Virus record (IMG/VR): IMGVR_UViG_3300025889_000559 | Coordinates: 1-31,856 of that record | Strand: one strand, 5' to 3' | From: a virus | Length of the DNA stretch: 31,856 nucleotides | Shown here: positions 1 through 31,856 of the stretch, one piece after another | Position numbering within the stretch: position 1 is the stretch's first letter | How the letters are laid out: every line of letters begins with the position of its first letter | The notes under the pieces: model-generated | Databases searched by the model: none | Told to the model about the DNA's origin: nothing | Seen by the model: the letters and a program-made list of their open reading frames with translations, nothing else | Position numbers and translations under genes: made by a program

Positions 1-377
1 TTAATCTTGGCAAGCATCATTTGCATTTCTTCTAAGCTGATTGTCTCCGAAGCCTCTGAACGATGTTTGTAAACCCCTCCGTTATTGATTTGGTACATCG
101 CAAAAGGAAGATAACTGCTCTGAGCAAACCAGATAAGCATAGGCTTAATATAATCGTCCAATAAGTTTTTATAGTTTGCGTTCCCAATATCATCAATAGT
201 ACCGTTTAAAATTAGTGTCTGTAGCTTAGTGTACAACTTACCACCCAAATATGTTTGAATGTGTGTGTCCTGCGCTACTTCAATAAACTGCAATATCTTA
301 TCGTTATCAACATTTCCATCAATGATAGACTTGCGTTTTATGTCGTTTATAGTTATGAATAGTGCCTTGTTAGCCAT
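1..377 (-). CDS. Head-tail connector-like protein (partial)
   Basis: The reading frame opens at an ATG at 377 and stays open to the window edge, giving at least 125 residues with the C-terminus missing. The visible part is mostly helical with short turns (begins MANKALFIT), with no signal peptide or membrane segment. It starts 2 bp after the portal stop codon, so it is the next gene in the head operon. Position directly downstream of portal, size and helical content fit the gp6-like head-completion or connector proteins that plug the portal ring. That role is inferred from context; no catalytic or signature motif is visible. Confidence 0.55.
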   Translation of the reverse strand, partial: MANKALFITINDIKRKSIIDGNVDNDKILQFIEVAQDTHIQTYLGGKLYTKLQTLILNGTIDDIGNANYKNLLDDYIKPMLIWFAQSSYLPFAMYQINNGGVYKHRSEASETISLEEMQMMLAKI

Positions 378-379
378 AA

Positions 380-2191
380 TTATTTAGTTTTAGGATAAGC
401 ACCTCCGTTTGGCATATCAGCAGGTCTAATACCTACTTCTGCTGGATTAACAGGCTCTACAAAACCTTCAGACTTAGCCTTAGAAGCATCTACTTCGGAC
501 CCAGCTTGTACTTTAAGTCTATATACCTTTCTCTCCCATAAGTGCTTGCAGTTCTTGCCACCTTTGAATTTTAATAGTGAATAGTTGCGTTTCTGATGAC
601 CAAGCTCTGCATTCACCCCGTTGAAAGACATCATATCAATGTCCTCTTTACGGAACACAATGTTTCTCTCAGTAAGAGCCTCCATCTTCTGACAGAACAA
701 TCTACTTCCAGGACTCTTTCTCATCGGAGAATAAGCATAACGCACCTTAAATCCGTTATTGTCTTGCTTAGAGTTCTTCTCTGGAGACGCATCACGCTCT
801 GACACCTCTTTTAAGGCTATTTTAAGCTCTTCTAACGAACTTTCTGTTCCATCTAATACTTGGCTATCAACAAGCTCCCATTCATCGCTTACAACCTCTC
901 CTAAATCAAAAAGAGTATTATATAGTTCTTCACCTTCTTCATCAGAGAAGTCATCCATCTCACAAGACTCTAAGTCAGAAGATAATTTAGCCTTCTCACC
1001 AGTCTCTTCTTCTTTGCGGACTTTAGTCTCGATGTTGTCAAGTTCCGTAAACTCGATAGGTTGTAGAGTAACAAAGTATAGGTTTAAGTAGATACCATTA
1101 AAGTTTAGTATCTCGTTAAAGCCATCAATAAGGTCTCTTTGGAAAGGTCTGATTACTACGTTATCCATAATAACAGAGGCAGTCCTAAGCTCTTCGGCGT
1201 TGTTACCAAAGCCTGTATTGTCTTTAATACCCATAAGGATAGGAGACACAATTCTGTGACCCATCATAATCTTTTCTCTTGCCTCAGTAGATAAGAACTG
1301 ATATTGTGCGTGTGCATCTGGCAAGTGAATAGGTTGTAAGTCAGCTTGAGCATCAGCAGATTCGTTGAAAGTAAGAATAAACTTACCTGCATTAGAAGAC
1401 CCACTGAATTTATCATATATCTTGCGCTCTATAATTTCTTGAGTCTCCTCTGGTGGAACACCATTGTTGAAGTTAATCAAAAGAGAAGGCTGAAGACCAT
1501 TCTTTATATTGTTGATATGGTAGTTAGAAACTTCCTCTTCTAAGTTACAATACTGAAGACATCCGTTGTAGTCAACAGGAGCATAGTAATAGAAGCCAGA
1601 TTTATAAGGTTTGATAACAAACATCTCAATAGTCTCTGTCTTACTGCCATTGCCAAAAGAAGGTATTCTCTTAGGTTTATCTTGTGGTTTAATATCACAC
1701 CACTTAGGATGGTAATACCAAGCCTTAATCTTGCCCTCAGACGCTTTCTCTGCTCTCAATGTTTCCATTGGGAAGTGTAGCACCTGTAAGATTTGTGTCT
1801 TTTGTTTGTTATATACAACTTGAATAGCTGCTTGACCAAGCATCTTGTAGTCATTTACAATACGCTTTACATCTTTAGCTTTAAAGAGAAGTTTAAATTT
1901 GGCATACATCTCTGGCTTGATGTCGCTATCTGTAGCCTCAAGACCTCTACCATAAATCATTTCTGAAATACCATTTATACACCCAGCATTAGTTGGGCTG
2001 CCCAAATAACGCTCAATAAGCATATCAAAGTAATCGTTGTACTCTCCGTACTCAACCCAGTCTCTGTTATATACCTCTTTAACTTCTGGAGAGGCATATC
2101 CAGACAGATTCACAACCTTTACAGAACTCTTGTATTCTGCTTTAGGCTGAGGCTGGGCTTGCATCGTTACTCTTCCTATTTTCTTAGTCAT
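380..2191 (-). CDS. Phage portal protein
   Basis: 603 residues, the dodecameric ring at the packaging vertex through which DNA enters and leaves the capsid. Residues about 50-400 have the portal pattern: a helical entry region (DMLIERYLGSPTNAGCINGI), the wing with the GQAAIQVVYN strand, and the stem/crown region with MMGHRIVSPILMGIKDNTG, typical of portal proteins in Bacteroidetes phages. The protein is longer than the usual 400-550 residues. The last ~110 residues follow an acidic linker and carry a Cys-His-Trp motif (KGGKNCKHLWERKVYR), reminiscent of the C-terminal part of some minor head proteins, so a portal plus minor-head extension is possible. It is placed late in the operon, after capsid and tail tube genes, rather than next to terL. 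Confidence 0.85.
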   Translation of the reverse strand: MTKKIGRVTMQAQPQPKAEYKSSVKVVNLSGYASPEVKEVYNRDWVEYGEYNDYFDMLIERYLGSPTNAGCINGISEMIYGRGLEATDSDIKPEMYAKFKLLFKAKDVKRIVNDYKMLGQAAIQVVYNKQKTQILQVLHFPMETLRAEKASEGKIKAWYYHPKWCDIKPQDKPKRIPSFGNGSKTETIEMFVIKPYKSGFYYYAPVDYNGCLQYCNLEEEVSNYHINNIKNGLQPSLLINFNNGVPPEETQEIIERKIYDKFSGSSNAGKFILTFNESADAQADLQPIHLPDAHAQYQFLSTEAREKIMMGHRIVSPILMGIKDNTGFGNNAEELRTASVIMDNVVIRPFQRDLIDGFNEILNFNGIYLNLYFVTLQPIEFTELDNIETKVRKEEETGEKAKLSSDLESCEMDDFSDEEGEELYNTLFDLGEVVSDEWELVDSQVLDGTESSLEELKIALKEVSERDASPEKNSKQDNNGFKVRYAYSPMRKSPGSRLFCQKMEALTERNIVFRKEDIDMMSFNGVNAELGHQKRNYSLLKFKGGKNCKHLWERKVYRLKVQAGSEVDASKAKSEGFVEPVNPAEVGIRPADMPNGGAYPKTK

Positions 2192-2194
2192 ATC

Positions 2195-2569
2195 TTATAT
2201 AATAATGTAGTCGTTGCTTTCACCATCTTCATACTGCTCATAGTAATTAGTATTGATAGTATGTTTAACGGTTTTATTTGATTGAGAAGTGACATACGCC
2301 TTATCTCTAAACCAAAGCACGCCACCCTTTTTAAACTCTAAATAATATCCATATCCTTCCTTGAGAATAGTAAAAGCAACATCTATTGTTACAAAATTAC
2401 TTACATCTGAAGCAACTTCAGCAACTAAATCAGAGAAACTCTCACTAATCCCTGTTCCATCTTCAGTAATAACAAGACTAATGTTGTCAAATGGCGCAGC
2501 AAGAGTCGGAAAGTTTCTTGGCACTATCTGCAAAGTTTGTTCTGAAGTACTTGGGTTTAGCCTAATCAT
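2195..2569 (-). CDS. Small putative virion protein, 124 aa
   Basis: Unrecognised. The frame can be extended to a TTG at 2596, but the ATG at 2569 (MIRLNPSTSE) follows AAGAAGAA and is the better start. The predicted protein is beta-rich with alternating hydrophobic residues (for example YGYYLEFKKGGVLWF), without membrane segments or cysteine motifs. It ends 3 bp before the portal start and begins just after the terminator of the tail-tube-like gene, so it heads the short portal-connector unit. The neighbourhood suggests a head-associated or head-tail interface protein; nothing in the sequence proves it. Confidence 0.6.
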   Translation of the reverse strand: MIRLNPSTSEQTLQIVPRNFPTLAAPFDNISLVITEDGTGISESFSDLVAEVASDVSNFVTIDVAFTILKEGYGYYLEFKKGGVLWFRDKAYVTSQSNKTVKHTINTNYYEQYEDGESNDYIII

Positions 2570-2647
2570 ATTCTTCTTATAATGCAAACTCAACAAAGAG
2601 TTCTATACATATAACTAAAAACTACTTTTTTGTTTCATATATGTGTA

Positions 2648-2676
2648 TAAAAAAAGAGGAGGCAAATGCCCCCTCT
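2648..2676 (-). terminator. Intrinsic terminator after tail-tube-like gene
   Basis: Read on the minus strand, AGAGGGGGC pairs with GCCTCCTCT (one G-U pair) around an ATTT loop and is followed by a run of seven T. It lies 25 bp after the stop of the 2702-3229 gene, and would let that gene be expressed at a different level from portal. Confidence 0.85.
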
Positions 2677-2701
2677 AAGTTTATTGCAACAATTTGGTTA
2701 A

Positions 2702-3229
2702 TTAAGAACCAGATACAATAGTGAATCCAACCGCAGAAGGAGTATCTCCTAAGAAGTTTGCAGGTTTCTTCTCCATACCAGTTAAAGTAAGAGTGTAACC
2801 AGACAAATCAGACATAGCAGTACCAGTAACGATAGTTCCTCCAGTTACATCACATCCATGTTCAAGACCAGCCAAGAAGTAGTTTCCGTTGTTATCTTCT
2901 ACGATAACGTGAGGTCTTCCGTAAGCAAGAAGTTTTAGTTCTTTGTGGTCAGCAACAGTTAGTTTTTTAAGAGTTACTTCTACTACTTGCTCGAAAGCGG
3001 TAGTTCCAGTATCTCTACTTGATTGAATGTTTTGAGTGAAAGAAGATGCACCTTTAATTTCGTATTTATATGCGTTTGGAGTACCAGCAATAGCGTCAAT
3101 CACGTCTGTGTTCGTTGCATCGTATGTAATAGCTCCTAAGTCTCCGAAATTAACAAAGTACAAGTTCTTTAATCCTCCAACTGAATCTTTGCAAGGTTCA
3201 AGTCTTCCTAATGATAAATCACAAGCCAT
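2702..3229 (-). CDS. Probable major tail tube protein
   Basis: 175 residues, starting MACDLSLGRLEPCKD, a start shared (from memory) by structural proteins of Bacteroidetes phages. The rest is almost all beta-strand and turn: YKYEIKGASSFTQNIQ, a central strand set FEQVVEVTLKKLTVADHKE, a loop with HVIVEDNNGNYF, and a C-terminal MSDLSGYTLTLTGMEKKPA strand pair. This pattern is like tail tube proteins, which share a fold with Hcp. It lies directly after the capsid gene and has a terminator on each side, as expected for a protein needed in many copies. A capsid decoration protein is the main alternative. Confidence 0.55.
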   Translation of the reverse strand: MACDLSLGRLEPCKDSVGGLKNLYFVNFGDLGAITYDATNTDVIDAIAGTPNAYKYEIKGASSFTQNIQSSRDTGTTAFEQVVEVTLKKLTVADHKELKLLAYGRPHVIVEDNNGNYFLAGLEHGCDVTGGTIVTGTAMSDLSGYTLTLTGMEKKPANFLGDTPSAVGFTIVSGS

Positions 3230-3275
3230 TTGTATATATTTTAAAAGTTAAGTAATTGTAGGTAGTTGTTTAATT

Positions 3276-3310
3276 AAAAAAGGGCAGGCAGGCTTTCGGC
3301 TTACCTACCC
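3276..3310 (-). terminator. Intrinsic terminator after major capsid gene
   Basis: On the minus strand a 12-position stem (GGGTAGGTAAGC against GCCTGCCTGCCC, G-U pairs and one mismatch) closes a GAAA-type loop and is followed by six T. It lies 23 bp after the capsid stop codon. It is probably leaky, since the tail-tube-like gene follows with no clear promoter of its own. Confidence 0.85.
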
Positions 3311-3332
3311 TTTCTCTATTCAATCATTAAGA

Positions 3333-4265
3333 TTATGCAGGAGTGTAAAGAACGATGTCAGAACCAATTCCGTATTGTACACCAGCGGTTAGGCGCATAA
3401 TAACTCTTACATTTTGAGAACCATCCAAGTCAGCCATATCGATAACTTTAACTTCGTTGTGGTCAGACAACAAGCCAGTACCGAAGTACAAGTTAGATTT
3501 CTCAGCAGCTACCATATAGTTGTCAGCAAGTCCGTTTGCAACGAAGATTTTTACACCATCGAAAGACAAAGAACCGTTGTTCCACCATTGAGTACCTTGA
3601 GCGTTAGTACCATTAGCACCAAGACCAGAAGCACCAAATCCGCCAAGAGCGCGTACATAAGCACGAGCTACATTTTGAGAAACGTACAAGTAAAGGTCTT
3701 CTTTTCCGTACAATTCAGCAGGGATAGCATCGACTACTTTACCCATTTCAGCGATTACGTTAGCAGCAGTAACAGAAGTGCCAACTACATCGATTACAGT
3801 AGCATCAGCAGTCATAAGAGGCACAAAACCATCAAATTGTCCAGCGGTAGCGTTAGCACCTCTCCAGATGTTGATTTCGTTAGCTTGAGCAACTTTAGCA
3901 GCAACGTGAGCAATTAAGAAGTCAGCGAAAGAAGGAGGCAAGTTGTCAAATGCAGAATATCCCATTTGTACTGCTTCCCAGTCAGAACGGAAGTCTTTTT
4001 TACAAAGTTGCAAGTTAACTTGGAACTCTTCTGGTTGAAGAATACGCTCAGTCAAGGTCAAAGTAGAAGTAGGGTCAAAATCACAAGTAGCGTTTTTCAA
4101 CAAATCGTTAGTTGCAATTTTCTTGATTACTTCTTTGTACTTGATGTTCGGTTTGATTTCGATTCCACCATTTTCGATGGTAGAGGCTGACAAAAGAGCG
4201 GCAGAGATATATTTGCCTGCAAATTCACCAGCGTAGGTAGTGGTAATTGAAGTAGTAGTAGCCAT
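3333..4265 (-). CDS. Major capsid protein (HK97 fold)
   Basis: 310 residues, normal for a phage capsid subunit without a long N-terminal delta domain. The N-terminus is Ser/Thr/Ala-rich (MATTTSITTTYAGEFAG), followed by an extended arm (IENGGIEIKPNIKYKEVI), strands and spine helix (SFADFLIAHVAAKVAQANE), a WRGANAT turn, an A-domain with NVIAEMGKVVDAIP and LYLYVSQNVARAYVRALG, and a C-terminal strand set ending QYGIGSDIVLYTPA. It immediately follows the acidic scaffold-like gene and is followed by a strong terminator. The separate scaffold gene upstream suggests assembly around an internal scaffold digested by the XkdF-like protease two kilobases upstream. Confidence 0.85.
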   Translation of the reverse strand: MATTTSITTTYAGEFAGKYISAALLSASTIENGGIEIKPNIKYKEVIKKIATNDLLKNATCDFDPTSTLTLTERILQPEEFQVNLQLCKKDFRSDWEAVQMGYSAFDNLPPSFADFLIAHVAAKVAQANEINIWRGANATAGQFDGFVPLMTADATVIDVVGTSVTAANVIAEMGKVVDAIPAELYGKEDLYLYVSQNVARAYVRALGGFGASGLGANGTNAQGTQWWNNGSLSFDGVKIFVANGLADNYMVAAEKSNLYFGTGLLSDHNEVKVIDMADLDGSQNVRVIMRLTAGVQYGIGSDIVLYTPA

Positions 4266-4292
4266 TTTAAATTAATTTATTAGTTAGGTTTA

Positions 4293-4784
4293 TTATTTAG
4301 CAATTTTAGACATTACCAAGTCAAGAGTAGTCATCGGTCTGTTTTTAGCAAACAAATGCATTTCTTGTTTTGATACTTCAGCCTCTGGAGAGTGTAGTAG
4401 AGGTTGAGCTGCTTCTTGAAAAGACAAGTCTTCATTTAGTTCAGCAGGAACTTCCATTTGCTCTTCAGATTTCATATTCTGCATAATGGCATCGTACATT
4501 GCTTTCATTTCAGCAATAGCACCTGCCAACTCTTCTTTGGTAGCATATTTTTCCTCACCTTCAGCAACATCCTCAACAACATCCTCAGGAGACATTTCGT
4601 CTTCTGGAGATGAAACAGGAGCTTCAGCAAGTTCTTCAGCTACCACTTCCTCAACTTCGGGTTGTGCTTCCAATTCAGCAGAGATAACTTCAGCTTGCGC
4701 CTCAACATCTTTTACTTCATCTTGAGCAACCTCCTCAGACAAGAAAACATTCTTTAGTTTCTCAACGAGTTCTGTGGCTTTCAT
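4293..4784 (-). CDS. Putative scaffolding protein
   Basis: 163 residues, extremely rich in Glu, Ala and Val (EVAQDEVKDVEAQAEVISAE and similar runs to about residue 85), then a short coiled-coil-like helix (AGAIAEMKAMYDAIMQNMKS) and a basic C-terminal tail (AKNRPMTTLDLVMSKIAK). An acidic disordered body with a basic C-terminal end is the usual build of phage scaffolding proteins, whose C-terminus docks on the capsid shell. It lies 27 bp upstream of the capsid gene and downstream of the protease gene, the standard protease-scaffold-capsid order. Confidence 0.7.
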   Translation of the reverse strand: MKATELVEKLKNVFLSEEVAQDEVKDVEAQAEVISAELEAQPEVEEVVAEELAEAPVSSPEDEMSPEDVVEDVAEGEEKYATKEELAGAIAEMKAMYDAIMQNMKSEEQMEVPAELNEDLSFQEAAQPLLHSPEAEVSKQEMHLFAKNRPMTTLDLVMSKIAK

Positions 4785-4889
4785 ATAATTAATTTTGATT
4801 AGTATTTAGGTGTTATTTAAGTTTAACAACGAAAATCTATTTATATAACTATAGATATTAATTCTGTTGTATTTTTAACTTATTTTTAT

Positions 4890-5039
4890 TTATCCGTTAT
4901 GGCTTACAATAACTCTTGCGCCATTAGGTAACTTATCTTCTTTAACTTCAACCTTCTCTAAGATTGGTTTAGCTTCAATCGGTTTTTGTGCTTGTTTCTC
5001 TAATTCTTTCTTCTTTTTCATAAATAGTGATTTAAACAT
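4890..5039 (-). CDS. Small basic/acidic protein, 49 aa
   Basis: Starts at ATG 5039, immediately after the stop codon of the preceding gene (TAA followed directly by ATG), so it is translationally coupled. Begins MFKSLFMKKKKELEKQAQ, then a charged helix and a short strand NGARVIVSH at the C-terminus. No known family recognised. The head-gene location suggests a minor virion or assembly factor; this is inference only. Confidence 0.55.
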   Translation of the reverse strand: MFKSLFMKKKKELEKQAQKPIEAKPILEKVEVKEDKLPNGARVIVSHNG

Positions 5040-5186
5040 TTAACTTATTTTAGTTATATTGCCAATACCCTGAGCCTGCATAGACCCATCGCAACACTTT
5101 CTTGAATATGTGTTGTCTTTACATAAACAACCTCTATTGCCAGATTTAGGGCTTGTTCTACTTGCAGTCTTATTCTTTTTAAGCAT
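5040..5186 (-). CDS. Small Cys-rich protein, 48 aa
   Basis: ATG at 5186 (MLKKNKTASRTS) overlaps the end of the preceding gene by 8 bp; a longer TTG-initiated version is possible but would overlap much more. Residues 18-33 hold four cysteines in the arrangement NRGCLCKDNTYSRKCCDG, followed by QAQGIG. I recall this short Cys-rich type from other Bacteroidetes phage head regions, without an assigned function. The cysteines could bind a metal or form disulphides. Probably a minor structural protein. Confidence 0.6.
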   Translation of the reverse strand: MLKKNKTASRTSPKSGNRGCLCKDNTYSRKCCDGSMQAQGIGNITKIS

Positions 5187-5814
5187 AACTTTGTGTTTTT
5201 TGTATGAAGTAAATAATATCCCAAACTTGCGCAGTGCCACCTTTAGCAGTTACTCTCCATTGAGAACCATTAGCTACAAAACTTGAATCGGCATAGTATT
5301 GGAATACTTGATGATAATCGTGAGCAGCATCATTTCCTTTTGGGAATGTAATGGTGTCTCTTATTCTGTCGTATGGTGTTCCGTTGCCACCCTCAAAATG
5401 AATCTCCAAATAAGTCTGATTCGCATTTGGTGCAGAATACTTAAATACGATAGTCATAATATAAGTATCATTTAGATTGTCGGCTAATACCTTTAATGAA
5501 GTAGAATTATAGTAATCTATTCCAGTCTGACTTCTATATGCGGTTGCAGCATTGTTTGGCAATACAATCTCAGTATCTTGCAATAAAGGGAGCTTGTTGC
5601 TTGATGTCCATAAACCATCGTCATATCTTGACCAACCCAATCCTTGTCCAGCAGCACTCTGTGGATATACTTTTACATTCTCACCATTGAAGCCCATATA
5701 AAGAGCCTCATCGGTGACTTGCATAGCACCTTGCTCAATGTTTAAGTTGTTTACTTCAGCTTCAGTAGTTTCCTGAACGTGAACCTTATAAGATGTATTA
5801 TAAACCGTACTCAT
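5179..5814 (-). CDS. Putative virion decoration or fibre protein
   Basis: 211 residues. The N-terminal third has a fibre-like connector (NNLNIEQGAMQVTDEALYMG, FNGENVKVYP) as seen before C-terminal domains of phage surface fibres. The remainder is a beta-sandwich-like segment: DTEIVLPNNA, TSLKVLADN, TYIMTIVFKYSAP, YLEIHFEGGNGTPYDRI, VFQYYADSSF, WRVTAKGGTAQVWDIIYFI, resembling jelly-roll domains of head fibres and decoration proteins. No enzyme motif. It lies between the protease and the scaffold gene, so a head-surface role is more likely than tail tip. Start ATG overlaps the previous stop (ATGA). Confidence 0.5.
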   Translation of the reverse strand: MSTVYNTSYKVHVQETTEAEVNNLNIEQGAMQVTDEALYMGFNGENVKVYPQSAAGQGLGWSRYDDGLWTSSNKLPLLQDTEIVLPNNAATAYRSQTGIDYYNSTSLKVLADNLNDTYIMTIVFKYSAPNANQTYLEIHFEGGNGTPYDRIRDTITFPKGNDAAHDYHQVFQYYADSSFVANGSQWRVTAKGGTAQVWDIIYFIQKTQSYA

Positions 5815-5951
5815 CGACCTTGCCCTTTATATAGTTTCTTGTAATTCTTACTTGATTTAAGCACAGAGGTTTGACTCTTTGCGTGTACGTTAGGGCGAGA
5901 TACTTTAGGTTTCTCTACCTTTATAGCTACATTCTGTTTTTTAGTTGCCAT
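5811..5951 (-). CDS. Small basic protein, 46 aa
   Basis: MATKKQNVAIKVEKPKVSRP followed by a Lys/Ser/Tyr-rich tail ending YKGQGR. Starts inside the last codons of the protease gene (11-bp overlap) and its TGA overlaps the ATG of the next gene, so it is tightly coupled on both sides. The strong positive charge suggests binding of nucleic acid or of the acidic scaffold. Function unknown. Confidence 0.5.
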   Translation of the reverse strand: MATKKQNVAIKVEKPKVSRPNVHAKSQTSVLKSSKNYKKLYKGQGR

Positions 5952-6846
5952 CTATTTCTTTAAGTTTAGATATTGCCCAGTTAACTCCAGCACTTCCGCC
6001 CCAAGCATCCCACATAAGACCTCCGCATCCTTCTGAATAAGGAACATCTTTGTTTTGCTGATGGCGTTTAAATGAAGCCATTCTTGCTATTGTAGAACGA
6101 GTTAAACCTTCACCACTTGCAAGTTGATTAGCTCTTTGCTTTCCTACAGATGTTCCGCAGCTTCCCCAGCCATTCTCCTCAGCCCATTTCAAGGCTCTAC
6201 GCGCATTATTTTTAGCAGCTTGAGGATAATCACTATAAGATTGTAATTCGATGTTAGACGCGCTTAAAATGGCTTCTTCGAGTTCGTAAATCTTAGACAA
6301 AGCCTCCATCTCATCAAAATCAAGAGTTTCTTTGGCTTTTAGGCGTTCTCCTTCAATAGAGAATCCTTTTACCTTACCAGTCTTTACATACTCGTCCCAT
6401 ACATCTTGATTGTTTACCTTCATAGAAACCATCCAAGTTCCTACGGGTACATCCAATCCGTAGAACGCACTCTTGTCTTTCTGCAAGTCCTCAACAATCC
6501 AAGACTCAACTACAGACATACCACTTAAACCAACCTCGTGTTCTAATGTAGAGTTGTTCTGCTTTCCTCTTGATAAGAATAACTCGGCAGCCTTTCTTAC
6601 TGTGTCTTCGCTGAAAACAATGTAATACTCTTCATCTTCGTTTCTTCTATATATCTTCTTGTTTGGGATAAGAGCCGCACCCATAAGGATGCGTTTCTCT
6701 TTGTCCACTTCAGCAAGATTTACATTCTCTTGCATTGCTGATAGATATATAAAGTCTTCTTCGATTGCTGGATTCTCTACGATTGAGATAGCTTCTATTC
6801 CGCTGAACTCATCGTTTTCATCTACAAATAATTCTATAGTTCTCAT
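5941..6846 (-). CDS. XkdF-like prohead serine protease with extra C-terminal domain
   Basis: 301 residues. Residues 1-200 match the XkdF family of prohead proteases (first described in the PBSX element): ISIVENPAIEEDF near the N-terminus, strand ILMGAALIPNKKIYR, the probable catalytic histidine at H103 in TLEHEVGLSGM, the strand VVESWIVED, VGTWMVSMKVN, and the probable nucleophile S163 in KGFSIEGE. Residues 205-300 form a separate domain (DYPQAAKNNARRALKWAEEN, then GSCGTSVGKQRANQLASGE and KDVPYSEGCGGLMWDAWGG), which I recall as an add-on to phage proteases and related proteins, role unknown. The enzyme would cleave scaffold and capsid N-termini during head maturation. Confidence 0.75.
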   Translation of the reverse strand: MRTIELFVDENDEFSGIEAISIVENPAIEEDFIYLSAMQENVNLAEVDKEKRILMGAALIPNKKIYRRNEDEEYYIVFSEDTVRKAAELFLSRGKQNNSTLEHEVGLSGMSVVESWIVEDLQKDKSAFYGLDVPVGTWMVSMKVNNQDVWDEYVKTGKVKGFSIEGERLKAKETLDFDEMEALSKIYELEEAILSASNIELQSYSDYPQAAKNNARRALKWAEENGWGSCGTSVGKQRANQLASGEGLTRSTIARMASFKRHQQNKDVPYSEGCGGLMWDAWGGSAGVNWAISKLKEIDGN

Positions 6847-6876
6847 ATATATGTAACTTAATTGTTTAAAATTGTT

Positions 6877-9231
6877 TTAAATTGTAGCCGCGCTAACTCT
6901 GTTTCTGTCCAGTTCTTGAGCAGTTGTCACATCTTTAGCTACCACATAGGTTTTAAATGGTTTATCAAGTTGCGCTTGTACAAGTTGGGCAAGTTGACTA
7001 ACATTAGATTGACCTACAACATTAAAGTCTGGTGCTTGTACAGATGTCTCCGCGCCAGCAGTACTTCCCGTGCTTACGCTTGGCGGTGTAGAGGATGCAG
7101 ATGACTGAAACTGTTGTTTAGAAATCATAGCTACTTGAGCAAGACCTAAAGCGGTTGCGGCAGCAGCAGCGAGAGCAGCTCTAATAGGTGACGTTGGGTC
7201 AAAGGATAATTGAGAAACATAAGCCTTTAAAGCAGCAGAGGCGGTGTCCATCAAAGCCATAGATATTCTAAACGCTTTATCTGTTTTAAATCTTTTCTTC
7301 TCTATCTCCTCCTGCTTTAATCTCAGTTTTTCGTCATTAGCTGCGATTTGCTGGTTTATCTTTTCTTTCTCTTCCTTAGATAGGTTTTCGTTAGCAAGCC
7401 TCGCTCTAAGCTCATTATTTATGGCGTTAGTTTTATTTTGTTCCTTTTGGGATTGAGCCTCAAAGTCAGCATTAATAAAGTCAGAAAGTGCCTGAACATA
7501 TTCCTTAGACTTATCTATATTATCAGCAATTTGAGTAAGAGTAGCTTTTCTAATAGCTATTTTAGCTTCTTCAGCTTTTCTTGTATTTTCTACCTCAAGC
7601 CTGTGCAAGTCTTCTTCAAGAGCAATAACTATTTCTCCGCGCTCTTTTCTTAACTCAATCTCTCTTTGCAAGTAAGCCTTATCTCTTTCAAAGTTTTCCT
7701 GTCTATGCTCTTCTTGTTTCTCAAGCCTTGCAGTCTCGTTTCTTTGAGATTGTTCTATATACTTCTGTTCAGCTTCTCTTGTGGCGTCTCTTGATATTTT
7801 AAAAGCGTTAAACGCAGCATCTAACTGCTTGTCATTTTGAATCTGCAACTGAGTATTGAACGCTTCATTTAGCATAAGCATTGCGTCATTAAACTCAGCC
7901 TCAGCCTCAAGAAGTTCTCCTTTAAGGGTTTCGTCAGCCTCTAATTTAAGCCTTCTATAGTTTTCCTCATCTTGCTCAGTCCACTTCTCATCTTCTTTAG
8001 CTTGATTTCTTCTCTCGTCAAGTTGTTTGACGTAGTTTTCTTTTCTTAAAGTCTCCTCATCTATAAATTGTTTCTTCTTAACATCAAGAGCGGCTATAGC
8101 AAATCCTCTTTCTTGCTCTATAGCTTCCAAAGCACTAAGATTCGCGTCTTCTAAAGAATCTTGTCTATATTTCTCTATTTCAGAAGATAAGTCAAACAAG
8201 TTTTGTTTAAAAGTAGCTAACCTTGCAGAGTTTCTTTTTTTATTCTCTTCTTCTATTGTTGTATCTATTTTAGAAAGACTCTCAACTATTGTATTTACCT
8301 TACCTGCCGCCGCGTCACTTTCTTGAAGCGCAACATTAGCCATAGATTTGAAACTTTTTCTTATAGACTCATCACTTGAGAACATTTGATTTGTTAACTT
8401 AGAATACCAAGTAGGGAAAAAACTCAACTCAGCTATATATTGCCTCATAGCTTTAACATCGTCTTTTCTATATATTTGAGCCAACTTATCAAGTTTAGCC
8501 TTGGCTTCGTCTGATTTTTTTATCTCATCATCAAGTTGCGCTCTTAATGATTGCACTTTTATGTATTTAACAATCTCCGCATTTAAATCAACAAGATTGT
8601 CTTTGTTCTGTTTTATTATATCTTTAAGTTCGGTAGACTTAGATGCTATTCTTGAGAGAAGAACCCGCCTTTCTTCTTCTGATGTGTTTACATCGTTTAG
8701 CTGCCTCAAATAACCATTAATAACAATGCCAAGCTCTTGTGCGCTTTTAGACATTGAACTCATAGACTCCGCTGCTTTTTTATTACCTAAAGCAAACCTT
8801 TCAATAAGAGCGATAACTACTTGAAAACCAACAATAAGACCGAGTGGGCCGAGAAAAGCTCTACCAAGAGCTGCCAATCCTTTCGCGAGACCTCCAGTAG
8901 TGGCTATAAGCGTAACCATCAAAGTTGATAACTGAGACAAGTTGTTTGCCATAGCAGTCCATCCGTAGTTAGCATCGGATATAGTTCTACCAATCTCGAC
9001 AAGTGCAGCTCCAGCTAAACCAGTTTTGTTTGTTAGGTCTTTAGTCTTTGTTGCGGCTTGTTCTGTAGTTTCACCTAAGTCTTTCATCTTAGATACACTA
9101 CGCTCAATAGCCTTAGCGAACTTATCTACATCTTTTTCGGAACGAGATAGGTTTTCAGAAACCTGCCCCATAGCAATGTTAACGCTTGAAGCGTCAACCG
9201 TAATCTTTATTAACTTATCTAATTCTGCCAT
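6877..9231 (-). CDS. Tail tape measure protein
   Basis: 784 residues. The N-terminus (ITVDASSVNIAMGQVSENLS) is the usual start of tape measures. A long Lys/Glu/Thr helix follows, then a hydrophobic stretch at about 120-165 (LIATTGGLAKGLAALGRAFL, then LIVGFQVVIALIERFAL) that may insert in the host membrane. Residues about 180-640 are highly charged coiled coil rich in KEE, RQE and QEE heptads. The C-terminal part has an Ala-rich helix (DTASAALKAYVSQL) and a Ser/Thr-rich linker. Scaling tail length to helix length would give a tail of roughly 0.1 micrometre. It lies five genes from the tail chaperone, whereas in lambda-type phages the two are adjacent. Confidence 0.85.
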   Translation of the reverse strand: MAELDKLIKITVDASSVNIAMGQVSENLSRSEKDVDKFAKAIERSVSKMKDLGETTEQAATKTKDLTNKTGLAGAALVEIGRTISDANYGWTAMANNLSQLSTLMVTLIATTGGLAKGLAALGRAFLGPLGLIVGFQVVIALIERFALGNKKAAESMSSMSKSAQELGIVINGYLRQLNDVNTSEEERRVLLSRIASKSTELKDIIKQNKDNLVDLNAEIVKYIKVQSLRAQLDDEIKKSDEAKAKLDKLAQIYRKDDVKAMRQYIAELSFFPTWYSKLTNQMFSSDESIRKSFKSMANVALQESDAAAGKVNTIVESLSKIDTTIEEENKKRNSARLATFKQNLFDLSSEIEKYRQDSLEDANLSALEAIEQERGFAIAALDVKKKQFIDEETLRKENYVKQLDERRNQAKEDEKWTEQDEENYRRLKLEADETLKGELLEAEAEFNDAMLMLNEAFNTQLQIQNDKQLDAAFNAFKISRDATREAEQKYIEQSQRNETARLEKQEEHRQENFERDKAYLQREIELRKERGEIVIALEEDLHRLEVENTRKAEEAKIAIRKATLTQIADNIDKSKEYVQALSDFINADFEAQSQKEQNKTNAINNELRARLANENLSKEEKEKINQQIAANDEKLRLKQEEIEKKRFKTDKAFRISMALMDTASAALKAYVSQLSFDPTSPIRAALAAAAATALGLAQVAMISKQQFQSSASSTPPSVSTGSTAGAETSVQAPDFNVVGQSNVSQLAQLVQAQLDKPFKTYVVAKDVTTAQELDRNRVSAATI

Positions 9232-9374
9232 TGTCTGTTTCTTTTAATGCTTTCCTTTAATTCTTTTAAGTTTGTCGGTGCTTTATACTTGCCTTTAGCG
9301 ATGTCTATATCCTCATCACCTATATACCAGTCTGAGTTGTTTAGTAGGTCTAATATGTGTTTTAGTGTATTCAT
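9219..9374 (-). CDS. Small protein between tail genes, 51 aa
   Basis: Starts at ATG 9374, overlapping the stop of the 683-residue tail gene (ATGA), and ends 13 bp inside the tape measure gene. Sequence begins MNTLKHILDLLNNSDWYIGD and ends with a basic helix. The interlocking overlaps on both sides support a real coupled gene. No family recognised; possibly a tape measure chaperone by position. Confidence 0.55.
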   Translation of the reverse strand: MNTLKHILDLLNNSDWYIGDEDIDIAKGKYKAPTNLKELKESIKRNRQWQN

Positions 9375-11422
9375 AACTTGTTTTTTAGTTCAAACTCAGC
9401 TTTTCCTTCTCCCAAATTGTACTCCACTTGGTTTATAGTATATTCCCTTTGGTTTACAATTATAGTGTCCTCTAACTTTATAGCATTACTTCCACTAAGT
9501 AGCGACAATGGCAAGTTAGCGGTAACTTTAACAAACCTTGTTCTAACATCAAAAACAGAAGAGATATAATCGTTGTAATAGTTATTAAACAAAGTCTGTT
9601 CAAATACTGTGTTCGTGTATTCGTTTAACTCAGCCTTGAAATTGATGTTTATATCTGTGTCCGTTAAAGCAAGTGAGTTGCTTGGAATATAGTAAACACC
9701 AATATCAACAGGCGACGTGCCATCGGTAATCCTGATGTTTGTGCCTGTTTGCTGAATAGCGTAGAACACCAATGGTGCGCCCAAGTAAGGCTGACCAGTA
9801 CCATCGTCATTTAATTTATCTACAGACCATCCCCATTGTACCGCAGTAGCAGCTCCAGTATTAACTTCATAAAGTCTCTCATACTTGTGATGTGAGAATG
9901 GCAAAGTTATTTCATACTTCTGTCCATCATACTTGTCCTGTATAGCATATTCTTCTTCACCCCACTCATAATTAAACTGCTCCAAGTGATTTTGAGCAAA
10001 TAAAGATTTCGTGTCAGAGTATTTAAAAGCTATTTGATTATATAAGTTAGAAGGTGAAACTACAGAAGAAGAAACGTCAATATACTTGGTTATGTCTTTA
10101 GTTGTTCCGCTTGCGTAGAACGCGTCTAATGGCTTAACTATAATTTCCGACCCACTATCATAAGCAGTCAGATTAAACATCTTAAATAGTCCAGTAAGGA
10201 AGTCTATGACTTTCATTTTTGGAATGTTGACGTTTATATCGAACAACAGGTCTGTACTAAGTGTTTGATTAGCTGTAAATGTGAACGTGTTGGTTGTATT
10301 TCCTGTGGGCGAATATCTTGTCAAGAATATGTTTGTGCTTGAACTTATGTCAAAAGAAGATGTGTGCTGAACCCTAACTTTATATGTTCCGTTGCTTGTT
10401 AAGTCAAAATCGGAAAATGAGTAAGAATAAGCTCCGCTATTGTTTAAAAAAGACTTAATTACAGAACCATTCTGTTCTATGAAAACATCAAATGAATTTG
10501 TTGCGCTTACATTTACATCTAACTGCATATTGTATTTAGAAGCCTGAAACCCATTTATGTCAAATATCTGAAAGTTGTCTCCGTTCCAATAAGTGCCATT
10601 CCAGGAAGTAAATGGAAATTTATTCAGATATGTGTTTCTATCTACTCCTTCCGCAACCTTGCCCTTCTCTCTGTGTAACCACATATAAAGATTGTAAAAG
10701 TCATTCTCGGAGGTACTAAAGAAATCGTTGCCAAAAATTATACTGGATGCATATCCATTTGCGACATTATATCTTTCCTCTATAGCTTTAATTATACACC
10801 AAAGTCTAATCGCATACTTCATATTGGTATAATCACCTCCAGAAGAACCAGTAGCAACTGCTAAGTTACCAGTACCGCTTGACGTACTATAGTACCATCT
10901 TTGCTCTGCACTAATAAGTGGTGTTATTATGGCGTCTGGATAGGACACAGAATCTATAGTGAAGTCTTTTCCGTTTTGAAGACGAGTCCTTACTTCAAGA
11001 TAAGTGTAATTAGTGTTAAAGTTAGACAACCAAGTCAAGTCCTCCAATTGGTCTTCACCAAGCAAATCTTTTAAAGACACCAAACCACCAAAGAAAGTCA
11101 ACTTGTATGCGTAAGCCTTGTTATCCTTCATTTCTACCTCGTCAAGCCTAATCTTGCCAGTTTTAAATGGCTGGTGGTTTATTTCTAAGATGGCATCAGC
11201 CTTTACTCTGGCATCAAAGCCATTGTTTAGGTCTGGATTGTAATAGTGTTTAAAGATTTTATTGTTTTGTCTTGAAGCAGGCACATTAAATCCCTGAGAA
11301 TAGTCAGAGAATACCTTACCGATGTCCCTTACATTCTGAATAGATGAGGTGATGCTAACACCTTCGTCATCAAACATCTCAACACGCTCACCATTTACAT
11401 ATAACTGTATAGAATACTTCAT
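9371..11422 (-). CDS. Large tail protein, probable tail tip or hub
   Basis: 683 residues. The N-terminal 120 residues (SIQLYVNGERVEMFDDEGVS, VFSDYSQGFNVPASRQNNKI, then GKIRLDEVEMKDNKAYAYKL) resemble a conserved tail protein of Bacteroidetes phages. The middle is beta-rich and Asn/Ser/Thr-rich; residues 400-470 (PKMKVIDFLTGLFKMFNLTA, SEIIVKPLDAFY) resemble hub-type domains, and the C-terminus carries TIIVNQREYTINQVEYNLGE. No lysozyme or protease motif. Its stop is shared with the start of the 51-residue gene, and it abuts the upstream tail gene with no gap. A distal tail/baseplate hub role is likely but inferred. Confidence 0.6.
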   Translation of the reverse strand: MKYSIQLYVNGERVEMFDDEGVSITSSIQNVRDIGKVFSDYSQGFNVPASRQNNKIFKHYYNPDLNNGFDARVKADAILEINHQPFKTGKIRLDEVEMKDNKAYAYKLTFFGGLVSLKDLLGEDQLEDLTWLSNFNTNYTYLEVRTRLQNGKDFTIDSVSYPDAIITPLISAEQRWYYSTSSGTGNLAVATGSSGGDYTNMKYAIRLWCIIKAIEERYNVANGYASSIIFGNDFFSTSENDFYNLYMWLHREKGKVAEGVDRNTYLNKFPFTSWNGTYWNGDNFQIFDINGFQASKYNMQLDVNVSATNSFDVFIEQNGSVIKSFLNNSGAYSYSFSDFDLTSNGTYKVRVQHTSSFDISSSTNIFLTRYSPTGNTTNTFTFTANQTLSTDLLFDINVNIPKMKVIDFLTGLFKMFNLTAYDSGSEIIVKPLDAFYASGTTKDITKYIDVSSSVVSPSNLYNQIAFKYSDTKSLFAQNHLEQFNYEWGEEEYAIQDKYDGQKYEITLPFSHHKYERLYEVNTGAATAVQWGWSVDKLNDDGTGQPYLGAPLVFYAIQQTGTNIRITDGTSPVDIGVYYIPSNSLALTDTDININFKAELNEYTNTVFEQTLFNNYYNDYISSVFDVRTRFVKVTANLPLSLLSGSNAIKLEDTIIVNQREYTINQVEYNLGEGKAEFELKNKL

Positions 11423-12553
11423 CTATCTAATAGTGTTTATTTTGTCAAACGCATACTCAAACTCAAGAGTGTAGTCAATCAACTTGTCATTTACACTTGT
11501 TTTGAAGCTGAGCGAGTTACTATTTAGTGAAACTGGCAAGACATCTGTTCCATTGTCTATCCAAATCTGCTCACTAAGCATTAGTTGTTTAATGACTTCG
11601 TTATATTGCTCATCAATGAATCCTGTGTTCATACTGATTCTCTCTCTACCATTCTTGTTGTAAATCTGATACTGAGGAGAAGATGTGCTATATGTTGGAG
11701 ATGCGTCAAAATTAATTATATTAGCCTTGTAAGACTCAGAAGTAGTGCTTAGGCTATTAACTGCCTTCTTGAAGAACCAAATGTTCTGCAATGCTCCAAA
11801 TTTGTTGTAGAAGATTACATTCATAGGAGTGTATCTGCACTCTTCAATCTCCTCAAGAGTTATAACGGTTGTAGCACCACCAACACCAGAAGTAATAGTA
11901 ATCGTATCTCCATCTTGCAACTCAGCAGATAGTGTTATTCTAACATATTGAATCTTCTGGTCTGTATCTCCATTGTCAGCAATCACAATAGGAGAACTCG
12001 CATAACCCCAAGACACATCATAAGTATTCCAGAAGTCTTCTACCGCTTCCCATAAAACATCTGCTCCAGCATCAGAGGTAAGCGTAATAGTAGATAAGTC
12101 CTCAGCCCATATAGGAAATACTATGTCTTGTCCTGAGTTATAGTATATAATTGTGTTTGATTGTAAAAGTTGTTTAGATAGTTCAGCATTTACCCCATCC
12201 TCAAAGTTGGTATAACCATCTACCGCGAGCATATTAGCAGATGCACCACTAAAGATGTTAGTCCCTGATGAATTATAGATGTTATAGCTATATTTAACCC
12301 AAACAATATCTGTTGAGTAACTGCCATACTCAGTAACTAAAAAGTCCTTTATGTATTCAGACAATTCAAATACTACATAGTTTGAGTCAGCTATCTCATA
12401 CTTAGTGAAAGTATAGTTAGCAGTACCTGGTATATCGGTAGTCTCACCTGTCCATACAAAAAGACTAAGTGTAACATAGTTAAGAGCGGCAGATGTTCCG
12501 CCTGTTGGTACTTTTGCATAGTAAGGGCTTCTTACATTTATCTTTGTACTCAT
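11423..12553 (-). CDS. Tail protein, beta-rich, 376 aa
   Basis: Begins MSTKINVRSPYYAKVPTGG. Several repeated strand blocks (YVTLSLFVWTGETTD, YVVFELSEYIKDFL, TDIVWVKYSYNIYN) suggest stacked immunoglobulin-like or tail-associated beta domains. Residues about 200-235 contain ITLSAELQDGDTITITSG. No enzymatic motif or membrane segment. Directly upstream of and abutting the large tail-tip gene, in the same order as in other Bacteroidetes siphophages as I recall. Likely a distal tail component; exact role unknown. Confidence 0.55.
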   Translation of the reverse strand: MSTKINVRSPYYAKVPTGGTSAALNYVTLSLFVWTGETTDIPGTANYTFTKYEIADSNYVVFELSEYIKDFLVTEYGSYSTDIVWVKYSYNIYNSSGTNIFSGASANMLAVDGYTNFEDGVNAELSKQLLQSNTIIYYNSGQDIVFPIWAEDLSTITLTSDAGADVLWEAVEDFWNTYDVSWGYASSPIVIADNGDTDQKIQYVRITLSAELQDGDTITITSGVGGATTVITLEEIEECRYTPMNVIFYNKFGALQNIWFFKKAVNSLSTTSESYKANIINFDASPTYSTSSPQYQIYNKNGRERISMNTGFIDEQYNEVIKQLMLSEQIWIDNGTDVLPVSLNSNSLSFKTSVNDKLIDYTLEFEYAFDKINTIR

Positions 12554-12562
12554 ATCGTTTTA

Positions 12563-13096
12563 TTATTGCTTCTTATATATTATCTTTTCTAATTCTATCT
12601 GTAAGTCTGCCCCGAAGGCTAACGCTAAATCTTGCCCCATCTGTGCAGATATTCTTTCAAACACCAATGTTAAGAAGTTAGTACCTGTGTGATTAAACCT
12701 TGCTAAAGAACCATTTTGACTAATTGCCTTAGCAACACCATAAGCAGCTCTACTCGCGTTCTTCAATGTCTTAGGCTTAAATCTACCTTTAGAGTCTCTA
12801 ATCCTAAAGCTGCCCTTGCTCATAATCCATCTGGTTATTGCACTCAACGGAAACTGACTGCGCATATCAACTGGCATAGGTTCACCAGCCCTTCTACCTT
12901 CATCTATAACTCTACCATAGCTATATCCACTTATAACTAAGGCAATAGAGTTGTTTAATTGTTCTATGTCGAAAACAAGGCTATTAGATAGGTCTCCAGA
13001 GGCAATAGTCTTATCCTCCATCAACTTTCTTCTATACTCCCTAATAAGTAGGTCTCCGTATAGCTTTAATTCTCTATCTAAAGCGTCCTGATTCAT
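12563..13096 (-). CDS. HK97 gp10-like head-tail joining or tail completion protein
   Basis: 177 residues from ATG 13096 (MNQDALDRELKLYGDLL); a TTG nine bases upstream is less likely. The layout fits the HK97 gp10-like family: an N-terminal helix, then ASGDLSNSLVFDIEQ, the central strand IALVISGYSYGRVIDEGRR, a basic variable loop, and a C-terminal helix. GYSYGRVIDEG corresponds to the conserved 'YA.yvEfGT' region of the family. It sits between the tail terminator-like gene and the tail proteins, as gp10-like genes do. Confidence 0.65.
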   Translation of the reverse strand: MNQDALDRELKLYGDLLIREYRRKLMEDKTIASGDLSNSLVFDIEQLNNSIALVISGYSYGRVIDEGRRAGEPMPVDMRSQFPLSAITRWIMSKGSFRIRDSKGRFKPKTLKNASRAAYGVAKAISQNGSLARFNHTGTNFLTLVFERISAQMGQDLALAFGADLQIELEKIIYKKQ

Positions 13097-13098
13097 CT

Positions 13099-13557
13099 TT
13101 AGCAAACAGATATGTTATTAGCTACTTGTATCTGTAAGTTGGCTCCCCAGCCAGCTAATTCATTCTCAAACCTATCCATAAATGGAGTAGCCTCTACATT
13201 TCCTATAAGCTGGACATTATCGCTAAATAAAGTACCTCTCGACAACTGACTTACCACATCATTAACCACCTGTAATTGGGTGTTTAATATATCGTGTAGG
13301 TTAGTATTTTTAAAGAACTCATCATCTGTGTTGTCATTCTTGTTGTAGTCAACCACATCTAAGCATAGTATCTGCAAAGTAAATGTAATTGTATTGTTGC
13401 CTATCTGTGCATTAGAGATGTTTAAATGGGCTAAAGGAAATATCGTAGTCTTATCTAAGTCCACTTGAAAGATGTCTCCATAGGTAACCGTAAATACATT
13501 AGGGTTAGACCTTAGCCTGCCCTTTATCTTGTCTAATATGTCGTAAAACTGTGTCAT
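13099..13557 (-). CDS. Probable tail terminator / tail completion protein
   Basis: 152 residues: N-terminal helix (MTQFYDILDKIKGRLRSN), then alternating strands (FTVTYGDIFQVDLDKTTIFP, TITFTLQILCLDVVDYN) and a C-terminal strand LAGWGANLQIQVANN. The size, the mixed fold with a DIF..DL strand, and the position between the G-T chaperone and the gp10-like gene match tail terminator proteins, which cap the tube before head attachment. Assignment rests mainly on position and predicted secondary structure. Confidence 0.5.
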   Translation of the reverse strand: MTQFYDILDKIKGRLRSNPNVFTVTYGDIFQVDLDKTTIFPLAHLNISNAQIGNNTITFTLQILCLDVVDYNKNDNTDDEFFKNTNLHDILNTQLQVVNDVVSQLSRGTLFSDNVQLIGNVEATPFMDRFENELAGWGANLQIQVANNISVC

Positions 13558-13561
13558 CTAT

Positions 13562-14373
13562 TTATTGTTTATATGCTTGCTTAATCATTGCTGCCTCTAA
13601 ATCAGATTTCTCTTTCTCAAACTCTAACCACATTAGGCATTTATGTAATGAAATTTTGGTAATCTCATCAATTCTTCGTATGTCTGCTCCAGCGAGACTA
13701 TAAATTGACTGATACCATCCCCATTTTTTACCAAAGGCATCTCTGGAAGTGAGGAACTGCCCTTGTCCGCTATCTCCTGTGCCTGTTGATGTAAAGAGAG
13801 AATTGTATATTTCGATAATTTTTTCCCTAAACGATAAAAAAAAACCTGTGCGCCAAAGGCTACATTAAGCGGAGCATCCTTCATAACCTCAGACCACTTA
13901 TCACTACCACTATAATCCTCTATCAAATACAAGTCCTTCTTGCCAGCTATAATGGGTCTATATAAAACTGCCATAGCTTTATGCATAGTGTCTATGCTCT
14001 GCATATACTTCTCAGCATCTAAATACTCGCCAAAGGACATATCATCCAACTTAGGTATAAATCCAAACTCTACAGTTACACCATCACTACCAGTCATCTT
14101 AAACCTTCTAACTAAAGGCACATCCTCATTAAGACACTTACTTATCTGCCCTATAACAGACTCAAACATAGAAACAGGCAATCCATAGCTTTCTTTCAAT
14201 GTAAGCCCACAGAATATCTCCAGAGACTTTAGATTCAAAAACTCAGCAGCTTCTGAAGTGCTTCTGTCCTCTACACCATTCAATATCTTAGCGTACTTCT
14301 GATACTGATGTAGCTTTATACCTGCCATCTCAGTAGGCACTCTTAACTCTAACTCTATCTTCTCTTTACTCAT
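13562..14373 (-). CDS. Tail assembly chaperone, long G-T product by -1 frameshift
   Basis: The zero frame from 14373 is read through Asn217 at 13725-13723, then the ribosome slips back one base and continues from 13723 to a stop at 13562-13564, giving 270 residues. The added 53 residues (WGWYQSIYSLAGADIRRIDE, then ITKISLHKCLMWLEFEKEK and an AAMIKQAYKQ end) have no stop in between and look like the small-residue/aromatic helix plus charged helix of T-type extensions. The next gene starts 4 bp after this stop, leaving no unexplained gap. Family knowledge: G and GT proteins of siphophages are produced at a fixed ratio in this way. Confidence 0.8.
13633..14373 (-). CDS. Tail assembly chaperone, short (G-type) product
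   Basis: 246 residues, mainly helical (MSKEKIELELRVPTEMAGIK). Residues 20-80 include EIFCGLTLKESYGLPVSM, then a strand pair (FKMTGSDGVTVEFGFIPKLD) and SFGEYLDAEKYM, typical of tail chaperones in Bacteroidetes phages. The zero-frame product ends in INA at 13633. Codons 216-217 contain a canonical -1 slippery heptamer, and the -1 frame is open for 53 more codons (separate entry). Such pairs coat the tape measure during tail assembly. Start ATG 14373 is preceded by a TATATTTG -7 box 100 bp upstream, suggesting this is the first gene of the morphogenesis operon. Confidence 0.75.
   Translation of the reverse strand: MSKEKIELELRVPTEMAGIKLHQYQKYAKILNGVEDRSTSEAAEFLNLKSLEIFCGLTLKESYGLPVSMFESVIGQISKCLNEDVPLVRRFKMTGSDGVTVEFGFIPKLDDMSFGEYLDAEKYMQSIDTMHKAMAVLYRPIIAGKKDLYLIEDYSGSDKWSEVMKDAPLNVAFGAQVFFYRLGKKLSKYTILSLHQQAQEIADKGSSSLPEMPLVKNGDGISQFIVSLEQTYEELMRLPKFHYINA
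13723..13729 (-). promoter_or_regulatory. -1 ribosomal frameshift slippery heptamer A AAA AAT
   Basis: On the minus strand the codons GTA AAA AAT place the heptamer A-AAA-AAT exactly in the X XXY YYZ register of the chaperone frame (codons 216 and 217). After slippage the next codon is TGG. GC-richer sequence (GGGGATGGTATC) follows and may slow the ribosome. Confidence 0.8.
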
Positions 14374-14469
14374 ATATCTATATAACTAAATTATTCAATT
14401 ATGTACCATCTTCGTATCACGTTAGTCTTATTTATAATTAGTCTAAATAACAATAACTAAATTTATTCA

Positions 14470-14477
14470 CAAATATA
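14470..14477 (-). promoter_or_regulatory. Candidate -7 box for morphogenesis operon
   Basis: Perfect TATATTTG on the minus strand, about 100 bp upstream of the chaperone start. No TTTG/TTG lies at the usual 17-21 bp further upstream, so an activator or the phage sigma-like protein might be needed. Confidence 0.45.
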
Positions 14478-14500
14478 GGTTAAAAGCGGAACACTTTTGC

Positions 14501-14507
14501 TATATTG
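14501..14507 (+). promoter_or_regulatory. Candidate plus-strand -7 box (TATATTG), divergent
   Basis: TATATTG followed by CAG on the plus strand, 23 bp from the minus-strand -7 box, so the two would share upstream sequence in divergent orientation. The -33 element is poor. It precedes the foldable segment at 14508-14730. Confidence 0.4.
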
Positions 14508-14730
14508 CAGTTATATATACAGAGTCGCAAATCTCTTTAAGTTGCTAAACTTGTGGATGTCTCGTGAAGGCTATGCACCACTTGGTTCAGATAAATTTAG
14601 GCTTAGGAATTGCGATGTCGAGAATAATCTCCCTTAGTCTTTCGATGCACCCCAACATCATTCAACCTAACCCACAAGAACGCAAACAAGTTCTTTTGCA
14701 AGAACAATTATAAAGACAAGGGGGGTGCTT
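14508..14730 (+). ncRNA. Candidate structured RNA in gene-free region
   Basis: No frame of useful length on either strand. Pairings visible by eye: TCGCAA 14525-14530 with TTGCGA 14610-14615; CTTGTGG 14550-14556 with CCACAAG 14672-14678 (crosses the first, so a pseudoknot or alternative fold); GCACCCC 14647-14653 with GGGGTGC 14722-14728; and a local hairpin GTTCTT-TTGC-AAGAAC 14690-14705. The plus-strand -7 box just before it sets the strand, with modest certainty. Ends are approximate. A DNA-level function such as an origin cannot be excluded. Confidence 0.45.
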
Positions 14731-15111
14731 AAAAACTCTTTCCTATTATTGTTTAGTCTTACTGTTTAGCCAACAATTTCAAAAGTGAATGAAATCACTG
14801 AATTAGAGTGAATCACTTCAGCAAAGTCCGTTTTACGTTGAAATCATTAAATCGATGTGAATAGCAATCCAAAGCCTCAATTTACGTTACTTTGCTATAA
14901 TACGCATTTTAAAGCGTTCTAAGGAACTATCTTTGGTTGAGGTATATGTAGGTATCACCTTAGTACAGAAAGTTTATTAGAAGCGATTTATTAGTGTTTA
15001 TAAGGGCTTGGAATGGTTTGTTATGCATCTAAACCCTACCCAATCAAATTATCAGCACATTAGCAAAAAAGTACATTTATTTAGACTAATTAAAAACTAT
15101 GGATAAGGCAC
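14731..15111. other. Gene-free segment with palindromes
   Basis: About 380 bp with no credible gene. It holds AGTGA-N6-TCACT at 14784-14799 and AGTGA-A-TCACT at 14807-14817, two TTTACGTT direct repeats (near 14832 and 14882), CCTCAA near 14876 complementary to TTGAGG near 14936, an ACGC/GCGT hairpin near 14902-14917, and GGTTT/AAACC near 15014-15034. It may continue the RNA at 14508 (giving about 600 nt) or be an operator or origin region. I cannot decide from sequence alone. Confidence 0.4.
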
Positions 15112-15138
15112 AAAAAAAGGGGGCTATATTGCCCCCCC
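15112..15138 (-). terminator. Intrinsic terminator ending small-gene cassette 2
   Basis: Minus strand GGGGGC-AATATA-GCCCCC followed by seven T. It ends the 16.65-15.16 kb cassette and isolates it from the gene-free region and morphogenesis operon. Confidence 0.9.
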
Positions 15139-15140
15139 TC

Positions 15141-15161
15141 TGTGATTTAGTTTGTGATTTA
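15141..15161 (-). repeat. Direct repeat between stop codon and terminator
   Basis: TGTGATTTA occurs at 15141-15149 and, 12 bp on, at 15153-15161, filling the space between the stop codon of the 283-residue gene and its terminator. Confidence 0.5.
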
Positions 15162-15163
15162 AA

Positions 15164-16015
15164 TCAGTTCAATACCTCGCTCAACTTGTGAACCTCATTT
15201 AGTTTAATATCGTGGCATCCTATTTTAATGGTGTCATCCTTAATGCCTATTGTGGTGTAATATCCTATTTTAAACCCCTTAATACATTTGCCCGCCTTAA
15301 TTCTGTGGTAAAGTATTTTAGCCTCATTTAGTGGGACATTTGCACCCCTTGAGGTTTCGATTGCGTCCCCCTCTTTTGATAGCCTTAAAAGGGCGTGGGG
15401 TATATTGTTGAGATAGTTTATTGCCCCCTCGTAAAACTTTGTTATTTGCTCTTGTGTCTTAGCCTTGTTAAATCTTTGTGCCTCTTTTTTAGCCTTGTTG
15501 AGGTCATGCTCTAAATCAATTAAAAGGGTTTCATCCTTTACAATTTTGGCGTAGTTTAAAATACTATTGTATTTGTTTGTTCTATCCTCATCCCCTTTAA
15601 TTTTGGACATATTTAAAAAGGTATGGTATTGTTTCATCCTATGTGCCAAATAAGAAACCTCATTAATATACGCTTGTTTTGTTTGTGGTTTCCTTGCCCC
15701 CTCTATTTTTTTCAATAGGTTATTAACTTGCTTGTAAACTAAATCAACATCAACCTCGGTCAAATAAAAACGCCTGTATTGACTTGTGGCATAGGATAAT
15801 TTGCTTATGTGTTTTGATGTGGTTTGTGAATATCCTTTGTCATTGATAAGTATTGTATTGTCATCAATAAATTGGCCCAACAAATAATGATACCCATAAG
15901 AATATATTTTGTCACCCTCAAAAAATATGCTTCTTGATTGGTTGTATCCCTCGGCTTGTGTACGTTGTGCAAAAACGTGAATAACCTCGTCTGTGTTTTT
16001 AAATACTTTTTTCAT
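15164..16015 (-). CDS. Phage/plasmid protein of unknown function, 283 aa
   Basis: The N-terminal 80 residues (VIHVFAQRTQAEGYNQSRS, FFEGDKIYSYGYHYLLGQFI, then INDKGYSQTTSKHISKLSYA) belong, as I recall, to a domain widespread in phages and plasmids with no known function; the 'S.FFEGDKIYSYG.HY' block is its hallmark. Residues 90-200 are Lys-rich helices (KKIEGARKPQTKQAYINEVS), and the C-terminus has small strands (IKIGCHDIKLNEV). The codons contain many G-runs (GGG, AGGGG) unlike the structural genes, hinting at separate ancestry. Last gene of cassette 2. Confidence 0.6.
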   Translation of the reverse strand: MKKVFKNTDEVIHVFAQRTQAEGYNQSRSIFFEGDKIYSYGYHYLLGQFIDDNTILINDKGYSQTTSKHISKLSYATSQYRRFYLTEVDVDLVYKQVNNLLKKIEGARKPQTKQAYINEVSYLAHRMKQYHTFLNMSKIKGDEDRTNKYNSILNYAKIVKDETLLIDLEHDLNKAKKEAQRFNKAKTQEQITKFYEGAINYLNNIPHALLRLSKEGDAIETSRGANVPLNEAKILYHRIKAGKCIKGFKIGYYTTIGIKDDTIKIGCHDIKLNEVHKLSEVLN

Positions 16016-16019
16016 CTGT

Positions 16020-16286
16020 TTAATCTATTAAGGTTGAATAATCGTTTAAAAATTGGTTGTATAAAATTGTCCATGCAAGTTGCTCGGGGGTTTTATTAAA
16101 CTCGCCCAATAAAGGGCAATAAAAATTTAAAGGGCGCGCCTCATTAATAATGTCCCAACAATTCGCCTTGTACATAAGAACCCTATTTAGTTCCTCGTAT
16201 AAAATATCCTCGCGGTTTTCTTGTTCGTGATGCAACAATAGGTTCGCAATATCCTCTAATAATTCTCTAATGTTTTGTGGTTTCAT
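16020..16286 (-). CDS. Small helical protein, 88 aa, unknown
   Basis: MKPQNIRELLEDIANLLLHH opens an acidic helix, followed by DILYEELNRVLMYKANCWDI and a C-terminal helix with Trp. The pattern 'IREL...L..aL...v.y...CWDI' recurs in small phage proteins that accompany anti-restriction and other accessory genes, but I know no function. Ends 4 bp before the 283-residue gene. Confidence 0.55.
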   Translation of the reverse strand: MKPQNIRELLEDIANLLLHHEQENREDILYEELNRVLMYKANCWDIINEARPLNFYCPLLGEFNKTPEQLAWTILYNQFLNDYSTLID

Positions 16287-16297
16287 AGTTCTAAAGA

Positions 16298-16393
16298 TTA
16301 AGCGTTAAATAAAAATAGGTTAAGGATGCAAAAGGCGATTAGGACTAACATAGTCAGCACCGCCAGGGTCATTTGTTTTAATTCGTTTTTCAT
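16298..16393 (-). CDS. Tiny single-span membrane protein, 31 aa
   Basis: MKNELKQMTLAVLTMLVLIA followed by FCILNLFLFNA: a short charged N-terminus and one membrane-spanning helix of about 22 residues. It lies between two cassette genes with short spacers and uses an ATG. Too short for family assignment; could be an inner-membrane effector. Confidence 0.45.
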   Translation of the reverse strand: MKNELKQMTLAVLTMLVLIAFCILNLFLFNA

Positions 16394-16413
16394 AGTGGCA
16401 TAAATTAGGTTAA

Positions 16414-16647
16414 TTAATAAAGTTTCTTTTCAATAGCGTTAATTTCTGTTTTTGGTAGTTCGGAAATGGCATCCAAATAATTATCAAAAGCAACCTCGCA
16501 AATCTTGTCATATTTAGCGCATAGTTTCTCATCGCCATCGCCATCGGCTTTGTTCCTTAAATCATTGTTTTCATTGTAGCGGATAAGGAATTTAACCGCC
16601 TTGTTCACTTGTGATTGGTTTTTTTTGTTCTTAGCGATAATTTTCAT
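16414..16647 (-). CDS. Small charged protein, 77 aa, unknown
   Basis: ATG at 16647 (MKIIAKNKKNQSQVNKAVKF) is preferred over an upstream TTG because a -7 box ends only 6 bp before this ATG. Basic N-terminal helix, a DGDGDEKLCAKYDKICEVAF centre, and an acidic C-terminal helix. First gene of cassette 2; the mRNA would have little or no leader. Function unknown. Confidence 0.55.
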   Translation of the reverse strand: MKIIAKNKKNQSQVNKAVKFLIRYNENNDLRNKADGDGDEKLCAKYDKICEVAFDNYLDAISELPKTEINAIEKKLY

Positions 16648-16652
16648 AATGT

Positions 16653-16671
16653 GCAAATTTAATTTGTTAAA
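16653..16671 (-). promoter_or_regulatory. Promoter of cassette 2 (-7 TAAATTTG)
   Basis: Minus-strand TAAATTTG (16654-16661) fits TAnnTTTG. The 19-bp plus-strand segment GCAAATTTAATTTGTTAAA is repeated with one mismatch at 18578-18596 in front of cassette 1, suggesting common regulation. The -33 region is T-rich but not TTTG. Confidence 0.55.
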
Positions 16672-16692
16672 GTTTTGTTAAAATTTCAATAT

Positions 16693-16709
16693 CGCCCACC
16701 GCGGGCGGT
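16693..16709. other. GC-rich hairpin upstream of cassette 2 promoter
   Basis: CGCCC-ACCGC-GGGCG on the plus strand, standing out in AT-rich surroundings and not followed by a T-run on either strand. It lies about 40 bp upstream of the cassette 2 -7 box and could be a regulator site. Confidence 0.3.
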
Positions 16710-16782
16710 TTCATATCCCAAACGTATATATATAGTATAGGGCGCAAAAATTATGTGTGCATTTTTAACACAATTCAAACTT

Positions 16783-16800
16783 TTGTTATATTTGTAACAA
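16783..16800. promoter_or_regulatory. Inverted repeat TTGTTA-N6-TAACAA
   Basis: Perfect 6-bp arms around TATTTG; the centre with the left arm reads TATATTTG on the plus strand, a -7 box inside a palindrome. No convincing plus-strand gene follows. Could be an operator or a short antisense promoter. The rest of the 16672-16899 gap shows no gene. Confidence 0.35.
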
Positions 16801-16899
16801 ATGAGCGAAAAACATAACAAACCAAATGTTAAAGTTTTCACAAAAATTTGTGTATATCAATTTTATTGTTATAAGCATCTATTTAGATTGGTTCTAAAT

Positions 16900-16928
16900 A
16901 AGAAAAGGGCTGACCAAACGGACAACCC
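16900..16928 (-). terminator. Intrinsic terminator ending small-gene cassette 1
   Basis: Minus strand GGGTTGTCC-GTTT-GGTCAGCCC (one mismatch) followed by TTTTCTTATTT. Confidence 0.8.
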
Positions 16929-16934
16929 TTTACA

Positions 16935-17040
16935 CCTACTATGTTTAAGAACCTACTATGTTTAAGAGATGGGCAAGCCACCTACTATGTTTAAAGACCC
17001 ACTATGTTTAAGAAGGTTCTAAAGACCTTCTGAATTTAAG
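16935..17040 (-). repeat. 17-bp direct repeat array 1
   Basis: Plus-strand unit CCTACTATGTTTAAG at 16935, 16952, 16981, a variant CCCACTATGTTTAAG at 16998, and a decayed copy CCTTCTGAATTTAAG at 17026-17040 that includes the stop codon of the 114-residue gene. Steps are 17, 29, 17 and 28 bp. The array lies between that stop codon and its terminator and matches array 2 at 18807-18872. Confidence 0.75.
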
Positions 17041-17380
17041 GATGTGTGTATTCCCATTCATTATTTTTTAATAGCTCTACTTCTTCTCCATTCCATTCTT
17101 TGCCATCTAAATACCACTTATAATTCTTTTGTTGTATTCCTATTCTACCTAAAGAATGCAGTAGTCCATTCAACCGTTCTTTGGTTGTATTACTGAACCA
17201 TCCTTGATTATCTATTTTAATTGTATCATATACTTTTGTCGCTATGTCATTTCCGTGCAAAGACAATCTGGTGATTCTTGTTAATGAGCATTCATATCCA
17301 GACCAAACATCTGTATTTCCCATTCTAAAGTTCTCGTGATTTAAAAACTTCTTTACTGCTAATTGTGTTATCTTTCTCAT
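17036..17380 (-). CDS. Phage protein of unknown function, 114 aa
   Basis: MRKITQLAVKKFLNHENFRM, then a block with ITRLSLHGNDIATK, IDNQGWFSNTTKERLNGLL and IQQKNYKWYLDGKEWNGEE. The pattern 'lHGN.IA......I...GW.SNTTKERLN.L....I.QK...WYL.G' is one I recall from many small phage proteins, still without assigned function. Last gene of cassette 1; its stop codon lies within the first unit of repeat array 1. Starts in ATGA overlap with the preceding gene. Confidence 0.6.
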   Translation of the reverse strand: MRKITQLAVKKFLNHENFRMGNTDVWSGYECSLTRITRLSLHGNDIATKVYDTIKIDNQGWFSNTTKERLNGLLHSLGRIGIQQKNYKWYLDGKEWNGEEVELLKNNEWEYTHP

Positions 17381-17538
17381 AATTCCCCTTTGATTATTGT
17401 TTGTGTCATTTCAACGTTTGTTAATGCGCCGATATATGTTTCATAGTACACCCTTTGTTTTGTTTCTATGTCGGTGACAAAATCATTATTTATTTCATCC
17501 CAAATGTAGTAAACCCATTTTATGTTGTCTGTTTCCAT
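17377..17538 (-). CDS. Small acidic protein, 53 aa, unknown
   Basis: METDNIKWVYYIWDEINNDF, then a mixed charged segment ending TIIKGEL. Aromatic-rich N-terminus suggests a small folded domain. Overlaps the next gene by 4 bp and starts 2 bp after the 117-residue gene, so it is part of the same operon. Unrecognised. Confidence 0.55.
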   Translation of the reverse strand: METDNIKWVYYIWDEINNDFVTDIETKQRVYYETYIGALTNVEMTQTIIKGEL

Positions 17539-17540
17539 AT

Positions 17541-17894
17541 CTATTCAGTTTCTTTTTGTTCGTTCATTAAATCGCTCATAACATCAATCATCTTTTGTTT
17601 CTTATCACTACTCAATATAGTGTCAATTAAGAACCATAACTCCTCATCGGGATTTGCGTTCTCGTGATAAAACCAACTAATGTAGTTCTCAACCAATTCA
17701 TTTAAGTTCCCTTTTTCAATGTACCTTATCCCATCCGCCTTTACTGCACAATCATTAAACTCATCTATGCTTTTGTATTCTGTTTCAAAATAATCATTGT
17801 GTTCCTCGATTAAAGCCATAACTTGCTCATAACTCATTCCATAAATTGATGCGCTTGGGTCATCTGATTCGTGATAATTGTATATTGTTTCCAT
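17541..17894 (-). CDS. Small acidic protein, 117 aa, unknown
   Basis: Very acidic: METIYNYHESDDPSASIYGM, SYEQVMALIEEHNDYFETEY, then helices with WFYHENANPDEELWFLIDTI. No membrane segment or known motif. The charge and size are compatible with a DNA-mimic type inhibitor of host proteins, but nothing in the sequence shows a target. Cassette 1 member. Confidence 0.55.
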   Translation of the reverse strand: METIYNYHESDDPSASIYGMSYEQVMALIEEHNDYFETEYKSIDEFNDCAVKADGIRYIEKGNLNELVENYISWFYHENANPDEELWFLIDTILSSDKKQKMIDVMSDLMNEQKETE

Positions 17895-17898
17895 CTTG

Positions 17899-18036
17899 TT
17901 ATTTTTTATATTTAGTTAGAAAAAAGTTATCATTGTAGATTCTATTAAATTCCTCAAATAGAATTGTAAGTTCGTTTAACTTTACAAGGTCTTTTGCCTT
18001 TGTCTTTTTAGGTAGTTTCTTAATTGGCTTTTTCAT
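17899..18036 (-). CDS. Small basic protein, 45 aa, unknown
   Basis: MKKPIKKLPKKTKAKDLVKL then a single amphipathic helix and an aromatic, basic end (FFLTKYKK). ATG at 18036 follows the 70-residue gene stop by 2 bp. Could bind nucleic acid; no family recognised. Confidence 0.5.
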   Translation of the reverse strand: MKKPIKKLPKKTKAKDLVKLNELTILFEEFNRIYNDNFFLTKYKK

Positions 18037-18038
18037 AG

Positions 18039-18251
18039 CTATTCCTCATAAATGTTTATGTCAATCATCATTCCGTTTAAATTCATTTGGCTAAATGGTT
18101 CTTCTATGTCGTAGCAACGACACCCATCTGATTTGTGCAGATTTATTGATATTCTGTCTGCAATACATTTGAGAAAGAACAAGTGTTGTTCTGTTGTGGT
18201 GCTATTGATAAAATCAATTACTTCTGTGTGCATTTCGGGTGTCATTTTCAT
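18039..18251 (-). CDS. Small protein, 70 aa, unknown
   Basis: MKMTPEMHTEVIDFINSTTT, a helix LFFLKCIADRISINL, then HKSDGCRCYDIEEPF and an acidic end. Three cysteines, of which two are in CRC. ATG start 3 bp after the preceding stop. Cassette 1 member; no function visible. Confidence 0.55.
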   Translation of the reverse strand: MKMTPEMHTEVIDFINSTTTEQHLFFLKCIADRISINLHKSDGCRCYDIEEPFSQMNLNGMMIDINIYEE

Positions 18252-18254
18252 AAT

Positions 18255-18512
18255 TTAAAAGGTTAAGTGTATATTTAAATCCATTTCCTCAAGCAGTCTT
18301 TTGCCTACCTTGTATTCCTCATCAATATCCGTAAAATAGACCCAATGGTCATCAGCACTTCTCACCTCAATATCATCTATTCCTCCATCATTGAAATAAG
18401 TTCCCGTTGCCTCTAATTTAACTCCGTTAAGCGTAAATTCAACGCTTGGTCTTAATATGCTTATCCAAGCCTCTTGATAAGTTACTTCAATTTTGTTTTC
18501 TGTTGTTTCCAT
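18255..18512 (-). CDS. Small protein, 85 aa, unknown, first gene of cassette 1
   Basis: ATG at 18512 (METTENKIEVTYQEAWISIL) is preferred to an upstream TTG, because it leaves a 60-nt leader after the TAAATTTG box. Strand-rich: SVEFTLNGVKLEATGTYFND, DDIEVRSADDHWVYFTDID, then a Lys/Glu helix. Compact alpha/beta protein with no recognised motif. Confidence 0.55.
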   Translation of the reverse strand: METTENKIEVTYQEAWISILRPSVEFTLNGVKLEATGTYFNDGGIDDIEVRSADDHWVYFTDIDEEYKVGKRLLEEMDLNIHLTF

Positions 18513-18577
18513 TGTTGTTTGATTTAAGTTATTAATTCCTTTTGTTGAAACAAATCTCGCCCTACTATTTTGACTAC

Positions 18578-18596
18578 GCAAATTTAATATGTTAAA
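18578..18596 (-). promoter_or_regulatory. Promoter of cassette 1 (-7 TAAATTTG)
   Basis: Minus-strand TAAATTTG at 18579-18586. The 19-bp GCAAATTTAATATGTTAAA differs at one position from the cassette 2 promoter. About 66 bp upstream of the ATG. Confidence 0.55.
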
Positions 18597-18634
18597 ATTT
18601 TCCTAAAGAAATGTTAAAGTGCAAATGACCCATT

Positions 18635-18663
18635 GCATATACGAATCCTGCGCGCGCATATAC
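18635..18663. repeat. Direct repeat GCATATAC, 21 bp apart
   Basis: GCATATAC at 18635-18642 and 18656-18663, two helical turns apart, separated by GC-rich TGCGCGC sequence, just upstream of the cassette 1 promoter. Candidate activator or repressor site. A tandem CCCAAAGTT at 18739-18756 also lies in this gene-free stretch; nothing coding is seen between 18600 and 18771. Confidence 0.35.
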
Positions 18664-18771
18664 AAAAAACTTTTCTGACTAACAAAATTATTTTCATTTG
18701 GCTACTGATTGGCAATCGGTAGCATCTTTGGAATGTTGCCCAAAGTTCCCAAAGTTCCAAACAGATGAAAC

Positions 18772-18794
18772 AAAAAAGGGCAGACAAAATGCCC
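18772..18794 (-). terminator. Intrinsic terminator ending packaging operon
   Basis: Minus strand GGGCA-TTTTGTC-TGCCC followed by six T, about 85 bp after the terL stop and just beyond repeat array 2. Confidence 0.85.
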
Positions 18795-18806
18795 ACCCTT
18801 GATTCA

Positions 18807-18872
18807 GCCACTATGTTTAAGAGGCTACTATGTTTAAACACCTACTGAGTTTAAGAACCCACTCGGTTTAAG
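18807..18872 (-). repeat. 17-bp direct repeat array 2
   Basis: Four units at exact 17-bp steps on the plus strand: GCCACTATGTTTAAG 18807, GCTACTATGTTTAAA 18824, CCTACTGAGTTTAAG 18841, CCCACTCGGTTTAAG 18858. It lies between the terL stop codon (18879) and the terminator. Same orientation and consensus as array 1. The 17-bp period is not a multiple of three, so it is not coding. Confidence 0.8.
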
Positions 18873-18878
18873 AATTTA

Positions 18879-20120
18879 CTAACGTATCACATATTTACCA
18901 GAGTTATGTCCTTGCACTAAATACTCAAGAGCATAACGCATTGCATCCAAATAGTGATTGAAAGAATCTACAGGCTTGGCGTTCTTATCTTGCCAAGTGT
19001 AATTGTTTAACTCCCTTACAATTCCGTGAGAGTTCCTATCTACTATAATCTCATAATCTTGCATAAGTGCAATCCCACTTAAAATACTCCCTTGTCTTTT
19101 AATGGTAGGTTTAATGTTTACACCCTTGCGCTTTATCTCATTGATTAGTCGAGGCTCTGCACTATCACATATAATCAAATCCATACCACATTCCATCTTA
19201 TTTCGTATAGCTATCTCCTCTGTACTCATATTAGGCTTCCCATAAATCTCCCTTACCCATAATCGCCTTCCTTCTTTATCTATCGAAATTTTAACAAGAG
19301 TTGACATATCTACCGCAAAGCCAAAATCCTGCCCATAAACACTAAGCTCCGTTTGTAAGTAATCACCTACTCTCCAATTCCTATAAACCGCTCCCTCTGC
19401 TTTAGATAGCCATCCACCAAGAATCTGGTGCTGGTACTTATCTGGTCTCTTGACCATCATTTCCTCTATCTGACTTAAAAAAGATTCAGATAGGTTTCCC
19501 TTGTTATCTCTGTAGTCTGTATGTATATAAGTAGTATTGCCCTCTTGTCCATTCCAACCCTCTGGTATTCCATTGTTCTGTATAAACCTTGTATATATCC
19601 AATGTTCTTTTGTGGTAGGGTTTAATATAAGAATACACCTGTTCTGTTTGTTCTTACTTCTAACAGAAAAGTCTATCTTATCAAAGACTGATTCATCTAC
19701 AAGCTCCTCTGCCTCATCCAATACAAAGGTTGTAACGCCATTTAGAGACTTCAGGGCAGCAGTTTGGTTACCAGATGATGTTCTGATACCTTTAAAGATA
19801 ATAGAGCTTCCTGTGGTCAGATTTATAATCTCATCCTTAGTTATCCTAAAGTCATCCATAGCCTCCATCAAGTTTATCTTCTCTATAAACTCTGGGATAA
19901 TAGATGTCTGGGCAGATACCATAGTATAACGAGAGAACAGTACCTTATGCCCATCTTGGTAAGTTAAGTCCAAAAGAAACATAGCTACACCAAAAGACTT
20001 ACCTGAGCCTCTACCTCCTGTAATTAGAAAGTATCTTGATGGAGAACTCCATAGCACTTGGTACTTAGGGGCTATCCATATCCCACTATTAACCTGTTCT
20101 TCTATCTCTTCGTGATTCAT
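18879..20120 (-). CDS. terL: Terminase large subunit
   Basis: 413 residues, the ATP-driven DNA packaging motor with nuclease. Walker A is GGRGSGKS at 35-42, Walker B VLDEAEE at 133-139, and the coupling motif is around LILNPTT at 164-170. The C-terminal RNase H-type nuclease has acidic residues at D265 (QDFGFAVD), D319 (LIICDSAEP) and D392 (HYLDAMRYALEYL). Length and motifs are typical of the Terminase_3/6 type in Bacteroidetes phages. It overlaps the preceding HTH gene by 4 bp. Unusually it is followed by repeats and a terminator and not by portal, which lies about 17 kb away in the transcript order. Confidence 0.93.
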   Translation of the reverse strand: MNHEEIEEQVNSGIWIAPKYQVLWSSPSRYFLITGGRGSGKSFGVAMFLLDLTYQDGHKVLFSRYTMVSAQTSIIPEFIEKINLMEAMDDFRITKDEIINLTTGSSIIFKGIRTSSGNQTAALKSLNGVTTFVLDEAEELVDESVFDKIDFSVRSKNKQNRCILILNPTTKEHWIYTRFIQNNGIPEGWNGQEGNTTYIHTDYRDNKGNLSESFLSQIEEMMVKRPDKYQHQILGGWLSKAEGAVYRNWRVGDYLQTELSVYGQDFGFAVDMSTLVKISIDKEGRRLWVREIYGKPNMSTEEIAIRNKMECGMDLIICDSAEPRLINEIKRKGVNIKPTIKRQGSILSGIALMQDYEIIVDRNSHGIVRELNNYTWQDKNAKPVDSFNHYLDAMRYALEYLVQGHNSGKYVIR

Positions 20121-20509
20121 TTCTCAGATGCTATTAATTCTTTCATATATTCGTAATCCTCTTGGGCAACCTTGCTTACCTTATATTCACCATTACATTT
20201 GCCTTTAATCCAATTAGACACGCTAACATCACTAACGCCTAATGCTTTTGCACAGGCAGCGATGGTTGGATATAGTTGGTTTGTTTCCTCGCAATACACA
20301 ACGCATCCACCATACACTCTACCAGCCGCTCTCTTCTTAGTTACAAGCCTTCCGTATCTATCTTCGTGCGGAGGCTTCCTATCGTTCTTAAAAGCCTCAA
20401 TCATAGCTTCAATATATGCTCTATGATTTTCTCTTGTTGTGTACTCTAAAAGGTTTTCGTAGTAGCTTATAAGAGACCTTCTCATCTCAAGTATCTTTTC
20501 TTCATTCAT
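20117..20509 (-). CDS. HTH / NUMOD1-like DNA-binding protein, possible small terminase partner
   Basis: 130 residues. The N-terminal half is a charged helix pair. Residues 62-115 contain GGCVVYCEETNQLYPTIAAC, then AKALGVSDVSVSNWIKGKC, a helix-turn-helix with the 'yp.i..aA.aLgvs..sVs..ikGk' pattern of NUMOD1 modules. It sits between the DUF5681-like gene and terL with 4- and 8-bp overlaps. It may recognise packaging DNA with TerL, or be a remnant of a homing endonuclease. Which of the two is not decided by sequence. Confidence 0.55.
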   Translation of the reverse strand: MNEEKILEMRRSLISYYENLLEYTTRENHRAYIEAMIEAFKNDRKPPHEDRYGRLVTKKRAAGRVYGGCVVYCEETNQLYPTIAACAKALGVSDVSVSNWIKGKCNGEYKVSKVAQEDYEYMKELIASEK

Positions 20510-20945
20510 CGGTCTTAGATGTATCTGTTATGTCAATAGTGTCATCTTTTGCTTCTTTATGCGCAGATGGGTTGGGTTGGTTGTTTATAAAGTTAATTAC
20601 AGGGGCGTTTCGCTTCACTTGAGTGTTTGTAGTCTCCCTTTCGACAGGTTTACCATACTTATACTGAAAAAGCATATTTAGGTGAGCAAATGAACCTTCT
20701 TTAGCCTTCTCAGCTAAGAAATCCCAAACCTCTTGCTCAGAACCAAAGGCATTCTTCATAGCCCTCATTGCATACGATGGTATTCTGTCCTTAACTGCCT
20801 TATTTTCCATTGCTGGAGGCAAAGATTTGGCTCTCTGTACTATTTCTTTAGTTTCTTGCTTAGATTGCAAGCGTTTGTTGTTTTTCCTGCCATCTGTCGG
20901 CTTCTGGTTTCTTGGTATCTTCGGTATTCCTGGCTTCCTTCCCAT
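20502..20945 (-). CDS. Putative small terminase subunit / DUF5681-like protein
   Basis: 147 residues beginning MGRKPGIPKIPRNQKPTDGR, the basic glycine/arginine start seen in DUF5681-type phage proteins that accompany terminases. Residues 48-98 form helices (RIPSYAMRAMKNAFGSEQEV, SFAHLNMLFQYKYGKPVERE), matching 'A..aLl...yGKP.e' of that family. The acidic C-terminal tail (DDTIDITDTSKTDE) could contact TerL. It overlaps the preceding gene by 86 bp. Confidence 0.5.
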   Translation of the reverse strand: MGRKPGIPKIPRNQKPTDGRKNNKRLQSKQETKEIVQRAKSLPPAMENKAVKDRIPSYAMRAMKNAFGSEQEVWDFLAEKAKEGSFAHLNMLFQYKYGKPVERETTNTQVKRNAPVINFINNQPNPSAHKEAKDDTIDITDTSKTDE

Positions 20946-21210
20946 TTTCTATGTTTTTAGTATTTTTGTTCAACTTGTCATTCATTATTTTAAAGGATAA
21001 GGCATAATATGCTTGCCAAACATCCTCTTCTTTGTAAATCTTGTTCATTTCAGCCTTTTTGTCTCCTTTTTGGACAAATATCTTGTATAAATCGGCTTTG
21101 TGAGCAGTTTCCTCTACCCAAACCTCATATCCGTTGTTTTTACACCAACGATTGCCTTCTCTTTCGTGGTCTTTAGGCACATAATAGCTTATTACTTTCT
21201 TTTTAGCCAT
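20860..21210 (-). CDS. Small basic protein, 116 aa, unknown
   Basis: MAKKKVISYYVPKDHEREGN begins a small alpha/beta fold (NNGYEVWVEETAHKADLYKI), then a helix with VWQAYYALSFKIMND and a disordered polar tail. The tail overlaps the next gene by 86 bp, so its last 28 residues may be unconstrained. 2 bp after the DnaA-like gene stop. No function recognised. Confidence 0.5.
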   Translation of the reverse strand: MAKKKVISYYVPKDHEREGNRWCKNNGYEVWVEETAHKADLYKIFVQKGDKKAEMNKIYKEEDVWQAYYALSFKIMNDKLNKNTKNIENGKEARNTEDTKKPEADRWQEKQQTLAI

Positions 21211-21212
21211 AT

Positions 21213-21869
21213 TTACAACATTTTAACCATTGCTTCAAGCCTATCCTTCACTAAGTATAACTTCTCAGCAGGTATTTTGTTTATAACTGGTGTTAATATG
21301 TGGTCAGATTGCTCAATTTGAGTCCGCATATCGTATATAGTTTTCTTTAAAGACACTATCTCATCAATAAGCATATTGTTCTTTCTAAGGAGGTCAATTT
21401 CACCATCAATATCCTCTAATCCCTCATCTTTAGACTTTATGCCAAGCAACTCCTTATTGTATAGCAAAGAAAAGTCGCTAATCATATTAGAGTAACTCTT
21501 AGAACACGATAAAAGCACGGGGTGAATGTTCTTTATGGCGTGCAGAGCAGTACTATGGTCTCTATTCATATATTTAGCCATAGAATCATAAGAAGCGTCT
21601 AAATAAGTCCTTGACAAGAAATAGAACAAGCATCTGCAATCAGAAACAATCCTAATCCTTGTGTTACTCTTCATAACCTTTTGAGTCACGCCTGTATGCT
21701 CCTCTATAAACTTAACTATTGTTTCAAATCCAGCCTCTCTGTTTTTAACATATACAATCCTATCTTTTGCACCAAAGGTATATACTCCTTTATACCTGCC
21801 AAGATTCTTATTGCCTCCGTTCCCTACTTTCCTTTTTGTTTTCATCTTTCTATTTGTCTTCGTCTCCAT
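21213..21869 (-). CDS. DnaA domain IV-like DNA-binding protein
   Basis: 218 residues. After a basic N-terminus, residues 50-120 match the C-terminal DNA-binding domain of DnaA: FIEEHTGVTQKVMKSNTRIR, the helix CRCLFYFLSRTYLDASYDSM, and the DnaA signature NRDHSTALHAIKNI at 102-115 (RDHSTVLHA in bacterial DnaA). There is no AAA+ ATPase domain. Residues 155-215 are a likely coiled coil (GEIDLLRKNNMLIDEIVSLK). It may bind DnaA boxes of the phage or host origin. Next to recombination and packaging genes, a role in phage replication initiation is reasonable. Confidence 0.75.
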   Translation of the reverse strand: METKTNRKMKTKRKVGNGGNKNLGRYKGVYTFGAKDRIVYVKNREAGFETIVKFIEEHTGVTQKVMKSNTRIRIVSDCRCLFYFLSRTYLDASYDSMAKYMNRDHSTALHAIKNIHPVLLSCSKSYSNMISDFSLLYNKELLGIKSKDEGLEDIDGEIDLLRKNNMLIDEIVSLKKTIYDMRTQIEQSDHILTPVINKIPAEKLYLVKDRLEAMVKML

Positions 21870-22137
21870 AAGTCATTTGTATTCTTGGGTCATCTAATAA
21901 TTGTTCGTTTTGCATATACCTTACCAAGTCGTTTGTGGTAAAGAATGCGCTTAAATCTATTGCTTTTTTTATTCCAGCACACTCTAAATAGTGTTCTGCT
22001 TTCTCAAGTATCTTTAGGCTATTTCTCATTTCCTCAATAGTAGAACCGTGCTTTAAGTCGTGTAAAGCCATAAGGTAATAATCATTTATTAACCTCTTTC
22101 TTTGCTCTTCTTCAGAATCCATTGGGAACTTAGCCAT
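21850..22137 (-). CDS. Small acidic helical protein, 95 aa, unknown
   Basis: MAKFPMDSEEEQRKRLINDY then helices NSLKILEKAEHYLECAGIKK and an acidic C-terminus. Overlaps the DnaA-like gene by 20 bp and follows the exonuclease gene by 4 bp. Could be a partner of either. No family recognised. Confidence 0.55.
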   Translation of the reverse strand: MAKFPMDSEEEQRKRLINDYYLMALHDLKHGSTIEEMRNSLKILEKAEHYLECAGIKKAIDLSAFFTTNDLVRYMQNEQLLDDPRIQMTYGDEDK

Positions 22138-22141
22138 CCTT

Positions 22142-22921
22142 CTATAATATAGACTTATAAATATAGTTGTTTATAATCTCTTTAGAATTATCTACTGCTA
22201 TATACTTCTTGTACACATCAATGCCTCGCATAACAGAATCCCATCCAGCCTGTATAAACTCACCAGAGCATTCGTATATTGCTAAGTCCTTAGTGTCCTT
22301 ATTGACCACCAAAAATATAAACTCATCCACATCGAACAAATACATATAGAGTGCCGCTTGAAGCGCATAGTTATAGTTCTTTGCAGTCCAATGGAATTTT
22401 TCAACTGGGTCACTTGTCGTTTTTAAATCTATGATTCTATTAAACCCTAAAGCATCTGCCTTGCCTCTTACTGCATAACCATTTATCTCCTTTATGGCTG
22501 GTACTTCTGTTCTGCAATTCTCTAATAATGAAGCCGCCTCTTTGTTTCTCCAAACTGCCTCAGATATATAACTTGCTGATGTGTACTCTGACTGAGTGAA
22601 TACATTAGCTGAACCAAACTGAGCAACCGCATCTTTATATGCCTTAGTAGCTTTAGTTCCCTCAGTAACCCTAATGTCATCAAGTCTATGTGGCTCAAGA
22701 ACTGCCAAGTGTACTAATCTACCCAAAGATAAGGCTGGCGAGTCAGAATTCATATTAAGCGATTTAACGTATGATTTAGGACTCTCCAATAGTTTCTTCA
22801 TAGAAGAAGAAGAAAGTGCGTTAGAACCAAGATAACCATAGTAAAATGAGTCATCAAGCATCTTGTTTAGTATGTCGCTCATCTCCCATACTTTTCCATC
22901 CATTGTTTTAATTGTCTCCAT
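22142..22921 (-). CDS. RecE-like exonuclease (PD-(D/E)XK)
   Basis: 259 residues, matching the C-terminal nuclease domain of RecE (exodeoxyribonuclease VIII-like). Visible motifs: LSSSSMKKLLESPKSYVKSL near residue 40, the LGRLVHLAVLEP block with H71, catalytic acid D156 in GKADALG, the IIDLKTT motif with D165 and K167, and YALQAALYMYLF with Q188. It would chew one strand to give 3' overhangs for the ERF annealing protein. First gene of its operon; an operator-like palindrome overlaps its promoter. Confidence 0.8.
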   Translation of the reverse strand: METIKTMDGKVWEMSDILNKMLDDSFYYGYLGSNALSSSSMKKLLESPKSYVKSLNMNSDSPALSLGRLVHLAVLEPHRLDDIRVTEGTKATKAYKDAVAQFGSANVFTQSEYTSASYISEAVWRNKEAASLLENCRTEVPAIKEINGYAVRGKADALGFNRIIDLKTTSDPVEKFHWTAKNYNYALQAALYMYLFDVDEFIFLVVNKDTKDLAIYECSGEFIQAGWDSVMRGIDVYKKYIAVDNSKEIINNYIYKSIL

Positions 22922-22973
22922 TTGTTATTTGTTTTGTTATTTAAGCAAACCTAATCATAAGTTTTTAAATGTG

Positions 22974-23004
22974 CAAACTTTTATATTGGTTTATTTGCAT
23001 GAAA
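22974..23004 (-). promoter_or_regulatory. Candidate promoter of exonuclease-terminase operon
   Basis: Minus-strand AAAGTTTG (22974-22981), one base off TAnnTTTG, with TTTC 19 bp upstream in place of TTTG. About 50 bp before the exonuclease ATG and just after the terminator of the early operon. Confidence 0.4.
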
Positions 23005-23024
23005 TTTTTGGCAAAATTCATGCA
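22996..23024. promoter_or_regulatory. Inverted repeat TGCATGAA-N13-TTCATGCA
   Basis: Perfect 8-bp arms, with a further inner TTTT/AAAA pairing. The repeat covers the -33 position of the adjacent promoter and ends 10 bp from the early-operon terminator. Operator candidate; could also help termination. Confidence 0.55.
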
Positions 23025-23033
23025 GATTCAAAA

Positions 23034-23058
23034 TAAAAAAGGGAACATCTCTGCTCCC
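23034..23058 (-). terminator. Intrinsic terminator ending early operon
   Basis: Minus strand GGGAGCA-GAGA-TGTTCCC (one G-U) followed by six T. Confidence 0.85.
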
Positions 23059-23076
23059 TGTTTGCTAACTTGTTTC

Positions 23077-23217
23077 CTATCTGTCTCTCCAAGTGGTGTA
23101 GGCAATAGCAAGTCTCTGGTCTTCTCTTGGGTACTCAGCTATCATCTTTGGGTTAGCCATAAACCTCGCGATGAACTCTTGCTGCGTTTCCCCAGACATA
23201 GGCTTGGGTAAAGGCAT
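23077..23217 (-). CDS. Small phage protein with LPLPKP / RFM / W motif, 46 aa
   Basis: MPLPKPMSGETQQEFIARFM, then KMIAEYPREDQRLAIAY and TTWRDR. The pattern 'lPkP...E...eFi.RfM....m..eyp...qRlAiay..W' is one I recall at the N-terminus of many phage proteases and portal-associated proteins; here it stands alone. Start ATG 2 bp after the DUF3310 gene stop; stop 19 bp before the terminator. Confidence 0.6.
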   Translation of the reverse strand: MPLPKPMSGETQQEFIARFMANPKMIAEYPREDQRLAIAYTTWRDR

Positions 23218-23219
23218 AG

Positions 23220-23486
23220 TTATTTGTCTTTATAGTTATACATAATTCCACCAGACTCCAAGAAAGCATCTCTCTTAGAATCTCTCTTAGCCCTGATAAT
23301 CTCTATTTCCCTTTGTAGGTAGTCTAAAGCCTTCTCAAGGTCTTTAACCTCATCGTCTTTCTTTCCAGCCCTGACAACATATTTAATTATATTGCCCCTG
23401 TTGAAATTAAGTCCGTACATAGATGCAAACTCAATCACATCTACTTGTGTCCCATTTTCATAATGTAGTACGCTACTTCTCATCAC
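23220..23486 (-). CDS. DUF3310 protein (SaV1-like)
   Basis: 88 residues, containing VIEFASMYGLNFNRGNIIKY followed by VVRAGKKDDEVKDLEKALDY: the 'F.....L.F..GNiiKYv.RaGkKd...DL.KA..YL' signature of DUF3310, known from many phages and sometimes labelled nucleotide kinase without solid proof. Overlaps the preceding gene by 14 bp. Probably involved in nucleotide metabolism, but this is unproven for the family. Confidence 0.75.
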   Translation of the reverse strand: MMRSSVLHYENGTQVDVIEFASMYGLNFNRGNIIKYVVRAGKKDDEVKDLEKALDYLQREIEIIRAKRDSKRDAFLESGGIMYNYKDK

Positions 23487-23700
23487 TTTCTATCTCAATG
23501 TTTAATTCCTGTGGTTTCTTTAATGCATCTGAATCAGCTTGATACTTATCGTGTGCATTTTCATAGCCTTCAATCCTTGTCATTATATGGCGCGTCTTAT
23601 TTGCCATATCGAAGGTCATAAGTGCCATTTGTTCTAACGCTTCTATTCTTGAGTACAATTCATCTACTCTACTTTCTTTACCGCTTTTTGCATTTTTCAT
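23473..23700 (-). CDS. Small helical protein, 75 aa, unknown
   Basis: MKNAKSGKESRVDELYSRIE begins a single long helix/coiled coil (EALEQMALMTFDMANKTRHI), ending in an acidic tail. ATG directly after the nuclease gene stop. No family recognised. Confidence 0.55.
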   Translation of the reverse strand: MKNAKSGKESRVDELYSRIEALEQMALMTFDMANKTRHIMTRIEGYENAHDKYQADSDALKKPQELNIEIESDEK

Positions 23701-24108
23701 CTAAGATATTCCTTTAAGTTTGTTTAAATCCCACTTTTTGCCAAGTCCTTGTAGAAACGACACAACTGGCATATTGCAGTCATTCCATTTATTATCTACA
23801 TAGAAACGAGTAACCACACACTTACTTAAAGGTATGGCGGTCTTGTCATCGTAATGTTCGTGTTCTATCTTCAAGACAACGCTTACATTACCTTCACAAG
23901 CCTTAACCCAGTTATCAGACATTCTCTCAAGCATAAGTCTTTGTCCTGTAGGGATTATGTTATTCTTTCTTTTAATCTCCATCAAGATAAGAAACTTATT
24001 GTTAAATTCCAAAACCGCATCTACATCTGATGGATGAATAACTCCGTTCTGAACGCCAGAGAAATCTACTGCCTGTTTTACTTGGTTTACGTTCCTAATT
24101 AAACCCAT
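23701..24108 (-). CDS. PD-(D/E)XK nuclease-like protein
   Basis: 135 residues. The core strand-turn-strand IHPSDVDAVLEFNNKFLILM followed by EIKRKNN has the D-(X)n-E-X-K arrangement with D28/D30, E44 and K46; GQRLMLERM resembles the QxxxxLxxM helix of resolvase/VRR-type nucleases. The C-terminus has strands and WKNCNMP-type residues (VDNKWNDCNMPVVSFLQGL). A Holliday-junction resolvase or recombination nuclease role is plausible beside NinG and ERF. Start overlaps the previous stop (TAATG). Confidence 0.6.
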   Translation of the reverse strand: MGLIRNVNQVKQAVDFSGVQNGVIHPSDVDAVLEFNNKFLILMEIKRKNNIIPTGQRLMLERMSDNWVKACEGNVSVVLKIEHEHYDDKTAIPLSKCVVTRFYVDNKWNDCNMPVVSFLQGLGKKWDLNKLKGIS

Positions 24109-24530
24109 TAATTATATTGGTTTAGGAGTATCTTTAAATCATTCCAGATAGCTAAAAAGCATCTGCCACAACTTGTAGGTTGTTTATTAACGTGAAATAC
24201 TCGGTTATAGATGGCAAGCATCTTTTTCTGATGCACAGGTGTAATTACACTTGAGTTCTCATTGAGCCTATCCATAAGATAGTTGTACTCAGCTTCTGTA
24301 AAACACTCTGGCTTGTTGTATCTAAACAACTCATTTAGTTTAGCCTTACGCTCATCACATCCGCAGTCTTCTCCAGCAATAAACTTTACCGCCTTCTTAA
24401 TACCTGTAGCTTCTGTAATCTTCTCAATAGTGTCTCCAAGTCCAGCAGACTGATTGATTGTTTCTGCCTCAAACTTAGCCTTCCATTCTCTGTACTCTTT
24501 TGTTCTTTTGTCTCCGTTAAATGTTTCCAT
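24108..24530 (-). CDS. Cys-containing Bacteroidetes phage protein, 140 aa
   Basis: Residues 30-60 (GLGDTIEKITEATGIKKAVK, then GEDCGCDERK) and the C-terminal IYNRVFHVNKQPTSCGRCF form a pattern I recall from many Bacteroidetes phages and prophages. Cys56, Cys58, Cys76, Cys121 and Cys124 could bind zinc. Function unknown. Overlaps the sigma-like gene by 14 bp and the nuclease gene by 3 bp. Confidence 0.6.
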   Translation of the reverse strand: METFNGDKRTKEYREWKAKFEAETINQSAGLGDTIEKITEATGIKKAVKFIAGEDCGCDERKAKLNELFRYNKPECFTEAEYNYLMDRLNENSSVITPVHQKKMLAIYNRVFHVNKQPTSCGRCFLAIWNDLKILLNQYN

Positions 24531-25098
24531 TGTCTTTAGATTTTTTTTTGATTAGGTGAAAGTCTCCGTTAAAAAAGTCTTCTACATCCTCCATAAATTT
24601 ATCCTTCAGTATCTTTCTGTAATTCTTTACTGAGTTGAATATAGATGTTAGACTTATCTTACTTATAGAGGATATATCCCTTAAAGACATATCCGATTTA
24701 AAATATGTATTACACAACTTAGCGTGATAGACATCCCAAGAGTTAATCTCCTCAGACACCATCTCAATTAAAGAACCCAAAGCCCTATCTAACTCTTCAC
24801 TCTTTTCATCAGTTTCCTCATCCTCTATGTCATTAGATTCTATGTACTCATATATGTCAACAAACCTATACTTAGACTTCGCCTTAGCGTAGCTAAAATA
24901 CAGGTTTCTTAAAGTAACGAATATGTAAAACTTGTTGACCTCATCGTCATCGTACATAATCCTCTCATCATCCTCAACGTACTTATATACGTTTAGATAC
25001 ATCTCGTGAACAATGTCTTCGGCTACATCTTTAGGGCAACCAAAACTTAGAACCATTCTAAGCCACAAGTCGTGATTCTTTGCAAGTATCTCAAGCAT
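24517..25098 (-). CDS. RNA polymerase sigma-70-like (ECF-type) factor
   Basis: 193 residues from ATG 25098 (MLEILAKNHDLW), preferred over a TTG at 25134 because the small upstream membrane gene ends at 25091. Residues 8-70 resemble sigma region 2: WLRMVLSFGCPKDVAEDIVH, EMYLNVYKYVEDDERI, then FYIFVTLRNLYFSYAKAK, the '-10 recognition' helix pattern. An acidic linker follows, and residues ~122-160 match region 4 with a helix-turn-helix (MSLRDISSISKISLTSIFNS, VKNYRKILK). It probably directs host polymerase to later phage promoters. It lies in the middle of the early operon. Confidence 0.7.
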   Translation of the reverse strand: MLEILAKNHDLWLRMVLSFGCPKDVAEDIVHEMYLNVYKYVEDDERIMYDDDEVNKFYIFVTLRNLYFSYAKAKSKYRFVDIYEYIESNDIEDEETDEKSEELDRALGSLIEMVSEEINSWDVYHAKLCNTYFKSDMSLRDISSISKISLTSIFNSVKNYRKILKDKFMEDVEDFFNGDFHLIKKKSKDNGNI

Positions 25099-25267
25099 CT
25101 GTTCCTTGCTGGTATAATATGTGTATAAACACAATTCCTAAACATATCCTGATTAGGTTAAAACGCTCTGATTCCTCTGTGTATTCAAAACCATCTGGTT
25201 CTACATCGTGAAGAACATCTACTCCTAACAGAAACCCATAAATTAATTCAAAGCTAATCCAAAACAT
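25091..25267 (-). CDS. Small two-span membrane protein, 58 aa
   Basis: MFWISFELIYGFLLGVDVLH, a hydrophilic loop DVEPDGFEYTEESERFN, and LIRICLGIVFIHILYQQ: two membrane spans. This layout (span, acidic loop, span) is one I recall from a common small phage protein. Starts 1 bp after the NinG stop and overlaps the sigma-like gene by 8 bp, which fixes the start of that gene. Confidence 0.6.
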   Translation of the reverse strand: MFWISFELIYGFLLGVDVLHDVEPDGFEYTEESERFNLIRICLGIVFIHILYQQGTDA

Positions 25268-25268
25268 A

Positions 25269-25697
25269 TCAATACATTTTTTTGTTTAAACTTACATAAT
25301 GCTCAACAAGTCTTTGCAATTCTTCTATGCTTGCAGACCATTGAGTTTTTGACTTGTTAAACAACTCCATAGCCTTGTCCGCGCCTAAATATAGTGAAAA
25401 AAGATATTGTTCGCCTTGATTAAATCTATTGCACTTTAAACATTGTACCTGTACGTTTTCCTCATCCCATCTTGTAGCATATTTCGTTCTGCTTATAAAG
25501 TGTCCAGCTTGCATCTTTTTCCATTCATCTGTCTTTCCACAAGTCACACAGGTTGACTTTCCATTCACAGAATACCTCCTTCTTATATACTCACTAAACA
25601 CCACATCCAATTTCTTTGTTATCTTGCTTCTAAGAGGCTTTTTAGCCCCAGCTTTAGTCTTTGCTTCTGTCTTAGTAGATGTGTTCTTAGATGGCAT
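25269..25697 (-). CDS. ninG: NinG-like recombination nuclease
   Basis: 142 residues, a member of the lambda NinG/Rap family that cuts recombination junctions and can replace RecF-type helper functions. Basic N-terminal tail (to ~30), then the zinc site C50-x2-C53 (TCVTCGKTDEWKKM), the conserved QAGHFISR at 63-70, TRWDEENVQ at 75-83, and C86-x2-C89 (VQCLKCNRFNQGEQ). Length and motifs fit well. Sits with ATPase, SSB-like and ERF genes. Confidence 0.85.
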   Translation of the reverse strand: MPSKNTSTKTEAKTKAGAKKPLRSKITKKLDVVFSEYIRRRYSVNGKSTCVTCGKTDEWKKMQAGHFISRTKYATRWDEENVQVQCLKCNRFNQGEQYLFSLYLGADKAMELFNKSKTQWSASIEELQRLVEHYVSLNKKMY

Positions 25698-25711
25698 ATA
25701 AATAGATTTAA

Positions 25712-26542
25712 TTAGATTACTTTCTTGAATGTTCCTTGTTCAAGTATATCGTATGGTGAGTCAAGTACCTGTGGTAAACCAAACTTGTTCACCTCGAAAG
25801 AAAAGTTCTCAAACTGAAAACCTCTGCTTCTTTTACAGGAGACTGTAACCCATCCTTGATTCTTTGTGTTTGCCTCTAATTGTATTTGTGTCTCTGCTTT
25901 CTTTTCCAAGAAACTACCCAAGTGTCCTGTTGGCTTGTCTGTGCCAAAGTTTGAATGTATAACTGTAACTATGTGGCAGTTCAATTCCTCTGTCCATCTC
26001 ATAAGGTGCTGAACTACATTGTTGGCTTGCTCTAAGTCATTCACATCACTCACAAGGTCAGCTATACCATCTATAATAACCACGCCTACATTCTTTACCT
26101 TATTGTACAGATAGTATTCTATAAAAGCTAATCTCTCTTTGTAGCTATACTTTCTAAGTGCATAAGTGTGATAGTTATTAAACTCTTTTACATTTGCTAT
26201 GTCTAAAGGTCTTTTGAACACTCTCTGTGCGTGAAAATGTCCTTGCTCGGTATCAAAGTGTACTAATGCCTTACCTTCTCTAAATCCCTTTAAACTGCCT
26301 CCAAAGTCAATAGTGTTGTTTAAGTAAACAGAGGCGAGTAAAGAAACGAAGAATGTCTTTTTTGTTTTAGGCGGTGCTTGTATAAAGCTAAAGTTACCAT
26401 AAGTACCAATGGGTATAGGATATACATCTGCGCCCATCTGAGCATATCCACAAGATATAGCCACAGGTGGATGCTCAACAGACTCTTTAGGGTCTATTTT
26501 GCAGTCTGCTTCAATCTTTTCAAATAATTCTATGTCTGTCAT
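25712..26542 (-). CDS. RecA/RepA-type ATPase, degenerate Walker A
   Basis: 276 residues of the RecA-fold helicase/ATPase group (RepA/RadA/AAA_25 type). The P-loop position reads FIQAPPKTKKTFF (56-63), where the usual GxxxxGK[T/S] has lost both glycines but keeps the Lys-Thr. Then LVHFDTEQ at 93-100 in the place of the catalytic Glu strand, Walker B VVIIDGIADLVSDV at 154-167, and IVTVIHSNFGTDKPTGHLGS around 190-210, the sensor/loop typical for these proteins. Likely a replicative or recombination helicase loader or helicase acting on SSB-coated DNA. Confidence 0.7.
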   Translation of the reverse strand: MTDIELFEKIEADCKIDPKESVEHPPVAISCGYAQMGADVYPIPIGTYGNFSFIQAPPKTKKTFFVSLLASVYLNNTIDFGGSLKGFREGKALVHFDTEQGHFHAQRVFKRPLDIANVKEFNNYHTYALRKYSYKERLAFIEYYLYNKVKNVGVVIIDGIADLVSDVNDLEQANNVVQHLMRWTEELNCHIVTVIHSNFGTDKPTGHLGSFLEKKAETQIQLEANTKNQGWVTVSCKRSRGFQFENFSFEVNKFGLPQVLDSPYDILEQGTFKKVI

Positions 26543-26570
26543 TGTTGTTATTTATTCCCTGTTTAAATAT

Positions 26571-26593
26571 AAAGGGGAGACTTTTGCCTCCCC
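26571..26593 (-). terminator. Attenuator-like hairpin between SSB-like and ATPase genes
   Basis: Minus strand GGGGAG-GCAAAAGT-CTCCCC followed by TTTATATTT, in the 64-bp gap within the early operon. The weak T-run suggests partial readthrough, which would give more SSB-like protein than ATPase. Confidence 0.6.
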
Positions 26594-26606
26594 CTGTATA
26601 TAAGGT

Positions 26607-26921
26607 TTAGAATGGTAAACCGCTATCGTCAACTGATACAAGTTGCGGCTGGCTATTTCCCATAGGTTGTTGCTTGGCTACTGCCTCAACTTTACCATCA
26701 GTCCAAGTTACTTTACCGCTACCTAAATAGTCTTTCTTCTTCTTAGCGTCTCTCTCCTCTTTTGTCTGAGAATCAAACAGAGAAACATTCTTACCCCACT
26801 CATTAGGAGTATCGTTTACAGAGATTGTAAAGTCGTAATAGACTGCTCCGTTTTTACCTTTTACGAATTTCTCCTTTGGGAGTTTTGTTACATCAATACT
26901 TACATTTAATAAACTTGCCAT
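26607..26921 (-). CDS. Single-stranded DNA-binding-like protein
   Basis: 104 residues: an OB-like N-terminus (LLNVSIDVTKLPKEKFVKGK, GAVYYDFTISVNDTPNEWGK, NVSLFDSQTKEERD), a strand VTWTDGKVEAVAKQ, a Gln/Pro-rich linker, and the acidic tip VSVDDSGLPF typical of SSB C-termini that recruit partner proteins. Adjacent to ERF and the RecA-type ATPase. Smaller than bacterial SSB. Confidence 0.75.
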   Translation of the reverse strand: MASLLNVSIDVTKLPKEKFVKGKNGAVYYDFTISVNDTPNEWGKNVSLFDSQTKEERDAKKKKDYLGSGKVTWTDGKVEAVAKQQPMGNSQPQLVSVDDSGLPF

Positions 26922-26956
26922 AATCTTCTTTTTTATTTAGTTATTTATTTACTTTA

Positions 26957-27544
26957 TTACTTAATTAATTTATCTGCTACTTGTTTTGATACATTATATT
27001 TCTTTCTAATTTCATCAACGCTACCTCCAGCCTTTATATAAGACAACGCCTTATCAAACTCTGGTGTATTCTCATTTAGCCACTTCTTATCAGTTGCTGA
27101 TGTAGTTGATGACTTGTCGTGAGTATTGGTTGAGTCAGCATCTTTAGTGTCATCAATCAAGAATAGTCCGTTAAGAGCATATTTTCTTGCATAGGATGAA
27201 GATGAGCCAAAAGATTGAGCGATGTCCATACCTTTACGATTAGGGTCAATACCAGCCTGTGCTTTAGCTTCTACGTTGCCATCTGGTGCGTGTAGTATCG
27301 CTCTTGCCTCAATATAAGGTAATGCTCCTTCAATAGACTTCACTTCGTCTGTAATAGTTAAAGACAAGTTGTACTTAGACAATAATGGTTTTACCGCTTC
27401 TAAGATGTCTTCTTGGTTTCTGTAGCTATACTTCCCGAAGGAGTTGTATTGGCTCTTTGGTGCTTTCAGTTCTGTCTGAATCGCAATTACTCTGTCGTGA
27501 AAAGACATTTCATTGAGGTCAATTTGTTTAGGTTTTGTTGCCAT
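26957..27544 (-). CDS. erf: ERF-family single-strand annealing protein
   Basis: 195 residues. Residues 14-130 match the ERF superfamily: SFHDRVIAIQTELKAPKSQY, NSFGKYSYRNQEDILEAVKP, LSLTITDEVKSIEGALPYIE, then the hallmark PNRKGMDIAQSFGSSSSYAR and KYALNGLFLIDD. A linker and a C-terminal small helical domain (KALSYIKAGGSVDEIRKKYN) follow. It would anneal single strands made by the RecE-like exonuclease encoded 4 kb away. Confidence 0.85.
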   Translation of the reverse strand: MATKPKQIDLNEMSFHDRVIAIQTELKAPKSQYNSFGKYSYRNQEDILEAVKPLLSKYNLSLTITDEVKSIEGALPYIEARAILHAPDGNVEAKAQAGIDPNRKGMDIAQSFGSSSSYARKYALNGLFLIDDTKDADSTNTHDKSSTTSATDKKWLNENTPEFDKALSYIKAGGSVDEIRKKYNVSKQVADKLIK

Positions 27545-27593
27545 TTTAATTGTTGTTTAATTGTTGTTTAAATTATTTGTGTGTGCAATATAG

Positions 27594-27905
27594 TTATTTC
27601 TTAGATAAAAACAATAACTCTTCATATTTTATTTTAATCTCCACAAGTCGCTCTTGAGTCTCCTTAACTCTTGAATGAGCCATATCTTCAGAGTGTTCGA
27701 GTTCCATTGTGTAGTAAAACATTGATGAAAGTGAATTGAATAGTTTAGCTACTTTCTCGTTGTTTGGGTCTTTGCCCATAGCATCTTTTATAATAGCATA
27801 GGCATCTCTAAAATCCTCAAGGAACTTATCCCTCTTGGTTATCGTAAACGGCAGATTTAATGACTTCTTTGTACTCAATAGGGCAGTCTTTATCACATAA
27901 CTCAA
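27594..27905 (-). CDS. Helical protein, start uncertain (up to 103 aa)
   Basis: The frame lacks an ATG until Met43 (ATG at 27779, MGKDPNNEKVAKLFNS). Helical sequence upstream (TKRDKFLEDFRDAYAIIKDA) looks protein-like, so a TTG start at 27905 or 27878 is possible. That region overlaps the 59-residue gene at 27826-28005 in another frame, so either translation starts at a non-ATG codon within the overlap or the ATG form is the true one. Coiled-coil tail (SRVKETQERLVEIKIKYEEL). Function unknown. Confidence 0.45.
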   Translation of the reverse strand: MSYVIKTALLSTKKSLNLPFTITKRDKFLEDFRDAYAIIKDAMGKDPNNEKVAKLFNSLSSMFYYTMELEHSEDMAHSRVKETQERLVEIKIKYEELLFLSKK

Positions 27906-28005
27906 AAACGTATGTGGTTAGTTGTTCTTCTCTTTGTCTAAGCCTATTTATCTCATTCAATAAGGCTTCAATTCTTGCGTCTTTATAGGATAGTAAATCG
28001 TACAT
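27826..28005 (-). CDS. Small coiled-coil protein, 59 aa
   Basis: MYDLLSYKDARIEALLNEIN then RLRQREEQLTTYVFELCDKD and a short Tyr-rich end. Helical N-terminal half and two cysteines. ATG start 4 bp after the 40-residue gene stop. Overlaps the possible 5' extension of the next gene by about 80 bp. Confidence 0.55.
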   Translation of the reverse strand: MYDLLSYKDARIEALLNEINRLRQREEQLTTYVFELCDKDCPIEYKEVIKSAVYDNQEG

Positions 28006-28009
28006 AGTT

Positions 28010-28132
28010 TTATATTAATTTTATTGACTCCATTTGATATTTTCGTTCTTCTTGTATAGGGTCTCTTCTATATTCTATTTTGTAACCAGTTATAGGATTG
28101 ATTCCGTGATTCCACCAATCTCTCTCTTCCAT
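28010..28132 (-). CDS. Tiny protein, 40 aa
   Basis: MEERDWWNHGINPITGYKIE followed by a charged helix. The Trp/His/Gly content and ATG start, 4 bp before the next gene, support it. It competes with an overlapping membrane peptide at 28068-28214 in another frame. No family recognised. Confidence 0.45.
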   Translation of the reverse strand: MEERDWWNHGINPITGYKIEYRRDPIQEERKYQMESIKLI

Positions 28133-28214
28133 AGTCTATTAAGTTTATCACCACAAAGATTAACATAAGTGGTGTGTGAGTAATTATGATAAATGTCTTA
28201 AAAATTGTGTTCAT
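28068..28214 (-). CDS. Possible tiny membrane protein, 48 aa
   Basis: MNTIFKTFIIITHTPLMLIF followed by VVINLIDYGRERL: one membrane span at 4-26. The last 21 codons overlap the 40-residue gene in another frame, so at most the N-terminal part is likely under selection. Listed because it fills an otherwise empty 140-bp gap. Confidence 0.3.
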   Translation of the reverse strand: MNTIFKTFIIITHTPLMLIFVVINLIDYGRERLVESRNQSYNWLQNRI

Positions 28215-28271
28215 TTCTTTATAAGGTTATAACCTGAATATATTCTTAAAATTTAAGGGCATATCCTGATT

Positions 28272-28421
28272 TCATAATATGTTTCTAAAGATTAGCATTA
28301 GTAATAATGGTATAGTACACATAAGTACAATGTCCACAAAGAAGCTGAGTGATTTCTCTAACTTCTCGTATTTGTCTTTGTAATACTCTTCTGAGCCTTT
28401 GATGTCTCTAAGTTCTTTCAT
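28272..28421 (-). CDS. Tiny C-terminally anchored membrane protein, 49 aa
   Basis: Charged N-terminal helix (MKELRDIKGSEEYYKDKYEK) then one span (VDIVLMCTIPLLLMLIF). Typical tail-anchored topology with cytoplasmic N-terminus. Starts 4 bp after the zinc-ribbon gene stop. Function unknown. Confidence 0.5.
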   Translation of the reverse strand: MKELRDIKGSEEYYKDKYEKLEKSLSFFVDIVLMCTIPLLLMLIFRNIL

Positions 28422-28425
28422 AGCT

Positions 28426-28569
28426 TTAATCTAAGTCTGCTTCAAAGCATTCGCTTGAACAATATCCTTCTTTACTCATTGGTGTATCACACATTTTGCA
28501 GGTGTGTTCTACTTCTTGTTCTGGGTCATCTATCCAACCCCATTCTTGTACACTAAATTTTACGCTCAT
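28426..28569 (-). CDS. Small zinc-ribbon protein, 47 aa
   Basis: MSVKFSVQEWGWIDDPEQEV then HTCKMCDTPMSKEGYCSSEC: Cys pairs C-x2-C and C-x3-C, 11 residues apart, fit a zinc knuckle. First gene of the early operon, downstream of a candidate promoter. Confidence 0.6.
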   Translation of the reverse strand: MSVKFSVQEWGWIDDPEQEVEHTCKMCDTPMSKEGYCSSECFEADLD

Positions 28570-28622
28570 AGTTAAGTTGTTTAAGTTTTTTGAGGCTAAT
28601 TTATGAAAGAAATTTAACTACG

Positions 28623-28649
28623 CAAACATTTTATAGACGTTTTAACAAA
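28623..28649 (-). promoter_or_regulatory. Candidate promoter of early operon
   Basis: Minus-strand AATGTTTG (28623-28630), one base off TAnnTTTG, with TTTG 15 bp upstream (28646-28649). About 55 bp before the first gene and just after the 28668 terminator. The spacing is shorter than the usual 17-21 bp. Confidence 0.4.
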
Positions 28650-28664
28650 CTTTAACATTTAGGC

Positions 28665-28693
28665 AAAAGAAAAGGGGCTGCTTTCACAACCCC
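28665..28693 (-). terminator. Intrinsic terminator after M15-like gene
   Basis: Minus strand GGGGTTG-TGAAAG-CAGCCCC (one G-U) followed by TTTTCTTTT. Confidence 0.85.
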
Positions 28694-28700
28694 TAATCCC

Positions 28701-28750
28701 AGACAAACAATAGACAAACAACAATAAGAAACAATAAGAATCAATCAAAT
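28701..28750. repeat. Tandem repeats between stop codon and terminator
   Basis: Plus strand AGACAAACAAT (28701) then AGACAAACAAC (28712), followed by AATAAGAAAC (28723) and AATAAGAATC (28733): two 11-mers then two 10-mers in tandem, 12 bp from the stop codon of the 141-residue gene and ending at its terminator. Confidence 0.65.
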
Positions 28751-28761
28751 ATACATCACAA

Positions 28762-29187
28762 TTACCAAAGATAAAAACCATATTCCTTTAAGTCATCAAC
28801 ATCGAAATACACAACTTCTCTGTTTACCGCAATTCTCGCAACACCAAATAATATCAGTTGCTGAATTAGGTTAAATCTCCTTTTATGTCCAACACAACGA
28901 AGCCTAACTGCCTTTCCAGCCCTATGTGAATCGTTGCTGACTAACTTTATTTTATCGGCATAAACCTTAGAAACATATCCGAGGTCAACCTTTATAACCA
29001 TTCTGTTCCTGGCACATATCTCATCAAGCAATACGACAAGCTCTCTATCCATAAACCTAAATCCACTTCCAGGAGTGTCTGGACTATCAAACATATCCCA
29101 AGTCAAAACCTTTAACCCAAAGGTATTGTTGTCTTGCTCTTTCTCAGCAATCTTATCGACAAGGTTTTTGTTTTCTTCCATTATCAT
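28762..29187 (-). CDS. Degenerate peptidase M15-like protein
   Basis: 141 residues. The segment FRFMDRELVVLLDEICARNR, then SNDSHRAGKAVRLRCVG and FGVARIAVNREVVYFDVDD follows the order of the hedgehog/DD-peptidase (M15) fold. In active M15 enzymes the metal ligands are H and D in SxHxxGxAxD and a later HxD. Here H88 is kept, but the Asp is R95 and the second His position reads D129-V-D131. It is therefore probably not an active peptidase, and may be a structural or peptidoglycan-binding relative. The true lysis enzyme seems to be the GH24 lysozyme nearby. Confidence 0.5.
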   Translation of the reverse strand: MIMEENKNLVDKIAEKEQDNNTFGLKVLTWDMFDSPDTPGSGFRFMDRELVVLLDEICARNRMVIKVDLGYVSKVYADKIKLVSNDSHRAGKAVRLRCVGHKRRFNLIQQLILFGVARIAVNREVVYFDVDDLKEYGFYLW

Positions 29188-29456
29188 TGCTTGTCTTGTG
29201 TTCTAAGCATTAGGCTACCTTGTCTTTCATCAATAGACTTTATAGCCCTGTATATAACTCTTGTCTTTCTCTTGACATCGTCAATCTCACCTTTCTTAGA
29301 GTCAGAGCCAAGATTAGCATACATATTAGCGTTTAACTCAAGAAGAGAATCTATCTTTTGTACATCTGAATAAGGCTTGTGTGATAACACTCTAAATACA
29401 AAATCCTCTAATTCTTCTTTGCTTGGTGTCTTCGCTGGAATATCTATGTCTTTCAT
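29184..29456 (-). CDS. Small helical protein, 90 aa, unknown
   Basis: MKDIDIPAKTPSKEELEDFV, then helices VLSHKPYSDVQKIDSLLELN and TRVIYRAIKSIDERQGSLML, ending RTQDKQ. The last block is familiar from Bacteroidetes phage genes beside M15-like proteins, without known function. Overlaps the M15-like gene by 4 bp. Confidence 0.55.
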   Translation of the reverse strand: MKDIDIPAKTPSKEELEDFVFRVLSHKPYSDVQKIDSLLELNANMYANLGSDSKKGEIDDVKRKTRVIYRAIKSIDERQGSLMLRTQDKQ

Positions 29457-29474
29457 CTTCTATGTTGCTTAAAA

Positions 29475-29482
29475 CAAATGTA
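29475..29482 (-). promoter_or_regulatory. Candidate -7 box (TACATTTG) for the 29.46-28.76 kb genes
   Basis: Perfect TAnnTTTG on the minus strand, 19 bp before the ATG at 29456. No clear TTTG at -33. Divergent from the plus-strand promoter 25 bp away. Confidence 0.45.
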
Positions 29483-29506
29483 ATTAAAATTTTAACATTT
29501 GACTTG

Positions 29507-29536
29507 TTGCACATAAACTTTTTTCACATATATTTG
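29507..29536 (+). promoter_or_regulatory. Consensus Bacteroidetes promoter on plus strand
   Basis: TTG at 29507-29509, 19 bp spacer, TATATTTG at 29529-29536, the best match to TTTG-N17-21-TAnnTTTG in the window. It faces away from every gene; transcription would start near 29542. Confidence 0.65.
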
Positions 29537-29541
29537 CAGAG

Positions 29542-29797
29542 ATGATTTAAGCGTCTGAAAACACGATTCGGTCATCAGCTTATAAATGTGGTAGAATGGG
29601 AAGCAGACATACCACAACTTCAACCTAAAGCAAACGAAGGTCTGTACTCAGTAGGATGAGTGGAATTGCAAGTCTTAGAACCTACATTACTAAGACGTCC
29701 TAATGCTCTCAAGAACTCAACTGAAGCAATTAATGGACAGGGTGGCTTAGGGCTACCTATGTCCATACGCAACTCAGAATCTAACAAAAGCAATTAG
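29542..29797 (+). ncRNA. Candidate structured non-coding RNA, opposite to all genes
   Basis: Gene-free 250 bp right after a consensus promoter. Perfect stems seen: TGTGGTA 29587-29593 with TACCACA 29610-29616; GTCTTAG 29672-29678 with CTAAGAC 29690-29696; AATTGC 29664-29669 with GCAATT 29726-29731 enclosing the former; ATGGACA 29733-29739 with TGTCCAT 29760-29766, containing GGTGGC/GCTACC 29741-29757. The last inner stem has a G-U pair only on the plus strand. GATGA/TCATC (29541/29572) closes the 5' end. No clear terminator before 29798, so it may read on antisense to the spanin and lysozyme genes. Not a tRNA or tmRNA; no family recognised. Confidence 0.55.
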
Positions 29798-30271
29798 CTA
29801 AATAGAGATATAACTTTTAATAATCTTCTTAGCAAGCAAAATAAAAATAACTAAAAAGACAAGAGGCAATAAGTAAGCGTAGTTAGTCCTCTTTACTTCT
29901 TTATCTAAAGACTTCTCTTCTTTAATAGACTCTTCAGACTTATTCTCTTGTACCTCCGTAGAAGCATTTACAGACGATTTAAGAGACTCTTTCTTTTTTC
30001 TGATAGTTACAGACTTTGCATTAGAGAAAGTTCTTGTAACACCACCTAAAGTTACTTCAATAGGCTTTAGAGAGTCTTTTGCTATGACTTCTATCTCAAA
30101 GGTGTCTATGTTTAAGAGAGTAGAGTCTTGGGTAGTATGTTTAATGATTGTATTAGTCTCTGTCTTTAAAGACTCTTTAGACTCTGTCTTTGCTACTTGT
30201 TTTTTAACTGAACAAGATGTAAACGATAAACTACTAATCAATAGTATCGCCGAAGTAATAATTAGCCTCAT
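29798..30271 (-). CDS. Putative unimolecular spanin (u-spanin)
   Basis: 157 residues. N-terminal lipoprotein signal MRLIITSAILLISSLSFTSC with Cys20 as the likely lipidated residue, a long Ser/Lys/Glu-rich periplasmic region (about 21-130), and a C-terminal transmembrane helix (YAYLLPLVFLVIFILLAKK, 131-149) with a basic end. A lipid anchor for the outer membrane plus an inner-membrane anchor in one protein is the definition of a unimolecular spanin (T1 gp11 type), which fuses the two membranes at lysis. Overlaps the lysozyme gene by 38 bp, as spanin genes often do. Confidence 0.7.
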   Translation of the reverse strand: MRLIITSAILLISSLSFTSCSVKKQVAKTESKESLKTETNTIIKHTTQDSTLLNIDTFEIEVIAKDSLKPIEVTLGGVTRTFSNAKSVTIRKKKESLKSSVNASTEVQENKSEESIKEEKSLDKEVKRTNYAYLLPLVFLVIFILLAKKIIKSYISI

Positions 30272-30692
30272 CTATTCTTCTATTCGTTAAACCTCTTAGT
30301 ACTTTGCCTCCTGCTTTGTTCCATTTCATAAACTCTTTCAATATAGATGGGTCACAAGGATTAGCGTTTACCTTTTTAAGTAATGTAGACTTCTTTAAAG
30401 CACCACATCCTAAGTTATATGAGAAAGATACTAAAGCATCAAACTGCTCCTGAGAAATGTCAGCAATTACGTTGTCATTAACACACTTCTCAAACTTAGA
30501 CACTACTACTTTTAAAAGCAAGTCAGCCACCTCCTTAGAGAGGGGCTTGTCTTGCATTGTTACCTTAGTGCCATCAGGATAAAAAGTATTACCATACCCT
30601 ATTGTCGGGATTCTCACAGCGTCCAAATATGGAGTGCTACTAAACCCCTCGTGCTTCTTTATTAATTCAAGACCCCTTTTTGAAGTTTTCAT
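30234..30692 (-). CDS. Endolysin, GH24 lysozyme
   Basis: 152 residues. Catalytic triad in the order E-x8-D-x5-T: E15 (KKHEGF), D24 (YLDAV) and T30 (IPTIGYGN), as in T4 and P21-type lysozymes. Then DISQEQFDALVSFSYNLGCG and the C-terminal KWNKAGGKVLRGLTNRR. No signal or SAR segment at the N-terminus, so a holin must release it. The gene overlaps the homing endonuclease gene by 26 bp and the spanin by 38 bp. It cleaves the glycan strands of peptidoglycan. Confidence 0.92.
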   Translation of the reverse strand: MKTSKRGLELIKKHEGFSSTPYLDAVRIPTIGYGNTFYPDGTKVTMQDKPLSKEVADLLLKVVVSKFEKCVNDNVIADISQEQFDALVSFSYNLGCGALKKSTLLKKVNANPCDPSILKEFMKWNKAGGKVLRGLTNRRIDEANYYFGDTID

Positions 30693-31371
30693 TTATAACT
30701 GTGTATATTGCGTTTCTGGACACGTTTAACTTTTTGCTTATGCTCAATATTGATTCCTTATTTTTATGCCCATCTATAATTATAGAAAGTTCTAATTCTG
30801 TAAACTTCTTTTTGTTTCGAGATGAATGTGTTTTATAATATTCTTTTAAAGAGTCTGAAAGCTTGTTTTTCTGCTCTTGAGTGAATTTCACACCTTTTCT
30901 TGAGCTAACCATACCTTTGTTTCCTATGAGACCAAGTCTGTTTAATTCTTTAGACTGGATTCTTTTTAATTCTCTAAGCTCTTCGCTTTTCCAAGTTTCT
31001 TTTAGTGTGGCTATTCTTTTTGCTTTTGTTTCTTCTGACTGAGTCTTGCCTCTTAATGACTTTGATATTTTTTCTTTAGTATCTACAGAGAAGTTGTTGT
31101 TGCCATCACCTCCATCTGTCATATTGCATAATATTCCAGTTCCGATGTCGTTTCTTCCGTATAGCTTTATGAACTCAATTTCCTTTTCTTTAGCCTGCTC
31201 ATAAGTCAAGTCATCAAATAATATCTCGACCTCATAGTCGGTCTTTGAAACTATGTTTTTCCAGTGAGAATTCCTGCTTCTCTTTTCATAGGCTCTCTTC
31301 ACAGAAGAACCTATGCCGATATAAAAAGGCTTGTCTGTGTCTTTCCTTATGTGCCTATAAACAATGGCCAT
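30667..31371 (-). CDS. GIY-YIG homing endonuclease with NUMOD3 modules
   Basis: 234 residues. The GIY-YIG nuclease domain occupies 1-90: VYRH at 4-7 in place of GIY, FYIGIG at 16-21, an Arg-rich helix, and the metal-binding Glu in KEKEIEFIKLYGR around 62-73. NUMOD3-type modules follow (KEKISKSLRGKTQSEETKAK at 99-118; FTQEQKNKLSDSLKEYYKTH at 163-182), then a C-terminal HTH (ILSISKKLNVSRNAIYTVIN, 208-227). It sits between holin and lysozyme, overlapping both, a free-standing homing gene. It would cut phage genomes lacking it. Confidence 0.85.
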   Translation of the reverse strand: MAIVYRHIRKDTDKPFYIGIGSSVKRAYEKRSRNSHWKNIVSKTDYEVEILFDDLTYEQAKEKEIEFIKLYGRNDIGTGILCNMTDGGDGNNNFSVDTKEKISKSLRGKTQSEETKAKRIATLKETWKSEELRELKRIQSKELNRLGLIGNKGMVSSRKGVKFTQEQKNKLSDSLKEYYKTHSSRNKKKFTELELSIIIDGHKNKESILSISKKLNVSRNAIYTVINENFKKGS

Positions 31372-31589
31372 TATATCTCTTTATCTTGGTTCTTCTTGAT
31401 GAGTGCCTTAATACCACTCTTTAAATCATCAGGTGCTAAGAATAGTGCAAGTGAGATAAGTAATGTACCAAAGAAGATAGTAGTATCACCATCCTTCTCA
31501 GTCAAGTAGTAGAAGTTCCCAATCAATAAGAAGAATCCTAAGATTGTGGTCGTTACCCCTTCTTTAAAGTTCTTTTCTAATCTGCTCAT
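31371..31589 (-). CDS. Holin-like protein, two membrane spans
   Basis: 72 residues: a basic N-terminus (MSRLEKNFKEG), spans at about 12-29 (VTTTILGFFLLIGNFYYL) and 36-53 (TTIFFGTLLISLALFLA), and a basic C-terminus (KSGIKALIKKNQDKE). Size, two spans and position before the lysozyme fit a class II holin. It could instead be an antiholin partner of the 31710 gene. Its last base is the first of the endonuclease gene. Confidence 0.65.
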   Translation of the reverse strand: MSRLEKNFKEGVTTTILGFFLLIGNFYYLTEKDGDTTIFFGTLLISLALFLAPDDLKSGIKALIKKNQDKEI

Positions 31590-31592
31590 ATC

Positions 31593-31639
31593 TTAAGGTT
31601 ATTGCCTGATTTATTGTTTAGGTTTTAAGGCTATTGCCT
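31593..31639. repeat. Pair of 15-bp repeats upstream of holin gene
   Basis: TTAAGG(T/C)TATTGCCT at 31593-31607 and 31625-31639, 32 bp apart (three helical turns). The second is a palindrome, AAGGC-TATT-GCCTT. Lies within the leader of the holin mRNA; operator or RNA-level control site. Confidence 0.45.
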
Positions 31640-31672
31640 TACAAGAGTAATTTTTCTGTGTTTTTACCCTCG

Positions 31673-31689
31673 TGTGCAAAATATGCACA
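31673..31689. promoter_or_regulatory. Operator-like palindrome TGTGCA-N5-TGCACA
   Basis: Perfect 6-bp arms around AAATA, covering the -7 box of the lysis promoter at 31677-31704. A protein bound here would block that promoter. Confidence 0.5.
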
Positions 31690-31704
31690 TCAGAAGTAAA
31701 CAAA
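31677..31704 (-). promoter_or_regulatory. Candidate promoter of lysis operon
   Basis: Minus-strand TTTG (31701-31704), 17 bp, TATTTTG (31677-31683), with an operator-like palindrome over the -7 box. About 85 bp before the holin-like gene. Confidence 0.5.
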
Positions 31705-31709
31705 TCTGT

Positions 31710-31856
31710 TTATTTTTTTATCTGCCTCTTGATGTAGTAAAACACCTCTTTGCCTATAAGACCAAAGAAACCACCTACTAAACCAACCAATGCAGCTTGG
31801 AATATACCCATTATAGATATAGTGGTTGCTGCGGTGAGGATGTACCCTCCAATAAA
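31710..31856 (-). CDS. Holin-like membrane protein (partial, N-terminus missing)
   Basis: 48 codons before the stop at 31710-31712, open to the window edge. Visible: IGGYILTAATTISIMGIFQ and ALVGLVGGFFGLIGKEVFYY, then KRQIKK. A hydrophobic, glycine-rich span with a basic end, typical of holins and of small membrane proteins in Bacteroidetes phage lysis regions. It ends upstream of the lysis promoter, so it belongs to the preceding unit. Confidence 0.55.
   Translation of the reverse strand, partial: FIGGYILTAATTISIMGIFQAALVGLVGGFFGLIGKEVFYYIKRQIKK

Follow-up and report, generated by a model that had tools for sequence, protein, structure and literature searches.

The locus and its genes

The stretch of DNA analysed here (the window) is a viral record of 31,856 bases. 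The virus is apparently a tailed phage infecting Bacteroidetes, as judged from its terminase, which is 51% identical to those of Nonlabens phages P12024L and P12024S. An earlier note on this DNA had placed the protein genes on the minus strand, which is correct. Approximately 340 bases without a supported gene separate a spanin-like gene (29798–30271) from a 90-amino acid gene (29184–29456). The note had described a gene-free gap following a rightward promoter, and indeed no coding frame is supported in 29546–29797. One plus-strand frame in this interval is open save for a TGA common to 4/4 close copies, with extra stops in contigs L022 and L023, and no protein match was found; a plus-strand protein reading is rejected on these grounds. 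Elsewhere in the window (30667–31371, minus strand), between the lysozyme gene and a 72-amino acid gene, there is a probable homing endonuclease gene (phrog_314, E = 3.6e-18; its NUMOD3 match is below cut-off) that is missing from L002.

A predicted promoter and structured RNA

The gap contains a 268 bp plus-strand module (29529–29796) that starts at a −7 box and ends at GCAAT. Its features, including a structured RNA and the nine-base direct repeat X, are listed in Table 1.

Table 1. Features of the RNA locus in window coordinates.
Feature	Position	Strand	Sequence	Support or remarks
Promoter	29507–29536	+	TTG (29507–29509) and Bacteroidetes-type −7 box TATATTTG (29529–29536)	−7-like box at matching place in relatives
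Structured RNA	29541–29796	+		Ends near 29541 (5') and 29796 (3'), placed from conservation
P1	29541–29576	+	GATGA (29541–29545)/TCATC (29572–29576), enclosing GTC..CAC..GATTCGG	Compensatory replacement in relatives
P2 hairpin	29587–29616	+	TGTGGTA/TACCACA, conserved loop GAATGGGAAGC	Both sides changed in 5/5 counted pairs
Pseudoknot	29604–29644	+	CAGAC (29604–29608)/GTCTG (29640–29644)	Covariation in 3/5 pairs
P3	29619–29671	+	TTCAA (29619–29623)/TTG.CAA (29666–29671, one-base bulge)	Weakest helix
P3.1 hairpin	29646–29661	+	ACTCA/TGAGT, then GGAAT	Both sides changed in 2/5 pairs
P4 hairpin	29672–29696	+	GTCTTAG/CTAAGAC	Both sides changed in 6/7 pairs
X, copy 1	29724–29732	+	AAGCAATTA	Identical copy 64 nt downstream
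P5 hairpin	29733–29766	+	Conserved AGGGCTACCTAT	Outer pairs, by inspection only
X, copy 2	29788–29796	+	AAGCAATTA	At 3' conservation boundary

The earlier note had singled out several stems. Its two 7 bp stems (29587/29610 and 29672/29690) correspond to P2 and P4 and are real, both being backed by covariation. The hairpin at 29733–29766, here P5, is also real, albeit with homologue support for the outer pairs only and by inspection (GGAC/GTCC, GGAT/ATCC and GGGTA/TACCC in relatives). The 6 bp stem proposed to enclose P4 (29664/29726) exists as sequence but is without homologue support. Comparison of the folding energy with shuffled sequences, a check suggested at the time, gave only a modest advantage (z = −2.11, with 5/200 shuffles as good); the minus strand gives z = −1.68. 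No intrinsic terminator was seen at the RNA 3' end.

The promoter claimed previously, TTG-N19-TATATTTG, is present on the plus strand. It had been ranked as the best in the window, but it is not unique, since the pattern TTG-N17..21-TAnnTTTG occurs five times on each strand, and the ranking alone is weak. The promoter pattern and the modest fold would be weak evidence if taken alone, and it is conservation together with covariation that lifts the observation above chance.

Copies and covariation

The window-type RNA is carried by 16 IMG/VR contigs, the window included, and by one Flavobacteriaceae genome (L158). Three contigs reached through relatives of the spanin gene (L019, L022 and L023) carry the 268 bp module at 96–99% identity, and a final pattern scan of IMG/VR gave 12 more window-type copies. 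In every comparison made the module is better conserved than the genome around it: 99% versus 93% for the backbone between the window and L019, 97% versus 92% between L022 and L023, and 96% between the window element and those of L022 and L023, where the flanks are near 72%. Both flanking genes are present in L003 and L006–L009, from which the module is missing. We note that L003 (3438–3614) has a near-repeat, GATGGAAGACT, also found at the same spot in L006–L009, and that these empty-site relatives have a TATGTTTG box pointing in the direction of the RNA promoter of L022 and L023. A second RNA at this site was considered and rejected, as folding is no better than that of shuffles.

L158 is a full-length homologue with 63% identity, and its stems are different yet complementary. 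Its P1 is CTTT/AAAG, and ATCTTG/CAAGAT is another P1 pairing seen among relatives; its pseudoknot is GGUAAC/GUUACC, its P4 is CUUGGAG/CUCCAAG, and a different stem is possible in place of P3. A window-type family is borne out by covariance model R2, which finds the core P1–P4 fold and recovers L158, lying outside the model, at E = 7e-9; the window element, itself a model member, matches at E = 8.5e-40. The RNA of L158 is followed by a small gene (674–976, minus strand) that by inspection resembles a terminase small subunit, its PHROGs matches being only to families of unknown function.

Two genome samples of ∼360–400 each, searched with strict filters, yielded no window-type copies beyond L158. 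A 17-mer genome scan returned 64 matches that were judged to be chance; seven inspected by eye seemingly represent one protein-coding gene, probably nadC, and the remainder were judged by short BLAST extension only. The short matches L159–L163 were likewise treated as chance on inspection.

Among 11 aligned copies (window included) 99.1% of cells are paired and both sides have changed in 18 of 32 pairs, with a covariation score of 0.625; shuffled controls score 0.192±0.024 and slid ones no higher than 0.130. The covarying elements are P1, P2, P3.1, P4 and the pseudoknot, although two of the five P1 pairs are countable in the window clade only, owing to alignment gaps. P3 has 94.5% of its cells paired and no pairs with change on both sides. 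The fit is better on the plus strand (335/338 cells) than on the minus strand (325/338). Compensatory changes, for which the earlier note had proposed looking in homologues, are thus found.

Orientation relative to the lysis genes

Eleven window-type relatives carry the RNA at this same border of the lysis genes, on the strand of the neighbouring lysis-region gene. The RNA is opposed to the genes in just four contigs, the window and its closest relatives L019, L022 and L023; for L178 no marker gene turned up in the strand test. These orientations bear on the proposal that the RNA is an antisense regulator of lysis, whose plus-strand transcript would enter the spanin and lysozyme genes and repress both. 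In the four opposed contigs the RNA does face the lysis genes, with no terminator visible in between. However, an RNA that is co-directional in 11 contigs cannot be antisense to the lysis-region gene there, so that the antisense orientation is not conserved, and it is the fold that is under selection and not complementarity to the lysis genes. The −7-like box (TATATTTG, TATGTTTG or TATATTG) was looked for in 14 copies, and all but L158 have it 16–18 nt upstream of a TTTAWGCGTC core, in both orientations. Promoter and RNA thus travel together, which also argues against antisense lysis control. We regard such a regulator as very unlikely, and as a conserved role it is not supported.

Comparison with catalogued RNAs

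The earlier note had recognised no known RNA family, and in agreement with this an Rfam model search of the window gave no matches; no description of the window RNA was found in the literature searched. Specifically, the Rfam models of HEARO/OMEGA RNA, group I introns and ROOL/GOLLD do not match. A group I intron is further excluded by the antisense position relative to the flanking genes, from which it could not be spliced. ROOL and GOLLD occur in phages and are large structured RNAs too, but the window RNA is shorter and has no Rfam match to either. These ornate RNAs are of unknown function (PMC12286853). In HEARO, the OMEGA RNA of IscB, a structured RNA precedes an HNH gene, an arrangement present here in single copies; unlike that system, the window-type nuclease is small and optional and there is no Rfam match. 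With covarying relatives in other phages and no match to a catalogued family, the window-type RNA looks both real and new.

A sister RNA in Pseudomonas phages

In L023 an HNH gene follows the module directly on the same strand, starting at the RNA 3' boundary; in L022 it is missing via an indel at that point. The sole homologue of the L023 HNH protein in the phage collection is gp98 of Pseudomonas phage phiPsa397 (38% identity), which sits behind a noncoding region holding a second RNA of like layout. When this noncoding region plus the HNH gene was used as the query, 175 phage records matched, and in just two did the match cover most of the query. The sister RNA has been conserved across about 175 records of phages, almost all of them phages of Pseudomonas (phiPsa397, PAK_P1, PAK_P4, KIL3), and we found neither a published name nor an Rfam match for it. 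A pattern scan yielded 42 stretches, and in 29 sequences both sides have changed in 24/26 pairs, with a covariation score of 0.681 versus 0.198 for shuffled and at most 0.144 for slid controls. The virulent phage PAK_P3 also encodes ncRNAs, sRNA1 and sRNA2 (PMC4933390), but PAK_P3 contains no match to R1, the Pseudomonas-type covariance model.

The two types agree in how their motifs and stems are ordered and spaced. Both have a P1 enclosing GTC..CAC..CG, a P2 loop resembling GAA..GGAAGC, a P2–P3 pseudoknot, a hairpin followed by GGAA, X duplicated around the last hairpin and, in one copy of each, a homologous HNH gene downstream; the Pseudomonas type differs in its longer 3' half. Cross-detection by covariance models R2 and R1 fails both ways, and the match of the window to R1 (E = 0.068 in 501 bases, with P1 misaligned) is not significant. 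A structural descriptor was composed with the window already in view; across 1.46 Mb of background, counting both strands, it hit nothing but the element and its copies, and it hit 0/20,000 shuffles. The window clade fits it in full and all window-type copies tested fit its P1 part, the corresponding numbers for Pseudomonas-type copies being 19/50 and 48/50. Common descent of the two types is likely.

PAK_P4 has a putative promoter directly upstream of its sister-RNA copy, which is not listed in the RNA-Seq-based ncRNA annotation of that phage, although another small RNA is. Three Pseudomonas-type phage contigs (L120/L125, L111/L147 and L124/L144) have two RNA copies each, ∼33–36 kb apart. Weak R1 matches were seen in one Bacteroidota and one Pseudomonadota genome (L156 and L157; E = 5e-5 and 8e-4).

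The repeat X, neighbouring genes and the probable role of the RNA

X flanks the last hairpin on both sides. Many relatives keep this layout although their X sequence is another one, X varying between copies while matching within each. The spacing is 64–66 in the window type and 75–109 in most others. Compared with shuffles, the repeat is significant (p≤0.025) in 18/34 elements tested, several A+T-rich ones being not significant. No internal partner for X was found at a consistent position.

Some RNA copies are followed by nuclease genes, which belong to several families, and most copies have none. One could suppose that RNA and endonuclease form a single mobile ribonucleoprotein in which the RNA guides the HNH nuclease: the L023 gene begins at the RNA 3' boundary, the closest homologue from an isolate likewise has a similar RNA in front of it, and X is present twice. 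We find this very doubtful given that the nuclease is missing from most copies and belongs to different families in different copies, and that the HNH protein of L023 is small and has no IscB or Cas9 family match. A variety of nuclease families is what would be expected of hitchhikers exploiting a conserved site, and we infer that these genes are such hitchhikers and not required partners.

In many relatives the RNA is just upstream of a gene, an arrangement that counts against its being a gene of its own and would also suit a cis-acting leader, in which X copy 2, close to the start codon, would act as a switch. Co-directional copies are directly upstream of small genes, and in L177 X copy 2 is a few bases ahead of an ATG. 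A leader is nevertheless unlikely, because the downstream genes vary among copies, the window, L019 and L022 have no gene of their own after the RNA, and X lacks the consistently placed internal partner. A packaging-related RNA similar to the phi29 pRNA is more improbable still; the sister RNA is followed by genes for terminase small subunits in contigs L129 and L143, but the RNA of the window and of its relatives adjoins the lysis genes, ∼9 kb from the terminase genes.

The original observation holds. In our view the locus is probably an autonomous plus-strand gene that has a sigma-type promoter of its own and encodes a structured RNA of ∼255 nt, a member of a phage RNA family not yet catalogued. 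Points that count against this view are the modest folding z-score, the lack of a visible intrinsic terminator, the omission of the sister copy from the PAK_P4 ncRNA annotation and the composing of the descriptor with the window in view. Of the earlier reading, there is good support for a structured RNA that is read from the plus strand and has a promoter to itself, and action in trans is the best interpretation; regulation of lysis by antisense is the part that finds no support. The module would be transcribed from its own −7 box promoter, and the RNA would probably act in trans through RNA–protein or RNA–RNA contacts, with the duplicated X as a candidate recognition site.

A long shot is that the RNA is one half of an undescribed RNA-directed system, in which the internal X would specify a match to the X at the 3' boundary and optional HNH-type nucleases would use the RNA; if so, one ancient RNA would be shared by phages whose hosts belong to two bacterial phyla. 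That X differs between copies yet matches inside each demands explanation. Many phages keep this folded RNA, which has a pseudoknot and covarying stems and is missing from Rfam, and few functions are known for such phage-encoded structured RNAs. Isolated Pseudomonas phages have an RNA of the same layout, making its function testable in laboratory strains.
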